From contig NZ_JAFBCZ010000032.1 of the NCBI RefSeq assembly GCF_016907925.1, positions 1 to 64,000 of the forward strand: a stretch of 64,000 nt of DNA, read 5' to 3'. The translations under genes and the position numbers were made by a program. Of the stretch, positions 1-64,000 are shown in pieces (position 1 is the stretch's first letter; each line of letters begins with the position of its first letter). Below the pieces are notes generated by a model. It was not told where the DNA came from. It made no database searches and saw only the letters and a list, made by a program, of their open reading frames with translations. The stretch is from Herpetosiphon giganteus (GTDB lineage Bacteria; Chloroflexota; Chloroflexia; Chloroflexales; Herpetosiphonaceae).

Positions 1-90
1 CGATGGGCAACGACCGTGACGCGGGGTGGCCGGCTCGGGACGGCCATGCCCTAACATCCATTAATACCCATTTCCCAACCTGTCCGCCCT

Positions 91-130
91 TAAAGCCTCG
101 CGGGCGGGAGAGGGGTTGGGGTGAGGGGAT
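91..130. repeat. Single arm of the ~130-bp dispersed element
   Basis: Only the right arm of the dispersed two-armed element is present: TTAAAGC, then a G-rich arm reading GGGAGAGGGGTTGGGGTGAGGG. It matches the right arms of the copies near 14.0, 37.4 and 43.3 kb. The rest of the first 190 bases holds no gene I can support. Confidence 0.7.
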
Positions 131-133
131 CTT

Positions 134-166
134 AAAACCCCTGTCCAATCGAAGTTGCACAGGGGT
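134..166 (-). terminator. Rho-independent terminator of the metalloprotease gene
   Basis: Read on the minus strand, ACCCCTGT pairs with ACAGGGGT across a 14-base loop and is followed at once by TTTTAAG. It lies 26 bases beyond the stop codon of the minus-strand gene ending at 192, the expected place for its terminator. Confidence 0.75.
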
Positions 167-191
167 CTCGCGAGCTTCATTTAATCACCAT

Positions 192-1727
192 TTAGGGCAA
201 GGCGTTTAATGCATTACGTACATTATCTTGATTCGAGCTAAAAATAACCACAAATTCTTGGCCACTACCTTTGATGCCAACATGCACATCGTCGTCAGTA
301 CGGTTCAGATCGTTTTCGCGCAGCAACAAATCGCCGTTTGGGTTAAGCGTACCGTTAAATAAACTCAAAAATTCATCGCCATCAGCGGCGGTATCCCAGC
401 GTAATGTCCATTGCAATACTGGCGTGAAATCGCTGGTATGTTCATACAGGGTCATACGACCGCCGCCAATTCCTGCTGCTGCAGCGTCTATATCTCCAGC
501 AGTCGCGGTATAGTTGAGCAACGATTTAACGTCAAACTCCCCAATCGTGTTGGTCATCGCGGTCGTCCAATCTGCGCCAAGCACTGGCAACAGATCAAAT
601 TGATTGGGCAAGCTTGGGTTGTCGCGGGTCGCGCTCAAATATTTTTCAGGGTGCAAAATCTGCTCAGTCGAGGTTGGTGGGTCTTGCAAGGCCTTGGTCA
701 CTGCTTCCCAACCGCCTGCTGCATAGACTTCCTCAACAAAGGTCAAGCCATCTTCATAGGGAAACACTAAGCCATCACGCAACACACCTGGTACTTTTTC
801 CAAAATGTCGCTGCTATCTTGTTGTTCTTGCAACGTGCGCAACAATTCTTGCAATTGATCAGGCGACATGCGCGGTACTAAATCGGTTTGCAGCCAATCG
901 CTCATTAATTTGGTTGCATCGCCTTCAACCAACGAACGAAATGCCAATGATCGGTCTGCATCAAATTCGCCAACTTTCAAGCCATCTTGCAAATTGATCA
1001 ATTGATCTTGTAAGTTGTGATTAAATTCATGGGCGTAGGTAATTTGATCTGCGGCAGGAAAATCGTTATTTTCAGCAATAATATAAAATGTATCGGTTTC
1101 TGGGTCGTAGAAGCCGCCAATTTGTTCAGTTTGCAAATCGATATACAATTGCTGCAAATCAATATCTTTTTCGGCTAAACCAAGCATCCACATTTGGTTG
1201 GTTTCATGGCGAAAGTCTTCGGGTGTATTTTCGGTTTCCATTTCTTTGACAATGTAATCGCGCAATTCATCGCGGGTTAGCATGCGGCGGGTTACAGGCC
1301 GTTCTTCAGGCAAGCCGCGCAAGGCAATTACTTCTTGCTCAATTTGCTTCATCACTGCGACAATTTCGGCTGGTGGCTCAACCCCACCTGGGCCGGCTGG
1401 AGTTGGCGCAGCTGGGTCAACGGTTGGGGTCGGGCCAGCCTCAGGGATGGCGGTTGGCTCCAGCGCTGGGCTGGTTGGCTCGGCCACACTGGTTGGCGGA
1501 TTATTGAGCCGCTCTTGTAAATCGTTAACTTGATCTTGCAGCTGACGGTTTTTATCTTGCACCTCATCAGCAGCAGTAACTTGATCTTTCAATTTGCCAA
1601 ATTCGGCTTGGGTGGTGGCATCGCGCGAGATAATTGTGCCCCGCTCAACCCATAGCCAACCGCTAGCGCCGAGTGCCACCAGCAGCAACGCCACTAGCCC
1701 AATTATTGCAACACGTGTTCGATTCAT
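192..1727 (-). CDS. Membrane-anchored putative zinc metalloprotease (HExxH)
   Basis: A 511-residue protein. Residues 5-27 form an N-terminal membrane anchor, about 40-78 a charged coiled-coil-like stretch, and 79-118 a Pro/Thr/Ala-rich spacer; the globular domain follows. That domain has HEFNH at 233-237, an HExxH zinc motif in the context YAHEFNHNLQD, and a following LVEGDA (E268) that fits the third ligand of gluzincin peptidases. The topology puts the domain outside the membrane. Start chosen at the ATG preceded by AAGGAA at 6 bases. It is transcribed divergently from the response regulator. The substrate is unknown and peptidase activity is inferred from the motif alone. Confidence 0.7.
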   Translation of the reverse strand: MNRTRVAIIGLVALLLVALGASGWLWVERGTIISRDATTQAEFGKLKDQVTAADEVQDKNRQLQDQVNDLQERLNNPPTSVAEPTSPALEPTAIPEAGPTPTVDPAAPTPAGPGGVEPPAEIVAVMKQIEQEVIALRGLPEERPVTRRMLTRDELRDYIVKEMETENTPEDFRHETNQMWMLGLAEKDIDLQQLYIDLQTEQIGGFYDPETDTFYIIAENNDFPAADQITYAHEFNHNLQDQLINLQDGLKVGEFDADRSLAFRSLVEGDATKLMSDWLQTDLVPRMSPDQLQELLRTLQEQQDSSDILEKVPGVLRDGLVFPYEDGLTFVEEVYAAGGWEAVTKALQDPPTSTEQILHPEKYLSATRDNPSLPNQFDLLPVLGADWTTAMTNTIGEFDVKSLLNYTATAGDIDAAAAGIGGGRMTLYEHTSDFTPVLQWTLRWDTAADGDEFLSLFNGTLNPNGDLLLRENDLNRTDDDVHVGIKGSGQEFVVIFSSNQDNVRNALNALP

Positions 1728-1819
1728 GGATATTCCTTCAAAACTAGGCCGAGATCTCTCAAACGTGTACAGAGCATATCACAGCTTTGGCCGCTTGGAA
1801 GTGAAAAAGTGGTGAGCAG

Positions 1820-1850
1820 TTGCGGCTGATTTGCCTATTGCGTGTACAAT
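1820..1850 (+). promoter_or_regulatory. Candidate promoter of the response regulator
   Basis: TTGCGG at 1820 and TACAAT at 1845-1850 are separated by 19 bases, 35 bases upstream of the start codon. The long spacer and imperfect -35 box make this tentative. Confidence 0.35.
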
Positions 1851-1884
1851 CAATACAGCGCGATTCACTCACAATGAGGTTCTT

Positions 1885-2550
1885 ATGGAAAGTATTAGCG
1901 TTTTTTTAGTCGATGATCATCTGGTTGTCCGCCAAGGCTTGCGTGATTTTCTCGAACTCCAAGACGATATTGAGGTTGTTGGCGATTCGGGCATGCCCGT
2001 CGAAGCAGTTGGCCAAATTAAGCAACTGTTACCAGATGTGGTGATTATGGATTTGGTGATGCCCGAAATTGATGGCGTGGAAGCGACCCGCCGCGTCAAG
2101 GCGGTTAGCCCAAGCACTCAAGTTATCGTTTTAACCTCGTTCTCCGACGATGAAAAAGTTTTCCCAGCAATCAAAGCCGGCGCAATTTCGTATTTGTTGA
2201 AAGATGTTAGCCCGCTGGAATTAGCCCGCGCCGTGCGTTCAGCCAAACGTGGCGAGGCCGTCTTGCACCCCGAGGTCGCTGCCAAATTGATGCAAGAATT
2301 CTCAACGCCCCGCAACAATGATCCCGATGCAGAAGCGCTGACCGAGCGCGAAATGGATGTACTGCGCTTGATCGCCCGGGGCCATTCCAACCGTGAAATT
2401 GCCGATTCGCTGATCATCAGCGAAAAAACTGTCAAAACCCACGTCAGTAATATTTTGTCGAAACTGCACTTGGCAGATCGCACCCAAGCGGCGATTTATG
2501 CCCTGCGCCAACGCCTTGTGCCTATGGACGATCCCTTACCCGGGCGTTAA
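1885..2550 (+). CDS. NarL/FixJ-family two-component response regulator
   Basis: A 221-residue DNA-binding response regulator. The receiver domain occupies about residues 1-120, with the acidic pair in LVDDH, the phospho-acceptor Asp in VIMDLVMPEIDG and the conserved Lys in LLKDVSP. A LuxR-type helix-turn-helix (LTEREMDVLRLIARG, then NREIAD...SEKTVKTHVSNI) occupies about 150-212. The upstream ATG at 1831 adds 18 unrelated residues; the chosen ATG has GAGG 5 bases upstream and begins exactly at the receiver domain. No histidine kinase is adjacent, so it is an orphan here and its signal is unknown. The receiver/LuxR pairing is typical of LiaR/NarL regulators. Confidence 0.92.
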   Translation: MESISVFLVDDHLVVRQGLRDFLELQDDIEVVGDSGMPVEAVGQIKQLLPDVVIMDLVMPEIDGVEATRRVKAVSPSTQVIVLTSFSDDEKVFPAIKAGAISYLLKDVSPLELARAVRSAKRGEAVLHPEVAAKLMQEFSTPRNNDPDAEALTEREMDVLRLIARGHSNREIADSLIISEKTVKTHVSNILSKLHLADRTQAAIYALRQRLVPMDDPLPGR

Positions 2551-2560
2551 TTTGGCTAAG

Positions 2561-2587
2561 CCGCCGCTCAACTGAGTGGCGGTTTTA
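2561..2587 (+). terminator. Rho-independent terminator, possibly bidirectional
   Basis: CCGCCGCTCA and TGAGTGGCGG form a 10-bp stem with one mismatch and a 2-base AC gap, followed by TTTTA. It sits 11 bases after the response-regulator stop and also faces the end of the convergent gene at 2603. Confidence 0.8.
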
Positions 2588-2602
2588 CGTTTTAGCGCGC
2601 GT

Positions 2603-3640
2603 TTAAGGAATTTTCTGCACATCCCACACCAGCTTACTCCAACGGCTGTAAACGATTCGATAGCGTTCAGCTTTGCGCATGTGCATATAATGCTGTTGAG
2701 TAACAAATGTTTTGCCTAGTTGTTGAAACTTAGCCGTATAGCGACTCCCCAGTGGGCGACTTGTACGATCAAAACCAATACATAGATCAACAGTAGATTC
2801 CAGCTTGCCTGTGATTAAATCGATGAGCAGAAATGCAGTTTGAATAATCAACATCCAAAGCATAAACAGAAAAAGCACTTGAAGTACATTACTAAATTCA
2901 AAAGAACCCGAAATTAATTGTTTGATCGAGTCTCTTGCAAAAAATGCAACAATCACCCCAAATCCTAAATTCGTCAACATCATTTTAATAATCTCTTTGC
3001 GTTGCCCCGATGATAATCGAGATTGCTCTGCCAAATATTCAGTGTTTTTCAATTCTTCTGCTTCTTGTGTATTTAATAGTTGATCAATAACTGCTTGATT
3101 TGGTTCAAGTTTAATTTTCCAAAGCTTTTTAGTGCTTGGGCTATACATTATTCGATAAACCAAGTACGGTTCAACGGTATTATATATTTCTTCATCAACC
3201 TGAAAATCACCAAGACGATTAAAAAGCGTAACATAATAGATTTTCATCTTAGGTTCTTTAAATTTCTCTACTTTAAGCAGCTGATCTGTTTCAACATACA
3301 CAACATCGTTAACAAAATCATATAAATGTTTATTTAAAGCTATAGCTGCAACAATCAAGCCAATTATGATCAACAATGGAATCAACGTAAAATTTCTGGA
3401 TAAAACAAATGCGAATATGACAATAATTGGTACTGTTATCACTAAGAATGGAAACAAAGCTTTGATCAGATGATACCTGCTTTGTTTGCTGGTCATGGCC
3501 ATGCTTGGAACTGGCTTTGGATCAGCTGTTGCAGCCTTTACTGGAGTGTTGCGGGGCAAACCTGGCCCACCACATTTGGGACAACGAGTCTCGCCTGATG
3601 GGAATTTGATAGAACATTTTGGGCAATACATGGCATTCAT
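2603..3640 (-). CDS. Zinc-ribbon membrane protein with two copies of the family C-terminal domain
   Basis: A 345-residue protein, last gene of the minus-strand paralog operon. It starts with a zinc ribbon (CPKC...CPKC, residues 5-25), then two membrane segments (about 60-105). A first copy of the family domain follows at about 110-180: DQLLKVEKF, FNRLGDF and YRIMYSPSTKKLW. Two more membrane segments lie around 225-275. A second copy runs to the C-terminus: FQQLGKTF and YRIVYSRWSKLVWDV. The other members carry the domain once, so this one is internally duplicated. The middle of the gene is AT-rich compared with its neighbours. Function unknown. The start is the ATG preceding MYCPKC, although a Met three residues upstream is also possible. 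Confidence 0.75.
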   Translation of the reverse strand: MNAMYCPKCSIKFPSGETRCPKCGGPGLPRNTPVKAATADPKPVPSMAMTSKQSRYHLIKALFPFLVITVPIIVIFAFVLSRNFTLIPLLIIIGLIVAAIALNKHLYDFVNDVVYVETDQLLKVEKFKEPKMKIYYVTLFNRLGDFQVDEEIYNTVEPYLVYRIMYSPSTKKLWKIKLEPNQAVIDQLLNTQEAEELKNTEYLAEQSRLSSGQRKEIIKMMLTNLGFGVIVAFFARDSIKQLISGSFEFSNVLQVLFLFMLWMLIIQTAFLLIDLITGKLESTVDLCIGFDRTSRPLGSRYTAKFQQLGKTFVTQQHYMHMRKAERYRIVYSRWSKLVWDVQKIP

Positions 3641-3661
3641 CCATTTCTCTCATGGCTCAGT

Positions 3662-4534
3662 TTATTTTGTAGTTGGATGCAACAAGCGGCCTACGAGCGC
3701 ACTTAACAGTCGCCCCAACACGATTATGCCAAGCGTCTCGCCTAGCGCCCAAAAGAAAGTGGGGTCAATAGCCTCAAACGTGGGATTAAAAATATTCAGC
3801 GTAGGCGAACGAAAGAGATACCAAAAGGCCACAAAAAGAATAAGATAGAGCATCGCAGACCAATTTTCGCGTTCGGGCGCACGTTGAGCATCTAATGACT
3901 GCTTAGGGATCGCTTGATGGATAGTCCATAAATGTTTGGAGAAGCGGCTATAACTGATCTGATATATCGCTCCTTTGACTGCCAATTCATACCTTTTCGG
4001 GCCTATATTGAAACTGCCGACTTGCTCAAACCGAGCATTATATTTGTTCAAGCTATTTCTGCTGTTGTACGATTTTGAGCCTAGTCGAGCGACGGCGACT
4101 TCAGCAACGCCACTCAGCAAATCAAGCAAATAGCCCATTAAATACCAGCCAACCCAACCAAAGAACACAAGTTTGAAAAAGCCAGGAATCATCTCAGCTA
4201 GCTCGATGCGCAGCACGAACCACGCAACCGCGATCAGCATGGTCAAATAAAATACGATCCTATCCAAGAGCATGCTTTTTTGATCGCTGGTTAGCTTAAT
4301 TGTGGTTGGCACGAAGCTTTCCAACCATGCTTGATCAGCCTTACTAACCATAAGCTCTGGCTCGGTTTCTGGCTCCCAGAGTGGTTCAGCCATCGGTTCA
4401 GTGCGTCGATAGGCATTGGCCATGGGAAATTCGCCAAAGAGTGGAGTAGCAATCGAACGCCGAGTTTGCTGATTGCAAATTGGGCATGGCTGGGCAGCAT
4501 TCGCCAGCGGCGTATCACAATTTGGGCATTGCAT
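3662..4534 (-). CDS. Zinc-ribbon membrane protein, paralog family
   Basis: A 290-residue member of the same family. The zinc ribbon CPNC...CPIC is at residues 3-20, followed by a low-complexity Glu/Pro linker (PMAEPLWEPETEPEL). A membrane pair lies at about 105-150, the conserved domain next (GVAEVAVARL, FEQVGSF, YQISYSRFSKHLW), and two extra membrane segments at the C-terminus. The open frame extends 92 codons further upstream, but that part overlaps the neighbouring gene in another frame; the chosen ATG has GGGAG 9 bases upstream and begins MQCPNC like its paralogs. It lies 17 bases after the preceding gene. Function unknown. Confidence 0.75.
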   Translation of the reverse strand: MQCPNCDTPLANAAQPCPICNQQTRRSIATPLFGEFPMANAYRRTEPMAEPLWEPETEPELMVSKADQAWLESFVPTTIKLTSDQKSMLLDRIVFYLTMLIAVAWFVLRIELAEMIPGFFKLVFFGWVGWYLMGYLLDLLSGVAEVAVARLGSKSYNSRNSLNKYNARFEQVGSFNIGPKRYELAVKGAIYQISYSRFSKHLWTIHQAIPKQSLDAQRAPERENWSAMLYLILFVAFWYLFRSPTLNIFNPTFEAIDPTFFWALGETLGIIVLGRLLSALVGRLLHPTTK

Positions 4535-4551
4535 CGCATAGCTCCCATCCA

Positions 4552-4866
4552 TTATTTGAATGATCGACTCCGCCAAAGATGAAAGATTAAGCGGCCTATT
4601 TTGGCCACGAGATACACGCCAAAAATTCCCATTACGAGCCAAAATGGCCAGCCATCTTGCTCGAAAAACCACCAACAGAACAGTACCATGAGTGACCATG
4701 GCACAAGCCCAACCAAAAAGAATTGCCACGCTTGTTTGGCAGTTAATGGCCGCGAACCAGGCGGCGCAACCACAAGCTGTAATAATTGTTTGTCGATTAC
4801 TGCCCCACAAGTATCACAATTACCAGCAGCGCTCGTGATGGTCGCGTTACATTCTGGGCATTGCAT
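4552..4866 (-). CDS. Short zinc-ribbon, two-TM protein (reduced family member)
   Basis: A 104-residue protein: a zinc ribbon CPEC...CDTC (residues 3-20), a short linker, then two membrane helices (about 46-66 and 71-92) and a basic tail. It lacks the conserved C-terminal domain of its neighbours, so it is a reduced member of the cluster or a separate small subunit. It lies 8 bases after the 4875 gene and 17 before the next, so it is almost certainly co-transcribed. A decayed copy is present at 5530-5679. No function can be assigned. Confidence 0.7.
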   Translation of the reverse strand: MQCPECNATITSAAGNCDTCGAVIDKQLLQLVVAPPGSRPLTAKQAWQFFLVGLVPWSLMVLFCWWFFEQDGWPFWLVMGIFGVYLVAKIGRLIFHLWRSRSFK

Positions 4867-4874
4867 CGTGATTC

Positions 4875-5513
4875 CTATTCTGTTGCGCTAGCAACGTGAG
4901 CTGTATCCAATGGTCCATCAACCTGCACCATATCCAATAAATGGTTATTGGTTTGGGCATAAGTAAGTTTATAAACAGCGCCAGCAACCGCAGCATGGAA
5001 ATCTTGGCGACGAATAATTACACGCCCAAGTTGCTCAAAATAGCCATAGAAGACGGTAATATTTTGCGATCGTCTATGGAAGCTTTGAGTGTCGATTAAG
5101 CGATCAACATAAACTTCAGCCACGCCATTAAAGAAATCGTTCAGATGCGCGACCATCTGCGCACCCATAATTAATCCAAAGATGCCCACAAACGCCAAAA
5201 TAAAGCCAAAATCGCCAACCTGAATTAAATAGCCAACAATCAGCGTTGCCACAAATAGCGCCGCCAAACTCGCCAAGGCAATCAGAAGGTGTTTTTTCTT
5301 TTGGGCGTGGGTCAATGGCTTAATCGTTGGCACAAGATTATGGCCATCGGGAAGACTAATGTAGCGCCCACTGGGCAATCGAACGCTTTCGCCACCTGGA
5401 TGGATTGCTAAATGGGCAACCGCAGCCTCATCAAGCTGAACATAAAACGGAAAGCCACATTCGACACAGCGACTACGGTCGGGAACAAGCTTCTGACACT
5501 TCGGACATTTCAT
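4875..5513 (-). CDS. Zinc-ribbon membrane protein, paralog family
   Basis: A 212-residue family member. A zinc ribbon CPKC...CVEC is at residues 3-19. A linker of about 40 residues contains LPSGRYISLPDGHNLVPTI, then two membrane helices (about 73-120). The family domain follows: FFNGVAEVYVDRL, FEQLGRVIIRR, AVYKLTYAQTNNHLL. It is closest to the neighbour at 5688; both share the opening MKCPKCQKLVPDRSRC, so they arose by recent tandem duplication. The start begins at MKCPKC like the others. Function unknown; topology suggests a cytoplasmic ribbon and a domain after the second helix on the same side. Confidence 0.78.
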   Translation of the reverse strand: MKCPKCQKLVPDRSRCVECGFPFYVQLDEAAVAHLAIHPGGESVRLPSGRYISLPDGHNLVPTIKPLTHAQKKKHLLIALASLAALFVATLIVGYLIQVGDFGFILAFVGIFGLIMGAQMVAHLNDFFNGVAEVYVDRLIDTQSFHRRSQNITVFYGYFEQLGRVIIRRQDFHAAVAGAVYKLTYAQTNNHLLDMVQVDGPLDTAHVASATE

Positions 5514-5529
5514 AACACTTCCTCTCTGC

Positions 5530-5679
5530 TGCTTTCAATAGGCAACGACCATAATCGACCGTGGCACAAGCCCAACCAAAAAGAATCGCCACGCTTGTTT
5601 GGCAATTAATGGCCGCGCCACACGGATCACAATTGCCAGCAGCGCTCGTGATCCTCACGTTAGATTCTGAGCATTACAT
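5530..5679 (-). pseudogene. Decayed duplicate of the 104-residue zinc-ribbon gene
   Basis: This gap aligns closely with 4680-4866 of the short zinc-ribbon gene. The ATG (5677-5679) is followed directly by TAA where the intact gene has CAA. The second zinc-ribbon Cys codon has become TCT (Ser). After ITSAAGNCDPCGA a deletion joins the sequence to the other frame of the parent, giving INCQTSVAILFGWACA. It therefore carries a nonsense change, a lost ligand and a frameshifting deletion. Flanking genes on both sides are members of the same family. Confidence 0.8.
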
Positions 5680-5687
5680 TGATGTTC

Positions 5688-6302
5688 CTATTCTGCTGAG
5701 CTACCGACCTGCACTATATCCAATAAAAGGTGAGATTTTTTAGCATAACTCAATCTATAGAGCGCACCTGGAATCGCTTCATAATGATCATTGGCACTAA
5801 TCGAGATCTGGCCAAGCTGTTCGAAATAGGCACGGTAATAGATTGATCGGTATCCAGTCCCTACCCGATAACGTTCAGTTTCGATTAAGCGATCAGTATA
5901 GACTTCAGCCTCGCCGTTAAAGAAATCGATCACGTGGGCAATCATATTCCAGCTCAATGCTAGGCCAAACATCAGCACAAATATCCAGATAAAGCCAATA
6001 TCAACAGCCAAACTTAAGTAGCCAATCACCATCAGCGTGATTACAATCAGCACCAGAAACAAAAATGCCATCAAAAGGTTTTTGTTCTTTTGGGCGCGCG
6101 TCAATGGCATGATCGTTGGCACAAGCTTGTGCTCCTCGGGAATTCTGATCATGCGACCGCTTGGCAATTGAATATTCTTACCATCAGGATCGGCAGCTAC
6201 ATGGGCAACTGCAGCGTCATCAAGCTGGGCATAAAACTGAAAGCCACATTCGGCACAGCGACTACGGTCGGGAACAAGCTTTTGACACTTCGGGCATTTC
6301 AT
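5688..6302 (-). CDS. Zinc-ribbon membrane protein, paralog family
   Basis: A 204-residue family member, near-twin of the protein at 4875. The ribbon CPKC...CAEC is followed by a linker with LPSGRMIRIPEEHKLVPTI, two membrane helices (about 75-120) and the family domain: FFNGEAEVYTDRLIE, FEQLGQISI, ALYRLSYAKKSHLLL. An upstream ATG two codons earlier (6308) is possible; I chose the one matching MKCPKC of the paralog. Function unknown. The decayed copy of the short gene lies immediately downstream. Confidence 0.77.
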   Translation of the reverse strand: MKCPKCQKLVPDRSRCAECGFQFYAQLDDAAVAHVAADPDGKNIQLPSGRMIRIPEEHKLVPTIMPLTRAQKNKNLLMAFLFLVLIVITLMVIGYLSLAVDIGFIWIFVLMFGLALSWNMIAHVIDFFNGEAEVYTDRLIETERYRVGTGYRSIYYRAYFEQLGQISISANDHYEAIPGALYRLSYAKKSHLLLDIVQVGSSAE

Positions 6303-6341
6303 AACCATTCCTCTCTACTTCTTTCAATCGTTTGTTATTAG

Positions 6342-7106
6342 TTAGCCAACTTGTTGCATCTCCCACAAGCTTTTGCTGCGCGGGCTGTAAGTCACTTGAT
6401 AAATTGCACCTTGCAAGGCAGTATCGTAATTTTGGCGACCAATAGTCAGCCGACCAATGCGTTCAAAATGGCCATAGTACGTCCGACTATTTTTATTTTT
6501 GACAATTTGGGTTTTGGTTAAGCGATCAACTTGAACTTGAGCAACGCCACTGAAAAAATCGATCAACTTGGTCATTGATTGCCAGACAAAAATCAAACTC
6601 ATCGCGATAATGAAAATCCAGGCAAAGCCTGCATCTTTATTGGCTAATGAGCGGCTAAAAGACCACACAATAATCCCAATAATTGCCAAGGGAATCAAAG
6701 CACCGAACAGCAATTTGGATTTTTGGCCGCCAGTCAAGGGCACGCTGGTGGGCATGGCATTGCCTATCATGGTGGCGTTTGGTGGCGCAGCAACGCTTTG
6801 CATTGGGGTTTGATCCCAGGTTGAGGCTGGCTCGGCTGCTGGTTGCTCCCATGTATTTAATGCTTGGGTTGCTGGGTTCCAAGCAGCATCAGCAGGCGCG
6901 CTTGGCTCCCAAGCTGCTGCCGCTGGCCTACTTGGCTCCCAAATATCAGCATCATTTTGTTGATCGCGGCTCCAAGCATTGGCGGTTGGCGATTGACCAA
7001 ACGCTGCTGAGGAGGTCGAAGTTGGGGGCGTGCGTAACGGCCAATCGCAGCGTGGGCAGGTAGCACTACTATTTGAAACAGTACTATAACAATTTGGGCA
7101 TTTCAT
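6342..7106 (-). CDS. Zinc-ribbon membrane protein with Trp-anchored linker repeats
   Basis: A 254-residue protein, first gene of the minus-strand operon. The zinc ribbon CPNC...CPRC is at residues 3-20. A long linker (about 33-105) carries Trp-centred repeats roughly every 11 residues: IWEPSRPA, AWEPSAPA, AWNPATQA, TWEQPAAEPA, TWDQTP. Two membrane helices (about 135-180) and the family domain follow: FFSGVAQVQVDRL, FERIGRLTIG, YQVTYSPRSKSLWEM. The ATG has GGAGGA 8 bases upstream; 28 extra upstream codons were rejected. Transcription is divergent from the arabinose operon. Function unknown. Confidence 0.77.
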   Translation of the reverse strand: MKCPNCYSTVSNSSATCPRCDWPLRTPPTSTSSAAFGQSPTANAWSRDQQNDADIWEPSRPAAAAWEPSAPADAAWNPATQALNTWEQPAAEPASTWDQTPMQSVAAPPNATMIGNAMPTSVPLTGGQKSKLLFGALIPLAIIGIIVWSFSRSLANKDAGFAWIFIIAMSLIFVWQSMTKLIDFFSGVAQVQVDRLTKTQIVKNKNSRTYYGHFERIGRLTIGRQNYDTALQGAIYQVTYSPRSKSLWEMQQVG

Positions 7107-7229
7107 CGGGGTAGTCCTCCATTGATAATGTACGTCGAAACTCAGCATGGGTTGCGTTCGTCGCTCAAGCTTACCCGATCGCCCACACAAGGGCTAGATC
7201 AGGCTAGTACTAGAGCGTCAGCTGCGTGC

Positions 7230-7258
7230 TTGACAGCAACTATCTGGATTGCTATAAT
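7230..7258 (+). promoter_or_regulatory. Consensus sigma-70-type promoter of the arabinose operon
   Basis: A perfect TTGACA (7230-7235) and perfect TATAAT (7253-7258) are separated by exactly 17 bases. The predicted start is near 7265, about 200 bases before chvE. A perfect match at both boxes suggests a strong promoter that must be held down, which fits the operator lying on its start point. Confidence 0.88.
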
Positions 7259-7264
7259 GCGACC

Positions 7265-7303
7265 GTTATCGATAACGGGATCGATAACGGGATCGATAAC
7301 GAG
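7265..7303. promoter_or_regulatory. Probable LacI-type operator with tandem half sites
   Basis: GTTATCGATAAC (7265-7276) is a perfect 12-bp palindrome with the central CG usual in LacI-family operators. It overlaps a 12-bp unit, ATCGATAACGGG, repeated three times (7268-7303, the last ending GAG). It lies at and just downstream of the predicted transcription start, so a bound repressor would block initiation. The likely ligand is the LacI-type regulator encoded at 15799. Binding is inferred. Confidence 0.7.
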
Positions 7304-7462
7304 GTCGGTACCACCTCCAAAACCCTCCCTTAATTGCCGTTCCAAACTTAACTGCTTCAGTGTTCGCAACCTGTCTTCGTTGGGTGCGCCATTTAAGCGC
7401 AGCAACCCTAGCTGTGGCACAACTTAAGCCACCGCCCACGAAAACTTACTCCAAGGAAGGAC

Positions 7463-8611
7463 ATGACGATGAAGTCTCCTCGCGCGAAGTTCATGCTGGT
7501 TTTGATGGTGCTCATGACGATGGTTTTGGCAAGCTGTGGCGAAGCCGCAACTCCAACGCCTGCGCCAACCGATGGCGGCACAACCAGCACCGGTGGTACA
7601 ACCGCCAATGCTGATAACAGCAAATACACCATTGGGATCTCAATGCCCACCAAATCATCTGCTCGTTGGATCGCTGACGGCGACAATATGGTGAAGTATT
7701 TCCAAGAAAAAGGCTTCAAAACCGATCTTCAATACGCTGAAGACGATATTCCAACCCAACTTTCGCAAATTGAAAACATGGTCACCAAAGGGGTCAATGT
7801 TTTGGTGATTGCGGCAATCGACGGCGAAACCCTCTCAGATGTTCTGCAAAGTGCTAAAGACAAGAAAATTCTGGTTATCGCCTACGACCGCTTGATCAAA
7901 AAGACTCCTAACGTCGACTTCTACGCAACCTTCGATAACTTCAAGGTTGGGGTCTTGCAAGCGCAATCGATCGAAACCAAACTTGGTTTGAAAGATGGCA
8001 AAGGCCCATTCAATATCGAGTTGTTCGGTGGCTCATCGGATGATAACAACGCCTTCTTCTTCTACGATGGCGCGATGTCGGTCTTGCAACCCTACATCGA
8101 TAGCGGCAAGTTGGTGGTCGTCAGCGGCCAAACTGGCATGGATAAAGTTGCAACCTTGCGCTGGGACGGGGCAACCGCTCAATCACGCATGGACAACATT
8201 TTGAGCGCTTTCTATGGCGACAAACGAGTTGATGCAGTGCTTTCGCCATACGACGGCATCAGCATTGGGATCATCTCATCGCTCAAGGGTGTTGGCTACG
8301 GCAGCGCCGACCAACCAATGCCAGTCGTCTCGGGCCAAGATGCTGAAGTGCCTTCGGTCAAATCAATCATCGCTGGCGAACAAAGCTCAACCATCTTCAA
8401 AGATACCCGCGAATTGGCAAAATCAGTCGTTGGTATGGTCGAAGCCTCATTGTCAGGCAAAGAAGTGGCAGTCAACGACACCACCACCTACAACAACGGG
8501 GTCAAAGTTGTGCCTTCACAATTGCTGGTTCCGGTCGTTGTCGATGTAACCAACTGGGAAAAAGTGTTGGTCGAAAGTGGTTACTACAAAAAAGAAGACA
8601 TAACCAAATAG
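7463..8611 (+). CDS. chvE: ChvE-type sugar-binding lipoprotein (multiple monosaccharide ABC importer)
   Basis: A 382-residue periplasmic-binding-protein-like lipoprotein that captures the sugar for the importer encoded next. A signal sequence ends in the lipobox LASC, followed by a Pro/Thr/Gly-rich tether (about 28-52). The type I binding fold follows, beginning [15 protein letters not shown], with [24 protein letters not shown] and [12 protein letters not shown] typical of ChvE-like aldose receptors. Downstream mmsA and mmsB complete the transporter; the araBDA genes point to L-arabinose as substrate. AAGGAAGG lies just upstream; an ATG at 7469 is better spaced and could be the true start. 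Expression is probably set by the promoter/operator at 7230-7303. Confidence 0.92.
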
Positions 8612-8618
8612 TTCTGGC

Positions 8619-8659
8619 AGCAGGTCTGGGTGTGGGCAAGGCTCATGCTCAGGCCTGCT
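8619..8659 (+). other. Intercistronic hairpin after chvE
   Basis: AGCAGGTCTG and CAGGCCTGCT pair over 10 positions (one G-U) around a 21-base loop, just after the chvE stop and followed by TTTGC. Such hairpins commonly protect the 3' end of the binding-protein message, which is needed in excess over the transporter. That role is inferred. Confidence 0.5.
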
Positions 8660-8705
8660 TTGCATAGGAAACTTGGCCATCTTCTCAGCAAACGAGGCAC
8701 AGGTT

Positions 8706-10244
8706 ATGTCTGATCTACTACTTGAAATGCGCGGAATTACCAAAACGTTTCCTGGGGTTAAAGCGCTGAATGATGTTAATTTGCAAGTGCGCCAAGCAGA
8801 AATCCACGCGCTAGTCGGCGAAAATGGCGCAGGCAAATCGACCTTGATGAAGGTGCTCAGCGGCGTGTACCCGCATGGCAGCTACAGCGGCGAGATTATT
8901 TTCGAGGGTCAAGAGTGTCGTTTCAACGATATTAGCGCCAGCGAAAAACTCGGCATCGTGATTATCCACCAAGAACTGGCTTTGATTCCGTTCCTCTCGA
9001 TTGCCGAAAATATCTTTCTCGGCCACGAAACTGCCTCACGCGGCGTTATCAATTGGAATGCGGCGATTGCCAAAACCCAAGCCTTGCTCAAAAAAGTGGG
9101 CCTGAGCGAATCGCCCAACACATTAATTACCGATATTGGCGTAGGCAAGCAACAATTGGTTGAAATTGCCAAAGCCCTCGCCAAAGAAGTCAAACTATTA
9201 ATTCTCGATGAACCAACCGCCAGCTTAAACGAAAGCGATAGTGAAGCCTTGCTTGAATTGCTGCTGCAATTCAAACAACAGGGCATCTCATCAATTCTCA
9301 TCTCACATAAATTGAATGAAGTTTCGAAAGTTGCTGATGCGATTACGGTGCTCCGTGATGGCGCAACCATCGAAACCCTTGATTGTCACAAAGAAACCAT
9401 TAGCGAAGACCGAATTATCCGCGGCATGGTTGGCCGCGATTTGAGCCATCGTTTTCCGCCTCGCGAGGCCACGATTGGCGAAACTATGTTTGAAGTTCGC
9501 AACTGGAATGTCTATCACCCACTTCACGCTGAGCGCAAAGTTGTCGATAACGTCAACTTCAACGTGCGCAAAGGCGAAATTGTCGGGATTGCAGGTCTGA
9601 TGGGTTCGGGCCGCACCGAATTAGCAATGAGTATTTTTGGTCACGCATATGGCAAACATATCAGTGGCCATGTCTATAAAAATGGCCAAGAGATCGATGT
9701 GCGCACGATTCAAAAGGCCATTCGCAACGGAATTGCCTACGTTACCGAAGATCGCAAAAACTATGGCTTAGTACTGATTGATGGGATTAAAAATAATATT
9801 TCGCTTGCCAATTTGCCAGCGATTGCCAATAAATCGGTGCTTAACGAGCCAAAAGAATTGCGCATTACCAATCAATATCGCGATGATTTAGGCATTCGCA
9901 GCTCCAGCGTGCTGCAAAAAACCGTCAATCTCTCTGGCGGCAACCAACAAAAAGTTGTGCTGAGCAAGTGGTTGTTTGCCAACCCCGATATTCTGATTCT
10001 CGATGAGCCAACCCGTGGGATTGACGTGGGCGCTAAGTATGAAATCTACACGATTATCAACAAATTGGCGCAAGCAGGCAAAGCCGTGATCATCATCTCT
10101 TCGGAATTACCCGAAATTCTCGGCATGTGTGATCGCATTTATGTGATGAATGAAGGTCAGATAGTGGGCGAAATGCCTGCCGCCGATGCCTCTCAGGAAA
10201 AGATCATGAAGTGCATTATGCAGCAGGAGGTTAACCAGCAATGA
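8706..10244 (+). CDS. mmsA: Sugar ABC transporter ATPase (tandem nucleotide-binding domains)
   Basis: A 512-residue ATPase that drives sugar import on the inner face of the membrane. Two ABC domains lie in tandem. The first has Walker [10 protein letters not shown], signature [16 protein letters not shown] and Walker [12 protein letters not shown]. The second has a degenerate Walker A (GLMGSGRTE), signature [15 protein letters not shown] and Walker [15 protein letters not shown]. This is the GguA/MmsA/RbsA/XylG architecture, and the length is normal for it. The ATG at 8706 has GAGG 8 bases upstream; an earlier in-frame ATG adds 11 codons without support. It overlaps mmsB by 4 bases (ATGA), implying translational coupling. 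Confidence 0.94.
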
Positions 10245-11488
10245 GCGCTGAACTGCAAACCAACGAATCCAGCAAAGCGGCTGGGTTCAAACTCGCCAAC
10301 GTTTTCGATTTCTTGAAAAATCATATGCGCGAATATGGCATGCTGGTTGCCCTTGTGGTGATTGTGCTGTATTTCCAATTTGAAACCAGCGGCGTGTTGC
10401 TCCAACCAACCAACATCACCAACGTGATTTTGCAAAATAGCTATATCGTGGTGATGGCGCTGGGCATGCTGCTGGTGATTGTGGCAGGCCATATCGATCT
10501 TTCGATTGGCTCGGTGGCGGCCTTTGTCGGGGCAGTTGCTGGCTATATGATGGTCAAAAATGATTATCCAGTCATCATTTCGATTGCTGCCTGTATTGCA
10601 ATTGGCGCTGTAATTGGCGCGTTTCAAGGCTATTGGGTGGCCTTCCGCAAAATTCCGGCCTTTATTGTAACCCTTGCAGGCATGTTGATCTTTCGTGGAT
10701 TGACCTTAGTGCTACTCGGCGGTAGCTCACTTGGCCCGTTCCCTGAGAGCTTCAGCAATATTAGCCGAGGTTTCATTAGCGGCAACGAAGCCACGACAGG
10801 CTTTATGAGCAACCCTCTTGGCGGCGCTGACGCAAAACTGCACGTGATGACGCTTATCATTGGCTTAGCCTTTGCAGCAATCATCGTCTACTTGGATATT
10901 GTCGGGCGCAAAAATAGTCGCGCATTCAACTTTCCAGTGCTTTCAACTCCCTTGTTTATTGTCAAAAATACAGCAGTTGTCGCCATTATTATGGCGTTCT
11001 GCTATATCTTGGCTTCCTACAAAGGCTTGCCCAACGTCTTGTTGGTCTTAATTCCATTGATCGTCTTGTATATCTTTGTCACCAAAAAGACGGTGATTGG
11101 GCGGCGGATTTATGCCTTGGGTGGCAACGAAAAAGCCGCCAAACTCTCTGGCGTGCCAACTGACCGTCTGACGTTCTATACCTTCGTCAATATGGGGGTT
11201 TTGGCAGCTATCGGCGGCATGATCTTCACAGGCCGCTTGAACTCGGCCACTCCCAAAGCTGGCGATGGCTTTGAACTCGATGCAATCGCGGCGGTCTTTA
11301 TCGGCGGCGCATCGGCCTCAGGTGGCATCGGCACAATTTTTGGCGTGGTCATCGGGGCCTTGGTGATGGGCGTGCTCAATAATGGCATGTCAATCGCTGG
11401 CGTAAGCGTCGATTGGCAACAAGTGGTCAAAGGCGCAGTGCTCTTGATCGCCGTCTACTTCGATGTATCGAGCAAAAATAAAGCCTAG
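10241..11488 (+). CDS. mmsB: Sugar ABC transporter permease
   Basis: A 415-residue polytopic membrane protein of the BPD_transp_2 family, the channel of the ChvE importer. About ten to twelve hydrophobic segments are visible. The conserved stretch [21 protein letters not shown] is followed by [10 protein letters not shown] and [20 protein letters not shown], with [15 protein letters not shown] near the end, as in GguB/MmsB, RbsC and XylH. The large insertion around residues 150-230 is usual for MmsB and makes it longer than RbsC. AGGAGG precedes the ATG, inside the end of mmsA. Confidence 0.94.
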
Positions 11489-11498
11489 TTGAAGCAAC

Positions 11499-11532
11499 GC
11501 AAGGCATGAGCCACCCTTGGTTCGTGCCTTGC
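11499..11532 (+). other. Intercistronic hairpin between mmsB and araB
   Basis: GCAAGGCATGAGCC and GGTTCGTGCCTTGC pair over 14 positions (two G-U pairs) around a 6-base loop. There is no T-run, so this is more likely an mRNA-stability or partial attenuation structure than a full terminator. The araB ribosome-binding site follows 10 bases later. Confidence 0.5.
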
Positions 11533-11553
11533 AAATGCATACAAGGAGTTGCC

Positions 11554-13242
11554 ATGAGTCGGCAAACTTACGCGATCGGGGTCGATTTTGGCACCGAGTC
11601 GGGCCGTGCTGTGCTCGTTGATGTGCGCAATGGCCAAGAAATCGCAACCGCGATCTATGCCTACGCCAACGGGGTTATCGACGAAAAACTGCCCAATACC
11701 AACATTCGGCTAGAGCCAGATTGGGCACTCCAAGACCCCAACGATTATCTTGATGTCTTCAAAATCACCATCCCCGCCATTCTCAAAGAAAGTGGCGTTG
11801 ATCCAGCTGATGTAATTGGGATTGGGGTTGATTTTACTGCCTGTACGATGTTGCCAACCAAAGCCGACGGCACGCCGTTGTGTATGCTGCCAGAGTGGCG
11901 CAACACGCCGCATGCATGGGTCAAATTGTGGAAACATCATGCTGCCCAGCCCGAAGCCAACCAGCTCAACCAGATTGCTCGCGAGCTTGGCTATAGCTTC
12001 CTTGATCGCTACGGCGGCAAAATTAGCTCAGAATGGTTTTTCCCCAAGGCTTGGCAAATTCTCAACGAAGCACCCGAAGTCTATGCCGCCGCCGATCGCT
12101 TGATCGAAGCGACCGACTGGGTAGTTTGGCAGTTGACTGGGGTCGAAACCCGCAACGAATGTACCGCAGGCTACAAAGCCATGTGGTCAAAATCGGAGGG
12201 CTTTCCACCCGACGAGTTTTTCAAGGCGCTCGACGAACGAATGGAACAGATCGTCGATCAGAAAATGTCGCGCACGCTCTTGCCGCTTGGCGCAAAAGCT
12301 GGCGGCCTCAGCCAACAAGCCGCAGCATGGACGGGCTTACTAGCAGGCACAGCGGTTGCCGTCGCCAATGTTGATGCCCACGTCACCCTGCCAGTTACCG
12401 GCAATACCGAAATCGGCACGATGGTGATGATTATGGGAACTAGCACCTGTGACGTGATGAACGGCGAACAGCGCGACCAATTGCCAATTGTCGAAGGCAT
12501 GTGCGGCGTAGTCGATGGCGGCATCGTGCCAGGTATGCTTGGCTACGAAGCAGGTCAAAGCGGCGTTGGCGATATTTTTGCTTGGTTTATTGAGCATGGC
12601 GTGCCTGGCGAATATTTCGCCCAAGCAGAGGCTGAAGGCCTCAATATTCACAGCTTGCTCGAACGCGAAGCCGCCAAACTTAAGCCTGCTGAGAGCGGTC
12701 TCTTAGCCCTCGATTGGTTCAATGGCAATCGCTCAACCTTGGTCGATGTTGAACTCAACGGCTTGGTGTTGGGCATGACCTTGGCCACCACAGCGCCCGA
12801 AATCTATCGCGCTTTGCTCGAAGCAACGGCCTTTGGCAAACGCGAAATTATCGAAACCTTCAATCAATCGGGTGTGCCAATTCGCAAATTGATTGCAGCT
12901 GGTGGCTTGCCCGAAAAAAACCATTTGTTGATGCAAATTTACGCCGATGTCACCAACTATGAAATTAGCGTGATTGCCAGCAAACAGGCTCCCGCCTTGG
13001 GCGCAGCTATGCATGGCGCGGTTGCCGCAGGCCTTGAAGCAGGTGGCTACGCCGATATTGCCAGCGCCGCCAACCAGATGGGCCGCTTGAAAGCCGAAAC
13101 CTTCAAGCCAATTCCCGCCAATGTTGAAATTTACGATCAGCTTTATGCTGAATATAAAGTGCTGTACAACTACTTTGGCCGTGGCGAAAACGATGTGATG
13201 AAGCGCTTGCGCATGCTCCGTCACGCCGCGCTCACTGCCTAG
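11554..13242 (+). CDS. araB: Ribulokinase
   Basis: A 562-residue FGGY-family kinase that phosphorylates L-ribulose to L-ribulose 5-phosphate. The N-terminal phosphate-binding motif [18 protein letters not shown], the [12 protein letters not shown] region, the [11 protein letters not shown] signature and the C-terminal [20 protein letters not shown] match AraB. Length is usual for the family. The ATG at 11554 has AAGGAG 5 bases upstream; the longer frame from 11506 adds 16 residues that start inside the intercistronic hairpin. It is the first catabolic gene after the importer and lies 24 bases before araD. Confidence 0.95.
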
Positions 13243-13266
13243 TTGCAGCCAGATTGGAAACCAACG

Positions 13267-13908
13267 ATGTTAGAAACGCTAAAACACGAACTTTGGAAAT
13301 TGCACCTTGAATTGCCCAAAAATGGCTTGGTAACCTGGACTTCGGGCAACGTCAGCGCCCGCGATCCTGAAACCAATTTGGTGGTGATCAAGCCCAGCGG
13401 CGTGATGTTTGAAGATTTGCGGCCCGCCGACCATGTAGTGCTCGATTTAGACGGCAATGTGATTGAAGGCGAACTCAAGCCTTCATCGGATACCGCCAGC
13501 CATTTGTATATCTATCGCCATCGTCCTGATGTGAATGGGATTGTGCATACGCATTCGCCATTTGCTACGGCGTTTGCCGCAAACGGCAAATCAATTCCAG
13601 TCTATTTGACTGCGATGGCCGATGAATTTGGCGGGCCGATTCCTTGCGCTGGCTTTGCATTAATTGGCGGCGAAGAAATTGGCCAGCAAGTGGTTGAGCA
13701 TATTGGCACATCGCCAGCGGTGTTGCTGCAAAATCATGGCGTTTTCACGATTGGCAAATCGGCCAAAGCTGCCGTAAAAGCCGCTGTGATGACCGAAGAT
13801 GTGGCTCGCACCACTTGGTATGCCTTGCAAATCGGCCAGCCGCAGGAAATCGCCAGCGACGATGTTGCCAAATTGCACTATCGCTATACCAATGTGTATG
13901 GGCAGTAA
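13267..13908 (+). CDS. araD: L-ribulose-5-phosphate 4-epimerase
   Basis: A 213-residue class II aldolase/epimerase that converts L-ribulose 5-phosphate to D-xylulose 5-phosphate, feeding the pentose phosphate pathway. Visible are the substrate loop TWTSGNVSARD, the phosphate-binding VIKPSGVMFEDL, the zinc-binding GIVHTHSPFATAFA, and the third-ligand region AVLLQNHGVFTIG. The start is the ATG at 13267; the frame opens 8 codons earlier at a TTG. It is somewhat shorter than E. coli AraD (231 residues). Confidence 0.92.
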   Translation: MLETLKHELWKLHLELPKNGLVTWTSGNVSARDPETNLVVIKPSGVMFEDLRPADHVVLDLDGNVIEGELKPSSDTASHLYIYRHRPDVNGIVHTHSPFATAFAANGKSIPVYLTAMADEFGGPIPCAGFALIGGEEIGQQVVEHIGTSPAVLLQNHGVFTIGKSAKAAVKAAVMTEDVARTTWYALQIGQPQEIASDDVAKLHYRYTNVYGQ

Positions 13909-13935
13909 AGTTGGGGATCGGTTATTGGGAATCGG

Positions 13936-13947
13936 GTTATAGATAAC
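13936..13947. promoter_or_regulatory. Near-copy of the arabinose operator between araD and araA
   Basis: GTTATAGATAAC differs by one base from the palindrome at 7265, and it sits inside the longer inverted repeat GGTTAT-AG-ATAACC. It could be a secondary operator for araA. The surrounding text resembles common intergenic repeat sequence, so a chance match is possible. Confidence 0.4.
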
Positions 13948-13952
13948 CTTGG

Positions 13953-14088
13953 TTCCCTCACCCCCTAGCCCCCTCTCCCACTGAACGCGGGCGAGGGGGA
14001 GCAGCCTTTTTTACCGACGCATTGCGCAAGAACCACGGTGTTAAAGCCCCTCGCCCGCGCCACGGGAGAGGGGTTGGGGTGAGGGAAT
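13953..14088. repeat. Two-armed ~130-bp dispersed element (forward)
   Basis: A C-rich arm (CCCTCACCCCCTAGCC..., then ACTGAACGCGGGCGAGGG), a 45-50 base centre, and a G-rich complementary arm (GGGAGAGGGGTTGGGGTGAGGG). It can fold as one long hairpin. Here it lies within the arabinose operon between araD and araA, and might attenuate read-through to araA. Confidence 0.85.
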
Positions 14089-14129
14089 GAACCGATGCCC
14101 AAATCCCTCAATTATAGAAAGGCCAATCA

Positions 14130-15635
14130 ATGCTTGATTTGAAACAATATGAAGTGTGGTTTATTACGGGCAGCCAACATCTGTATGGCCCCGAAACTTT
14201 AGAACAAGTTGCCAAACACTCACAAATTATCGCCGCAGGATTTGATCAAAGCAGCGCGATTCCGGTGCGCGTGGTGTTCAAGCCTGTGCTCAAAACGCCC
14301 GACGAAATTTACAATTTGGTGCTGGAAGCCAACGCCGCCAAAAACTGTATTGGCTTAGTTGCTTGGATGCATACCTTCTCGCCAGCCAAAATGTGGATTG
14401 CCGGCCTGCGCAGCTTGCAAAAACCACTCGCTCACTTGCACACTCAATTCAACAGCGAAATTCCATGGGCGCAAATCGACATGGATTTTATGAACCTCAA
14501 CCAAGCAGCCCACGGCGACCGCGAATTTGGCTTTATTGTCAGCCGCATGCGCTTAGAGCGCAAAGTGATTGTTGGCCACTGGCAAGATAGCGAAGTGCAT
14601 GATCGAATTGCAGCTTGGACGCGGGCCGCCGCTGCTTGGCACGATGCCCAAGGCGCACGCTTCGCCCGTTTCGGCGACAACATGCGCGAAGTTGCCGTAA
14701 CCGAAGGCGATAAAGTTAATGCTCAAATGCGGCTTGGCTATAGCGTCAGTGGCTATGGCGTTGGCGATTTGGTGCGCTTTGTCAACGAAGTCAGCGATGC
14801 CGACATCGACAGCACCTTGCAAGAATATGCTGAACACTACGACTTGGCAGCAGGCCTGAAGGCTGGCGGCGAACAGCATCAAGCCCTGCGCGAAGCTGCC
14901 CGCATCGAGCTTGGTTTGCGCTATTTCCTTGAACATGGCAACTTCAAAGGCTTTACCACCACTTTCGAAGATTTGCATGGCTTGGTGCAATTGCCAGGTT
15001 TAGGCCCGCAACGGCTGATGGATCGCGGCTATGGCTTTGCTGGCGAGGGCGATTGGAAAACCGCTGCGCTGGTGCGGGCGATGAAAGTGATGAGCGCTGG
15101 GCTAAGCGGCGGCACCTCGTTTATGGAAGATTACACCTATCACTTTGGCAGCAACGGCATGAAAGTGCTGGGCGCGCATATGCTCGAAATCTGCCCCTCA
15201 ATTGCAGCAACCAAACCACGACTCGAAGTCCATCCCTTGGGCATTGGCGGCAAGGCCGACCCAGTGCGCATGGTGTTCGATGCCAAAACTGGGCCAGCAG
15301 TCAACGCCTCAATTGTTGAAATGGGCAATCGTTTACGCCTGATCAATAGCGTCGTTGATGCGGTTGAAACCGACGAGCCATTGCCAAACTTGCCAGTTGC
15401 TCGCGCCTTGTGGGTTCCTCAGCCAGATCTCAAAACGGCTGCGGCAGCCTGGATCTACGCTGGCGGCGCGCATCACACCGGCTTTAGCTTTGATCTGACC
15501 AGCGAACATCTCGCCGATTTTGCTGAAATTGCAGGCATGGAATATTTGCAAATTGATCGCAACACCAACGTCAGCCAATTCAAGCAAGAGCTACGCTGGA
15601 ACGATCTCTATTATCACTTGGCTAAAGGATTGTAA
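14130..15635 (+). CDS. araA: L-arabinose isomerase
   Basis: A 501-residue isomerase converting L-arabinose to L-ribulose, the first intracellular step. It opens with [40 protein letters not shown]-like [10 protein letters not shown] and DYTYHFG all match AraA. The metal-binding Glu/His residues expected near 306-333 and 350-450 fall in [24 protein letters not shown] and [10 protein letters not shown]. Length is normal (E. coli 500). AGAAAGG lies upstream. The dispersed element at 13953 separates it from araD, so it may be expressed by read-through or by its own promoter. Confidence 0.96.
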
Positions 15636-15657
15636 ACCAACGCTCAGCAACCAACGT

Positions 15658-15706
15658 CGCAACGCTGCACACCAATGGCACTGAATGGCCTTTTAGCAGC
15701 GTTGCG
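15658..15706 (+). terminator. Hairpin after araA, probable operon end
   Basis: CGCAACGCTGC and GCAGCGTTGCG form a perfect 11-bp stem with a 27-base loop, 23 bases after the araA stop. A T-run is missing (GCTTGG follows), so termination would be weak or factor-dependent. Confidence 0.45.
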
Positions 15707-15739
15707 GCTTGGCCAAAGCAACGCCGGGGCAAGATCGGC

Positions 15740-15745
15740 TATACT
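15740..15745 (+). promoter_or_regulatory. Candidate -10 box for the LacI-type regulator
   Basis: TATACT lies 53 bases upstream of the regulator start. No convincing -35 box is visible. It suggests the regulator has its own promoter after the araA hairpin. Confidence 0.35.
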
Positions 15746-15798
15746 AGCAGCCTTGCATCCCAGCGATTTGAAATGCAGCGTGCTATTGGGAGTTCGCC

Positions 15799-16845
15799 AT
15801 GACCATTCATCGTCCACAAAAAGTCACGATCAAAGATATTGCAAAACTATGTAATGTTTCGACCCAAACCGTTTCGCGGGTGCTCAACAATCGGCCCGAT
15901 GTGTCGCCGCAAACTCGCGAGGCAGTTGAAAAAGCCATTGCCGATATGGGCTACCAGCCAAGCGCTTTGGCCCGCAGCTTGGTGCAGCAACAAAGCTTTA
16001 CCTTGGGCGTGATTACCGCAGGCTTGCAATATATGGGCGTGTCGCTGACGTTGAATGGCATCGCCGAGGAAAGCGAAGCCTCGAATTATGCCTTGTTGCT
16101 CAAGGAATTGCCGCGTTTTGATGCGACCAATATTGTGCCAATTATCGAAGCGCTGATGGCACGTCATGTCGATGGGATTATTTTTGCGGCGGCGGAACTC
16201 AACGAGAATGTTGAGGTTGTGCAAGCCCAATTGCCTGCAACTTGCCCGCCGATTGTCTTTGTCAAAAGCCAGCCCAACCCCCGCTTCACCACAATTGGCA
16301 TCGATAATTATGGCGGTGCGCGCCAAGCAGTCGAGCATTTGCTAAGCATCGGCAAGCGCGAAATCGGCATTATCTGCGGGCCAATCGAATGGCTCGAAAC
16401 CCGCCAACGCCGCAGCGGCTGGTACGATGGCTTACTGGCAGCAGGCATCACGCCACAGCAACAACAAATTGGCATTGGCAATTGGTCGGCAGCCAGCGGC
16501 GAGCAAGCTTGCACCGAATTGTTCAATCGCTATCCTGAGATCGATGCAGTGTTTGCCTGCAACGATCAAATGGCTTTGGGCGCGTTGCATTATGCCAGCA
16601 AACATGGCCTGCGCGTGCCCGAAGATTTGGCAATCGTCGGCTTTGATGATTTAGCTGAATCGGCCTACTTCTCGCCAGCGCTGACCACCATTCGCCAACC
16701 ATTGCGCGAATTAGGCCGCTTGGCGGTACAAACATTGTTGCAATTAATCAGTCCCAGCGCTGAGCACATGCCAGCCGTCATCACAACCCTGCCAACCCAG
16801 TTGATTGTGCGCGAGAGCACGGTAATCAATAATTTGCCTGATTAA
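15799..16845 (+). CDS. LacI-family transcriptional regulator of the arabinose operon
   Basis: A 348-residue repressor-type regulator. The LacI helix-turn-helix is at residues 9-30 (TIKDIAKLCNVSTQTVSRVL), with the hinge helix in YQPSALARSLVQQQ. A type I sugar-binding core follows, with LGVITAGLQYMG, DGIIFAAAELN, VDAVFACNDQMALGAL-like IDAVFACNDQMAL and VPEDLAIVGFDDLAESAYF. Its position immediately after araA and the palindrome on the chvE promoter make it the likely L-arabinose-responsive repressor, replacing AraC of enterics or GntR-type AraR of Bacillus. The inducer is inferred from context. GGGAG lies 8 bases upstream of the ATG. Confidence 0.9.
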   Translation: MTIHRPQKVTIKDIAKLCNVSTQTVSRVLNNRPDVSPQTREAVEKAIADMGYQPSALARSLVQQQSFTLGVITAGLQYMGVSLTLNGIAEESEASNYALLLKELPRFDATNIVPIIEALMARHVDGIIFAAAELNENVEVVQAQLPATCPPIVFVKSQPNPRFTTIGIDNYGGARQAVEHLLSIGKREIGIICGPIEWLETRQRRSGWYDGLLAAGITPQQQQIGIGNWSAASGEQACTELFNRYPEIDAVFACNDQMALGALHYASKHGLRVPEDLAIVGFDDLAESAYFSPALTTIRQPLRELGRLAVQTLLQLISPSAEHMPAVITTLPTQLIVRESTVINNLPD

Positions 16846-16860
16846 TTCAATCAACGTCCA

Positions 16861-16869
16861 TGCTATACT
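16861..16869 (+). promoter_or_regulatory. Extended -10 element upstream of the AIPR gene
   Basis: TGCTATACT has the TGn extension followed by TATACT, 40 bases upstream of the AIPR start. It implies that the AT-rich gene has its own promoter. Confidence 0.45.
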
Positions 16870-16909
16870 CCTTAATACAAGCGAAACTAGCATTTAGAAG
16901 GATATGAGA

Positions 16910-18613
16910 ATGGACATTAATTTAAGTATCGTTGATCAACGATTAGATGGAATAGTACAAAATTATGGGACATTAATTGCTAATACGCTAAATGTAGATT
17001 CAAACAGCACAAACATTTCTCTAGAAGATTCTACGAAAATCAAGTCGATAGCCTTTGTACTATTATGTGTGAGCACAATGCTTGAACTACCACTTGATGT
17101 GGCAGTTTAAAGTCTTACAGATGGTGGGAATGATTCAAGTATTGATGCAATCTATTGGGAAGATGTAATCGATGGTGAGTTTGCAATCAACATCTTTCAA
17201 GCAAAATATCACCACAAATTAGAGGGGACTTCAGGGTTTCCAGAAAACGAAATAAAAAAAGTTATCCATACATTAAGAGCTCTATTTGATCCTAAACGTA
17301 AGGTAACCTTAAATCGACGCTTACTAGTAAAAGTCGAAGAAATTCGATCTCTTATTCTTGATGGTTATTTACCAAAAATTCGAGTTATTTGTTGTAATAA
17401 TGGAATAAAATGGAACAGTATAGCACAACAAAATATCGATAATCAAAATTTTAGTGCTGATCAGGTTGAATTTTGCTATTTCAACCATAATGATATTATC
17501 AGTATTTTACGTAAAAAACAACAGATCAATACTCAATTACAACTTCAAGGTGGAATTGTTACTGAAGATTTCAATTTTAAACGTGTTTTAATCGGTAAAG
17601 TTAGTGTCAATGAGATTGTACAAATTTTTGAGAATCACGGTGATCTATTATTAGAACGTAATATCAGACGATACCTTGGTCTAAATAATAATCGAGTTAA
17701 TTCATCAATTCATCATACATTGCTTGATGAAAAGCAACGTCAGAATTTCTATTTTCTCAATAATGGTATTACAGCTATTTGTAAAAGCTTTAGCTATAAC
17801 GCACTTCAAAAAGATGATTATATTGTTAGAGTTCAAGATTTACAAATTATAAATGGTGGTCAAACATGTCGCACTATTTATGAAACGCTTAAGGATATTG
17901 ATGATCGGGGAGAATATGAATCAGTGTGTATTCTTATACGGCTTTATGCAATCGATGATCAAAATCATGATTTTGTACAAAAAATAACTCATGCGACAAA
18001 TAGTCAAAATCCTGTTGACCTGCGAGATCTTCATTCCAATGATGAAGTACAACAGGATCTAGAGATTGGAATCAAGGATCTTGGGTATATCTACCGACGC
18101 TTACGTGAAGATACTGGTTCAGGTTCAACATCAATTCAAAGCACCATTTTAGCAGAAGCAGTCTTAGCAATATGGCGTAAGAAACCGCATCAGGCTAAGT
18201 TTTTGCGTCGTGAACATTTTGGAAAACTATATAATGAAATTTTCAATAACTTGACTCCTGCTCAGGCTATTTTGGCTGTATTAATTTTTCGCATGGTGGA
18301 AAACGAACGCAAACGTCCAGAATTATTGAATCCAGTCCCAGAATTCTTGCCCTACGCAGCTCATTATATCGCCATGGTTATTGGTGAAGAGCTATTAGTT
18401 CAGCATAACCTAAAAGATATCAAAGCAATTACACATACAAAACTTCCAGATCTACAGGCATCGCTACAACATCAAGCACCATTTTATTTAGAAAAAGCAG
18501 TTACCAGAATTCAACAGGCTTTAAATCAACTATACACCAATAATGCTATTTCGTTACAACAGTTGTCAGCCACCTTCCGTCGCGGCGATTTATTGAGTAT
18601 TCTTGAATCATAG
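16910..18613 (+). pseudogene. AIPR-type abortive-infection protein, interrupted by one in-frame TAA
   Basis: Reading straight through gives about 567 codons of an AIPR-like phage-defence protein, broken only by TAA at 17108-17110 (codon 67). Right after it come SLTDGGNDSSIDAIY and NIFQAKY, a PD-(D/E)xK-like pattern with D79, Q97 and K99. The AIPR core continues with FYFLNNGITAICKSF, LQIINGGQTCRTIYE and THATNSQNPVDLRDL. AGAAGGA lies 7 bases before the ATG at 16910. The reading frame is otherwise intact. The next in-frame ATG, GTG or TTG is at 17720, so reinitiation cannot restore the nuclease motif. Base composition is clearly AT-richer than both neighbours, indicating transfer. It is either a very young pseudogene or relies on stop read-through. 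Confidence 0.85.
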
Positions 18614-18623
18614 GATTAAGCAA

Positions 18624-19154
18624 TCATGTGGAAACTTCACGCCGCAGCTTGGCTAATTCCCACACATTTTTATCACGCGGGCTGTGGGTTATAACATAAT
18701 AATTGCCTTCGCGGGCAACACCACTATGCTCCAATTTTAAGTTTTGGCTACCAATGAGCTTAAAATCGCCGTGCAAATAGCCCCTTTGTCTGGAGGACCG
18801 CACATAGTGCAGTTTGAGCAATTGATCAATCTGCACGTGAGCATAGCCAGCAAGCAGATCGCGCACTCGGCTAAGCAAAGCGCAGCCTACAAGCACAACT
18901 ATCAGGCCAAAGATGGGCCAAATCAGCAGCCAACCTCTGCTCTCATGCCTAAGCGCAAAATAGAGGATTATGCCGGTACAAGCTAGCAATCCAAGCCAAA
19001 TGCTAAACACAACAATTTCACGGCGCAAAGCTTGGCGCAGCTGTGGAGTTAACGGGATTTGTTGGCTCAAAATCAGTGGCTTGAGTTTACGATCACATTT
19101 AGGGCATTGGTTGATGTGCAGATCAACTTTTTGCTGGCAACGCGGGCAGTGCAT
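18624..19154 (-). CDS. Zinc-ribbon membrane protein, paralog family (second cluster)
   Basis: A 176-residue member of the family clustered at 2.6-7.1 kb. The ribbon CPRC...CPKC is at residues 3-20. Two membrane helices lie at about 50-95, and the family domain follows: GYAHVQIDQLLKL, FKLIGSQNL, YYVITHSPRDKNVWEL. The chosen ATG has GGAG 8 bases upstream; the open frame extends 22 residues further without support. Its neighbour at 19227 has almost the same ribosome-binding region and opening (MHCPRCQQ), so the two are tandem duplicates. It converges on the AIPR gene with only 10 bases between stops. Function unknown. Confidence 0.75.
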   Translation of the reverse strand: MHCPRCQQKVDLHINQCPKCDRKLKPLILSQQIPLTPQLRQALRREIVVFSIWLGLLACTGIILYFALRHESRGWLLIWPIFGLIVVLVGCALLSRVRDLLAGYAHVQIDQLLKLHYVRSSRQRGYLHGDFKLIGSQNLKLEHSGVAREGNYYVITHSPRDKNVWELAKLRREVST

Positions 19155-19226
19155 GACGATCTCCACAAAACTAGAATTTACCATGCAAGACGCACAAACC
19201 GAGTGTTTCGTTACCTTCAAGCATGC

Positions 19227-19748
19227 TTAGGCTAGCTCCCTTGAGCGGCTAAGCGGCGCTAATCCCCACACGGTTTTACTTTTTGGGCTATAGGTTACGC
19301 TGTAATAATTGCCTTCAATCGCCAAATCAAAGTGCTCTTTGCTCAATTGAAGTTTGCCGAGTACGCCAAAATCGCCATAAAAACGTGTGCCCGAGCGATT
19401 GCTATATTCCCGCAGCAACTCCAATTGATCAATTTGAACCGTCACAAAACCACTCAGCAAATCGCGCACGAGGTTAAGCAAATAGATGCTTGTTGCGGCA
19501 ATCATCACCGTAACGCCCAGCCAAGCCCAGCTTGACACAGGATTAATCGCAAACCTCAAACTAGCCAGCACGATTGCAACAAACAGCAAGCCAGCGCTTG
19601 GCAGCAAGATTTTATTAATCAGCGATTGGCGTTGTTGTGATGATAAAGGGATTTGTTGGTTCAACAGCAGCGGTTTAAGCGCTTGTTGGCAGTTGGGGCA
19701 GCGATTGACGTTCAAAGCGACGTTTTGCTGACAACGTGGGCAATGCAT
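19227..19748 (-). CDS. Zinc-ribbon membrane protein, paralog family (second cluster)
   Basis: A 173-residue member of the family. It opens MHCPRCQQNVALNV with ribbon CPRC...CPNC. Helices lie at about 50-100, followed by GFVTVQIDQLELL, FGVLGKLQLS and YYSVTYSPKSKTVWGL. The ATG at 19748 has GGAG 9 bases upstream. It lies 46 bases after the homocysteine methyltransferase gene on the same strand and 72 bases before its duplicate, so the three may share a transcript. Function unknown. Confidence 0.75.
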   Translation of the reverse strand: MHCPRCQQNVALNVNRCPNCQQALKPLLLNQQIPLSSQQRQSLINKILLPSAGLLFVAIVLASLRFAINPVSSWAWLGVTVMIAATSIYLLNLVRDLLSGFVTVQIDQLELLREYSNRSGTRFYGDFGVLGKLQLSKEHFDLAIEGNYYSVTYSPKSKTVWGLAPLSRSRELA

Positions 19749-19794
19749 GGCGAATCTCCACAAAACTAGCATTCGCCATGCACTACGGATAAAG

Positions 19795-21648
19795 CTAGGC
19801 GTTGGTTGCCTTCAGCACTTCCAGCACTTCGGCTGCCATTTCGTAGCGGCCAAACGATGGCATGATATAGACCCCTTGGATGCGATCATAGGCAGCGGTC
19901 AGAATTTCTTGCGAAACTTGCACCCCAATCGCCCGCCCATTCGAGCCAGCTTCTTTCATGCGCTCCAGTACTTCGTTGGGCAGGGTAATGCCTGGCACTT
20001 CGTTATGTAAAAATGAGGCATGGCGATAGCTCTGAACTGGCATCAAACCCAACAAAATGGGAATTGGTAGCGGGCCAAGTTTATCGAGAAAACGATCAAG
20101 CTCGGCGGCATCGTATGAAATTTGGGTCATGGCGTAATGCGCACCAGCAGCCACTTTTTGATGCAAACGATCAATTTCCCAATCTGGGTCTTCGGCATTG
20201 ATATTCAGCGCCACGCCAATTAAGAAGTTGGTTGGCGTGCCAATATCATTACCAGCGGTATCAACGCCGCTATTCATACCAGCAATCACCTTGACCAAGC
20301 CAATCGTATCGACATCGAACACGCCAGAGGTACCAGGATACGCGCCAAACGACGGCGGATCGCCTTTCAAGGCCAAGATATTGCGCACACCCAAGGCATG
20401 CGCGCCAAGCAAATCGCTTTGCAAGCCCATTAATGAGCGGTCGCGAGTGGTGAAGTGCAAAATCGTTTCCATACCAACTTGTTGCTGAATCAAGTTGCAC
20501 ATTGGCAAGGCGCTCATCCGCACGCGCGCCATCGGGCTATCAGCAACATTAATAAAATTCACGCCTGCGGCCTGCATTTGGCGTGCACCTTCGAGGCAGC
20601 GCCGAGGATTGTGGCCTTTGGGCGGGTCGATTTCAACGCTGGTAACAAACGCGCCATCGGCCAACATGCGGCCAAGTTGGGTGGTTTCGGCGCTTTTGCT
20701 GGGCAATTGCACGCTTGGCGCTTCTTCATCAACAATCGTAATATTGAGCGTGCTGGCTGGATTCAGATCCTGCAAAGCCGCATGCATACTGCTGATATGC
20801 TGCGGCGTAGTGCCACAACAGCCCCCAACAATCTGCACATTCAATTCTTCGATCATGCGTCGCGCATAATCGGCCATATATTCTGGCGACGAAGGATAAA
20901 ACACGCGGTTATGGCGCTCGGTTGGCCAACCAGCATTTGGTTGAGCCGAAATTGGAATCGTGGCGTTGACGGCGCGCATGCTCTGCACCACCCGAAACAC
21001 CCGTTGCGGGCCAACCGAACAATTGACTCCAACCACAGCCACGCCTAGTTCGCTAAGTTTGCGTACAACTTCCTCAGGCGTGTTGCCAAGCACGGTGCGG
21101 CCATCTTCGGCAAAAGTCATTTGGGCCACAATTGGCAAATCGCCAACTTGCTTGGCCGCCTTGACCGCAATCACCATCTCGCGCAAATCGCTAAATGTCT
21201 CAAACATCAACAGATCAGCGCCTTGCTCCAACAAGGTGCCAATTTGCTCGGCAAAGGCTTCTTGGGCTGCTTGTTCGGTTAGCGGGCCGTAGGGTTGTAA
21301 CAACACGCCCAGCGGGCCAACTGCGCCAGCAATCAAGGTGTTGGTGCCAGCAATTTCGCGGGCTTCGCGGGCCAATTTCATGCCGCGATGGTTAATTTGG
21401 CGGACTTTATCAGCAAGGCCAAACGGCTCTAATTTAAAGCGATTTGCGCCGTAGGTATTAGTTTCAATAATATCGGCCCCAGCCTCAATATAGCTCTGAT
21501 GAATTTCACGCACGACATCTGGCTGGGTCAGATTCAAGGCATCGAAGCACTCGTCAAAATCGTTGCCGCGATTGTACAATTGAGTGCCCATCGCGCCATC
21601 ACAAAGCAAGGCTCGTTGCCCTAGTTGTTCAAGAAATGGATTCGCCAT
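19795..21648 (-). CDS. yitJ: Bifunctional homocysteine S-methyltransferase / methylenetetrahydrofolate reductase
   Basis: A 617-residue fusion. Residues about 1-300 are a Pfam S-methyl_trans domain: LLCDGAMGTQLYNRG, and zinc ligands in VGVNCSVGP and IVGGCCGTTPQHI. Residues about 320-615 are a methylenetetrahydrofolate reductase barrel: FVTSVEIDPPKGHNP, HFTTRDRSLMGLQSDLLG, NILALKGDPP, ITLPNEVLERMKEAG. It would reduce methylene-THF and methylate homocysteine to methionine, like Bacillus YitJ. I saw no S-box riboswitch upstream. The start begins exactly at the methyltransferase domain. Confidence 0.93.
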   Translation of the reverse strand: MANPFLEQLGQRALLCDGAMGTQLYNRGNDFDECFDALNLTQPDVVREIHQSYIEAGADIIETNTYGANRFKLEPFGLADKVRQINHRGMKLAREAREIAGTNTLIAGAVGPLGVLLQPYGPLTEQAAQEAFAEQIGTLLEQGADLLMFETFSDLREMVIAVKAAKQVGDLPIVAQMTFAEDGRTVLGNTPEEVVRKLSELGVAVVGVNCSVGPQRVFRVVQSMRAVNATIPISAQPNAGWPTERHNRVFYPSSPEYMADYARRMIEELNVQIVGGCCGTTPQHISSMHAALQDLNPASTLNITIVDEEAPSVQLPSKSAETTQLGRMLADGAFVTSVEIDPPKGHNPRRCLEGARQMQAAGVNFINVADSPMARVRMSALPMCNLIQQQVGMETILHFTTRDRSLMGLQSDLLGAHALGVRNILALKGDPPSFGAYPGTSGVFDVDTIGLVKVIAGMNSGVDTAGNDIGTPTNFLIGVALNINAEDPDWEIDRLHQKVAAGAHYAMTQISYDAAELDRFLDKLGPLPIPILLGLMPVQSYRHASFLHNEVPGITLPNEVLERMKEAGSNGRAIGVQVSQEILTAAYDRIQGVYIMPSFGRYEMAAEVLEVLKATNA

Positions 21649-21920
21649 AGCCTTAGTTCCTTGTCCATTGGTAAAGTTGTTGTCGCACGATCGCCGTTGA
21701 TCGCCAGTAACTATAGCATATTGCTTAACATTTGCTGGTTTGGGAGTAGGGGTCGGGGGCTAGGGATCGGGGATTGGTATCCGTGCCCTACCAACCCGTT
21801 GTACTCAGATCACTATTCACCTCCAGCCGTTATCCTCTCTCGATTAAGCCTCCTTCGCGTCCTTCGCGCTCTTCGCGGTTCCAATCCCCAACCATCGATC
21901 CCCGATACACAAACAATCGT

Positions 21921-21980
21921 TTCGCCACCCTTCCGTCCCAGCGGGAAACGTCAGGGGTTTTCATCCCCCGACACCCCCTA
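21921..21980 (-). repeat. ~65-bp dispersed element, copy 1 (reverse)
   Basis: On the minus strand it reads AGGGGGTGTCGGGGGATG, CCCCTGACGTTTCCCGC, GGGACGGAAGGGTGGCGAA. The same order recurs on the plus strand at 60002-60068. The copy there has an extra CCTTGAGG inside the GC-rich stem. Confidence 0.7.
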
Positions 21981-22158
21981 ATATTCACGCGTTGGATTGT
22001 TGCTATGTTTCCTATTCCCCCAGCATTATTCTTCGCGTCCTTCGCGCTCTTCGCGGTTCCAATCCCCGATTCCCAACTTTTTAGCCACGAATTGCACGAA
22101 TTGCACGAACAATATTCCGATAGCCGATAGCTGTATTGGTACATTGCGTTAACGACGA

Positions 22159-22250
22159 TTCCCCCTCTCCCGCACGCGAGCGAGGAGGAACCGCTGAATT
22201 AGTGCTCCCCTCGCCCGCGTTCAGTGGGAGAGGGGCTGGGGGTGAGGGCA
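22159..22250. repeat. Two-armed dispersed element (reverse, shortened centre)
   Basis: A C-rich arm, a reduced centre and the arm GCTCCCCTCGCCCGCG...GAGGGGCTGGGGGTGAGGG. Just upstream, TATTGGTACATTGCGTTAAC matches the sequence before the copy at 25888, so the element or its target extends about 25 bases further. Confidence 0.75.
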
Positions 22251-22342
22251 TGCACTTGGTTGTCAAGCCAATGAACCATTTACAGATAGCCTATAGCTTC
22301 GTCATCGATCCCTGACCCCTTAACCCTGATTTCTATGTTCTT

Positions 22343-22380
22343 TTTGACTTTTGACTTCTGACTTTTGACTTTTGACTTCC
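22343..22380. repeat. TTTGACT heptamer array
   Basis: Five units of TTTGACT/TCTGACT in tandem, about 100 bases upstream of the cyclase gene. The same heptamer recurs at 53207-53252 before recD2. Confidence 0.8.
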
Positions 22381-22476
22381 CCTTCATCCTTTATAATTCA
22401 TCCTTCATCTCCATTCTGCTGGCCGAATTTTTGCTATAGGCTAAATTATCGTTTCGCATGGAGCACCAATCGGTTT

Positions 22477-25400
22477 ATGACAGTTCAAACAACTACGTGC
22501 TGCTCAACCTGCAATTTTGCCGAAAACCCGCCTAGCGCGCGCTTTTGTGGCAATTGTGCCAGCCCATTGCCGCTGCACTGTTTTAGTTGTGGCGCGGCTA
22601 ATCCACCAGGTTTTCGCTTTTGCGGCACCTGTGCTACTGCGTTAATCGAGTATATTCCTGCTGCCACAACTCGCCGCGTAGTAACAATTTTATTTGCCGA
22701 TGTGTGCAACTACACCAACCTTACCAATCGGCTGGGCGCTGAGCATATGTATAGTTTGCTCGACCCATGCTTGCGTCGCTTGGGCGAAACGGTGCGCCGC
22801 TTTGAAGGAACGATCGATAAATTTACCGGTGATGGCTTGATGGCGGTTTTTGGCATGCCCGTCGCACTCGAAGCGCACGCCGCCCAAGCTGCCTACGCAG
22901 CTTTGGCAATGTTTGAAGAATTGGCAGCCTACAACGAAACAATTGCTCATGCAGGCGTTCAATTTCAAATTCGGGTTGGCTTGGCCAGCGGCGAGGTGAT
23001 TGCTGGCTTGCTTGGCTCCGACCGCTACAGCGATTTAACCGTTATTGGCGGGCCAGTAAATTTGGCAGCACGGCTCCAACAAGTGACCGATGCTGGCACG
23101 ATTATGGTCGATGATGATTTAGCCCAAAATTTGCAGCAGAATTTTGTCTTTAGTGAGCAACATACGGTTTCACTCAAAGGCTTTGAGCAACCGATCACGG
23201 CGGCGATGCTTGCAGGCAAGCAGTTATCGCAAACGGTGATTGACGGAAGTTTTGCTTTACCCTTGATTGGACGCGATGCCGAATTACACAATTTGATCGG
23301 CGCGACCGAACTCTTGCACAACGGCATGGGCGGGGTGATTGGCCTGACTGGCAGGGCTGGCGTTGGCAAAACACGCCTGACTGGCGAGATTATTCAACAT
23401 TTGCACAGCCGCGATGTGAAAGTGCTGGTCAATGATTGTAGTAGCGCCACGCGCATTGTACCCTACAGCGCCTTTTTGGGTTTGATTCGCCAATTATTTC
23501 AAATTGATCATGCCGATTCTGCCGCCACCATGCATCATAAAATTCAATTGCTGATTCATGAATTGGGCAATATGCCGCTCGATTTAATGCCTTACATCGA
23601 ATATTTGCTCTCGCTCGATTTTATTGATCAAAGTTTGGCTGAACGGGTGCAGCACCTTGATGCAGCCCAATTGAAGCGCCATGTGTTCTTGGCAATTCGC
23701 GAATTGCTGGTTGCTTGCACGCGCCAACAATCAATGGCGATTGTGATCGACGATGTGCAATGGGCCGATGATTTGTCGCTGGAGCTGTTGGAGTTTATTG
23801 CCGAAACCTTCGATGCATCATCGCTCTTGCTCTATTTGGTGGCCCGCGACGACGAAACCCCACAAATTCGCCAAACCTTCAACCGAATTTTGGCGCAGGC
23901 TCGACAACGCGGCCTCGTGCTTGAACTCAATTCGCTCAGCACAGAAGCAGCCGAAGCTTTGATTAAGCAAATTCTGCCCCAAGCCTCAGCAGTGATGATT
24001 GAGCATTTGGTGCGCCAAGCAGATGGGGTGCCCTTTTATTTGGAAGAATTAGCCCGCCATGCCTTGCATGCTGGCCTCGATATTCAAGCCCAAAGCAGCG
24101 ATAGCCTGCAAATGCCCACAATGCCGCTTTCGCTGCAAGCGTTGATGCGCTCGCGCTATGATCGTTTACCAACCGATTTGGCGTTGAGCTTGGCGATTGC
24201 CTCGGTGATTGGCCGCCGCTTTAGCCAGCAATTGCTCAGCCAACTGCGGCCAGAACAGCCAATCAGCGAGCATCTTCAGCAATTGCAACAACGTGGGTTT
24301 GTGCAGCCAATCGCCAATCATCACGACGATTGGTCATTTAGCCATTTGCTCTTACAAGAAACGATTTATGCAAGCCTGCTGCAACAGCAACGCCATACCT
24401 TGCACGGCGAGGTGGCACAAGCGCTCGAAGCCCAAGCTGGTGAGCATCCAGAACTCTATATCGATGCTTTGGCCTATCACTTTAGCCATTCGCAATTGAC
24501 TCACAAAGCCTTGGAATATTTGCTGTTGGCGGCCCAACGCGCTGCCAGCCGCTTTGCCAATGATGATGCGCTGCGTTTGTATGATCAAGCGTTGCCATTG
24601 CTCAGCGCACTTGAGCCACCAGTTCCCGAGCATGGCACAAGCCTATTTCACGGGCGCGGCGATATTTTGAGCTTTGTTGGGCGCTACGATGAAGCACGCG
24701 TCGCCTATCAACAAGCGCTTGGCATGATTCAGCCTACGCCAGAAAACGAAGCCACCCATGCCACGATTTTACGTCAACTTGCCGCCACCTACGAAAAGCA
24801 AGGCAACTACGACGAAGCTATGCAGCATTTGGAGCAAGCACGCTTGGTTTTGGCCGATGGCGCATTGCTCGATCACGCCCGCATCGATTGTGATGCAGGC
24901 TGGATTGCCTTCCACCGTGGCCATTTAGACCAAGCAGAGCGTTTGCTCAACAACGCCCTCACCATCAGCGAGCTGAATAACCACCACGGCTTGCAAGCTT
25001 TGGCGGCCAATCGGCTAGCGGGCATCTTTTGGCAGCGTGGCAATCTCAAAGGCGCACAAGCCTTGGTCAACCAAAGTTTGGCGGTGAGCCGCTATCTTGG
25101 CGATTTACCAGCCATGAGTCGGGCGCTCAACAACCTTGGGGTAATTGCGATGGAGCTTGCCGATTGGCATGCAGCCGCGAGTTACTACGAACAAAGCCTC
25201 GAAACAACCCAAGCAATTGGCGATTTGAATGGCCAGATTCTGGCCATTAACAACCGTTCGCATTGTATGATGATGCTTGGCTCGCTCAACGATGCCTTGC
25301 GCTTCTCGCAGATGGCCTATCGTCTGGCCCGCCAAATTGGCGCAAAGCTGCATATGGCGACAGCCCTCATTCAACAAGGCACGATTTCGTTTTATGTGCA

Positions 25401-25848
25401 AGATTATCAACGGGCACGCGGCTACTATTTGCAAGCAGAAAAATTGTATTGCGAAATCCATCATTACGATCCCAAGCGGGTGATTATTGCCGAAATGCTT
25501 GGACGAATTGCCTTTGTTGAAGGCCGACGCGCCTGCGCCAACCGGATGGCCAAGCGTGCGATTCGGCTGGCCAACCAGCTTGATGAGCCGCAATCGCTCT
25601 TCCGTAGCCAAGTGTTGCAAATCTATTTGCAAGCCTACAACGGCCAACGCCGCCAAGCCAGCGAGGCAATTGATCAATTGCTGCAACTCTCGCTCAACAA
25701 TAATTATTTGTTGGCGCTGGGCTTGACGATTGGCGCAACCATCAAACGGCTCAACGGCGATTACACAGTGGCACTCGCTCATCAAGAACGAGCCGAAATT
25801 TTATTTGAGCAAATGAATACCCCAACTATGCTCCGCGAGTATGTTTAA
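22477..25848 (+). CDS. Class III adenylate cyclase - AAA ATPase - TPR regulator with double zinc ribbon
   Basis: A 1,123-residue multidomain signalling protein. Two zinc ribbons occupy residues 9-52 (CSTC...CGNC; CFSC...CGTC). A class III cyclase domain spans about 66-235. Metal Asp are D75 (ILFADVC) and D119 (FTGDGLM), adenine-specifying residues K115 and D186, and transition-state residues N195 and R199 (VNLAAR), so it looks active. A predicted ATPase follows, with Walker A GRAGVGKT (292-299) and Walker B AIVIDDVQWADD. The rest (about 690-1110) is helical TPR-like repeats. No DNA-binding domain is seen. I chose the ATG at 22477 because the 35 upstream codons are repeat DNA. The trigger for cAMP synthesis is unknown. 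Confidence 0.88.
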   Translation: MTVQTTTCCSTCNFAENPPSARFCGNCASPLPLHCFSCGAANPPGFRFCGTCATALIEYIPAATTRRVVTILFADVCNYTNLTNRLGAEHMYSLLDPCLRRLGETVRRFEGTIDKFTGDGLMAVFGMPVALEAHAAQAAYAALAMFEELAAYNETIAHAGVQFQIRVGLASGEVIAGLLGSDRYSDLTVIGGPVNLAARLQQVTDAGTIMVDDDLAQNLQQNFVFSEQHTVSLKGFEQPITAAMLAGKQLSQTVIDGSFALPLIGRDAELHNLIGATELLHNGMGGVIGLTGRAGVGKTRLTGEIIQHLHSRDVKVLVNDCSSATRIVPYSAFLGLIRQLFQIDHADSAATMHHKIQLLIHELGNMPLDLMPYIEYLLSLDFIDQSLAERVQHLDAAQLKRHVFLAIRELLVACTRQQSMAIVIDDVQWADDLSLELLEFIAETFDASSLLLYLVARDDETPQIRQTFNRILAQARQRGLVLELNSLSTEAAEALIKQILPQASAVMIEHLVRQADGVPFYLEELARHALHAGLDIQAQSSDSLQMPTMPLSLQALMRSRYDRLPTDLALSLAIASVIGRRFSQQLLSQLRPEQPISEHLQQLQQRGFVQPIANHHDDWSFSHLLLQETIYASLLQQQRHTLHGEVAQALEAQAGEHPELYIDALAYHFSHSQLTHKALEYLLLAAQRAASRFANDDALRLYDQALPLLSALEPPVPEHGTSLFHGRGDILSFVGRYDEARVAYQQALGMIQPTPENEATHATILRQLAATYEKQGNYDEAMQHLEQARLVLADGALLDHARIDCDAGWIAFHRGHLDQAERLLNNALTISELNNHHGLQALAANRLAGIFWQRGNLKGAQALVNQSLAVSRYLGDLPAMSRALNNLGVIAMELADWHAAASYYEQSLETTQAIGDLNGQILAINNRSHCMMMLGSLNDALRFSQMAYRLARQIGAKLHMATALIQQGTISFYVQDYQRARGYYLQAEKLYCEIHHYDPKRVIIAEMLGRIAFVEGRRACANRMAKRAIRLANQLDEPQSLFRSQVLQIYLQAYNGQRRQASEAIDQLLQLSLNNNYLLALGLTIGATIKRLNGDYTVALAHQERAEILFEQMNTPTMLREYV

Positions 25849-25887
25849 GCCCTAAGGGTATTGGTACATCACGTTAACCTCGACCGA

Positions 25888-26016
25888 ATCCCCCTCGCCC
25901 GCGCCACGGGAGCGGGCGAGGGGCTTTAACTTTATGCTTCTCCCGCAATTCCTTGGCGAAAAATGGTCGGCTCCCCTCGCCCGCGTTCAGTGGGCGAGGG
26001 GCTGGGGGTGAGGGCA
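25888..26016. repeat. Two-armed ~130-bp dispersed element (reverse)
   Basis: TCCCCCTCGCCCGCGCCACGG begins the first arm; GCTGGGGGTGAGGG ends the second. The centre, read on the other strand, resembles the centres of the forward copies. It lies between convergent genes, preceded by TTGGTACATCACGTTAAC, a sequence shared with the 22159 copy. Confidence 0.85.
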
Positions 26017-26078
26017 TGCCCATCTTTGCTCATCCAATACACTACTAAGTCTCTTGCAAAAACCTGCCCTTAATCGAA

Positions 26079-26114
26079 AGCAGCGCTGACTTGTGATTAC
26101 AAGTCAGCGCTGCT
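26079..26114. terminator. Perfect 16-bp hairpin between convergent genes
   Basis: AGCAGCGCTGACTTGT, a 4-base GATT loop, then ACAAGTCAGCGCTGCT: a perfect inverted repeat between the ends of the cyclase gene and the subtilase gene. It could stop transcription from both sides, although neither flank has a T-run. Confidence 0.55.
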
Positions 26115-26180
26115 GATTGCGCTATGCCAAAACGTGGAAGTATTGCTACTCCCACGCTTCCCGCTCGAAATGGTTGAAAT

Positions 26181-28010
26181 TTAGTCGCTAATGAGACTCC
26201 CTGCATTGATGGTGCTGTTCAGGCTTCCTGCATCGGCGTTATTGCCAGCCCAGGTGCTATAGCTACCAGCCCATGTGCTGTAGCTGCCAGCCCATGTGCT
26301 GTAGCTGCCAGCCCACGTGTTGTAGCTGCCTGCCCAGGTGCTGTAACTCCCAGCCCATGTGCTGTAGCTGCCTGCCCAGGTCAGATAACTGCCAGCCCAC
26401 GTGCTGTAACTGCCAGCCCACGTGCTATAGCTCGTGGCAAGGGTTGAGCTATAGGTCGCTGTGCTATCGCTAAATGTATTGCTGGTTGAATCGTATTCGG
26501 TCGTCCCTTGATAGTGGTTGCTGGTATCGTCAGGATTGCTGCTGACAATCAAGTCGGTCGTAAGATCCATGCCTGCGTTGGCGCTGCCAGTATTGCTGCC
26601 ATCGACCACAGCGGTTGGAATAACCTTGCCAGCGCCTTGTTGCCACATGCTATAGGCTGCTTGGCCATCAGCCAAGGTAGCGATTTGTGCAGTGCCAGTC
26701 AAGCGCGCTTTGATTTGATTATTGGTTAGGGTTGGTTCATCTTGCAACAAGAGCGCGACAATGCCGCTGACCTCGGCGGCTGCCATCGATGTACCGCTCA
26801 AGGCATAATAATTGAGTTGTTGCGACGTTTTAACGTCGGCCCATTGGAGTTGGGCACGTTCGCTCACTAAACCAGCTGCGCCAGAATTAGCAAGCACACT
26901 ATCTGCTGGTAATGGAGCAATCACCCGTGAGCCAGCAATCACCACATCGGGCTTAACAAAGCGGCTTTCGGTTGGACCAGCAGATGAATAGGCTGCAATC
27001 GTATCGCTGCCGTTATCGTTATAAATCGCTGGCCGAATTGCTCCGACGCTGACGATATACGGCACATTGGCAGGAGCCATAATCGTAGCTGGATTTGAAC
27101 CGGTGTTGCCTGCTGCTGCAACCACCGTAATGCCTTCGTTCCAAGCATACATCACTGCTTGATTCATCGGGTCGTACCAGTAGGGCGAAACAACCTCTGC
27201 TTGCAACGAAAGATTCAGCACCCGAATGTTGTATTGATCGGCGTTATCAATAACCCAATCAATCGCTGCAATAATTGTGCTATACGAGGCTTTCCCTTGC
27301 GAATCTAAGGCGCGGACAACCACATAATTCGCGCCTGGGGCAATCCCCACCTTAGCAGTGCCATACTCTGGTGGCAAAGCACGATTATCGCCCAACGTGG
27401 AAAAGACGTGAGTTCCATGGCCATAGGGGTCGCTGCTATTGAAAATTTGGCTAGTCGCCAACATATCTTTATAGACTAAAAAACGGCTGCCTTGGCTGTA
27501 GCGGGCGGTCGTGTTATTGATCCGTTGCCAACGTTCAGGCCGTTCGATGCCAGGCAAGCCCGAATCGATTACTGCCACCGTTACCCCTCGGCCATCGATG
27601 CCACGCCGTTGCAAGGCATCGGCACCAGTCACAATTGAGGGGTATTGCAATGCTGGCGGTGTTTTGCCTTTTGGCCCACGGCCAGCCATGCTAGCAGGTG
27701 CTTGCTCAACCGTTGTTTGGGCCGAGGCCTCGACCGTTTGGTCGGCAAACACGCGCAAACCTTGGGCTTGAAGTTGTTCGATTTGTGGCGTGGTTAAATG
27801 CGCCACACTGGTTTCAAAACGGCTGAATTGGCGTTGGATTGTGCCACCAACTGCCTGAATTGCACTAGTTTGTTGGCTGAGCGAGCCACCCTGCACTAAC
27901 ACTTGTTGGGTCGCTGGCGCAGGCTGGGCGATACCCAGCAAACTGACAACGAGGATTAGGGCTAGCACGAGCCGACCTGGCAATAATCCTCTACGATGTT
28001 CTCTATCCAT
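26181..28010 (-). CDS. Secreted subtilisin-like serine protease with C-terminal SYSTWAG repeats
   Basis: A 609-residue S8 peptidase. A signal peptide ends near residue 33 (PAPATQ), followed by an I9-like prodomain (about 36-100). The catalytic triad is D149 (VAVIDSGLP), H198 (GHGTHV) and S408 (SGTSMAAAEVSG), with oxyanion N302 (AAAGNTG). Residues 527-589 are nine heptapeptides [SLN]-T-W-A-G-S-Y encoded by a 21-bp tandem repeat; a Ser/Asn/Gly tail follows. The protease is exported and probably digests extracellular protein, fitting a predatory or saprophytic gliding bacterium. Trp-Ala-Gly repeats of this sort occur at the ends of other Chloroflexota subtilases; their role is unknown to me. Confidence 0.93.
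   Translation of the reverse strand: MDREHRRGLLPGRLVLALILVVSLLGIAQPAPATQQVLVQGGSLSQQTSAIQAVGGTIQRQFSRFETSVAHLTTPQIEQLQAQGLRVFADQTVEASAQTTVEQAPASMAGRGPKGKTPPALQYPSIVTGADALQRRGIDGRGVTVAVIDSGLPGIERPERWQRINNTTARYSQGSRFLVYKDMLATSQIFNSSDPYGHGTHVFSTLGDNRALPPEYGTAKVGIAPGANYVVVRALDSQGKASYSTIIAAIDWVIDNADQYNIRVLNLSLQAEVVSPYWYDPMNQAVMYAWNEGITVVAAAGNTGSNPATIMAPANVPYIVSVGAIRPAIYNDNGSDTIAAYSSAGPTESRFVKPDVVIAGSRVIAPLPADSVLANSGAAGLVSERAQLQWADVKTSQQLNYYALSGTSMAAAEVSGIVALLLQDEPTLTNNQIKARLTGTAQIATLADGQAAYSMWQQGAGKVIPTAVVDGSNTGSANAGMDLTTDLIVSSNPDDTSNHYQGTTEYDSTSNTFSDSTATYSSTLATSYSTWAGSYSTWAGSYLTWAGSYSTWAGSYSTWAGSYNTWAGSYSTWAGSYSTWAGSYSTWAGNNADAGSLNSTINAGSLISD
26244..26432 (-). repeat. Nine-unit 21-bp coding minisatellite
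   Basis: Nine tandem 21-bp units in frame within the subtilase gene, encoding SYSTWAG with Leu and Asn variants at the third position in units 3 and 6. Unit number is likely to vary between strains by slippage or recombination. Confidence 0.88.
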
Positions 28011-28191
28011 AGCGCCTCCAAATTTGGCATGAATGTGGTGTTTCGAGCGGTCACTGCTGGTATATCATAGGTTATGCCACTAACTGGATTAACGCATGGC
28101 CATTAGTCCTAGGTTAGTCCTACCGCGAGGGTGAGATCGCCAAGCCGTGTAGTAGCTTTTCATCGCAGATTAAGCTCGCTGTGGTATAACA

Positions 28192-28200
28192 GGCCGCAGT
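28192..28200 (+). promoter_or_regulatory. Extended -10 element of the phosphoesterase gene
   Basis: TGGTATAAC, a TGn-extended -10 box, lies 51 bases upstream of the start codon. The same TGGTATAA pattern occurs at 60177. Confidence 0.5.
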
Positions 28201-28251
28201 GTGTTTAAGCAAGTGCATCGTAACCCACGCACATACAAGGAAAGATGATTG

Positions 28252-29217
28252 ATGATTGATGATCGTTTTGCCGCTTTAGAAGCAGTGCCACGCGGCAGCA
28301 AAGATATTGCCAATGTTTCGCATCTGGTCTATTCCCGCCGCTGGCAATATTTTGCTGGGGTTTTGGGCCTGCTTGGTTTGGGCAGCGCCACAACCTTGCT
28401 CACCAGCCAACCTCCACGTTGGGCCAAACCAATGCTTGGCGGCTTGTTGGCGGCAGGTACAACAGCAGCGGGCCTAGGCGTGGCCAATATTTGGCGCTTG
28501 GCAGTCGAACGCCATACCTTGCGCTTGCCGCATTGGCCAAGTGCGCTCAATGGCTTCAAAGTTGCTCAGCTCAGCGATTTGCACCTTGGGCCGAATTATA
28601 GCCAGCATGTGCTACGCCAAGCCTTAGCCAACATCAAACGCTGGCAGCCAGATATAATCTTACTAACTGGTGATTTTGTGAATCGGCCAAGCGATGTTGG
28701 CACGTTAGAACGTATGCTGACTGGCATCAACGCGCCACTAGGCGTATACGCCTGCCTTGGCAATCACGATTACTGGGACGATCCGCAGCTGATTGCGCGC
28801 ACCCTCAGCAAGGTTGGAGTCGATGTGCTGCTCAATCAACATCGGGTGGTGCATTGGCGCGAGCAAGCAATCGTGATTGCTGGCGTAACCGACCCATGGC
28901 AAGCTGACGCAGATTTGGAGCTAGCATTGCACAATGCACCTGCGGCCCCGATTATCTTGCTGGCGCATGGCCCCGATTTTGCCGACACTGCCGCCCAACA
29001 CAAGGTTGCTTTGCAACTTTCCGGGCATGCTCACGCTGGGCATATCAATGCACCATGGTTAGGGCCGCTGGTTGTGCCACGTTGGGGTGAAAAATACCCA
29101 CACGGTCGATTTATGATCGACCAGTGTGGGCTGTATGTTAGTCGCGGGTTGGCGGGCTTGCCAATTCGCTTTGGCGCAACGCCTGAAGTTGGCTTATTAA
29201 CCTTGATTAGCGCCTAA
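28252..29217 (+). CDS. Membrane-associated metallophosphoesterase
   Basis: A 321-residue calcineurin-like phosphoesterase. Two hydrophobic segments (about 28-50 and 62-84) anchor it. The metal motifs follow in order: VAQLSDLHLG, ILLTGDFVN, CLGNHDYW, ILLAHGPDF and LSGHAHAGH, the full D-x-H / GD / GNHD / H / GHxH set. It resembles Bacillus YkuE and LpxH-like enzymes, so a phospholipid or nucleotide-lipid substrate is plausible but unproven. Start chosen at the ATG with AAGGAA 9 bases upstream. Its stop overlaps the stop region of the convergent PrsW gene by 4 bases. Confidence 0.9.
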   Translation: MIDDRFAALEAVPRGSKDIANVSHLVYSRRWQYFAGVLGLLGLGSATTLLTSQPPRWAKPMLGGLLAAGTTAAGLGVANIWRLAVERHTLRLPHWPSALNGFKVAQLSDLHLGPNYSQHVLRQALANIKRWQPDIILLTGDFVNRPSDVGTLERMLTGINAPLGVYACLGNHDYWDDPQLIARTLSKVGVDVLLNQHRVVHWREQAIVIAGVTDPWQADADLELALHNAPAAPIILLAHGPDFADTAAQHKVALQLSGHAHAGHINAPWLGPLVVPRWGEKYPHGRFMIDQCGLYVSRGLAGLPIRFGATPEVGLLTLISA

Positions 29218-30155
29218 TAATCTTCCTGAACCTCTAAAATACGGCGGCGCAAGGGGTACAAATCGGCGGGTCGGCAATGCACATCGCCAATTCGCAATTG
29301 ATATTTCAAAAACGCCAATTCGGTTAATAAATGATGGCGAGTACGCACAATTTGCAGTGCTCGCCAGCCACCGCGAAACAAGGCATGCCATTGGCTTTGC
29401 ACCCGCCGCCTGCTTGAACGCACAGTTTGGTAGGTTGCTTGATCGATAAATCCACAATGAATTTCCTCGATCAGCTCCAGATCGATCCAATAGCGTTCTT
29501 TGCGCCAAGCAATAACTGCGACCAAGACCACAATCAGCACGCCACCGCTACTAATCAACCACGCAATCAATACGCCAGGAAAGCGATAACTAATTGTCAT
29601 GTTGTGCAGCGCGTGAAACACCACCGCCAAAACCAGGCTCAGCGGCTGCATCACAATCACTACCCAACGCCGCCGCTCATAGCGAATCATGCCCAAGGCC
29701 ACGCCAATAATGCTGGTGTAGAAGGCATGATTAAAGCCAAAAAGCACCACCCGCAGCCAAAGCAACGAGGTAATCGAGCCGCCACGGCTGGCAAAATAAA
29801 TTGCATTTTCGGTCATGGCAAAGCCAAAGCCAATTAATGCGCCATAAATAATGCCATCGAGCACACCATCGAACTCATAGCGAAAGAACATATAAATGCC
29901 AAACAATGCCAAGGCTTTGAGTGGTTCTTCGACCAAGGGTGCATACCAAACCGGTTGGCTCCCACGGTCAAAGCCCAAGGTAGAAGCAGTATTGGGCAAT
30001 TCTGCCAACAGCGCGAGGGCCACGGCAGGCACCGCACCCCAGACAAACACTGCTAACAACAGCGGCCATGGCTCTTTTTCATAGCGATCAAGCCACCATA
30101 AAAAGGTCACGTACAGCAGCGTTGGCAATACCGTCAGAATAATTGCAAGCCACAT
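29214..30155 (-). CDS. PrsW-family intramembrane metalloprotease
   Basis: A 313-residue polytopic membrane protein with about eight helices. The family motifs are present: EEPLKALALF (the EExxK motif), GFGFAMTENAIYF, GFNHAFYTSIIG and the final FHALHN. In Bacillus, PrsW cleaves the anti-sigma factor RsiW. No sigma/anti-sigma pair is nearby, so the substrate here is unknown. A basic cytoplasmic tail of about 80 residues with Arg clusters follows the last helix and is not part of the protease core. GAAAATC-type sequence precedes the start; no strong Shine-Dalgarno is seen. Confidence 0.85.
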   Translation of the reverse strand: MWLAIILTVLPTLLYVTFLWWLDRYEKEPWPLLLAVFVWGAVPAVALALLAELPNTASTLGFDRGSQPVWYAPLVEEPLKALALFGIYMFFRYEFDGVLDGIIYGALIGFGFAMTENAIYFASRGGSITSLLWLRVVLFGFNHAFYTSIIGVALGMIRYERRRWVVIVMQPLSLVLAVVFHALHNMTISYRFPGVLIAWLISSGGVLIVVLVAVIAWRKERYWIDLELIEEIHCGFIDQATYQTVRSSRRRVQSQWHALFRGGWRALQIVRTRHHLLTELAFLKYQLRIGDVHCRPADLYPLRRRILEVQEDY

Positions 30156-30210
30156 TGATTTTCTCGTTGATTGATTGCGGCGCTTTGCTTGGCCATCAAT
30201 ACGGTATGAC

Positions 30211-32016
30211 CTATTCCGTCACCCATGGTCGGGTATCGGGTTCGGGAATACTTAGCTCAGCGAGACGGGCATTTGTGGGAATCCCATCACTGTCCCATCC
30301 ATGAAGAGCATAATATTTCGTTAGCAGTGTGTCAAGAGTGGGAATTTGATTGGCGGCGATTCCGCTGGTTAATGGTTGTTGTTGCCAGCGCGCGCTAAGT
30401 TCATCGTGATGGCCCCATTGCAAGGCCAACAAACGCTCAACCGTAATAATGCGCTCGCCAACTTTGGCCAAATCGGTTGCTGAAACCTGCTTGCCAATAT
30501 CGGCGCTCAGAATCGTCGCTAGTTCTTTGGGGGTCATTTGGTAGGCTAAGCTGGCCAAACGCCGACAAACTCCGGCGCTATCGAGGCCAGCCACAAAGCG
30601 TTCGTGCCAAATCAGGCGCTCAGGTTTGCCATTGACCACGCTTGGTTGATGGTCGTCGCTGCCCTTGAGCCATTGGGGAATCGTATCCAGCCACTCGTAC
30701 CAAGGCATCGCGCCACGGGCATCGCCGCCAATTGGGCTGGTTGCCAAATGCAAGGCCCAGCCTTGAGCCGCACGTGGGTCGAGCGGGCTAAGCGGCAAAT
30801 TATTGGCCAGCGGGGCAAATTGCTCGCTACCATAAAAGACTTGGCTCATCTCGTACACGCCCAACGAGAGCAAGCCCCCGATGCCTTGTTTGGTGGCAAT
30901 CGCATCAATTGCCGCCAAAATCGCCGCTTCATCGCCCCATTGCAAATCGTATTGGCGGGTCAATTCGCGCTGGCGACATTCCATCAAAAAGCCAATCGCA
31001 TTGGCGGTTGCATTCGGATCAAGCCCATAGCGCAAACAGCGCTGGTTGGCTTCAATAATTGCGGCGGGAGTTTGCAAGCCACAGCGCGCACCAAAGCTCA
31101 CAATTGCTTCTAGCTCAGGCCGTGGTTGGTTGGTGGTGGCAAAATCGTGGTAACACGGCAGCGGGCAGCGCGGACAACCGCGATCATAAATCTCGCCAGC
31201 ATAATCGCCAGTTGTTGGCATCACGCTTGGCTCGGGATCTTGGCCATTGCGCCCAGTAATTGCGCCATGATGCGCAGCCAAATCAACGTAGTAGCTCGAA
31301 CCATAATCGCGAATTGCTGCTGCCAGCGGGTCGCGGCCAATCCGTTCGGTAATTGGCTTAAACGCTGAGAGGAAAGTCGCGGTATCGGCAGGCTTGACCA
31401 TGCGCGTGCCACGCACCACAATCGCCTTGAGCCGTTTGAGCGCCATCACCATACCCGTGCCAGCAGGCTCGGCCATGTAGCGACCTTCGGCCACCAAAGC
31501 AGCATAGGGCAACATCTTTTCGCCAGCCTGACCAAGGGTCAAAACTCGCGCATCAGCGCCATGTTCGGCCATCAGGGCATCGTTGATTTGTTGGGTGTCA
31601 AGGCCATTGAGGTGATTGGCGGGGTAGAGTTCTGCTTGGCCATTATCAATCACGGCGTAAAGCCAAGCAGTTGCTTGACCAACCACCCAAATTGCATCGA
31701 AGCCAGCCCGTTTGAGCGCCGCGCCCCAATCGCCAACCGCCCAACTATGAATCAAATTGCCAGTGATGGGAGAACGAGTGGTCGCGACAAAGCCGCCAGT
31801 AGCGTAGGCCGGAGTGCCAGCCAACACCCCAGGAGCCAGTAACAAAGGATTATCAGGAGAGCGAACTGCTGTATCGGGGGGAACAAAATGATACATCAAG
31901 CCCGCTGTCAGCCCACGTCCACCCAAATATAGCTCGCGAATTGGCGATGGGATGTCAAACGTGGAAGTACTGGCTGTGTCGAGGTTAATGCGTAACGCAC
32001 GCCCGATAAACGCCAT
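30211..32016 (-). CDS. Aldehyde:ferredoxin oxidoreductase-family tungstopterin enzyme
   Basis: A 601-residue AOR-family protein, which oxidises aldehydes to acids with ferredoxin as acceptor. The N-terminal cofactor domain begins with YLGGRGLTAGLMY and contains TGGFVATTRSPITGN. The [4Fe-4S] ligands are C281, C284, C288 (CPRCPLPC) and C484 (DSAGVC). The length is typical. The chosen ATG has AAGGAG 8 bases upstream; 17 earlier codons were dropped. No ferredoxin gene, molybdopterin gene or tungstate transporter is adjacent. The true substrate is unknown. It has its own good promoter at 32050. Confidence 0.88.
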   Translation of the reverse strand: MAFIGRALRINLDTASTSTFDIPSPIRELYLGGRGLTAGLMYHFVPPDTAVRSPDNPLLLAPGVLAGTPAYATGGFVATTRSPITGNLIHSWAVGDWGAALKRAGFDAIWVVGQATAWLYAVIDNGQAELYPANHLNGLDTQQINDALMAEHGADARVLTLGQAGEKMLPYAALVAEGRYMAEPAGTGMVMALKRLKAIVVRGTRMVKPADTATFLSAFKPITERIGRDPLAAAIRDYGSSYYVDLAAHHGAITGRNGQDPEPSVMPTTGDYAGEIYDRGCPRCPLPCYHDFATTNQPRPELEAIVSFGARCGLQTPAAIIEANQRCLRYGLDPNATANAIGFLMECRQRELTRQYDLQWGDEAAILAAIDAIATKQGIGGLLSLGVYEMSQVFYGSEQFAPLANNLPLSPLDPRAAQGWALHLATSPIGGDARGAMPWYEWLDTIPQWLKGSDDHQPSVVNGKPERLIWHERFVAGLDSAGVCRRLASLAYQMTPKELATILSADIGKQVSATDLAKVGERIITVERLLALQWGHHDELSARWQQQPLTSGIAANQIPTLDTLLTKYYALHGWDSDGIPTNARLAELSIPEPDTRPWVTE

Positions 32017-32049
32017 GCGTGGTCTCCTTCCGAAGCTACTACGATGCGT

Positions 32050-32078
32050 ATTGTACAGTAGGTACACAAGTCTAGCAA
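32050..32078 (-). promoter_or_regulatory. Promoter of the aldehyde oxidoreductase gene
   Basis: On the minus strand TTGCTA (32078-32073) and TACAAT (32055-32050) are 17 bases apart, 34 bases upstream of the start codon. Spacing is ideal and each hexamer has only one or two mismatches. Confidence 0.6.
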
Positions 32079-32154
32079 CGCATACCCTGTACTATTGCCA
32101 ACTCGCCAGCAGTACGAGCCTAAAAGCGCTTCTCTAGGCGGTGTAGGCTGTATG

Positions 32155-33192
32155 CTAGCGTGTTTCAAGCCGAGCAGCGTTGAGCGCTGGCCAATCGATT
32201 TGCACGCCTAAGCCTGGCGCTGCTGAGGGTTGAATGCTGGCAGTTTCAAAGCTTAAGCCAGTTGCCAGATCATTGGCAATCAACAATGGCCCATCAAGGT
32301 CAACGAAATCGACCAACCCAGCCAAGGCACATGCCGCAGAAACCCCGATGCTGCTTTCAATCATACAGCCAAGCATCAGCTGCAAGCCATGGGCGCGGGC
32401 GGTAGCAATCGCTGCTTGTGCGCCGACAATGCCGCCAGTTTTCATGAGCTTGAGGTTCACGCCATCAACCAGGCTGGCCCAACGCGCCACATCAGCAGCA
32501 GTTTTAATTGGCTCGTCGGCAAAAATTGGCACGCCATAGTTGGCAGCTTTGAGCTGAGCATAGCCATCAAAATCATCAACTGCCAATGGTTGCTCAATTA
32601 ACTCAACGCCTAAATCGGCCAAAGCTGGAATCAACGTGGCAGCAGTTTCGCGGCTCCAACCAGCATTGGCATCAACCCGCAAGCGGCTATTGGGCGCAGC
32701 TTCGCGAATAATCGCCACGCTGGCCAAATCGGCAGGCCCGCCCAACTTTACCTTGAGAATGGGATAGTGGGCCACGGCCAAGGCTTGTTGACGCAAGGCT
32801 TCGGCCTCTTCTATTGGCAAGGTGACTGAGGTTTGGGGTAATTCCAAGCCATTCAAGCCCAAGAGGTGGCGCAAGGGCACGCCAAGTTGCTGGCCCAAAC
32901 GATCATGTAAGGCCAAATCCACGGCAGCGCGGGCAGCCCGACTTTCAAAATCAAGCTTGCCCAACAGCCAGCTAATTGCTGCTGGATCATAGCTGCTGGT
33001 GATTGTGGCGCGATAGCGTTCGAGCCAAGCCTGAATTTTGGCGGCAGTCTCGCCGTGGTAGGCCACCGCAGCGGCTTCGCCCCAGCCATCATCCAAATTC
33101 AACAGCACATTATGACGGGTGGTACTAGCACCGTGGGCAATCCGAAAGGTGTTGCGTAAACGAAGTTCAACCGGATAAAGCGCCCATTCCAT
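32155..33192 (-). CDS. Enolase-superfamily dipeptide epimerase (L-Ala-D/L-Glu type)
   Basis: A 345-residue enolase-superfamily enzyme. The catalytic Lys lies in ILKVKLGG, metal ligands in LRVDANAGWS, ELIEQPL and PIFADEP, and the second Lys in GVNLKLMKTGG, with GCMIESSIGVSAA near the end. These match the dipeptide epimerase subgroup (YkfB/YcjG). In muropeptide salvage it would convert L-Ala-D-Glu to L-Ala-L-Glu. The following NlpC/P60 gene, just upstream on the same strand, supports this role. Stop and start of the two genes are 2 bases apart. Exact dipeptide specificity cannot be read from sequence. Confidence 0.88.
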   Translation of the reverse strand: MEWALYPVELRLRNTFRIAHGASTTRHNVLLNLDDGWGEAAAVAYHGETAAKIQAWLERYRATITSSYDPAAISWLLGKLDFESRAARAAVDLALHDRLGQQLGVPLRHLLGLNGLELPQTSVTLPIEEAEALRQQALAVAHYPILKVKLGGPADLASVAIIREAAPNSRLRVDANAGWSRETAATLIPALADLGVELIEQPLAVDDFDGYAQLKAANYGVPIFADEPIKTAADVARWASLVDGVNLKLMKTGGIVGAQAAIATARAHGLQLMLGCMIESSIGVSAACALAGLVDFVDLDGPLLIANDLATGLSFETASIQPSAAPGLGVQIDWPALNAARLETR

Positions 33193-33194
33193 GG

Positions 33195-34229
33195 CTATTG
33201 CTCCTCGCGAATCCGCCGAATAACGACCAAACCAGGGTTGCCTTGAGCCTGATAGACCTGCTGATGCACTTCATCAATTCGATCAAGCGAAATGCTCCAA
33301 TTGCGTTGATTGGCATGGATCATCCACTCGTTGTCAAGCGCAATCGAGACGTGGTTAATCCGTTCGTGGCGATAATCTTCGATGTTGCGCAGCACGCCCC
33401 AAAACAGCAAATCGCCAGCACCAACCTCTTCACGGCTGATCAAATGGCCAATTTGCGATTGCTGATCGGCATCACGGGGCAATTGCACGCCCAGCCAACG
33501 GTAAGCCGCCTGCGCCAAGCCAGAGCAATCGAAGCCAAAGCTGGTTGTGCCTCCCCAAAGATAGGGCACGCCGATCAATTGGCGAACTGCCCGCAGCATA
33601 TCGTCGATTCCCGATTGATCAGCAGAAAAATCATCGACTGGCGTTAATGAATCGGCTTCGAGCCAGCCAGGCACGCCAGCAGGGGTGCTTATAAAGGCTT
33701 TGCCATCGCGAAATTCATCAATTTTAAGCCGAATGCCCCATGGCAACAAGCCAATTTGCTCGCCTTCTAAGCCAAACAATGGCAGCCAGCGGCTGGTAAT
33801 AACGTGAGTGGCAGCGTTGCGATAATCGCTTGGCTGCTCGTGGAGCACAACGCCGTTGCGATGTACCCAACCAAGATAACCATCGCTGGTGATGACGTTT
33901 AACCATTGTTGATCATGGGCGATCACCTCTAAGCCTTCGCCAAAACTGGCCTCGGTGACCAATTCTGAATCGCGGGTGGCCTGCCAGCGCACATCCAACA
34001 CCCCAAACCCAACCGTTGCAAAGCCGTGTTCGGGCTGCTCGCGCAGCACAATCAACTCATCGCGCACATTCGGCAACAAGGCCAAAAGCGCCGTATGCTG
34101 GCTCCGATCCAACACCCGACCACGGAGCACCGTGCCATTGTCTTCTTCGACGTGGGCAGCTAAAATCGTCATGCGCCGACGATCAAATTGGGCTGCATAC
34201 TGATCAATCGTGGTTTGAAGTGGATGCAT
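33195..34229 (-). CDS. NlpC/P60 peptidase with SH3 domains (YkfC-like)
   Basis: A 344-residue cysteine peptidase. Two SH3-like domains (about 30-190) recognise the substrate. The C-terminal NlpC/P60 domain has the catalytic Cys in FDCSGLAQAAYRWLG, the His in INHVSIALDNEWMIHA, and the VGAGDLLFWG segment. No signal peptide is seen, so it probably acts in the cytoplasm, like YkfC, which cleaves imported muropeptides between D-Glu and the diamino acid. Its neighbour is a dipeptide epimerase, the next step. The start overlaps the end of the upstream acetyltransferase-like gene by 26 bases. Confidence 0.88.
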   Translation of the reverse strand: MHPLQTTIDQYAAQFDRRRMTILAAHVEEDNGTVLRGRVLDRSQHTALLALLPNVRDELIVLREQPEHGFATVGFGVLDVRWQATRDSELVTEASFGEGLEVIAHDQQWLNVITSDGYLGWVHRNGVVLHEQPSDYRNAATHVITSRWLPLFGLEGEQIGLLPWGIRLKIDEFRDGKAFISTPAGVPGWLEADSLTPVDDFSADQSGIDDMLRAVRQLIGVPYLWGGTTSFGFDCSGLAQAAYRWLGVQLPRDADQQSQIGHLISREEVGAGDLLFWGVLRNIEDYRHERINHVSIALDNEWMIHANQRNWSISLDRIDEVHQQVYQAQGNPGLVVIRRIREEQ

Positions 34230-34707
34230 CGTTCACGTCCTCTGCTAGCATGAAACCGTGATTGGTAAAAAAGTGGGCCTGTGAACTATTGGCGAGCACG
34301 CGAACTTGGACCCGTGGATAGCGCGCTTGGGCTAAGCCATTGAGGGCTGTGCTGAGCAAGGCTTGCTCAAATTGTTGCTGCTGAAAGGCCTGATCAACCG
34401 CCAACTGGAGAATTTCGACGGTATTGGCCTGTTTGACCACGACAATTGCGCCCAGCAAACCGCTGCGAGTTTCGATCACAAATGAGCAGGCATCGAGTAA
34501 GCGGCCATACTCGCCTTGTAAAGCAGCAAAGGCCCAATCGATGCAGGCCGAGAGGGTTGGCGTAGGCTCGTTGGGGAGCGGTAGGCCAGCGGCATGCACA
34601 AGCCGACCCAAATCAACCCCATCGTCGGTGCTTAAATAGCGTAAAGGGTACGGGGCATCAAGCACGCCAAGCCGAGTTGCCGAGTGTAAGGTTTGCCAGT
34701 GATCCAT
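34204..34707 (-). CDS. GNAT-like acetyltransferase
   Basis: A 167-residue protein, first gene of the minus-strand muropeptide cluster. The C-terminal half looks like a GNAT fold: LLGAIVVVKQANTVEILQLAVDQAFQ (strand 4 and the acetyl-CoA region) and the terminal NSSQAHFFTNHGFMLAED, a common GNAT ending. The N-terminal half is unusual and mostly helical. The gene overlaps the peptidase gene, so the two are translated from one message. The substrate is unknown; acetylation of an amino acid or peptide would fit the context. Confidence 0.65.
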   Translation of the reverse strand: MDHWQTLHSATRLGVLDAPYPLRYLSTDDGVDLGRLVHAAGLPLPNEPTPTLSACIDWAFAALQGEYGRLLDACSFVIETRSGLLGAIVVVKQANTVEILQLAVDQAFQQQQFEQALLSTALNGLAQARYPRVQVRVLANSSQAHFFTNHGFMLAEDVNDASTSNHD

Positions 34708-34828
34708 GGGGTATCCTTTGAGATCGCGATTAAGGCTATGCTACCATATTTTTGGGTAATCCGAACGATTGCTAGCTCCCCCAAGAGTCCTAGTTTGATA
34801 ATCCGCCTAAAGACTGAGAGATCGCTAC

Positions 34829-34858
34829 TTGACGGCCTGCAAGCGGCTATGCTATTCT
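34829..34858 (+). promoter_or_regulatory. Promoter upstream of the leader peptide
   Basis: TTGACG (34829-34834) and TATTCT (34853-34858) with an 18-base spacer, 47 bases before the small leader reading frame. Confidence 0.55.
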
Positions 34859-34907
34859 AGGCCTGTTCGAAATCAATTCTGCTATTTTCTTAGATGGAGG
34901 CTGCATG

Positions 34908-34991
34908 ATGATCAACTTGATCAACAACCAACTGCGCACTGCAAGTGATGCAGGTACCCATGCGCCCATCTACCTCGTGCTTCTCTCCTAA
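34908..34991 (+). CDS. Short leader peptide upstream of a hairpin
   Basis: A 27-residue frame, MINLINNQLRTA...LVLLS, with GGAGG 7 bases upstream (an ATG one codon earlier is only 4 bases away). It is followed 21 bases later by a terminator-like hairpin, then by the 71-residue gene and an ABC ATPase gene. That layout is typical of ribosome-mediated attenuation. The sequence has no run of one amino acid; the hydrophobic end could act as an arrest sequence. Translation is unproven. Confidence 0.5.
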   Translation: MINLINNQLRTASDAGTHAPIYLVLLS

Positions 34992-35012
34992 AGCGATACG
35001 CTAATAAGCACC

Positions 35013-35058
35013 GAGGGCCGTGGGCGTGATTCTAACAACGCTCACGGCTCTTGTTTTC
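35013..35058 (+). terminator. Terminator or attenuator after the leader peptide
   Basis: GAGGGCCGTGGGCGT pairs with ACGCTCACGGCTCTT (several G-U pairs) across a 10-base loop, followed by TTGTTTTCTG. It lies between the leader peptide and the next gene, so it may be conditional. Confidence 0.6.
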
Positions 35059-35150
35059 TGCGGCTGTGGACCTGCCTTTCTATGATGGGCCGTGAGCATT
35101 CTTTCAAGCAAGATACTCATGGTCTATTACGTTTGTTTAGGAGGCTCCTA

Positions 35151-35366
35151 GTGTTAATGCTCGACCGCGATGGAACCGTCCTGTGTGTAGAAAAGCCCAA
35201 GCCCAAAACCAACGCCATGAAACGGGCGTATGCTGAGTTGCCCCACGAGCCAGATCAAGACCAAACCAGCCGCATTGGCCGTTTGGTCGACTTGGCCTTC
35301 GATCAACTTGGCTTCCGGCGCTTGGAATTGCATGTCAGCGACGACCACGCCAGCAAACGTCGATAA
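35151..35366 (+). CDS. Small hypothetical protein (71 aa)
   Basis: A 71-residue hydrophilic protein that I do not recognise. AGGAGG lies 6 bases before GTG 35151 and 12 before ATG 35157; I took the GTG. The sequence is Lys/Arg/Asp-rich, with VEKPKPKTNAMKRAYAEL and a final LGFRRLELHVSDDHASKRR. No membrane segment, cysteine or signal peptide is visible. It lies between a candidate attenuator and an ABC transporter ATPase gene, so it may be co-expressed with either. Confidence 0.5.
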   Translation: MLMLDRDGTVLCVEKPKPKTNAMKRAYAELPHEPDQDQTSRIGRLVDLAFDQLGFRRLELHVSDDHASKRR

Positions 35367-35477
35367 TTCTCCTCAACGACGAGCGAGTGTTGATCGATCC
35401 CATCTATCGCATATCATGGAATTGCTAGCAGCCCTAGCAGTTGACCGGTTCGTGCAACCATTGGATGGAGTACAACA

Positions 35478-36377
35478 ATGCAGCAAGCATCTGCTTTAGT
35501 GGTGGCAAATATCTATAAACAATTCGGCACGAGTGAGGTCAAACATTGGCTCACTCGTCGCCCTCGTCCCAACCCTAAGCCTCCGGTCGTTGCGGTTGAC
35601 CATATCAGCCTCGCTGTGGCCGAAGGCGAAATTTTTGGCTTGCTCGGGGCCAATGGTTCAGGCAAATCAACCTTGATTCGCTTGATCTCAACCTTGCTGA
35701 TTCCCGATGCTGGCCAGATTCAGGTGTTTGGCCTCGATGTACGCACCGATGAGAAAGCAGTCAAACGCTTAATCAATCGGGTTAGTGTCGAGGCTGCGTT
35801 TTTTAAGAAGTTGAGCGCCTTAGAAAACTTAATGTACGCCGCCCGTTTGTACGATCTCAAGCCAGCCTATGCCCGCACTGAATCGGTGCGCATTTTGGCA
35901 GCGCTCGGCTTGAAAGAAAAACGCTTATATGAGCCGCTAGAAAATATGTCACGCGGCATGCAGCAAAAAGTTGCCATCGCCCGTGGCTTGCTCACCAAAC
36001 CACGGCTTTTGCTGCTCGATGAGCCAACCACAGGGCTTGATCCCCGTTCGCGCTCGGATGTGCAACGCTTTGTGCGTCGTTTACGCGACGAATCAAACAC
36101 AACCGTCTTTTTGACGACCCACGATATGGACGAAGCCGATCGGCTTTGCGACCGCATTGCGATTATCGATGCTGGCAAAATTGTGGCCTTGGATACGCCG
36201 CAAGGACTTAAAACCAGCATCGGCCAGCAAATCGGCAAGCCCAACGCCACCATGGAAGACGTTTTTATGACCCTCACAGGCCGCTCGTTGGCCGACGAAG
36301 ATTTTATGGACGAAGACACCGATTATATGGAGCACAACCATGACCAAACTACTGAACAAAGCATTGAAGGAGCGTGA
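35478..36377 (+). CDS. ABC transporter ATP-binding protein (NatA/DrrA type)
   Basis: A 299-residue ABC ATPase of an export-type system. Walker A is GANGSGKST, the Q-loop lies near LINRVSVEAAFFKKLSALEN, the signature is degenerate (MSRGMQQKVAIARGL), Walker B is LLLLDEPTTGLDP and the switch His is in FLTTHDMDEADRL. The last 40 residues (LADEDFMDEDTDYMEHNHDQ) are acidic. No ABC-2 permease gene follows; rsgA starts at the next base. Near the end, another frame reads MTKLLNKALKERE and stops, which looks like the start of a permease. The partner may be elsewhere, or lost. GGAG lies 9 bases upstream. Confidence 0.88.
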   Translation: MQQASALVVANIYKQFGTSEVKHWLTRRPRPNPKPPVVAVDHISLAVAEGEIFGLLGANGSGKSTLIRLISTLLIPDAGQIQVFGLDVRTDEKAVKRLINRVSVEAAFFKKLSALENLMYAARLYDLKPAYARTESVRILAALGLKEKRLYEPLENMSRGMQQKVAIARGLLTKPRLLLLDEPTTGLDPRSRSDVQRFVRRLRDESNTTVFLTTHDMDEADRLCDRIAIIDAGKIVALDTPQGLKTSIGQQIGKPNATMEDVFMTLTGRSLADEDFMDEDTDYMEHNHDQTTEQSIEGA

Positions 36378-37298
36378 ATGAACGGAACAATCATGCGGGC
36401 CCAAAGTGGCTTTTTCTGGGTAAAACTCGACGAAACCGGTGAGACCTTGCGCTGCACCCTGCGCGGGCGGCTCAAAAAAACCAAACAATATAGCGATCTC
36501 GCAACGCTCGGCGATTATGTGCGCATCACCCAAACCATGCCAGGCGAGGGCGCTGTCGAAGAGATTTATCCACGGCGCAGCAAGCTCGCGCGAACCGCAA
36601 TCAAAGGTGCCCGCTTTGAACAAGTGATTGTCGCCAACCTCGATATTGTGTTAATTACCTTTGCTGTTGCTCACCCTGAGCCACATGTGCGCATGATCGA
36701 TCGCTTTTTGGTCATTGCCGAGGCCAACAATCTCGATGTGGCGATTATTGCCAATAAATGCGATTTAGCCAGCGAGAGCAAACAAGAGGTTTTCAACATC
36801 TACGAGCAAATTGGCTACCCAGTGTTTTATACCAGCGTCGCTACTGGCCAAGGCATCGAGCAAGTTCAAGAAGCAATTCATAATAAAATTTCGGCCTTTA
36901 CTGGCCCCTCAGGCGTTGGTAAATCGAGTTTGCTCAATGCCATTCAGCCAGGCCTGAATTTGCGCACTGGCGATGTGAGCGATGCGGTCAATAAAGGCCA
37001 GCACACCACCGTTGCTGGCGAATTGGTGCCCTTGCATGCTGGCGGTTTCGTGGCCGATACACCTGGGATTCGTGAGCTTGGCTTATATCAAATGGAGCCA
37101 GACGAACTCGAATGGTGCTTCCGCGAATTCCGACCCTTTATCGACCAGTGTGAATTTAGCGATTGCACTCATACCCACGAGCCAGACTGCGCAGTCTTGA
37201 CAGCGGTTGAGGGTAGTCAAATTAGCGCCGCTCGCCATCAAAGTTATGTCAAATTGCGTGACCAAACTGCTGAGCAAAGCGCCAGCCAACGCTTTTAA
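36378..37298 (+). CDS. rsgA: Ribosome small-subunit-dependent GTPase A
   Basis: A 306-residue circularly permuted GTPase that helps mature the 30S subunit. An N-terminal OB fold (about 1-65) is followed by G4 (IIANKCDLA), G5 (YTSV), G1 (GPSGVGKSSL) and G3 (DTPGIRELG), in that permuted order. A zinc knuckle CEFSDCTHTHEPDC closes the protein. Length is normal. The ATG has GGAG 8 bases upstream and directly follows the ABC ATPase stop codon, so it may be co-transcribed with it. Confidence 0.95.
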   Translation: MNGTIMRAQSGFFWVKLDETGETLRCTLRGRLKKTKQYSDLATLGDYVRITQTMPGEGAVEEIYPRRSKLARTAIKGARFEQVIVANLDIVLITFAVAHPEPHVRMIDRFLVIAEANNLDVAIIANKCDLASESKQEVFNIYEQIGYPVFYTSVATGQGIEQVQEAIHNKISAFTGPSGVGKSSLLNAIQPGLNLRTGDVSDAVNKGQHTTVAGELVPLHAGGFVADTPGIRELGLYQMEPDELEWCFREFRPFIDQCEFSDCTHTHEPDCAVLTAVEGSQISAARHQSYVKLRDQTAEQSASQRF

Positions 37299-37300
37299 GA

Positions 37301-37431
37301 TCCCTCACCCCCAGCCCCCTCGCTCACTGAATGCGGGCGAGGGGGAGCTTCGTTTTCACCACAAATCATGTAAAAACCATAAAACAAAAGCCCCTCTCTC
37401 GCTAGGCGGGAGAGGGGTTGGGGTAAGGGAA
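37301..37431. repeat. Two-armed ~130-bp dispersed element (forward)
   Basis: TCCCTCACCCCCAGCCCCCTC begins the left arm and GGGAGAGGGGTTGGGGTAAGGG ends the right; AAAGCCCC precedes the right arm as in the other copies. It fills the gap between the convergent rsgA and Clp-type ATPase genes, where it may serve as terminator. Confidence 0.85.
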
Positions 37432-37433
37432 CC

Positions 37434-38615
37434 TTAGCGCCGATTGTTATTTTCGGTTGAGCGGGCAATCGAAGGGCCTGGAGTGTGAGATGGTGGCCCA
37501 GCGACTTCGCGTACCGATGGTGGTGCTTGCTGCTGTTGGGCTGCATAATCGGCGGCAAATGCGGCCAAAGTGGCATCAGGCTCATAGAAGAAATCGAGGT
37601 TGTTGCCATCTTTGGCTTCTTCTTCGGAGACCACGATTTGCACTTTCGCGCCATTTGGAATCCCGCCCGAAGCCAACAAGTCGGCCAATGGGGCATCAAT
37701 ATCCTTCATCAAGCGCGAGCGCAATGGGCGTGCCCCAAAGCGTGGGTCGAAACCACGGCGCAAAATATAATCGCGTGCTTCTTCGTTGAGGCTAATTTCA
37801 ACCCCATGGCGGCGATATTGATCATTCGATTCAGCAACCATGCGATCGAGCACTTGGCGCAAGGTATCGCTGCTCAATGGGCGGAAGGCGATAATTTCAT
37901 CGATCCGGTTGATCCATTCAGGGCTAAACACCTTTTGCAGCGATTCGAAACCGATTTGGTAAATTTGTTGGCCGGTTGATTCGACGACCCGATTAGGCGT
38001 GCGGAAGCCAATCGTGCGTTGCGAGACATAATTTGCCATTTCCTGAGCGCCAACATTCGTAGTCATAATAACAATAGCGCGTTGGAACGAAACTTTGCGC
38101 CCACCGTTGAGCAAAGTAATCTCGCCATCTTCCATAATTTGCAACAACAAATTCCACAGCTCAGACGTTGCTTTTTCAATTTCGTCAAACAAGATCACAG
38201 CATTTTCTTGCTCGATTAAATCGGGGTCGAGCAATGGCTTCTGATCGCGTCCGACGTAGGAGGGAGGAGCACCAAGCAAGGCTGAAACTTCGTGGCCTTG
38301 GCTAAACAGCGAACAATCGAGCTTGAGGAAACCACCGCCTTGCGGATGCAAAAATGCAGCTAAACGCTTGGCGCATTCACTTTTACCAACGCCAGTTGGC
38401 CCCAGAAAAAGCAAAGTTGCCCGTGGGCGTTGCTGGCTACCAGCGCTAAAGCCAAAGCGGGCGCGATTTAAGGCCCGAATTAAGCTTTCGATCGCCCGAT
38501 TTTGGCCAAAGACACTGCTGCGTAATTCTTGTTCAACCGCATCGAGTGGGTTTTTATCACCGCGCACCGCTCGTTGCATGGAACCGCTGATCGGTGTTTT
38601 TTGCTGTTCATCCAT
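37434..38615 (-). CDS. Single-ring Clp-type AAA+ ATPase
   Basis: A 393-residue AAA+ protein resembling only the second ATPase ring of ClpA/B/C. Walker A is GPTGVGKSE, Walker B is AVILFDEIEKA, sensor 1 lies in IVIMTTNVG, and the D2-small domain contains FDPRFGARPLRSRL with the sensor-2 Arg. There is no Clp N-domain, first ring or ClpP-binding loop that I can see. A tail of about 40 Gln/Pro/Ala residues ends the protein. Start chosen at the ATG with GGAGG 7 bases upstream; 27 earlier codons were rejected. It may be a stand-alone unfoldase; its client is unknown. Confidence 0.8.
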   Translation of the reverse strand: MDEQQKTPISGSMQRAVRGDKNPLDAVEQELRSSVFGQNRAIESLIRALNRARFGFSAGSQQRPRATLLFLGPTGVGKSECAKRLAAFLHPQGGGFLKLDCSLFSQGHEVSALLGAPPSYVGRDQKPLLDPDLIEQENAVILFDEIEKATSELWNLLLQIMEDGEITLLNGGRKVSFQRAIVIMTTNVGAQEMANYVSQRTIGFRTPNRVVESTGQQIYQIGFESLQKVFSPEWINRIDEIIAFRPLSSDTLRQVLDRMVAESNDQYRRHGVEISLNEEARDYILRRGFDPRFGARPLRSRLMKDIDAPLADLLASGGIPNGAKVQIVVSEEEAKDGNNLDFFYEPDATLAAFAADYAAQQQQAPPSVREVAGPPSHTPGPSIARSTENNNRR

Positions 38616-38651
38616 ACTTTTAACCTCCAAGACAGATACGGCAACCATGGC

Positions 38652-38686
38652 AAAACCCGTGAGACTATTGTATCCCACGGGTTTTT
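38652..38686 (-). terminator. Rho-independent terminator of the SH3 protein gene
   Basis: AAAACCCGTG and CACGGGTTTT pair perfectly over 10 bp around a 14-base loop, flanked by A and T tracts. It lies 30 bases after the stop of the minus-strand gene ending at 38716. Confidence 0.75.
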
Positions 38687-38715
38687 GCTGAGTCAAGGAT
38701 GCTTAGTCCTGTTTT

Positions 38716-39942
38716 TTATGGCGCTACAGGGATGGTATTTAGTACCGCAGGGTTGATAGTCAAGATCTGACCAACGACCCATCCTTCGCTGCCATCGGGA
38801 AGCTTGATTTTGAACCAAGCACTATCGCTGCTGCGACCAGTCAAAGTCAGGTTCACACCTGCATCGACCGTCGTGACAACCGCGGCACCAGGTGCTGAGC
38901 GCACATTGCCACCATTGAAGGTCACGGCAAATGGTGCATCGCCACTGACTGGAGTAATTTTGTTGACTTCGCTAGCTGGCAAATCGATCGTGCTGCTATT
39001 GAGCCAGCCCGATTGGCCACTTTGGCTAATTGCCACCAAGTACCAAACTTCGCCGTTGACTGGCATTTTGACCACGATCCGCGCAATTTCGCCAGCGGTC
39101 ACGTTGCCACGTTGGTTGGCTGGGCCATATGGGGTGGTGTAAATAATGCCTGGGCGGCTAATTACAACATTATCCAATGGCACTGGCACGCCACCAGCAA
39201 CAGCAGTTGGTTCGACTGGTGGGGTAACTTGGGTTACTGGCGTAGCACCATCAGCAGGGGTTGGCACGACGGTTCCGGAAACTGGTTCAGTTGACTCAAC
39301 TGTTGGCGTAACATCGACGGGAGTTACCGCAGCATCGCCCAAGAAGCGATCGAGGGCATCGCCCTTAATTTCAATTGGTTCGTTGGCGGTGGCCAAAACT
39401 GCACCCTCAGCGTTGGCAACCGTCACTTGGACAGTATATTCCGATGATTTGCGGCCATCTTCGTGGTCTTCGATTTCGGGAATGGTTAACCGAGCTTTGC
39501 CAGCGGCCACGGTCGTGGTCATGGCAGAGGTATCAAAAAACTCAAATGGCCGGCCATCTTCCAATAAGATCGCTCCCACTTGGCTATTGTCAGGGGCATC
39601 TGTGGCAATGTTGATTTGAGCCGTTAATTTGCCATCGCTTACAATCATGCTGGCGCGCTCAATGTCGAGGGTGGTTTCGGCCACGGGGGTAGGCACAATT
39701 TCTTCGTCACCACCTTGGCTAATCACGCCATAGGCCACAGCGCCAAGCACCAAGATCAGCACAAGGCCGACCAAAATCATCCCAAGCCCGCCACCTTTTT
39801 TTGGTTCTTCGGGGGTTGGCAAGGAGGTGTAGTCAGTTGGAACGTAGTCAGCAGGCAACGAAAGTTGATCGGGGACTTTTTTGCGCCGTAACTGCCAAAC
39901 AGTCGTTGGCTGAGAACGTGGTGTTAAGGCAACTTGAGACAT
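38716..39942 (-). CDS. Membrane-anchored protein with bacterial SH3 domains
   Basis: A 408-residue protein. A cytoplasmic N-terminal stretch rich in basic residues, then one membrane helix (about 52-73: GMILVGLVLILVLGAVAYGV). A beta-rich domain (about 85-200) and a Pro/Thr/Val linker (EPVSGTVVPTPADGATPV) follow. Two SH3-like domains end it: IYTTPYGPANQRGNVTAGE and GGNVRSAPGAAVVTTVDAG...GSEGWVVG. Bacterial SH3 domains usually bind cell-wall peptides, so it is probably a surface protein. The ATG at 39942 has GGAGG 7 bases upstream. Confidence 0.82.
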   Translation of the reverse strand: MSQVALTPRSQPTTVWQLRRKKVPDQLSLPADYVPTDYTSLPTPEEPKKGGGLGMILVGLVLILVLGAVAYGVISQGGDEEIVPTPVAETTLDIERASMIVSDGKLTAQINIATDAPDNSQVGAILLEDGRPFEFFDTSAMTTTVAAGKARLTIPEIEDHEDGRKSSEYTVQVTVANAEGAVLATANEPIEIKGDALDRFLGDAAVTPVDVTPTVESTEPVSGTVVPTPADGATPVTQVTPPVEPTAVAGGVPVPLDNVVISRPGIIYTTPYGPANQRGNVTAGEIARIVVKMPVNGEVWYLVAISQSGQSGWLNSSTIDLPASEVNKITPVSGDAPFAVTFNGGNVRSAPGAAVVTTVDAGVNLTLTGRSSDSAWFKIKLPDGSEGWVVGQILTINPAVLNTIPVAP

Positions 39943-40094
39943 TCGGCTCGCCTCCCCCACGAAGTGTGGGTTACTAAAAAATGCAAAGTTATCGCTTTAG
40001 GGCGTATTATAGCGAGGAGAGATTGATTTGACAACGAAGCCAAGTTTTGGCTTTGATACAATAGCCTAGCATTAGTGTCAAGCGAGGTCGTCTT

Positions 40095-40718
40095 ATGCGG
40101 TTGATCGTGGTTCGTCATGGTGAAACAGCCTGGAATGCTGAACGTCGTTATCAAGGCCATTTGCCCATTCCCTTGAATGCACGTGGACGCGAACAAGCGT
40201 TACGCGCCGCTCAACGGCTCGCCACATTAACAATTGATCAGCTTTATGCCAGCGATATTGCCCGGGCTTGGGAAACTGCCAGCATCATTGGCGCACACAT
40301 TGGGCTGGCTCCGCAAGCCTTGAGCGATTTACGCGAGATTAACGATGGTGATTGGGCTGGCCACACGCCAGAAGAATTGCACAATCTCTTTCCCGATCAT
40401 ATGCAATTAATCAAACTCAACCCTGACAGCACCCAACGGCTCAATGGCGAATCGTATGCTGAATTGCAACAGCGCATGGCCAACGCCTTCGATCATTTTG
40501 TTGCCAATCATCGTGGCCAAACCGTGGTCGCAGTTTCGCATGGCGGGGCGATTCGAGCCTTGGTTTGCCATCTGTTGGCAGCACCACTCCGCCATTTTGG
40601 CCGTTTATGGCTCGATAACGGCGCGTTCGTCGAAATTGTGGCCCACGGCGATGAATGGCGCGTTTTGCGGGTCAACGATGCCGCTCACCTCGACGGGGTG
40701 TTTGCCAAGGGGGAGTAG
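40095..40718 (+). CDS. Histidine phosphatase family protein
   Basis: A 207-residue phosphoglycerate-mutase-like phosphatase. The catalytic RHG lies in LIVVRHGETAWNAE (His at residue 8), with the second arginine region LYASDIARAWETA, the catalytic Glu near REINDGDWAG and the second His in VVAVSHGGAIRAL. Members include alpha-ribazole phosphatase CobC and broad-specificity phosphatases. No cobalamin genes are near, so specificity is open. GAGG lies 7 bases upstream of the ATG. Confidence 0.9.
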   Translation: MRLIVVRHGETAWNAERRYQGHLPIPLNARGREQALRAAQRLATLTIDQLYASDIARAWETASIIGAHIGLAPQALSDLREINDGDWAGHTPEELHNLFPDHMQLIKLNPDSTQRLNGESYAELQQRMANAFDHFVANHRGQTVVAVSHGGAIRALVCHLLAAPLRHFGRLWLDNGAFVEIVAHGDEWRVLRVNDAAHLDGVFAKGE

Positions 40719-41018
40719 CGAATTATGAAGGATGAATTATGAGGGATGAAGGGAAAAGGCTGAAATCAGAAGGCAAAACTCAGAAAGGATGAAGGGGCGA
40801 GGGATCAGGATTCAGGGGCGAGGGGGTGGGAATTTAACGCAGAGGCGCAGAGGGTGCGAGGCTGAAGGCTCTAGGCTATCGGAACGTTTTGTGGAGTTTC
40901 AAACAATAGCCCATAGCCAAAAGCCTATAGCCTAATTCGCGCTCTTCGCGGTTTCAACCCTATGCTCTATGCTCTATGCTCTATGCTCTATGTTCTGTGC
41001 TCTTTGTTCTTTGTTCTC
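40719..41018. repeat. Repeat-rich gap with CTATGCT heptamers
   Basis: It holds GAATTATGAAGGATG text, AACGCAGAGGCGCAGAGG (40837-40854), GCGCTCTTCGCGGTTTCAAC, and a tandem CTATGCT/CTATGTT/TTTGTTC array (40960-41018). No gene is supported here, although the array is open as a run-on to the cyclophilin frame. Confidence 0.75.
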
Positions 41019-41028
41019 GCTCCCGTGC

Positions 41029-41034
41029 TATAAT
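41029..41034 (+). promoter_or_regulatory. Consensus -10 box of the cyclophilin gene
   Basis: A perfect TATAAT, 42 bases upstream of the start codon. The -35 region falls in the heptamer array, where TTGTTC (41004) gives a 19-base spacer, so the repeat itself may supply the -35 contact. Confidence 0.5.
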
Positions 41035-41076
41035 CCCACGGTGAATTTTTTATGTCCTGTGAGGAGTATCAAACCA

Positions 41077-41793
41077 ATGCGCCGAACAACCACGATTGCG
41101 CTTTTAGCGCTTGTATTAGCCGCCTGTGGTTCTGCTGAATCAACCGCAATGCCAACGCTCGAACCACGCCCGACCAGCGCACCAACTGCCGAAGTTGCCC
41201 CAACCGAGGCCAGCACTGGCCGACCAACTTCGGCTCCAAACGACACTGGCAGCAATCCAAATCCAGGTTCGTCCAAGCAATATGCCAGCGAGCCAGCCAT
41301 GACGATTGATGTCAATAAGCAATATATCGCCACGCTCAAAACCCAAAAAGGCGATATTGTGATTGAACTCAATACCAAAAATGCGCCACGCACAGTCAAT
41401 AACTTTGTGTTTTTGGCCCGCGAAGGTTTCTACGATAACGTGACCTTCCACCGCGTGATTCCTGGCTTTATGGCGCAAGGTGGCGATCCAACCGGCACGG
41501 GTATGGGTGGCCCAGGCTACAATTTTGGCAATGAGTATAATGATACCACTAGTAATTTGCTCTTCGATAAACCTGGGGTTTTGGCAATGGCTAATACTGG
41601 TCAACCAAATAGCAATGGCTCACAATTTTTCATCACCTTGGCTCCAGCAATGCATTTAACCCCCGATGCCTATACGATCTTCGGCCAAGTTACCGCTGGC
41701 CAAGATGTGGTTGATCAAATCAGCCCTCGCGATCCAGATATGGGCGGCGCACCTGGCGATGCAATTTTGACCGTCACGATCGAAGAAAAATAA
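41077..41793 (+). CDS. Cyclophilin-type peptidyl-prolyl isomerase lipoprotein
   Basis: A 238-residue surface lipoprotein. A signal sequence ends in LAAC, followed by a Thr/Pro/Ala-rich tether (to about residue 85). A cyclophilin domain follows: FVFLAREGFYDNVTFHRVIPGFMAQGGDP-like motifs, with catalytic Arg in FHRVIPGF, SNGSQFFI and the LTPDAYTIFGQV segment. It would assist folding of exported proteins by isomerising Pro peptide bonds. The ATG at 41077 has GAGGAG 10 bases upstream; an apparent 36-residue extension is encoded by repeat DNA and was dropped. A strong terminator follows. Confidence 0.92.
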   Translation: MRRTTTIALLALVLAACGSAESTAMPTLEPRPTSAPTAEVAPTEASTGRPTSAPNDTGSNPNPGSSKQYASEPAMTIDVNKQYIATLKTQKGDIVIELNTKNAPRTVNNFVFLAREGFYDNVTFHRVIPGFMAQGGDPTGTGMGGPGYNFGNEYNDTTSNLLFDKPGVLAMANTGQPNSNGSQFFITLAPAMHLTPDAYTIFGQVTAGQDVVDQISPRDPDMGGAPGDAILTVTIEEK

Positions 41794-41845
41794 TGAATCA
41801 TTTATATAAAATCTAGCATTCTTAAATCATTTAATCACTAATTCA

Positions 41846-41878
41846 AAGGCTCCTTGATTCTTCGAATCAAGGAGCCTT
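41846..41878 (+). terminator. Terminator after the cyclophilin gene
   Basis: AAGGCTCCTTGATTC and GAATCAAGGAGCCTT form a perfect 15-bp stem with a 3-base loop. The T-run is weak (TCC), but the stem is exact. Confidence 0.7.
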
Positions 41879-41961
41879 CCAACAAAAATTTGCAGGTTTT
41901 TTACTATTAATGTATATTTACAAATGATTGTACTTGAGTAATATAGGAAAGGATTCAAAGA

Positions 41962-42288
41962 ATGAGTAAATTATGGCGGAAGGTTCTTGCCGTTGGGTTT
42001 ATGTTTTCTTTGATGTTGGTTATTGTACAACCTGCTTCAGCGACTACAAATGTAGTCGTGCCCTGGAACGGCATTGTCTATCATGAGTGCATCCTTACTG
42101 ATTTTGTGGTAACCACTCAAATCAACCCATCACAAATCTATGCAGAATGCCAAAGTCCAGGTAATGGCCCAGGTCATACTACTCTTAAATATGACAAAAG
42201 AACCTATACAGGGTCGTATTTTCAAAGTATTACCACCACAGAAGTCAGTATTTGGGGTAATAAAGTTGGGATTAAAGCAATCCCCTAA
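41962..42288 (+). CDS. Small secreted protein of unknown function
   Basis: A 108-residue protein with a clear signal peptide cleaved near residue 27 (QPASA). The mature part is about 80 residues: WNGIVYHECILTDF, AECQSPGNGPGH, LKYDKRTYTGSYFQS. It has two Cys, which could pair, and alternating polar and aromatic residues suggesting a small beta fold. AAAGGA lies 9 bases upstream. The gene is AT-richer than its neighbours and is isolated by a terminator on each side, so it is a single-gene unit. I do not recognise the family; a bacteriocin-like or adhesive role would be guesswork. Confidence 0.65.
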   Translation: MSKLWRKVLAVGFMFSLMLVIVQPASATTNVVVPWNGIVYHECILTDFVVTTQINPSQIYAECQSPGNGPGHTTLKYDKRTYTGSYFQSITTTEVSIWGNKVGIKAIP

Positions 42289-42338
42289 GATGGATCAAAT
42301 ATTGAAAATTCGATCTTAATTTAAAATCAAGAAAAACT

Positions 42339-42388
42339 CAACTGTGCTGGCTGTAGGGAAATCCTTAGTTCAAGCACAGTTGATTTTT
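42339..42388 (+). terminator. Terminator of the small secreted protein gene
   Basis: CAACTGTGCT and AGCACAGTTG pair perfectly over 10 bp with a 24-base loop, followed by ATTTTTGT. It may also serve the convergent carbonic anhydrase gene. Confidence 0.75.
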
Positions 42389-42419
42389 GTATTAAGCTTT
42401 TTATAATGCCTCTTCTAAA

Positions 42420-43073
42420 TTAATTTCGCTTAACGTAATCATGTGGCGTAGTCAGTAATTCGACTACGCCACTGACCAAACTGTAGTAGGCTCCCACAAT
42501 TCGCAGCAACCCAGCGTGCTCACGTTGGGCCAATAATGGAATCTGCTGCAACTCCAGCACTGTATGCAGCACATTTGCCCGAATCGCCGCATCCAAACGA
42601 TTCGGATCATGACTATCAATTTCAGCAACTGCTGGCCGCAGATGATCAACTAAGACGGCAATCCGATCAGGCGCAGTCTGCTGCTTATCAAGCATCGATA
42701 TTGTTGCTTTGACCGCACCACAATGCTCATGACCAAGCACCACCAGCAACGGAATCTCCAACACATCAGCACCAAATTCGATGCTGCCAACCGTCACTTC
42801 ATCGATCGCATGGCCCGCGGTGCGAATCACCAACAAATCGCCAAAGCCACAATCAAACAACAATTCAGGAATCACCCGCGAATCGACGCAGCCGAGGATC
42901 ATGGCAAACGGATGTTGGGCTTGGGTTAATTGTTGGCGGTAGAGGCTATCGTGATGGGGATCGAGGGGATGGTTGGCGACAAAGCGGGCGTTGCCAGCAA
43001 GCAAAAAGGCCAGCGCCGCCGCCGCATCAACGGTTAATGTTTGCAGATCAGGTAAAACAACTGGTGGAGCCAT
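42420..43073 (-). CDS. Beta-carbonic anhydrase (cytoplasmic)
   Basis: A 217-residue beta-class carbonic anhydrase interconverting CO2 and bicarbonate. The zinc ligands are C62 (LGCVDSR), H115 and C118 (GHEHCGAV). The Asp-Arg dyad D64 and R66 is intact, and RTAGHAID is present. No signal peptide, so cytoplasmic. Start taken at the ATG with AAGGAAGG about 8 bases upstream. It is a paralog of the exported enzyme at 43527, from which it is separated by two copies of the dispersed element. Confidence 0.92.
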   Translation of the reverse strand: MAPPVVLPDLQTLTVDAAAALAFLLAGNARFVANHPLDPHHDSLYRQQLTQAQHPFAMILGCVDSRVIPELLFDCGFGDLLVIRTAGHAIDEVTVGSIEFGADVLEIPLLVVLGHEHCGAVKATISMLDKQQTAPDRIAVLVDHLRPAVAEIDSHDPNRLDAAIRANVLHTVLELQQIPLLAQREHAGLLRIVGAYYSLVSGVVELLTTPHDYVKRN

Positions 43074-43258
43074 GGGAAAACCCTTCCTTGTATGCAAAGC
43101 AGCATTGCTACCAGCATAGCAAGCGGTGGCTCCAACACCGTTATGGTTCCGCTACCCAAGATGTATATCTAAAGACTATGGGTTGATTGAGGCGTTCCCT
43201 CAGCCCGCAACCACATCTCCTTCCAAGAGTAGATTTTTAGTAAAGCGCGGTGGTCAAA

Positions 43259-43389
43259 CCCCCTCACCCCAACCCCTCTCCCACTGAACGCGGGCGAGGG
43301 GGAGCACCGTTTTTACCAACAATTTGAGGCAGAACCACAATATTAAAGCCCCTCGCCCATCAGATGGGAGAGGGGTTGGGGTGAGGGAA
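43259..43389. repeat. Two-armed ~130-bp dispersed element (forward)
   Basis: A full copy: CCCCTCACCCCAACCCCTCTC, then ACTGAACGCGGGCGAGGG, a 50-base centre with TTTTTACCAACAATTTGAGG and a right arm ending GTTGGGGTGAGGG. The centre is almost the same as in the 13953 and 43424 copies. Confidence 0.88.
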
Positions 43390-43423
43390 TCTTGACTCCT
43401 ACCACCGAAAGCCTATTGGAAAC

Positions 43424-43518
43424 GGGGAGCACCGTGGTTTTTACCAACAAATTGCGACAAAACCAGAGGATTAAAGCCCCTCGCCCGCCGCGTGGGAGAG
43501 AAGTTAGGGTGAGGGAAT
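43424..43518. repeat. Partial copy of the dispersed element (centre and right arm)
   Basis: It lacks the left C-rich arm but keeps GGGAGCACCGTGG, the centre TTTTTACCAACAAATTGCGA and the right arm AAAGCCCCTCGCCCG...GGGTGAGGG. It lies 35 bases after the full copy, so it is a tandem partial duplicate. Together the two fill most of the 453-base gap between the carbonic anhydrase genes. Confidence 0.82.
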
Positions 43519-43526
43519 CTTAATTC

Positions 43527-44243
43527 CTAGAAAAACTCGACTGTGCCGCTATCAAGGCTATAGTAGCCGCCGATAATGCGTACTTTGCCAGCTGCTTCAA
43601 GCTCTGCCAACAACGGCGCTGCTTTCAGGGCAGCAACAGTCAATTTGGTATTTTCGCGCACAACCGCATCCAGCAAATCACTTGGTTCTTGCTCTGTGGC
43701 TGTAACTGCATCATACGCTGGCCGAATATGCTCCACAATCGAAACAATTTGGTCGGGGGCTGGAGTGTTGCTTTCGATCGATTCGATCGTGGCATTGACT
43801 GCGCCACATTTTTCATGGCCCAACACCAGCACCAGCGGCGTGCCCAACTCGGCAACCCCAAACTCGATGCTGCCAATTTCAACTGCATCAATCACATGGC
43901 CCGCCGTACGCACCACCAACAAATCGCCAATGCCGCGATCGAACACCACTTCTGGCCCAACCCGTGAATCGACGCAGCCAACAATGGTGGCAAACGGTTT
44001 TTGGCCTTTGGCCGTGGTGCTGCGGCGCTTGGCATCTTGGTTGGGATCAATCGTGCGATTGGCGACAAAACGGGCATTGCCATCTTTGAGCAGTTGGAAT
44101 GCACTATCGGCGTTAAATTCAACTGGCTCAGTCGTTGCCGCAGGCAGAAGCGTTTCTTCGGCCCCGCAACCAGCTAACAACCCTACCGTCAGAATGCCAG
44201 AGGCCCCTAAAAATTGGCGGCGCGATAGCTTGCCCAAATCCAT
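43527..44243 (-). CDS. Exported beta-carbonic anhydrase lipoprotein (Tat signal)
   Basis: A 238-residue beta-class carbonic anhydrase carrying a twin-arginine signal SRRQFLGASG and a lipobox ending at C26 (LLAGC). The mature enzyme therefore folds inside and is exported by Tat as a lipoprotein. Zinc ligands are C90, H143 and C146, with dyad D92 and R94; all intact. The ATG at 44243 has AAGGAG 8 bases upstream. Beta-class enzymes are usually cytoplasmic, so this lipoprotein form is distinctive; it may supply bicarbonate or CO2 at the cell surface. Confidence 0.9.
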   Translation of the reverse strand: MDLGKLSRRQFLGASGILTVGLLAGCGAEETLLPAATTEPVEFNADSAFQLLKDGNARFVANRTIDPNQDAKRRSTTAKGQKPFATIVGCVDSRVGPEVVFDRGIGDLLVVRTAGHVIDAVEIGSIEFGVAELGTPLVLVLGHEKCGAVNATIESIESNTPAPDQIVSIVEHIRPAYDAVTATEQEPSDLLDAVVRENTKLTVAALKAAPLLAELEAAGKVRIIGGYYSLDSGTVEFF

Positions 44244-44306
44244 GAGCACAACTCCTTAGATAGCTATAATCCAATTTGTTGATTATAGCTCTAAGCAAAT
44301 TGCCAA

Positions 44307-45101
44307 TCAAGCATTTTGGGCTTGCTCCAAAAAGGCCCGAATCGCGCCATAGGCAATTTCTGGTTGCTCCAGCACGCTCATATGCCCAGCATTGGGAATT
44401 GTGACCAAACTGGCGTGAGGCAAGGCATTGACCATCGCATGGGCATCGTGGGGCGTGGTAATTTGGTCGTCATTGCCAACAATCACCAAGCTTGGCATCG
44501 CCATCGTCGAAAGATATTGGGTTGAGTCGGGGCGACTAGCCATCGCATGGGCGGCGTTGGCAATCGTTTTTGGATTGGTCGTCAGCATCATACTGTTGAG
44601 GCGTTCAACCAAACGCTGATCTTCGGCGTTGGCTGGGCTGAGCAATTTAGGCAACATTTGGGCGGCAATCGGTGCAGCGCCTTCGCGGAGAGCGGTCTCA
44701 GCAGTTTTAAGCCGATTTTGCTTGGCTTCGTAGTTATCGGATGTGGCTTTGGTATCAATCAACACCATTGCCCACAAATGTTCGGGATAGCGCCGCGCCA
44801 AATTCAACGCAATATAGCCACCCATCGATAAGCCCAGCACCGCAGCGCGATCGATGCCCAAGCGATCCAACAATTCGATCAAATCGTTGGCCTGATCGTC
44901 GAGCGTCCAACTATCGCTGCCACTTGATTCGCCAAAGCCACGCAGGTCGGGGCTAAGCACTCGATAGCGGCTGGCTAAAGCCATGCGGGCTTCATCCCAC
45001 ATCGAGCGGTTGAACGGGAAGCCATGAATACACAGCACGACCTCGCCATCACCAGTATCATCGTACATCAAACTACGACCACGAACGTCAATCGGGGGCA
45101 T
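44307..45101 (-). CDS. Alpha/beta hydrolase
   Basis: A 264-residue alpha/beta-hydrolase fold enzyme. The oxyanion motif is LCIHGFPFNRSMW, the nucleophile elbow GLSMGG (Ser), the Asp in IVGNDDQIT and the His in IPNAGHMSVLEQPE, a complete triad. It resembles esterases, haloperoxidase-like enzymes and 3-oxoadipate enol-lactonases; substrate unknown. The ATG at 45101 has AAGGAG 7 bases upstream; the longer frame to 45209 overlaps the divergent gene. It is transcribed divergently from the redox operon. Confidence 0.88.
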   Translation of the reverse strand: MPPIDVRGRSLMYDDTGDGEVVLCIHGFPFNRSMWDEARMALASRYRVLSPDLRGFGESSGSDSWTLDDQANDLIELLDRLGIDRAAVLGLSMGGYIALNLARRYPEHLWAMVLIDTKATSDNYEAKQNRLKTAETALREGAAPIAAQMLPKLLSPANAEDQRLVERLNSMMLTTNPKTIANAAHAMASRPDSTQYLSTMAMPSLVIVGNDDQITTPHDAHAMVNALPHASLVTIPNAGHMSVLEQPEIAYGAIRAFLEQAQNA

Positions 45102-45173
45102 GAGCAAGCTCCTTCCAAAATAATACACTCGTTGATCGTGGACGCGGTACAATAGCATGCTAGGAGGGTTATT

Positions 45174-45428
45174 ATGGATTGGCAGCTTTATATGCGTCCA
45201 GGGTGTCATTTATGCGACGAAGCCGAGCATTGGCTAGAACCACTAGCTCACGAGTTTCAGGCTCGGCTGGTCTGTATCAATATTCTCGATGAGATAACGG
45301 TGTATGAGCGCTATAAGTATAAGATACCTGTGCTGCAAATTGCAGCCCAATTTTGGTACTATCCGTTTAATGAGACCCAAATACGTGCGTCACTTCACTC
45401 CCAACCTAGCCCAAATCAAGGAGTTTAA
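45174..45428 (+). CDS. Glutaredoxin-like thiol-disulfide protein
   Basis: An 84-residue thioredoxin-fold protein of the glutaredoxin-like (DUF836) type. The CxxC lies near the start (RPGCHLCDEAEHWL), and the cis-Pro region is in YKIPVLQI. AGGAGG lies upstream. It ends two bases before the TlpA-like gene, whose ribosome-binding site lies inside this gene's last codons, so the two are coupled. It probably exchanges disulfides in the cytoplasm. Confidence 0.82.
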   Translation: MDWQLYMRPGCHLCDEAEHWLEPLAHEFQARLVCINILDEITVYERYKYKIPVLQIAAQFWYYPFNETQIRASLHSQPSPNQGV

Positions 45429-45430
45429 CC

Positions 45431-45982
45431 ATGCTAGGCCGATTAGCCTCATTTGGATTAATTCTATGCTTGCTGGCTGCATGTGCCAGTCAAACCAACT
45501 CCACAGCACAAAGCCTGCCAGCCTCAGCCGTAAGCCTCGCCCAAAATTTAAGTTTGGCCGAAGGCACAGTGCAAATTGGCGAGCAAATTCCCGAGCTGAG
45601 CTATGAGCAAGCAGGCAAAAAAGTCACGCTCAGCGATTTTCGCGGCAAAGTCGTGGTGCTCAATTTTTGGCAAACGACCTGCGTGCCATGTCGCACCGAA
45701 ATGCCCGATTTCGAAGCAATTGCCCGCGAACGCCAAGATGTGGTCTTTATTGGTGTGAACAAAGATGAAAATGCCGAGGTTGTGCAGCGTTTTGCCAGCG
45801 AAGTTGGGGTAAGCTATGTATTGCCACTCGATCGCGATGGCAGCATTAGCAAAGCCTTTAATGTCAATTATCTGCCCACAACCTATTTTATCGATCGCGA
45901 TGGGCTGGTGCAAAAAATCCATGTCGGAGCCATCAGCCGCTCGCAAGCCAATAAGCTGATCAGCGATTTTGGGCAACCCTAA
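45431..45982 (+). CDS. TlpA/ResA-like thiol-disulfide lipoprotein
   Basis: A 183-residue exported redox lipoprotein. A signal sequence ends in LLAAC, the tether reaches about residue 45, then an AhpC/TSA-like thioredoxin fold has the active site WQTTCVPCRTEMPDF and the cis-Pro loop NYLPTTYFIDRDG. Such proteins reduce disulfides outside the membrane, often for cytochrome c maturation. It follows the glutaredoxin-like gene by 2 bases and lies 41 bases before a DUF2085 membrane protein gene. Confidence 0.9.
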   Translation: MLGRLASFGLILCLLAACASQTNSTAQSLPASAVSLAQNLSLAEGTVQIGEQIPELSYEQAGKKVTLSDFRGKVVVLNFWQTTCVPCRTEMPDFEAIARERQDVVFIGVNKDENAEVVQRFASEVGVSYVLPLDRDGSISKAFNVNYLPTTYFIDRDGLVQKIHVGAISRSQANKLISDFGQP

Positions 45983-46023
45983 GCGCTGAAACCAACCCCC
46001 AAGTAGCAGGAGTAAGCCCGATC

Positions 46024-46917
46024 ATGAATGAACGTGATCTCAATCGTTTAGTGCTTGAAAAGGCCAAGCAACAAGTTGAAGCCCACAAAGCCGAGCGCGA
46101 AGTCATTGTGCAAGAGGCGCGGAAGCCCAAACCGCTGCCAGAGCGCGACGAACGCCCAGCTTTGTGGGGCTTGCTCGGCGTATTGTTGACCTTGACCATC
46201 GCTGGCCTGTTTTTGATTCCAGGCGGTTTCACCGAAAAACTCAGCTGGGTGGTGCATGGCGTTTGCTCCAAGGAACATACGCTCAGCCTCGGCGGCACGA
46301 TGATGCCGCTCTGTCAGCGCAACACTGGCTTATATAGCGGTTTCTTGGCGACAATCATCACGCTGGTTGCCATGGGCCGTGGCCGCGCCGCCAAATTGCC
46401 ACCCTTGGCGATTGGGATCGTGCTGATTTTGAGCGTCGGCTGGATGGGCAGCGATGGCTTTAACTCGCTGCTGCTTGATATTGGCAACTACAATCTCTAC
46501 ACGCCGCAGCCAATCTTGCGGATTCTTTCTGGCTTGGCGATGGGCATTAGCATGGGCACGATGATTTTATTTGCCTTCAACATTAGCGTGCGTGCCAACG
46601 CCCGCACCGACCAACGCATTATTGGCGGTTGGCGCGATTACGCGATTTTGGTGGCGGTGGCGGTTTGTCTGTTTGTGCTGACCCAACTGGCCTCGCCGTT
46701 TATCGCCTATCCCTTGGCAATCTTCAGCACGGTGGGCATTCTCAGCGTGATGTTTATCGTCAATATTATGATTATTGCGATGATTACCCGCAGCGAAAAT
46801 ACGGTTGTGCGTTTGACTCAACTGGCTCGCCCAGCCATGGTTGCCTGCGTCATGACGGCAATTGAATTTGGCTTATTGGCTTGGCTACGGATCATCATGG
46901 AACGCTCAATGGCTTAG
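46024..46917 (+). CDS. DUF2085 membrane protein
   Basis: A 297-residue membrane protein. A charged N-terminal cytoplasmic segment (about 1-50, KAKQQVEAHKAEREV) is followed by about seven helices. The DUF2085 signature lies between the first two: VVHGVCSKEHTLSLGG, then MPLCQRNTGLYSGF. The two conserved Cys could be redox-active, fitting the two thiol-redox genes immediately upstream. Function unknown. AGGAG lies 11 bases before the start. Confidence 0.75.
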   Translation: MNERDLNRLVLEKAKQQVEAHKAEREVIVQEARKPKPLPERDERPALWGLLGVLLTLTIAGLFLIPGGFTEKLSWVVHGVCSKEHTLSLGGTMMPLCQRNTGLYSGFLATIITLVAMGRGRAAKLPPLAIGIVLILSVGWMGSDGFNSLLLDIGNYNLYTPQPILRILSGLAMGISMGTMILFAFNISVRANARTDQRIIGGWRDYAILVAVAVCLFVLTQLASPFIAYPLAIFSTVGILSVMFIVNIMIIAMITRSENTVVRLTQLARPAMVACVMTAIEFGLLAWLRIIMERSMA

Positions 46918-46940
46918 TGAATTTTTGGAGGTATCTTGGC

Positions 46941-47795
46941 ATGCCACAGGCTGCAATTAATGGCATTACGCTCAATTATGAAGTCGCAGGAACCGGCGCA
47001 CCCTTACTGTTAATTATGGGGTTGGGCGGCACGCTCGATGGCTGGCGCAAAGAGTTGCCATTCTTAACTGACCATTTTCAAGTAATTTATTATGATAATC
47101 GTGGGGTCGGTCAAACCACTGCCCCAACCGATTTCACCGCCTACAGCATGGAGCATTTCGCTGCCGATGCAATTGGCTTGCTTGATCATCTTGGCATCGA
47201 GCGCGCCCACGTTTGGGGCGTTTCAATGGGAGGCATGATTGCCCAACATGTGGCGCTGAATTACCCTGAACGGGTGCAAGGCTTGGTATTGGGTTGCACG
47301 CTCTCACATTACACCAACGACCCAAGCAACATTCCAACGCTGCCCGCCGAGTTTCACGCCGAAGCGAGCAACCTTGCCCCAGAGGCTTGGGTGTTGGAAT
47401 TGATGCTCAGTGGAACCCAAAAAAGTGCCGAGCAAGTGATGCAAGATAGCGTGCGCTTTAATTTTGCTCCTGCCTTTGTTGCCGCCCATCCCGATGTCAT
47501 CGAAGAATATATCGAGGTTGGGATGCGCAATCATGGCCCAGCGCATGGCTTTATGGGTCAATGGAGCGCAATTATGAATCACAGCACAATCGAGCGCCTG
47601 CCCAAGCTTCAGCACCCGACGCTGGTGCAACATGGCGATGCCGATGCTTTGGTACCGATTGGCAACGGGCGATTGCTGGCATATTTGCTGCCTCATGCAG
47701 AATTCCAGTTAATTCCTGGGAGTGGTCATTGCTATTTCATCGAGCAGCCAGAGCTAGCCAGCCAAGGAGTCAAAGCGTTTTTGCAAAGTCTCTAA
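46941..47795 (+). CDS. Alpha/beta hydrolase
   Basis: A 284-residue hydrolase, distinct from that at 44307. The oxyanion motif region is LLLIMGLGG, the nucleophile elbow GVSMGGMIAQH, the Asp in VQHGDADALVP and the His in IPGSGHCYFIEQPE. It resembles the 3-oxoadipate enol-lactonase/haloperoxidase group; substrate unknown. The ATG at 46941 has GGAGG 9 bases upstream and lies 23 bases after the DUF2085 gene, so it may close that operon; a strong terminator follows. Confidence 0.88.
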   Translation: MPQAAINGITLNYEVAGTGAPLLLIMGLGGTLDGWRKELPFLTDHFQVIYYDNRGVGQTTAPTDFTAYSMEHFAADAIGLLDHLGIERAHVWGVSMGGMIAQHVALNYPERVQGLVLGCTLSHYTNDPSNIPTLPAEFHAEASNLAPEAWVLELMLSGTQKSAEQVMQDSVRFNFAPAFVAAHPDVIEEYIEVGMRNHGPAHGFMGQWSAIMNHSTIERLPKLQHPTLVQHGDADALVPIGNGRLLAYLLPHAEFQLIPGSGHCYFIEQPELASQGVKAFLQSL

Positions 47796-47813
47796 GCGTT
47801 TGGGCAATTGATG

Positions 47814-47846
47814 AGCAGGCTGGTCGCACAGCCTGCTTCTTTTTTT
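47814..47846 (+). terminator. Rho-independent terminator
   Basis: AGCAGGCTG and CAGCCTGCT form a perfect 9-bp stem around a 6-base loop, followed by TCTTTTTTT. It ends the operon beginning at 45174 and lies just before azlC. Confidence 0.9.
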
Positions 47847-47862
47847 AGCTGAGGAACCCTGC

Positions 47863-48549
47863 ATGCAGCCAAAGTACCGAGCTTGGTTGGCCGGAGCCAA
47901 AGCCGAGCTACCAATTATTATGGGCGGAATTCCGTTTGGAATTATTTATGGGGTAACTGCATTAAAACTTGGCTTATCGCCATGGTTTATTCAAGCCATG
48001 TCGACGATCGTATTTGGCGGCTCCTCGCAGATGATCATTGCTCAAATGTTTGGCTCATTCGCACCGAATCTGGCGATTATTCTCACATCGACGGTGGTCA
48101 ATTTACGCCATGCCCTGTATAGCGCCTCGCTTGCGCCGTATGTGCAACCGCTCAGCCGTTGGTGGAAGGTGCTGTTGGCCTATTTGCTAACTGACGAGGC
48201 CTATGCCGTAGCGATTACCAACTATCAAGAACGTAACGACCCTGAGCATGGCCATTGGTTCTTTTTTGGGGCTGGCTTTATGCTCTGGATCTCATGGCAA
48301 ATCAGCACCGCAATTGGTATTTTGGTTGGCAGCCAACTTCCGCCCATGCCAGTCTTGGATATTGCCGCAGCGCTGACATTTATTGGCATTTTGATTCCGA
48401 TTCTGCGTGATAAAGCACTGATTGCAGCGGCGATAACTGGAGCGAGTGTAGCGGTGCTTGCATCCGGCTTGCCCTATAAACTCGATTTAATGGCAGCGGC
48501 AGTCGTGGGTATTGGGGTTGGCTTAGCGATTGAAGGGAAGCAAGCATGA
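47863..48549 (+). CDS. azlC: AzlC-family branched-chain amino acid exporter subunit
   Basis: A 228-residue membrane protein, large subunit of an AzlCD-type exporter. The family opening GGIPFGIIYGVTALKLGLSP is present, with VNLRHALYSASLAP and LLTDEAYAV; six to eight helices are seen. AzlCD exports branched-chain amino acids or analogues in Bacillus. It overlaps azlD by 4 bases (ATGA), so the two subunits are translated together. Confidence 0.9.
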   Translation: MQPKYRAWLAGAKAELPIIMGGIPFGIIYGVTALKLGLSPWFIQAMSTIVFGGSSQMIIAQMFGSFAPNLAIILTSTVVNLRHALYSASLAPYVQPLSRWWKVLLAYLLTDEAYAVAITNYQERNDPEHGHWFFFGAGFMLWISWQISTAIGILVGSQLPPMPVLDIAAALTFIGILIPILRDKALIAAAITGASVAVLASGLPYKLDLMAAAVVGIGVGLAIEGKQA

Positions 48550-48845
48550 GTCTGTGGCTCACGATTGTGGTGATTGGCGTGATCACCTTTGCTATTCGCT
48601 ATTCGTTCATTGGGCTGGTGAATAACGCCGACTTTCCAGCGATCGTTCAGCGCGGCCTGCGCTTTGTGCCGGCAGCAGTGTTGGCGGCGATTATTGCTAG
48701 TGATTTAGCGATCAGCAATAAACAAATTGATCTGATTAATCCCAAAATGGCTGCTGGGGCAGTGGCGATCATTATAGCTTGGTATAGCCGTCAAGTAATA
48801 CCGACCCTAGTTGCTGGATTTATCGTGTTTTTGCTGCTCAATTAG
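48546..48845 (+). CDS. azlD: AzlD-family small subunit
   Basis: A 99-residue membrane protein with three or four helices: VVIGVITFAIRYSFIG, FVPAAVLAAIIASDLA and VAIIIAWYSRQVIPTLVAGF. It matches AzlD in size and order and is coupled to azlC by an ATGA overlap. No regulator (AzlB type) is adjacent. Confidence 0.9.
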   Translation: MSLWLTIVVIGVITFAIRYSFIGLVNNADFPAIVQRGLRFVPAAVLAAIIASDLAISNKQIDLINPKMAAGAVAIIIAWYSRQVIPTLVAGFIVFLLLN

Positions 48846-48915
48846 TTGCAGGTCGGGCAGTTCTCCCGTAGAATAGAGAGGCAGCATCCTTGATCGACAA
48901 AGGAGACGACACAAT

Positions 48916-49155
48916 ATGCAGCTGATTGGCAATCTGGGCATTTTAGGCTTTGGCTTCGCGCATCTTGTGCTTGGAGCCGTTTTATTAGCGACAGGCTATC
49001 GCACCCTAACCAAAGAAATTATTCCACGCTTAATTGAAGCCCGACCAAGCGTCGGCGCGCGCGTAGGAGCAGTTTTGGGTGGGGTCGGTTGGACAGTCGC
49101 CGTTGCGCTGTTTTGCTTCCTGGTTGCGGGGCGGGCTGCCCAAATGGTGTTATAA
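48916..49155 (+). CDS. Small two-helix membrane protein
   Basis: A 79-residue protein with two hydrophobic segments (about 5-27 and 52-75) joined by a short basic loop (RTLTKEIIPRLIEARPS). The second half is rich in Gly/Val/Ala. AAGGAG lies about 11 bases before the ATG. I do not recognise the family. It stands alone between azlD and the HAMP-STAS gene. Confidence 0.6.
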   Translation: MQLIGNLGILGFGFAHLVLGAVLLATGYRTLTKEIIPRLIEARPSVGARVGAVLGGVGWTVAVALFCFLVAGRAAQMVL

Positions 49156-49234
49156 GCCATTTATTGCAACGCTCAACGAATCAACAACAGCATAATCGCA
49201 TTGATCGTATCAACACTATTTACACTGAGGCATT

Positions 49235-50470
49235 ATGCGTTCATCGATTCGTCAACGTTTTGGCTTGGGCCTAATCATCCTTGTAATTGTGGTGGGCAGT
49301 GCCAATGTTATTGCTCGCTGGTCACTGGGCAAGTACCGAACTGATGTCGAGTCGCTGATCGATCAAACGATTCCGCAGCTCGATTCATTATTGCGTTTGC
49401 AAACCAGCGCCCAAGGCGTTACCCAAAATACGCTGGCCTTTTTACAAACCAACGACGATCAATACTTGCTCTCGCGCACTGGTTGGGTGCGTGAAACTGA
49501 ACGCCTGATTGGCGTGATGGATGGCTTAACGGGCGATACCAACCAGCCAACCCAAGATTCGTATGTTGCGCTACGCCGCTCGGTGCAATCGATTATTGAA
49601 GATACCCAACTCTTTATCGACAAAGCTGCGACAGACGACCCCCGCGTGATCGAACGTCGATTCGACCAAGTGCGCGATTTGAATTTATCCTTCGATACCC
49701 GCTTCAAAGCCTACCGCGATTTAGTGACCGATGATGGCGTTCAACGCCGCGCCAATATCTCCAACAACCCCTTGCGTTATATGAATGTGCTGGGGGTGAT
49801 TGCCGTTTTAGCGCTGATTGGGCTGATGGCTTTATTCCAATATATGGTGTTCAAGCCAATTCGCGCCTTACAACAAACCGCCCAAACCGTCGCTGCTGGC
49901 AATTATCAGCAGCGAGCTGAGGTCAAGCGCCTCGATGAAATTGGCGATGTGGTGGTGGCCTTCAACCATTTGCTCGATAGTATCAACAACGAGCAGCAAG
50001 CATTACGCGATCAGGTTGAACGTGTCGATCAAGCCCGCAATGAGGCCGAAACTGCTCGCAGCGATGCAGCTGCACAACTCGAAACCATCCAAAATCAACG
50101 GGCAATTATTCGCTCGATGAGTGTACCGATTTTGCCTGTTGGCAAGCGCATGTTGGTTGTGCCATTGATTGGCGAACTCGGCCCACAACGGCTAAAAACC
50201 TTGCAAACCAATGTGCTGGGCCGCATCTCGACCGATCGCCCACGCTGGATTATTATCGATGTTACGGGCGTGCCAGTGATCGATAATCTGGTCAGCCAAG
50301 CCTTCTCAGAGCTGATCGATAGCGTGCGGCTGTTGGGTAGCGAGCCAATGCTGGTTGGCATTCGGCCAGAAGTTGCCCAAGCGCTCGTTTCCACCGGCAT
50401 GAATTTCAATAGTTTGGTGGTTGAGGCAACCTTGCAAGCAGGCATTGCCTACGCCGAACGCCATAGCTAG
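49235..50470 (+). CDS. Membrane sensor with HAMP and STAS domains (RsbR-like)
   Basis: A 411-residue protein. Helix 1 (about 9-28) is followed by a helical extracytoplasmic sensor (about 30-178), helix 2 (YMNVLGVIAVLALIGLMAL), a HAMP domain (KPIRALQQTAQTVAAGNYQ), a coiled coil and a C-terminal STAS domain (about 290-405). The STAS domain has WIIIDVTGVPVIDNLVSQAF, close to RsbR, where the equivalent Thr is phosphorylated by a stressosome kinase. There is no kinase or methyl-accepting domain, so output is likely through STAS partners. No RsbT/RsbS homolog lies in this window. GAGG lies 6 bases upstream. Confidence 0.87.
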   Translation: MRSSIRQRFGLGLIILVIVVGSANVIARWSLGKYRTDVESLIDQTIPQLDSLLRLQTSAQGVTQNTLAFLQTNDDQYLLSRTGWVRETERLIGVMDGLTGDTNQPTQDSYVALRRSVQSIIEDTQLFIDKAATDDPRVIERRFDQVRDLNLSFDTRFKAYRDLVTDDGVQRRANISNNPLRYMNVLGVIAVLALIGLMALFQYMVFKPIRALQQTAQTVAAGNYQQRAEVKRLDEIGDVVVAFNHLLDSINNEQQALRDQVERVDQARNEAETARSDAAAQLETIQNQRAIIRSMSVPILPVGKRMLVVPLIGELGPQRLKTLQTNVLGRISTDRPRWIIIDVTGVPVIDNLVSQAFSELIDSVRLLGSEPMLVGIRPEVAQALVSTGMNFNSLVVEATLQAGIAYAERHS

Positions 50471-50479
50471 AGCTTAAGA

Positions 50480-50605
50480 TTCCCTCACCCCAACCCCTCT
50501 CCCACAGAGCGGGCGAGGGGCTTTCATCCCGTGGTTTTTGCATGATCTGTGGTAAAAATTGGTGCTCCCCCTCGCCCGCGTCCAGTGGGAGAGGGGGTGA
50601 GGGAA
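50480..50605. repeat. Two-armed ~130-bp dispersed element (reverse)
   Basis: Left arm TTCCCTCACCCCAACCCC; right arm GGGAGAGGGGGTGAGGG. The centre on the minus strand reads GCACCAATTTTTACCACAG, like the forward copies. It lies between the convergent HAMP-STAS and coaX genes. Confidence 0.85.
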
Positions 50606-50611
50606 CCTCAA

Positions 50612-51391
50612 TTATTGGCGATTCATGGCGTGAATCATCTTCAGGCCTTCGTGCGTGAGCCATGGGTCAACGTGGTCGATCACATGGGTTTCGCTCGCGA
50701 TAATATCAGCAATTACTTCTGCTTGGCCACCAGTTGCCACCACCGTGCCACGCGCACCCAACTCCTGCCACATGCGGGTGATCAAGCCTTCAACCAACCC
50801 AGCATAGCCCAAAACAATCCCTGATTGCATATAGTGCGAGGTGTTTTTGCCAATGACGCGCGGCGGGCGGGCTAATTCCACATGGTAAAGTTTGGCAGCA
50901 GCCCGAAACAGCGCATCAGCCGAAATCCCAATGCCTGGGGCAATCGCTCCGCCAATATAATCGCCCTCAGCAGAAATCACATCAAAGGCTGTTGCCGTGC
51001 CAAAGGCAATCGCAATCACTGGCCCGCCGTAGCGGCGAAAGGCTGCTACCGAGTTGGCAACCCGATCAGCGCCAAGTTCGCGCGGCGTGTCAATCAATAA
51101 ACGCATGCCAGTTTTGATGCCTGGGCCAATGACCACTGGCTCAACATTCAAATAGGTGCGGCTTAATTCGCTAAAAACACTGGTTAATGGCGGCACAACG
51201 CAGGAAATTGCGCAACCCTCAATCTGATTGATCGATATGCCCCGCAGTTCAAACAAACTGCGCACCAAAACCGCATATTCATCGGTTAATTTTTGGCGCT
51301 GGGTTGATAACCGCCAATGCGCCACCATCTGATCGCCATCCCATGCGGCGATTTTGCTATTCGTATTGCCAATATCAATCGTAATTAACAT
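50612..51391 (-). CDS. coaX: Type III pantothenate kinase
   Basis: A 259-residue kinase catalysing the first step of coenzyme A synthesis. The family motifs are in order: LITIDIGNTNSKIAAW, GADRVANSVAAF with AFGTATAFDV, YIGGAIAPGI and VVATGGQAEVI. Type III enzymes need a monovalent cation and are not inhibited by CoA. Length is normal. The Shine-Dalgarno is weak (AAAAAGC). Transcribed divergently from the NERD gene. Confidence 0.95.
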   Translation of the reverse strand: MLITIDIGNTNSKIAAWDGDQMVAHWRLSTQRQKLTDEYAVLVRSLFELRGISINQIEGCAISCVVPPLTSVFSELSRTYLNVEPVVIGPGIKTGMRLLIDTPRELGADRVANSVAAFRRYGGPVIAIAFGTATAFDVISAEGDYIGGAIAPGIGISADALFRAAAKLYHVELARPPRVIGKNTSHYMQSGIVLGYAGLVEGLITRMWQELGARGTVVATGGQAEVIADIIASETHVIDHVDPWLTHEGLKMIHAMNRQ

Positions 51392-51547
51392 GTTGCTTTT
51401 TCCACATCAGCGTGAATCAAAAATCCAATCCATTATTGCATACTTTTGCTTTTTCAACTATTTTTAACAATTCATCAATGCACGCAGCAACGAAACAATG
51501 ATAATATAAGCACAGAATTAGCTCTTTTTTGGCTAGGGAGCGTACCC

Positions 51548-52855
51548 GTGGCCGTTCAAGTTTGGATTGGCGAAAAGCCCGAACACCCTAATGAGCGCAA
51601 AGCAATTATTGCCTTAGCCAACGGTCTCGACCGATTGGAAGGCCTATATGTCATGCTGGCGAATTTTAGCGTCGGTGGCCATACCATTGACCTTGTGGTG
51701 TTGAAGAACGATGCAGTCTTTATTGTCGAAATGAAGCACTGCGATGGCAAGGTTTATGGTTCGGTCAATGGCCGCTGGAAGGTTGTCAGCAGCTCAGGTT
51801 CGGTCAAATGGCTCAATCAAGGCCGCAAAAATCCCTATAATCAAGTGATTGCCTATTACTATGCGGTGCGGAATTTCTTGCACGACCATCAGCACGAGAT
51901 TATGTCGGAGCAAAAGGCTAGCCAAACCGATTTTCGCGCCTGCAAGCGCCTAATCGTGATCTCGCCTATTTTGGAGCGCGGCTCGGAAATTCATCTCGAT
52001 TGGCGGGTGAACGTCAAAGGCTTGGATGAATTACCAACTCACTTGGTCACCGAACGCACCGACGAAATTAGCTTCACCGATGAGGAAATGCTCAAAATTC
52101 CGCGTTTGCTGAATTGCTCGATTTGGGAAGAAGTGAATCAATTGGTGGCTGGGGTTATGCCAGCGTGGGATGATACGCCCTCTGATCCGCCGCCGCCAGT
52201 CGTCGTGCCTGAGCCAATTGTTGTGCCAGAGCCAGTCGTCGCGCCAGCGTTACCCAAAACATGGCAACAACGAGTGCGCGATAGTTCGCTGCGCACTCGA
52301 TTCAATGTGTTGGGTTGGGCGGTTATCTCGCTCTTGTTGATTTTGGTGCTGGTGCAGGGCCGCAATATTACGATTATCTCAAATGCGCCAACACCTGAGA
52401 TCTATGGCACAATTCCGGTTCCGGCGGCTTCGCCAACCCCAAGCGGCTGTATTACGACCTTTGGCCAGACCATTCGCAAAGCCCGCGATCCGGTTTCCTA
52501 TCAATGGTATACGATCGATAGTCGCGCCAGCGAAGAGGCCTATGTGGCAGTAACCCTTGATCGGGTGCAATTTTGCGCCGATCAGATTGTGCTGCATTGG
52601 AGTGTGCGCAATACCACCCCTGGCATCGTGCAATTGGGCCTGACGAATAATAATATTGCGGTCAGCGATACCAGCGGCATTGTCTATCGTTTGCGCGAAG
52701 AACGCCAAACCATCCGCGTGCGCAACGGCAAAATGAGCACCGGCACGGCAACGATTCCACGCTCGGTCAATTCAAACGCCAACACCTTGACCATCGAATT
52801 GCTCAGCGAGCCATTTGGCGGCCAATTATGGACGGTGCAAGTACCCAAAAAATGA
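51548..52855 (+). CDS. NERD nuclease-domain protein with membrane segment and external domain
   Basis: A 435-residue protein starting at GTG 51548, with AGGGAG about 7 bases upstream; 34 earlier codons lack support. Residues about 10-130 form a NERD domain with PD-(D/E)xK-type residues D48 (HTIDLVVL), E61 and K63 (VFIVEMKH). A helical region follows, then a Pro/Val linker, one membrane helix near 255-278 (VLGWAVISLLLILVLV) and an extracytoplasmic beta-rich domain of about 130 residues resembling DUF4352-type folds. A cytoplasmic nuclease tethered to a surface domain is an unusual mix. Its role (defence, DNA uptake or signalling) is not known. Confidence 0.78.
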   Translation: MAVQVWIGEKPEHPNERKAIIALANGLDRLEGLYVMLANFSVGGHTIDLVVLKNDAVFIVEMKHCDGKVYGSVNGRWKVVSSSGSVKWLNQGRKNPYNQVIAYYYAVRNFLHDHQHEIMSEQKASQTDFRACKRLIVISPILERGSEIHLDWRVNVKGLDELPTHLVTERTDEISFTDEEMLKIPRLLNCSIWEEVNQLVAGVMPAWDDTPSDPPPPVVVPEPIVVPEPVVAPALPKTWQQRVRDSSLRTRFNVLGWAVISLLLILVLVQGRNITIISNAPTPEIYGTIPVPAASPTPSGCITTFGQTIRKARDPVSYQWYTIDSRASEEAYVAVTLDRVQFCADQIVLHWSVRNTTPGIVQLGLTNNNIAVSDTSGIVYRLREERQTIRVRNGKMSTGTATIPRSVNSNANTLTIELLSEPFGGQLWTVQVPKK

Positions 52856-53254
52856 GAACATAGAGCATAGAGCATAGAGCATAGGAGTTGGGGATTGGGA
52901 GCGAGGGGTCAGCGATTAGGCTATTGGCTATTGGCTTTGGGCTAGAGTCGGATTAGTTAACGCAGAGGCGCAGAGAAATAATGGCTTTGGGCTATTGGGA
53001 AATCAATCTGAGGCGAAAAAACTTAACCTTCGTGCTCTTCGCGGTTTCAACTGTTGACCTTTGACTTAGGAGTCGGATTATTTAACGCAGAGGCGCAGAG
53101 AACCGATGGCTATTGGCAATCGGAACATATGATGATAAATGATTGCTGAATTCAATAGCCTACAGCCTATAGCCACACTAGCCTTCGCGCTCTTCGCGGT
53201 TTCAACTTTTTGACTTCTGACTTCTGACTTTTGACCTTTGCTTTTGACTTTACT
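52856..53254. repeat. 400-base mosaic of heptamer and companion repeats
   Basis: In order: GAGCATA heptamers (52857-52882); GGCTATT heptamers (near 52918-52945); AGTCGGATTAGTTAACGCAG with AGGCGCAGAG (to 52976); CTCTTCGCGGTTTCAAC; a second AGTCGGATTA...AACGCAGAGGCGCAGAG (to 53100); CTCTTCGCGGTTTCAAC again; TTTGACT/TCTGACT heptamers running up to the recD2 start codon. No gene is supported. Confidence 0.8.
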
Positions 53255-55420
53255 ATGGCACAACTAACTGGCAACTTAGAACGCATCACCTATCGCTCGG
53301 AAGAAACGGGATATACCGTGGCGCGGTTAAAAGCCCAAGGTCAGCGCAGCGTGATTACGATTGTTGGGCGCTTGCCCGATGTGCAAGTGGGCGAAAGTTT
53401 GCAACTCGAAGGCGAATGGACAGAGCATCGCACCCATGGGCGGCAATTTGAGGTCAGTAGCTATCAGACCACCCGCCCAACTGGCAACGAAAGTATTGTG
53501 CGCTATTTGGCCTCTGGATTATTGCCTGGCATCGGCCCAGTTAATGCCCAACGCATCGCCGATACCTTTGGCGAGGCAACTCTCGATGTGCTCGACCAAA
53601 CGCCCGAACGCTTGCGCGAAGTCAAAGGCTTGGGCACCAAGAAAATCGCCGCAATTATCGCCGCGTGGCAGGAGCAACGCTCAATCAAGGCCTTGTTGGA
53701 ATTAGGCCAAGCAGTTGGGCTGACCACAGGTTTGGCGTTGCGCATTTTTCGCCATTACGGCGAGCAAGCCAGCCAAGTCGTGCAGCACGACCCCTATCGC
53801 CTAGCCTTGGAAATTGAGGGCATTGGGTTTCCAACCGCCGACCAAATTGCCCAAGCCTTGGGCGTAGCTCGCGATGCGCCAAGTCGGGTGATTGCAGGCT
53901 TGCGCTATACACTCGGTACAGTTGCCAACAGCGAAGGCCATTGTGCCCTGCCCCAAGCAGCATTAATCGAGCAAACTCAAGCGATTTTGGAATTGCCGCG
54001 GAGCTTGATTGCTGAACAATTGACGCTTGCAACTGAAGCGGTCTTGTTGGTGCTTGATGGCGATTTGGTTTATTTGCCAGCCTATTATCATGCCGAAACT
54101 GAATTGGCCGCCAACTTGCAACGCTTGCAACAATTGCCCAGCGCAATTCAATTGCGTTTCAAGCAGCAAAGCGATGCAATTATTCTACGCCAATTGCATA
54201 ATGCCAATTTCGATTTGAGCCAACGCCAAGCAGAAGCAGTGCTCGCCGTGTTGCGCTCAAAAGTGGTGTTGCTGACTGGCGGGCCTGGCACTGGCAAAAC
54301 AACGACCGTGCAGGCGATTTTGGCTTTGTTGCAACAGGTTGGGTTGCGCACAATTTTGGCCGCACCAACTGGCCGTGCCGCTCGCCGCCTTGGCGAAACG
54401 ACCAATCATCCAGCTGCCACGCTGCATCGCACCTTGGAATATGCTGGCGGCGTTGGCAACGACCGCTGGGGCCGCAACGAGCACAATCCCTTAGCCGCCG
54501 ATTTGGTGGTTATTGACGAAACTTCAATGCTTGATATTTTGTTGGCGCATCATGTGGTTAAGGCCTTGGCTCCAACCACACATTTGCTTTTGGTTGGCGA
54601 CCCCGATCAATTGCCAGCGGTTGGGGCTGGTGCGGTATTGCGCGATTTATTAGCGAGCAACAGCATCACCACCGTGCATTTGGATACGATTTTTCGCCAA
54701 GCAGCCGATAGCCAAATTATCACCAATGCCCATGCGATCAATCAAGGCGAACTGCCGAGCGTCAATCGCGGCGATTTTTATTGGTTTCCGCGCAGCAACC
54801 CTGCCGAATGTAGCGCGATGATTGTTGAGTTGTTGACAACCCGCATTCCGCGCCAATTTCCCCAATTCGATCCCTTGCGCGATATTCAAGTTTTGGCGGC
54901 AACCCATCGCGGCGCTGCGGGTGTGCTCGAACTCAATAGCCAACTGCAGGCTGCACTCAATCCAGCCATGCCAAATCTGCAAGAAGCAACCCTTGCAGGA
55001 ACCCTCTTTCGCGAAGGCGATCGGGTGATTCAGACCCGCAACAATTATGATCTCGATGTGAGCAACGGCGATTTGGGGCTAATTCAAACAATCGACCACG
55101 ATCAACGCACCGTCAGCGTCTATTTTGATGATACGCGCACGGTGGTCTATCAATGGAATGAATTTGATGAAGTGGCCTTGGCCTATGCGATTAGCGTGCA
55201 TAAAGCCCAAGGCTCGGAATACCCCGTGGTGATTGTGCCAATGTTGCGCTATTACAATGTGCTGCTCAATCGACCATTGCTGTATACGGCAATTACCCGC
55301 GCCCGCCAATTAGTAATTTTGACTGGCGATTGGCAAGCGGTCGAGTTTGCCATCGCCCAGCGCCGCAGCATCCAACGCATTACTGGGCTGATGCAGCGGT
55401 TTACAGAACATAGAGCATAG
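53255..55420 (+). CDS. recD2: RecD2-family DNA helicase
   Basis: A 721-residue 5'-3' SF1B helicase acting alone rather than in RecBCD. An N-terminal OB-like segment (LTGNLERITYRSEETGYTVARL) is followed by helix-hairpin-helix motifs (LPGIGPVNAQRIAD, KGLGTKKIAAIIA). Walker A is LTGGPGTGKTTT, Walker B VVIDETSML, motif III LLVGDPDQLPAVGAGAVL, and the C-terminal motifs are AYAISVHKAQGSEYP and LYTAITRARQLV. The start is the ATG at 53255, directly after heptamer repeats and with no clear Shine-Dalgarno. The last codons (TEHRA-stop) are made of GAACATAGAGCATAG heptamers. Confidence 0.94.
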   Translation: MAQLTGNLERITYRSEETGYTVARLKAQGQRSVITIVGRLPDVQVGESLQLEGEWTEHRTHGRQFEVSSYQTTRPTGNESIVRYLASGLLPGIGPVNAQRIADTFGEATLDVLDQTPERLREVKGLGTKKIAAIIAAWQEQRSIKALLELGQAVGLTTGLALRIFRHYGEQASQVVQHDPYRLALEIEGIGFPTADQIAQALGVARDAPSRVIAGLRYTLGTVANSEGHCALPQAALIEQTQAILELPRSLIAEQLTLATEAVLLVLDGDLVYLPAYYHAETELAANLQRLQQLPSAIQLRFKQQSDAIILRQLHNANFDLSQRQAEAVLAVLRSKVVLLTGGPGTGKTTTVQAILALLQQVGLRTILAAPTGRAARRLGETTNHPAATLHRTLEYAGGVGNDRWGRNEHNPLAADLVVIDETSMLDILLAHHVVKALAPTTHLLLVGDPDQLPAVGAGAVLRDLLASNSITTVHLDTIFRQAADSQIITNAHAINQGELPSVNRGDFYWFPRSNPAECSAMIVELLTTRIPRQFPQFDPLRDIQVLAATHRGAAGVLELNSQLQAALNPAMPNLQEATLAGTLFREGDRVIQTRNNYDLDVSNGDLGLIQTIDHDQRTVSVYFDDTRTVVYQWNEFDEVALAYAISVHKAQGSEYPVVIVPMLRYYNVLLNRPLLYTAITRARQLVILTGDWQAVEFAIAQRRSIQRITGLMQRFTEHRA

Positions 55421-55570
55421 AGCATAGAACATAGGCGCTGAGGATCGGTAATTGGGGGTTGGGGTTGGCTATGGGCTATCGGCAAATAATCAAAAGTAAT
55501 CTGTGGCTAAAAAACTTACCCTTTAGCCAAAAGCCGATAGCCTATAGCCTCATAACAACTCAGCTCTAAA
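55407..55570. repeat. Heptamer repeats running out of recD2
   Basis: GAACATAGAGCATAGAGCAT begins inside recD2 and continues past its stop, followed by GGCTATGGGCTATCGG and GCCGATAGCCTATAGCC text. The 308-base gap to the next gene holds this and the promoter at 55662, with no other gene. Confidence 0.75.
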
Positions 55571-55661
55571 CTCGATAGACAAAGCCCAAGAATCGCGTAT
55601 GCTAAAGCAGATCAGCCAATTTAGGGTCTGTTTTTAGGTTTTTGCTCACAGTTTGGGGCGT

Positions 55662-55667
55662 ATAATG
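55662..55667 (+). promoter_or_regulatory. Consensus -10 box of the DUF983 gene
   Basis: A perfect TATAAT 61 bases upstream of the start codon. The best -35 candidate (TTGCTC) is too close, so support comes only from the -10. Confidence 0.4.
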
Positions 55668-55728
55668 CGCTTAACTGGAGTTTTGTAGTGGACGATGTGC
55701 CAGCGTTGTCACATCAGTAAGGAACATC

Positions 55729-56100
55729 ATGGGAAACTTTCTTTTAGCAATGCTGCGTGGCTTTATTGGGCGTTGCCCGTTGTGCGGCAAGGGTAAGCTG
55801 TTTCGCAGTTATTACGATATTCACCCAAATTGTAGCGTTTGCGGCGTTGGCTACGAGGCCACGGGCAATCAAAGCACTGGGGCAATGGGCATTAATATTG
55901 TGCTCACCATCTTTTTGGGCTTTATTGGCGGCATTTTCTTGGTAATTTATGCCAGCGACCAGCTGATGATGGGCTTATTGGCCTTGCTGGTTGTCATGTC
56001 GATTTTTCATATTATCTTCTATCGCTTTGCGCGTGGCCTGTGGCTGGGCCTGATGGTCGCAACTGGCGACCTTGAAACTGGCAAAGACGAACGCGGCTAA
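55729..56100 (+). CDS. DUF983 membrane protein
   Basis: A 123-residue protein. An N-terminal zinc-ribbon-like CPLC...CSVC (RCPLCGKGKLF, NCSVCGVGYEA) is followed by two membrane helices (about 52-74 and 78-104). This is the DUF983 family, in other bacteria often encoded near cytochrome oxidase genes, though none is present here. AAGGA lies 6 bases before the ATG. The gene is monocistronic, followed by a strong hairpin. Confidence 0.82.
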   Translation: MGNFLLAMLRGFIGRCPLCGKGKLFRSYYDIHPNCSVCGVGYEATGNQSTGAMGINIVLTIFLGFIGGIFLVIYASDQLMMGLLALLVVMSIFHIIFYRFARGLWLGLMVATGDLETGKDERG

Positions 56101-56111
56101 AATAAAGAATG

Positions 56112-56151
56112 AACAATGCGGGATGAATATGTATATTCATCCCGCATTGTT
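56112..56151. terminator. Bidirectional terminator hairpin
   Basis: AACAATGCGGGATGAATAT and its exact reverse complement are separated by 2 bases: a perfect 19-bp inverted repeat between convergent genes, flanked by TGTT and AAAG. Confidence 0.75.
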
Positions 56152-56152
56152 G

Positions 56153-56980
56153 TTATTGCTCACAGCCAACGCGATAGGCATCTAGCTCACGATTCTTGAG
56201 CATGGCATTAATTCCCAATTGGCGGGCTTGCGGGCAAAATTGGCTGGTTTGCGCCCCAGTATCAGTGTATTCAATGGCAAAAACTGGCTTGCCAGCAGCA
56301 ATAAATGGGCTTAATTCGTCACACCAGCCTTGATCAAAACAATCCTCGGTTAAGGCCCAATCGTAGTATGCCAGCAACTCGCCAACTTGCTCGGAATCAT
56401 TTTTGAGGCCAATCGATAAGCCTCGGCTATGGGCTTCGTTGGCCAGCCAGCGATTGTAGGCCAATTGATCATTGGCGTTCAGGGGAAAGCCAGTTGGGTT
56501 TTGGTAGCCATTGATATTATCTGGCTCGATGCCATCAAAACCTTTGCTTTTGCATTCGTCCATGCGCGCCCGCATAATCGGCGCAAGCAGCTCGATTTGG
56601 CGAATATCAAGCCATTTTTCACCAGGCCAACCCTCATAATCGTTGCCCAACACGCTGCTTGGAAACGCATTGGCATCAGATCGCCAATCTTCCCATGCGC
56701 CAACATTGATATAGCACACAACCTTGCGGCCTTGGCTATGCAATTGGCTCACGGTTGCGCTGCTCGTATCAAACAAATCCAAATCATACACAGTTACAGC
56801 ATGGGAAAGATCAAGCGGCATGCCATTAAATTGCAATTGCATGGTCGAATTAACCGCTGGTTGCCACCACGCATTGTGCTGAGCAATTGGCACAAATGCC
56901 CGTTGGCTCAGTGGCCGCGCGAAAAGCACCGTTACCAATACCAACCCCAAGCCAAGCCCAATTAACCAAAAGCGCCGCAT
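56153..56980 (-). CDS. GH114-like (TM1410-type) secreted glycoside hydrolase
   Basis: A 275-residue exported or anchored barrel protein. A signal/anchor spans residues 3-22 (FWLIGLGLGLVLVTVLFA). The GH114-type features are present: YDLDLFDTS, GRKVVCYINVGAWEDWR, YEGWPGEKWLDI, FDGIEPDNINGY and IGLKND. The family includes endo-alpha-1,4-polygalactosaminidase, so an aminosugar polymer is a plausible substrate. The ATG at 56980 has GAGG 5 bases upstream and lies just after the stop of the glycosyltransferase gene, so the two are co-expressed. Confidence 0.85.
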   Translation of the reverse strand: MRRFWLIGLGLGLVLVTVLFARPLSQRAFVPIAQHNAWWQPAVNSTMQLQFNGMPLDLSHAVTVYDLDLFDTSSATVSQLHSQGRKVVCYINVGAWEDWRSDANAFPSSVLGNDYEGWPGEKWLDIRQIELLAPIMRARMDECKSKGFDGIEPDNINGYQNPTGFPLNANDQLAYNRWLANEAHSRGLSIGLKNDSEQVGELLAYYDWALTEDCFDQGWCDELSPFIAAGKPVFAIEYTDTGAQTSQFCPQARQLGINAMLKNRELDAYRVGCEQ

Positions 56981-56982
56981 CG

Positions 56983-59028
56983 CTACCTCACTACTTCGAC
57001 CCAATCGAGCACAATTCCAAGCTGACGTTGGTCGCTCGCTGGTTGCCATGGTTGGGCCAAAATTTCAATGTGCCGTTCATGCTCGCTGGCAGCGAGCGGT
57101 ATCTGTAGCACTCGCCAATCAGCTTCAAGCTCAGCGACCTGCACACATTGGGCCGCCGCAACACAAATTTGCAGCTTTGCCGCTGGGGCCTCAACAGGCC
57201 GTGGATTAGACAAGCGTAAGCGTAACATTGTTGCTTTACCAGCTGGCAAACGAAGCTTAGCCTTGGCCAGCGACCAGCGCGCGCTACTATCTGCCAAGCT
57301 TTCAGCGGGATAAAAGCCGTCAATTAAGCCAATATCCAAGCCAGCACCCACGTCGATCCAATGCTCAGCTGGCCGATCGGCTGCCTGCCATGCCGTCGCC
57401 AACAAGCTGCTGCTATCAACATACTGATTGGCCCATGCTTCGCTGGCAGCAGTCTGATCGCCCTGTTCAAGCAAATATTGGCCTAGGCGATAATGGGCCA
57501 AGGGATAATCGTGATTATGATTGGTTGCGGCAAGATAGGCTTCGAGGGCTGCATCTGGTTGGCCAAATTGCGCTTTGATTTCGGCAAAAGCCAACCAACT
57601 ATCTGCTGAGGGCAAAATGCTGAGCGCCTTTAAACTAGCAGCCTCTGCTTGCGGCAAATTGCCAGCAGCGAGCGCTTGATCGGCGCGCCAATCCCACCAA
57701 CCACGCTGAACTTGTTGTTGCAGCAATTGCCACGGCGAATGATCGATAATCACACAACCAATAATTAACCCCAGCGCAGTTGCCGCCAAGCGCTGCCAAA
57801 GTGGCGTATTCATACGTAATTTTGCCAAGCAAAATGCTGCATAAATCAGCATAATTGGCCAGAAAAACTGGCGATAACGGGCCTCGCCATGGGTAAACAT
57901 TGTGCTACCAACGATATAGCCAACCCACAGCAGCCCCAACCACCAACGATCATCACGCGGCGCACGTGCAAAGCCCCACAGCGCCAAAATTACGCAAGCG
58001 ATATACCAAAAATCATCGAAAATCAAAGCCACAAGGAGGTAGGGCAAGGCCACGTCGCTATAATAATTGGCTTGCAGAAAGCGATCTTCAATTGGCTTGA
58101 TACGCCACAGATAGACGGTGTTTGTCCATGGCTTGCGGGCCAAAATGCTCGGGTTAGCCGCCAACAATTCGCGACCACGGGCCGAAGCATAATCGGCGCG
58201 TTCAGCAGGATTCGGAATGGCAGCAAGGATTGTGTTGATTTCGCTTAGCTCAAGTGGCGGCTCGCTGAAGGCCCAAAGATTATAGGCAAAGCCAGTTTCA
58301 ACCGTGATGAGGCGACCGTAGGCCAGCCAATTGCGCAGCGACCATGGCGCAATGACCGCGCAGGCGACCAAGCCCAAGGCCAAGCCATGCTGCACACTGC
58401 GCCAACCCCGCCAATTCCACCACATCCAGCCAATCAGTACTGGCAAAAAGGCCAGTGGCAACGAGCGGGTCAAAATTGTTAGGCCAATTGTTAAGCCTGC
58501 GAACAAGGCAAAGCGTAATTGCTTGCTGCGCTGCCAACGCAAAATCAGCAACAAACTGCTGGCCCATAGCACATTCCACAGCGTTTCGCTCATCCATAAA
58601 TTGGCGAAGGTGGCGAAAGTCAGCAAACCACTCGCCAAGCCAGCTGTCCAAAGGCCAACTTTTTCGGCGTGGGCCTGATCGCCAGCCCATTCGCGCCCAA
58701 GCAACCACAGCAACCACACGTGCAATACGCTCAGCCCAAGATTAAACAAGAGCGCAATTTGGGGATCGTTATTGCTCAACCAGAGGGTTGCAGCCAAATA
58801 CAATGGATAGAGCGGCGCACGCAACCATGGATACGAATCGTAAAAACGCCAGCCATTGCCAGCCAACAAATCGCGTGCTACCGCAAGATATTCAACTTCG
58901 TCATTGGCTGGTTGATGGCTTGGCAAGAGCCATAACGCCAAACGCACCGCCGCCGCCCCAACCAGCAAAAGAATTAATATGAGTCGATAGCGACTGGTTG
59001 TCGGCCACCAACGAAAACGTTTATCCAT
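56983..59028 (-). CDS. GT39-like membrane glycosyltransferase with TPR and C-terminal beta domain
   Basis: A 681-residue protein. About ten membrane helices (residues 15-430) form a GT-C-type domain with the acidic motif NDEVEYLAVARDLLAG in the first external loop and YPWLRAPLYPLYLAATL next, as in PMT/ArnT-like transferases. A TPR segment (about 455-540: PQAEAASLKALSILPSADS, DAALEAYLAATNHNHDY) is followed by a beta-rich C-terminal domain. GT-C enzymes use lipid-linked sugars outside the membrane. The neighbour is a GH114-like hydrolase, so a surface polysaccharide or glycoprotein pathway is likely. The ribosome-binding site is weak. Confidence 0.8.
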   Translation of the reverse strand: MDKRFRWWPTTSRYRLILILLLVGAAAVRLALWLLPSHQPANDEVEYLAVARDLLAGNGWRFYDSYPWLRAPLYPLYLAATLWLSNNDPQIALLFNLGLSVLHVWLLWLLGREWAGDQAHAEKVGLWTAGLASGLLTFATFANLWMSETLWNVLWASSLLLILRWQRSKQLRFALFAGLTIGLTILTRSLPLAFLPVLIGWMWWNWRGWRSVQHGLALGLVACAVIAPWSLRNWLAYGRLITVETGFAYNLWAFSEPPLELSEINTILAAIPNPAERADYASARGRELLAANPSILARKPWTNTVYLWRIKPIEDRFLQANYYSDVALPYLLVALIFDDFWYIACVILALWGFARAPRDDRWWLGLLWVGYIVGSTMFTHGEARYRQFFWPIMLIYAAFCLAKLRMNTPLWQRLAATALGLIIGCVIIDHSPWQLLQQQVQRGWWDWRADQALAAGNLPQAEAASLKALSILPSADSWLAFAEIKAQFGQPDAALEAYLAATNHNHDYPLAHYRLGQYLLEQGDQTAASEAWANQYVDSSSLLATAWQAADRPAEHWIDVGAGLDIGLIDGFYPAESLADSSARWSLAKAKLRLPAGKATMLRLRLSNPRPVEAPAAKLQICVAAAQCVQVAELEADWRVLQIPLAASEHERHIEILAQPWQPASDQRQLGIVLDWVEVVR

Positions 59029-59062
59029 GCAATCAGCCAACCTATTCCAAGATCGTGCAGCA

Positions 59063-59800
59063 TTATTGATCAAGTTGTTGGAGTACGTCTAGCGCCGCTT
59101 GCACCGTTTGTTTGTGCTGCTCTGCATGGTCGATTGTGGCTGGCCGATCGCCTGCTTGCTCGCCATACCAGCCAAATTGAGCATGATTGCCGCCCTGAAT
59201 TTCGACCCACTTGGTCGTGGCAGGCATCAAGGGGCGGGCTGCGTCAATGTCAGCCAAGGTTGCCAAGCCATCATTGCTGGCGTAAATCATGGCACTCACA
59301 AGCTGGCGATCAGCCAGATTGTTCGAGGCTGTGGGGTAAGCAGCCAAGAGAATCAAGCCATCGATGGACTCGGCATGCTCATAGCTATATTTGGCAGCCA
59401 TCGCCCCACCCAACGAATGGCCGCCAATCGCCCAATGTTCAATATTCGGATAAGCTGCAAGCACCGCATCGGCACGATTGGAGCCAAAAATCGCCATATT
59501 CAGCGGCATTGGCACAATCACCACCAAATAGCCATTTTGCGCCAATTCGTGGGCCATGGGCGCATAGGCGGCTGCTGCAACCCGCGCCCCAGGGTAAAAA
59601 ACAAAGCCGGTTGTGGGCGCAGTGGTTGGCTCAAAAATCAGCCAATCGCCCTGGGTAACCGTAACCTGTTGATCAGACACCAATGCCGCAGTTGCGGTAG
59701 ACATTGGTTCTGCGGCCATGCTTGCCCAAAACACAAATCCAAGCCCAAACAGCACAATAATCGCCAGCAAACCAAAGGCAATCCGTTTAATAATTCTCAT
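59063..59800 (-). CDS. Membrane-anchored alpha/beta hydrolase
   Basis: A 245-residue protein with an N-terminal anchor (about 5-25) and an alpha/beta-hydrolase domain. The oxyanion region is VFYPGARVAAAAY, the nucleophile elbow GGHSLGGAMAAKY, the Asp may lie in ASNDGLAT, and the His in GGNHAQFG. This is the alpha/beta_hydrolase_5 type seen in many Gram-positives; substrate unknown. The ATG at 59800 has AGGAG 8 bases upstream. It lies 34 bases before the glycosyltransferase start on the same strand, so it may head that operon. Confidence 0.82.
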   Translation of the reverse strand: MRIIKRIAFGLLAIIVLFGLGFVFWASMAAEPMSTATAALVSDQQVTVTQGDWLIFEPTTAPTTGFVFYPGARVAAAAYAPMAHELAQNGYLVVIVPMPLNMAIFGSNRADAVLAAYPNIEHWAIGGHSLGGAMAAKYSYEHAESIDGLILLAAYPTASNNLADRQLVSAMIYASNDGLATLADIDAARPLMPATTKWVEIQGGNHAQFGWYGEQAGDRPATIDHAEQHKQTVQAALDVLQQLDQ

Positions 59801-60001
59801 AGCGCGAACTCCTGAATGCAATTCAGTTTCATTGTACGCACAATGTATACGCTAGGATGAGAACATAGAGCAAAGAACATAGAGCGTAGATGTACTGGTT
59901 TATTGGATTAACAACAGCAGTATTCCAAGGGTCGGTTTTTGCTGTCCCCCACCTATCCGCAGATTCATCAATGGATGCCGTTTGATCGCGGATTGTCATT
60001 G

Positions 60002-60068
60002 AGGGGGTGCAGGGGGATTAAAGCCCCCTGCGTTTCCCGCCTTGAGGCGGGACGGAAGGGTGGTGAAT
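60002..60068 (+). repeat. ~65-bp dispersed element, copy 2 (forward)
   Basis: AGGGGGTGCAGGGGGATTAA, then CCCCCTGCGTTTCCCGC, CTTGAGGCGGGACGGAAGGG, TGGTGAA. It contains internal inverted repeats (CAGGGGG/CCCCCTG; CCCGCCTTGAGGCGGG) that fold as two hairpins. Confidence 0.75.
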
Positions 60069-60176
60069 CGATGGAAAACCTTCCCTGCAATGGTTAAGGG
60101 ATGAACCAGTACCCATAGAGCATCGAACAGAGTTAGTGTCGTATTGGCTTGATTGCGCATGTAATCAGCAGTTGTA

Positions 60177-60185
60177 TGGTATAAT
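60177..60185 (+). promoter_or_regulatory. Extended -10 promoter of the unknown gene pair
   Basis: TGGTATAAT, a TGn-extended perfect -10 box, 112 bases upstream of the 52-residue gene. No good -35 is visible, as is usual for extended -10 promoters. Confidence 0.55.
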
Positions 60186-60297
60186 AGCCGTTACCGCATC
60201 GCCAAGATGGGGTCATAACCATTTGCGCCTACTGTAATGACTCTTTATTAGAACCATGCCCTAGCAATTTGGGGCTTGGTGGAGAACACAGACCGAT

Positions 60298-60456
60298 ATG
60301 CCAATTGATGTTAAATCAATTCGACTCGGTGAAACTGGCTTGGAACGTCTGATCCAATGGTTGCGGACATCCAACCAGCCTCAAACGTTAGAAGCGATCA
60401 CCGCGAAATATGTCGAAATTTTGCGCTCGCTGGTGGTTGAGGAGGAAGGGCGATGA
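60298..60456 (+). CDS. Small unknown protein (52 aa) coupled to the next gene
   Basis: A 52-residue frame starting MPIDVKSIRLGETGLERLIQ and ending SLVVEEEGR. It is mostly amphipathic helix (GLERLIQWL, QTLEAITAKYVEILRSL). Its stop overlaps the start of the 626-residue gene (ATGA), and GAGGAAGG near its end is the ribosome-binding site for that gene, so the two are translationally coupled. GGAG lies 13 bases before the ATG, a little far. It is probably a partner of the larger protein. Family not recognised. Confidence 0.7.
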   Translation: MPIDVKSIRLGETGLERLIQWLRTSNQPQTLEAITAKYVEILRSLVVEEEGR

Positions 60457-62333
60457 GTAGTCCAACCAATGCACCGGCTCAACCAACATGGAATGGTAGC
60501 AGCGAGCAGCAAACGCTGGCTGAGCGTGCCTTCAATGTGATGATGCTGCAAAGTGCCTTTTTTCCCGAAAATGTTCCGGTTCGCCAAACGGTAGCCAATC
60601 TTGCCGCGTTTATCGCGAGCCAAGATGGGGTTGATGCGAGTGCCTTAGAAGCGAGCATTAGCGCCGCCCTTGAAGCCAATAGCCAAATTTTTCGGCGCAT
60701 TGACGAGGGCGAGCACGTGGTCTATGCCACGACCCGCCTCGGCTACTACACCGAGCCTCAAATCGATACACGCCATAGCTTTGCCAAACGGCTGCACGAG
60801 CCAGAAAATCCCTTGCCAATCGATGATTTGAGCGTGGTGATTACCCGTACTCGCCCTGCGTTAACTACGATTGAGCCAGTCTTTATCTCGGATTATTGGC
60901 AGCAACGCTCACCAACCACTGGCGAAGAAGGCGAAATTATCAATCCCGTCGCCCCAGCCTTGGCTAGCACCAATGCTGACGCTGATGAAGATGAAGCCTT
61001 CGAAGAAGCGGTTGCGCCAGTCGAAGCGGCTCCAGTTGCGGTTGCCCCAACAATCGTGGTCGAAAAGCCAGCTCCCGCTGTGGTTGCCAACGCAACTTCG
61101 TTGGTTCTGCCAAACGGCGAGGCCCTTGATTTTGCCCAATCAGTCGAAGCAATTTTGGCCGATCATGGCAATACGATTCAAGCAGCCTTGTCGCAAGCAA
61201 TCGATAATGACCCATTGCGCCGGATTGTGGCCTTTGGTGATGAATATTTTGCTGAAGAAAATATCCCAACCCTCAGCAAAGGCGATTTGCGCCGCATCCG
61301 CGAGTATATCGTGGAGCAAGGCGAGCCAATGCCCGATACTTCAATTTTGAGCGATGTCTACTATCGAAATCCCCGCGATAACGATTATGTGACCTTCCGC
61401 TTTGCTTTGAACTATCGCTTGAATCGCGAAAAAGATTTTGAGTTTGTTGGAGTCCAAGGCGCACGCTTGTGGAGCGCCAAAGGCTTGCCAGCAGTTGGCA
61501 CCAAACGCTTGAAAACCAGCGAGCTTGGTCAGTTCTATAGCTTCCTCGAAGAAACTCCGCAATTCGATGATAGCTTGAGCCAAACCAGCGCCGATGATAT
61601 TAAGCAAAATCGCCAACTTAGTCGCTTCTTGAGCTTCTTCGAATGGGAATACGGCGTATTGCCCTACGATGCAGCCTTGAAGGCGTTGTTGCCACAACCA
61701 TTGTTGCCAGAACAACGCACGGCAATTTTGCGGATCGAATCGCCACAGCACTATAGTTTCTACTTGGCTGAATTGCGCTACCCAACCGCCAACCGCGGTG
61801 GCTGGCTGCACGGCCTCGAAGATTTCTTCAAGGAACACTTGGTGCCTGGCGCGTTGATTACGCTTTCGGCAACCGATGACCCAAGTGTTTGGACGCTGCA
61901 ATACGAAGAAACCAGCGGCGCTGAAGTGAAGTTGTTGCAACAAGACGATAAAAAAGGCCGCTACGCCTTCGTTAAGCACAATTTCTACTGCGATGCTGAT
62001 AACGATTTGATTGCCAGCCAAGAGCGCTTGCCACGGCTCAAGAACATGAAGGTCTTGACTTCGGGCGAACGCCGCCGCTTAGCCACAACCGCTGGCTATG
62101 TGTTGGAGCAAGTTGGCCAACCACGCCCAGGTGATCGCGCTGGCTTCGAGCTGAGCATCGATGATCTGTTCTTGGGGGTCAACGTCCAACGGCCAGCAAC
62201 CCGCAGCTATTTGCTGGGCGAATTGGCCGAGGAGCAAGATTTCCTCGTCGAGGAAGCGGCAGTGATTTACTTCCCGCCACCAGAAGACGAAACCAGCAGC
62301 GATAGTAACAACTTCGACGCTGACGACGAATAA
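60453..62333 (+). CDS. Large unknown protein with winged-helix-like N-terminus
   Basis: A 626-residue cytoplasmic protein with no signal peptide or membrane helix. Residues about 18-100 (TLAERAFNVMMLQSAFFPE, then FRRIDEGEHVVYATTRLGYY) resemble a HARE-type winged helix. An acidic and then Pro/Val/Ala-rich linker spans about 150-215. The core (about 220-600) includes a second module with VTFRFALNYRLNREKDFEFV, ARLWSAKGLP and FSFFEWEYGVLPYD. The C-terminus is strongly acidic (PPPEDETSSDSNNFDADDE). I cannot assign a function; a nucleic-acid or transcription-associated role is a guess from the winged-helix-like start. Confidence 0.75.
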   Translation: MSSPTNAPAQPTWNGSSEQQTLAERAFNVMMLQSAFFPENVPVRQTVANLAAFIASQDGVDASALEASISAALEANSQIFRRIDEGEHVVYATTRLGYYTEPQIDTRHSFAKRLHEPENPLPIDDLSVVITRTRPALTTIEPVFISDYWQQRSPTTGEEGEIINPVAPALASTNADADEDEAFEEAVAPVEAAPVAVAPTIVVEKPAPAVVANATSLVLPNGEALDFAQSVEAILADHGNTIQAALSQAIDNDPLRRIVAFGDEYFAEENIPTLSKGDLRRIREYIVEQGEPMPDTSILSDVYYRNPRDNDYVTFRFALNYRLNREKDFEFVGVQGARLWSAKGLPAVGTKRLKTSELGQFYSFLEETPQFDDSLSQTSADDIKQNRQLSRFLSFFEWEYGVLPYDAALKALLPQPLLPEQRTAILRIESPQHYSFYLAELRYPTANRGGWLHGLEDFFKEHLVPGALITLSATDDPSVWTLQYEETSGAEVKLLQQDDKKGRYAFVKHNFYCDADNDLIASQERLPRLKNMKVLTSGERRRLATTAGYVLEQVGQPRPGDRAGFELSIDDLFLGVNVQRPATRSYLLGELAEEQDFLVEEAAVIYFPPPEDETSSDSNNFDADDE

Positions 62334-62340
62334 ACACACA

Positions 62341-62372
62341 AAAACGGCTGAGGCAACCACCTCAGCCGTTTT
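62341..62372. terminator. Bidirectional rho-independent terminator
   Basis: AAAACGGCTGAGG and CCTCAGCCGTTTT form a perfect 13-bp stem with a 6-base loop. It has A/T tracts on both sides and lies between two convergent genes. Confidence 0.92.
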
Positions 62373-62387
62373 ACTTTTAGTCGCTTG

Positions 62388-63797
62388 TTATTTAATCGCC
62401 GCTGGAATGAAAATCTTGGTTGGTGAGGCTAGCACAATCAGCGCTGGCCGAAATACATGGACGGTACCAGTGCCTGCATAGCGGCGGCCAGTAAAGGCGA
62501 AACTATGCACACCCTGGGGAAGCAAGGCTAAGCCTTGGCTATTAATCACGCGATCAGTGCCATCGCCACTATCAGGATAGACATTAAGCCAGCGATCGGT
62601 ATTTGCGAGGCCAATCCCATCAATACTAAAGCGGAACAAGCCTTCCCATGCAGTATCGGTTGGAGCGTTTAATCCTGCTGAGGCGTTGCCATCCATAAAC
62701 ACTACCCCATTGCCAGTTTGCATACTGCACGAAGCCAAAGGCGAAAATGTGCTTACCGCACTGCTCCAGCTACCAGCCCCGCCTTGACCACAGCGCACTG
62801 CATTAACCGCTCCTGCTGGAAAGTAAATGATACTCAACGAAGGATCAAACAAATTGACCGTGCCAGTACCACTGCTGCGCCCTGCCAAGTACTTAAACGT
62901 ATGCGTACCACTGGTAACGGGCATGAGCTGGCTGGTAGCCACCGATTCATCAGTCCCATCGCCAGTATCGGCCTCAATATTTGTCCAGCGATAGCTGCCA
63001 GCGACATTGGTTGTGTCAATCGCGAGTCGGGTTTCAACTTCGTAGGCTTGATTGACAAATGAAGCAGAGGCATTGGCGTTCATGTAAACATGGCCAGCTT
63101 GGGGTAAATTCAAGCTACAACTGTTAATTTCGGTCAAGGTCTCGCTGCTGGTTGTCCAGTTGCCATTAAGATTGGCGTTACAGGCTTTGATCGAGCTTGA
63201 ATTTGGAAAATAGAGCACACTCAGAATTGGGTTATACAGATTGACCATACCGCTGGCTGAGAAGCGCGAGCCAAGAAAATAGAAGGTGTGGGTGCCTGCG
63301 GTAACCCCAACAATCTTGGAGACCGCCATGTTTTTGTCGGTGCCATCGCTGCTATCAGTATAAATATTGACCCAGCGCTCAGTGCCAGGATCGCCGCTGG
63401 TGCTATCGGCACCCAGCCGAAAGTATGCTTCATAACTGCTGCTCTCGCTCGCAATGCCCAGCGAGGCCGAAGCAGCCAGATAGACAAAACCAGGCTCAGA
63501 GAAGGTCAGGCTACAACTAACGATTGGAATCAACGCAGCGGAGGTTGTCGTCCAGTTGGCAATGCCACTGCCACATTGAGCAGCGCTGCCGCTGGCTAAA
63601 GCGCCATAAATATCTGGCTCGTTAGAACTCTTGGGATTTGTTTGGTTGATCGTCGTTACGCCGAATGGATCATGGGCGGGCGGGTTGAATTGATTCTTCG
63701 CGGAAATCGCTTGTGGTTCTTGAGCGTGGATACTGATCGGGAGGAGCACCAAGGCCAAAAGGCCAACCGCCGAACACCAACGTCGTACATGCTGCAT
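62388..63797 (-). CDS. Secreted protein with three repeated ~120-residue domains
   Basis: A 469-residue exported protein. A signal peptide ends near residue 25 (ISIHAQ). Three tandem copies of one domain follow (about 75-200, 205-330 and 335-460). Each starts with a Cys and a W-[ST]-[ST] (CGSGIANWTTTS; CNANLNGNWTTSS; CGQGGAGSWSSA). Each has an inner Cys (IVSCSLTF; INSCSLNL; LASCSMQT), then RW[VTL]N[IV] with D[ST]GDGTD, and a closing THTF...GR...TV/MVN. The two Cys per domain could pair. A surface adhesin or matrix role is likely, but I know no family for it. Confidence 0.8.
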   Translation of the reverse strand: MQHVRRWCSAVGLLALVLLPISIHAQEPQAISAKNQFNPPAHDPFGVTTINQTNPKSSNEPDIYGALASGSAAQCGSGIANWTTTSAALIPIVSCSLTFSEPGFVYLAASASLGIASESSSYEAYFRLGADSTSGDPGTERWVNIYTDSSDGTDKNMAVSKIVGVTAGTHTFYFLGSRFSASGMVNLYNPILSVLYFPNSSSIKACNANLNGNWTTSSETLTEINSCSLNLPQAGHVYMNANASASFVNQAYEVETRLAIDTTNVAGSYRWTNIEADTGDGTDESVATSQLMPVTSGTHTFKYLAGRSSGTGTVNLFDPSLSIIYFPAGAVNAVRCGQGGAGSWSSAVSTFSPLASCSMQTGNGVVFMDGNASAGLNAPTDTAWEGLFRFSIDGIGLANTDRWLNVYPDSGDGTDRVINSQGLALLPQGVHSFAFTGRRYAGTGTVHVFRPALIVLASPTKIFIPAAIK

Positions 63798-63904
63798 ACA
63801 TTCCTCCTACTGAACAAAGCGAAGTTCAAAAAATACAGAGGATCAGGCTTTTATTTGATTAAAGCCCAAGCAACACGCATTCATCGGCGCTTGGGCTATA
63901 AGTA

Positions 63905-64000
63905 TTAATCGTCTTCTTCGACGCTCCACGCATGCACGCCTTGCTTGGTAAACGAGAACGGGCGCACGGTCACACCAGCTTCAATCAAGGCCGCCTCAAG
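63905..64000 (-). CDS. C-terminal end of a gene running off the window
   Basis: A minus-strand frame is open to the window edge and ends at TAA (63907-63905). The last 31 residues read LEAALIEAGVTVRPFSF...GVHAWSVEEDD. Too short to identify, and the family is not recognised. The acidic tail and codon pattern resemble genuine genes here. Confidence 0.5.
   Translation of the reverse strand, partial: LEAALIEAGVTVRPFSFTKQGVHAWSVEEDD

Follow-up and report, generated by a model that had tools for sequence, protein, structure and literature searches.

NfeD is a membrane-anchored protein whose cytosolic OB-like domain binds flotillin (PMC11222466), and YhhM of E. coli, a member of DUF2500 (PF10694), carries an N-terminal TM helix, then basic residues and then an OB domain that is probably cytosolic, a membrane tether like that of the array described here. 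The promoter of yhhM appears in a c-di-GMP screen (PMC13031359), and the gene itself (L114:2252-2611) lies two genes away from the zinc exporter zntA. Generic zinc ribbons such as UPF0547, DZR and Zn_Ribbon_1 place a CxxC-x(n)-CxxC motif at the extreme N-terminus, as do the array proteins. These proteins come from Herpetosiphon, a genus of gliding, predatory bacteria, and each very probably follows a plan in which a zinc ribbon in the cytosol leads into a TM hairpin and, in most members, an OB barrel held at the membrane. We read the array as a lineage-specific expansion of an adaptor or scaffold protein with a membrane-tethered OB domain. Overall, the best explanation is that of paralogous inner-membrane proteins whose OB barrel would dock a protein partner at the membrane, and our confidence in it falls just short of even.

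The window, the whole 64,000-nucleotide stretch of DNA analysed, holds eight such genes on its minus strand, six at 2603-7106 and two at 18624-19748. The original prediction had described them as beginning with a four-cysteine ribbon and carrying membrane helices, and this is borne out by the gene coordinates and the alignment: CxxC-x(8-10)-CxxC stands at the N-terminus of 8/8 proteins, its four cysteines, a predicted zinc site, are invariant, and membrane helices are found in all eight. The features are as follows, OB standing for the predicted fold considered below.

2603-3640, minus strand: gene A, 345 aa; zinc ribbon, then the complete TM-hairpin/OB module twice
3662-4534, minus strand: gene B, 290 aa; zinc ribbon, TM hairpin, OB domain, second TM hairpin
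4552-4866, minus strand: gene C, 104 aa; lacks the OB domain, having just the zinc ribbon and a TM hairpin
4875-5513, minus strand: gene D, 212 aa; zinc ribbon, TM hairpin, OB domain; nearest paralogue is E
5514-5687, minus strand: decayed gene C fragment in the gap between D and E
5688-6302, minus strand: gene E, 204 aa; zinc ribbon, TM hairpin, OB domain
6342-7106, minus strand: gene F, 254 aa; zinc ribbon, long Pro/Trp-rich linker, TM hairpin, OB domain
18624-19154, minus strand: gene G, 176 aa; zinc ribbon, TM hairpin, OB domain
19227-19748, minus strand: gene H, 173 aa; zinc ribbon, TM hairpin, OB domain; structure modelled

A conserved 'PLTxxQ' segment joins the ribbon to the TM hairpin, and the shared C-terminal domain spans 72 residues. 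It had been proposed that seven of the eight proteins end in one such domain; seven do carry it and C does not, but B continues past it into another hydrophobic hairpin, and A has the 2TM-plus-domain module twice, which gives eight copies in seven genes. Likewise, the proposed Y-S/P-x-S-K-x-L-W ending holds in part, as D and E have lost the tryptophan of 'SKxLW' and have LLD in its place. A search of the genome with protein D alone retrieved E (E 4e-71), F (2e-23), B (1e-9), A (6e-7), H (1.5e-6) and G (2e-4) and no further convincing member, and values in this range indicate paralogy rather than chance. Gene C has the zinc ribbon, the TM hairpin and the PLT motif in common with the others; the motif is suggestive of a truncated paralogue, yet outside the ribbon the similarity does not rise above that of shuffled sequence, and this assignment was not adopted. 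The fragment between D and E matches C genes with 91-93% identity over 70 bp and 80-86% over a further 65-85 bp. Except for this gap, the intergenic spacing is 8-39 bp and operon-like, and promoter and terminator scans of the cluster gave results near chance.

Two repeat elements were seen elsewhere in the window. At 7230-7301, upstream of a sugar ABC operon, a perfect TTGACA-17-TATAAT promoter match precedes 2.8 copies of ATCGATAACGGG, and the LacI regulator encoded next to it may have its operator here. At 26243-26432, nine copies of a 21-bp repeat lie inside the minus-strand ORF 26181-28010.

Scans of the eight proteins against Pfam, NCBIfam, PHROGs and PADLOC gave only sub-cut-off zinc-ribbon matches and chance TM matches. 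Every match to UPF0547, DZR and Zn_Ribbon_1 fell below the curated cut-off, and no PADLOC defence model matched meaningfully. Weak rows for DUF6594, DUF4131 and RseC_MucC, also below cut-off and mostly over TM segments, were set aside. No model of Pfam or NCBIfam matches the domain above cut-off, in keeping with the earlier view of it as unnamed. Phage records searched with H and plasmid records searched with F contained no relative, and no Rfam family was found within the window. A literature search on Herpetosiphon, zinc ribbons and membrane proteins returned no paper, and no description of a Herpetosiphon zinc-ribbon OB family was found; the family is unnamed.

Six Herpetosiphon genomes were compared: that of the window (G000) and five others, including H. 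aurantiacus (G001), H. geysericola (G002) and H. llansteffanensis (G004). The locus is present in 6/6, and conservation of tandem copies across the genus, set beforehand as a test of the prediction, was thus observed. Tandem expansion is seen only in Herpetosiphon, with 3-8 genes in each of the six species; the domain-bearing genes number 7 in G000, 4 in G001 (one frameshifted), 8 in G002, 3 in G003, 7 in G004 and 4 in G005. F and C alone are intact in every genome, and the other members come and go: the two-module A protein is kept in 5/6 and E in 3/6. A G-type gene is found in every genome, although in H. aurantiacus (L040:14732-15449) it is split over two frames, by a frameshift or a sequencing error.

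The order of the locus is a metH/metF-like gene, H and/or G, LacI, arabinose genes, the sugar ABC transporter, F to A and a NarL-type regulator; in the window H lies 46 bp downstream of the metH/metF-like gene. The locus of G004 is divided between two contigs, and the metH/metF-like gene of H. aurantiacus does not lie next to the locus. In the window, an insertion of ~1.8 kb (16824-18629) separates the LacI gene from G and is absent from the four relatives compared. It bears an AIPR/AbiU-like abortive-infection gene, which looks broken: ORF 17720-18613 matches the C-terminal half, and the frame runs upstream to ~16900 with one in-frame stop.

A second genus of the Herpetosiphonaceae has one F-like gene ~50 bp after its metH/metF-like gene, the position of H/G in the window, followed by other sugar transporter genes and the regulator. 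This lone gene suggests that the ancestral locus probably held a single gene and that the array arose within the genus. Moreover, gaps corresponding to that between D and E measure ~40 bp in G002 and G004, and the decayed C copy that fills it in the window points to continuing recombination in the array.

Beyond the genus, a domain profile built from Herpetosiphon only retrieved single-copy relatives: within the family they occur in further genera, part of the order has them, and so do two distant families of the same phylum, those in other families having E-values of 3e-15 to 5e-7. Nearly all genomes outside the genus have one match each. Most of these relatives, of ~150 aa, lack the zinc ribbon and consist of 'PLTxEQ', a TM hairpin and the domain; the nearest ones (L052, L076 and L078) have the ribbon. 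Relatives elsewhere lie among unrelated genes with no common neighbours. In an alignment of 28 full-length proteins L35, D96, G100 and L109 (H numbering) are invariant and Q39, F127, G146, Y149 and Y153 nearly so, and both the family alignment and the models of H and A place the TM hairpin directly before the domain. An extended profile reached further Chloroflexota 2TM proteins, 32 of 400 sampled genomes having a match in all.

The original prediction had also noted a likeness to other bacterial membrane proteins, and a second Chloroflexota 2TM group with the ending 'GxRYRLYYxPxSKxLVSIEPL' (e.g. L143, L146 and L148) substantiates it. The module order is identical, and the domain aligns over its full length with an hhalign probability of 96% (P 1.8e-9) and a score of 47.5 against a column-shuffle maximum of 20.8, a statistic somewhat favoured since the alignment was partly gathered with the extended family profile. 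This group differs in its linkers and in that no zinc ribbon or tandem array was seen, and no Pfam model matches it over the cut-off. Another Chloroflexota group (L090, L091, L092, L139, L140 and L141), distantly related by profile, has two TM/domain modules per protein, as in A. The expansion seen in the Herpetosiphon array is genuine and at the level of the genus; it concerns an unnamed family of Chloroflexota membrane proteins with a predicted OB domain, to which a zinc ribbon has been added.

Whether such an expansion reflects function or drift bears on the main rival explanation, an unlikely though serious one, in which ordinary birth and death multiplied one dispensable accessory protein, the extra copies being largely redundant through dosage or drift, and no multi-protein system exists. 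The range of 3-8 genes among congeneric species, only F and C being intact in all, is what this would predict, as are the frameshifted copy in G001, the decayed C copy and the single-copy occurrence elsewhere with no shared partner. Pairwise omega between orthologues is 0.08-0.32 for F, 0.10-0.29 for C, 0.17-0.38 for G, 0.24-0.35 for H, 0.22-0.32 for D, 0.34-0.41 for B, 0.23-0.53 for A and 0.50-0.58 for E. The most relaxed gene, E, at about 0.5-0.6, again accords with birth and death. However, omega lies at 0.08-0.6 overall and never above 1, which denotes purifying selection; the tree resolves F, D/E, A-type, B and G/H lineages common to several species, and the retention of the two-module A in 5/6 genomes suggests distinct roles. 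Further, no sign of diversifying selection appears at the whole-gene level, which speaks against an arms-race family.

For the docking reading preferred here, the predicted fold is central. An AlphaFold2 model of H built from 28 sequences (mean pLDDT 84.8, the C-terminal domain mostly above 90) has two long helices followed by strand-strand-strand-helix-strand-strand (E-E-E-H-E-E), and in the model of A (pLDDT 76) a TM hairpin with a five-stranded OB barrel is present twice, so that a common 2TM-plus-OB structure is found in both, in support of the original prediction. The PDB matches of the two models are mostly OB folds, although Foldseek gave none with E below 0.001 for either model, and a sequence search of the PDB with the domain profile had no match. 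The best whole-domain match of both models is to structures 3q6c and 3rd4, each verified as DUF2500 by sequence, with Z of 9.6 and 9.5 respectively for H and 10.5 and 9.9 for A and an rmsd of 1.5-1.7 Å over 64-69 residues (1.5 Å over 64/66 residues). Baculovirus LEF-3 reached equal scores across one of its OB domains; NfeD was not among the structural matches listed, an absence that is not counted as evidence. An OB fold for the C-terminal domain is thus a well-supported prediction, and the choice among OB families depends on the whole-domain match together with a weak profile similarity.

In the single-module members charge is concentrated before the first TM helix and after the second, with almost none in the inter-helix loop. 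This distribution, together with four N-terminal cysteines that are expected to be reduced, is most simply accommodated if both termini are cytosolic, as they probably are.

It could also be envisaged that RNA or DNA is retained at the membrane by the OB barrel together with the zinc ribbon. Barrel and ribbon form a common nucleic-acid-binding pair, and SSB, PriB, RPA and LEF-3 are among the PDB neighbours. The net charge of the domain, however, is not conserved: it is -2 in E, -1 in A1 and H, 0 in D, +3 in G, +5 in F, +6 in B and +7 in A2, and this spread from -2 to +7 among paralogues makes nucleic-acid binding less likely. OB folds are widely used for proteins and sugars too, and no paper was found that ascribes a role with nucleic acids to DUF2500, whose fold is the closest. 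The idea is judged improbable. It is very improbable that the proteins regulate in response to zinc or redox state in connection with the adjoining metH/metF-like homocysteine methyltransferase or the NarL-type response regulator. The methyltransferase gene is the one immediately upstream in two Herpetosiphonaceae genera, and the regulator gene adjoins the cluster in 6/6 genomes; but the NarL-type gene is convergent and not co-transcribed, and relatives in other families have neither neighbour and mostly no zinc ribbon.

Under the explanation favoured here, of paralogous membrane-tethered docking proteins, the short zinc ribbon on the cytosolic side would lead via 'PLTxxQ' into the TM hairpin, which would bring the chain back to the cytosol and hold the small OB barrel against the membrane. 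One gene beside the metH/metF-like enzyme would have multiplied by tandem duplication in the Herpetosiphon lineage, and the copies would later have acquired linkers, or a further module in the case of A and additional helices in that of B, and recombined, some of them decaying. The barrel may then serve as a docking surface for a membrane-side protein partner, as the OB-like domain of NfeD does for flotillin; the zinc ribbon would provide a second contact and the hairpin the anchor. This docking role, drawn from the fold and the tether and by analogy, is tentative, and the failure to find a conserved partner gene beside the relatives elsewhere counts against it. The paralogues might differ by partner or linker length, and mixed oligomers of them are possible. 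A bolder proposal, and a decidedly doubtful one, is a genus-specific hetero-oligomeric membrane scaffold in which C would be the common anchor subunit and the OB paralogues interchangeable docking modules for different partners, a modular analogue of NfeD-flotillin. The earlier suggestion of a multi-protein system did not hold up in an obligate form: outside the genus the 2TM-plus-domain unit is almost always a single gene without a conserved partner, and within it copy number varies from 3 to 8 genes, one copy being frameshifted in H. aurantiacus. There is as yet no evidence for a dedicated multi-protein system, and the array by itself does not reveal a new one.

Among known systems, the likeness to NfeD (PF01957) is one of architecture, membrane helices being followed by a cytosolic OB-like barrel as the models predict for the array. 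Its profile has one match in the genome, on contig C15 and not that of the array, where the adjoining ORF reads as an SPFH protein, and none among the eight array proteins; no SPFH gene was seen beside the array. The OB domain of the genome's NfeD scored 9.5 against the family and 9.3 on average when shuffled, a single-sequence comparison of low power. As there is neither a profile match nor detectable sequence similarity, membership of NfeD is not claimed. The OB fold of DUF2500 equals that predicted for the array domain in size and in the order of its strands, and YhhM differs in having one TM helix and no zinc ribbon. The DUF2500 profile aligns with that of the array domain in register over 'YYxxF...Y..L..G...L.Y', with an hhalign probability of 7% (P 0.005), a weak sequence relation, and a score of 18.2 against a maximum of 15.5 over 100 column shuffles; the DUF2500 model itself (curated Pfam cut-off 33.5 bits) matches no protein of the window or its genome. 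A predicted fold and a family boundary can now be given for an unnamed Chloroflexota membrane family, with a tentative structural tie to DUF2500, which is present in E. coli, and the paralogues constitute a natural set for asking what a membrane-tethered OB barrel binds.
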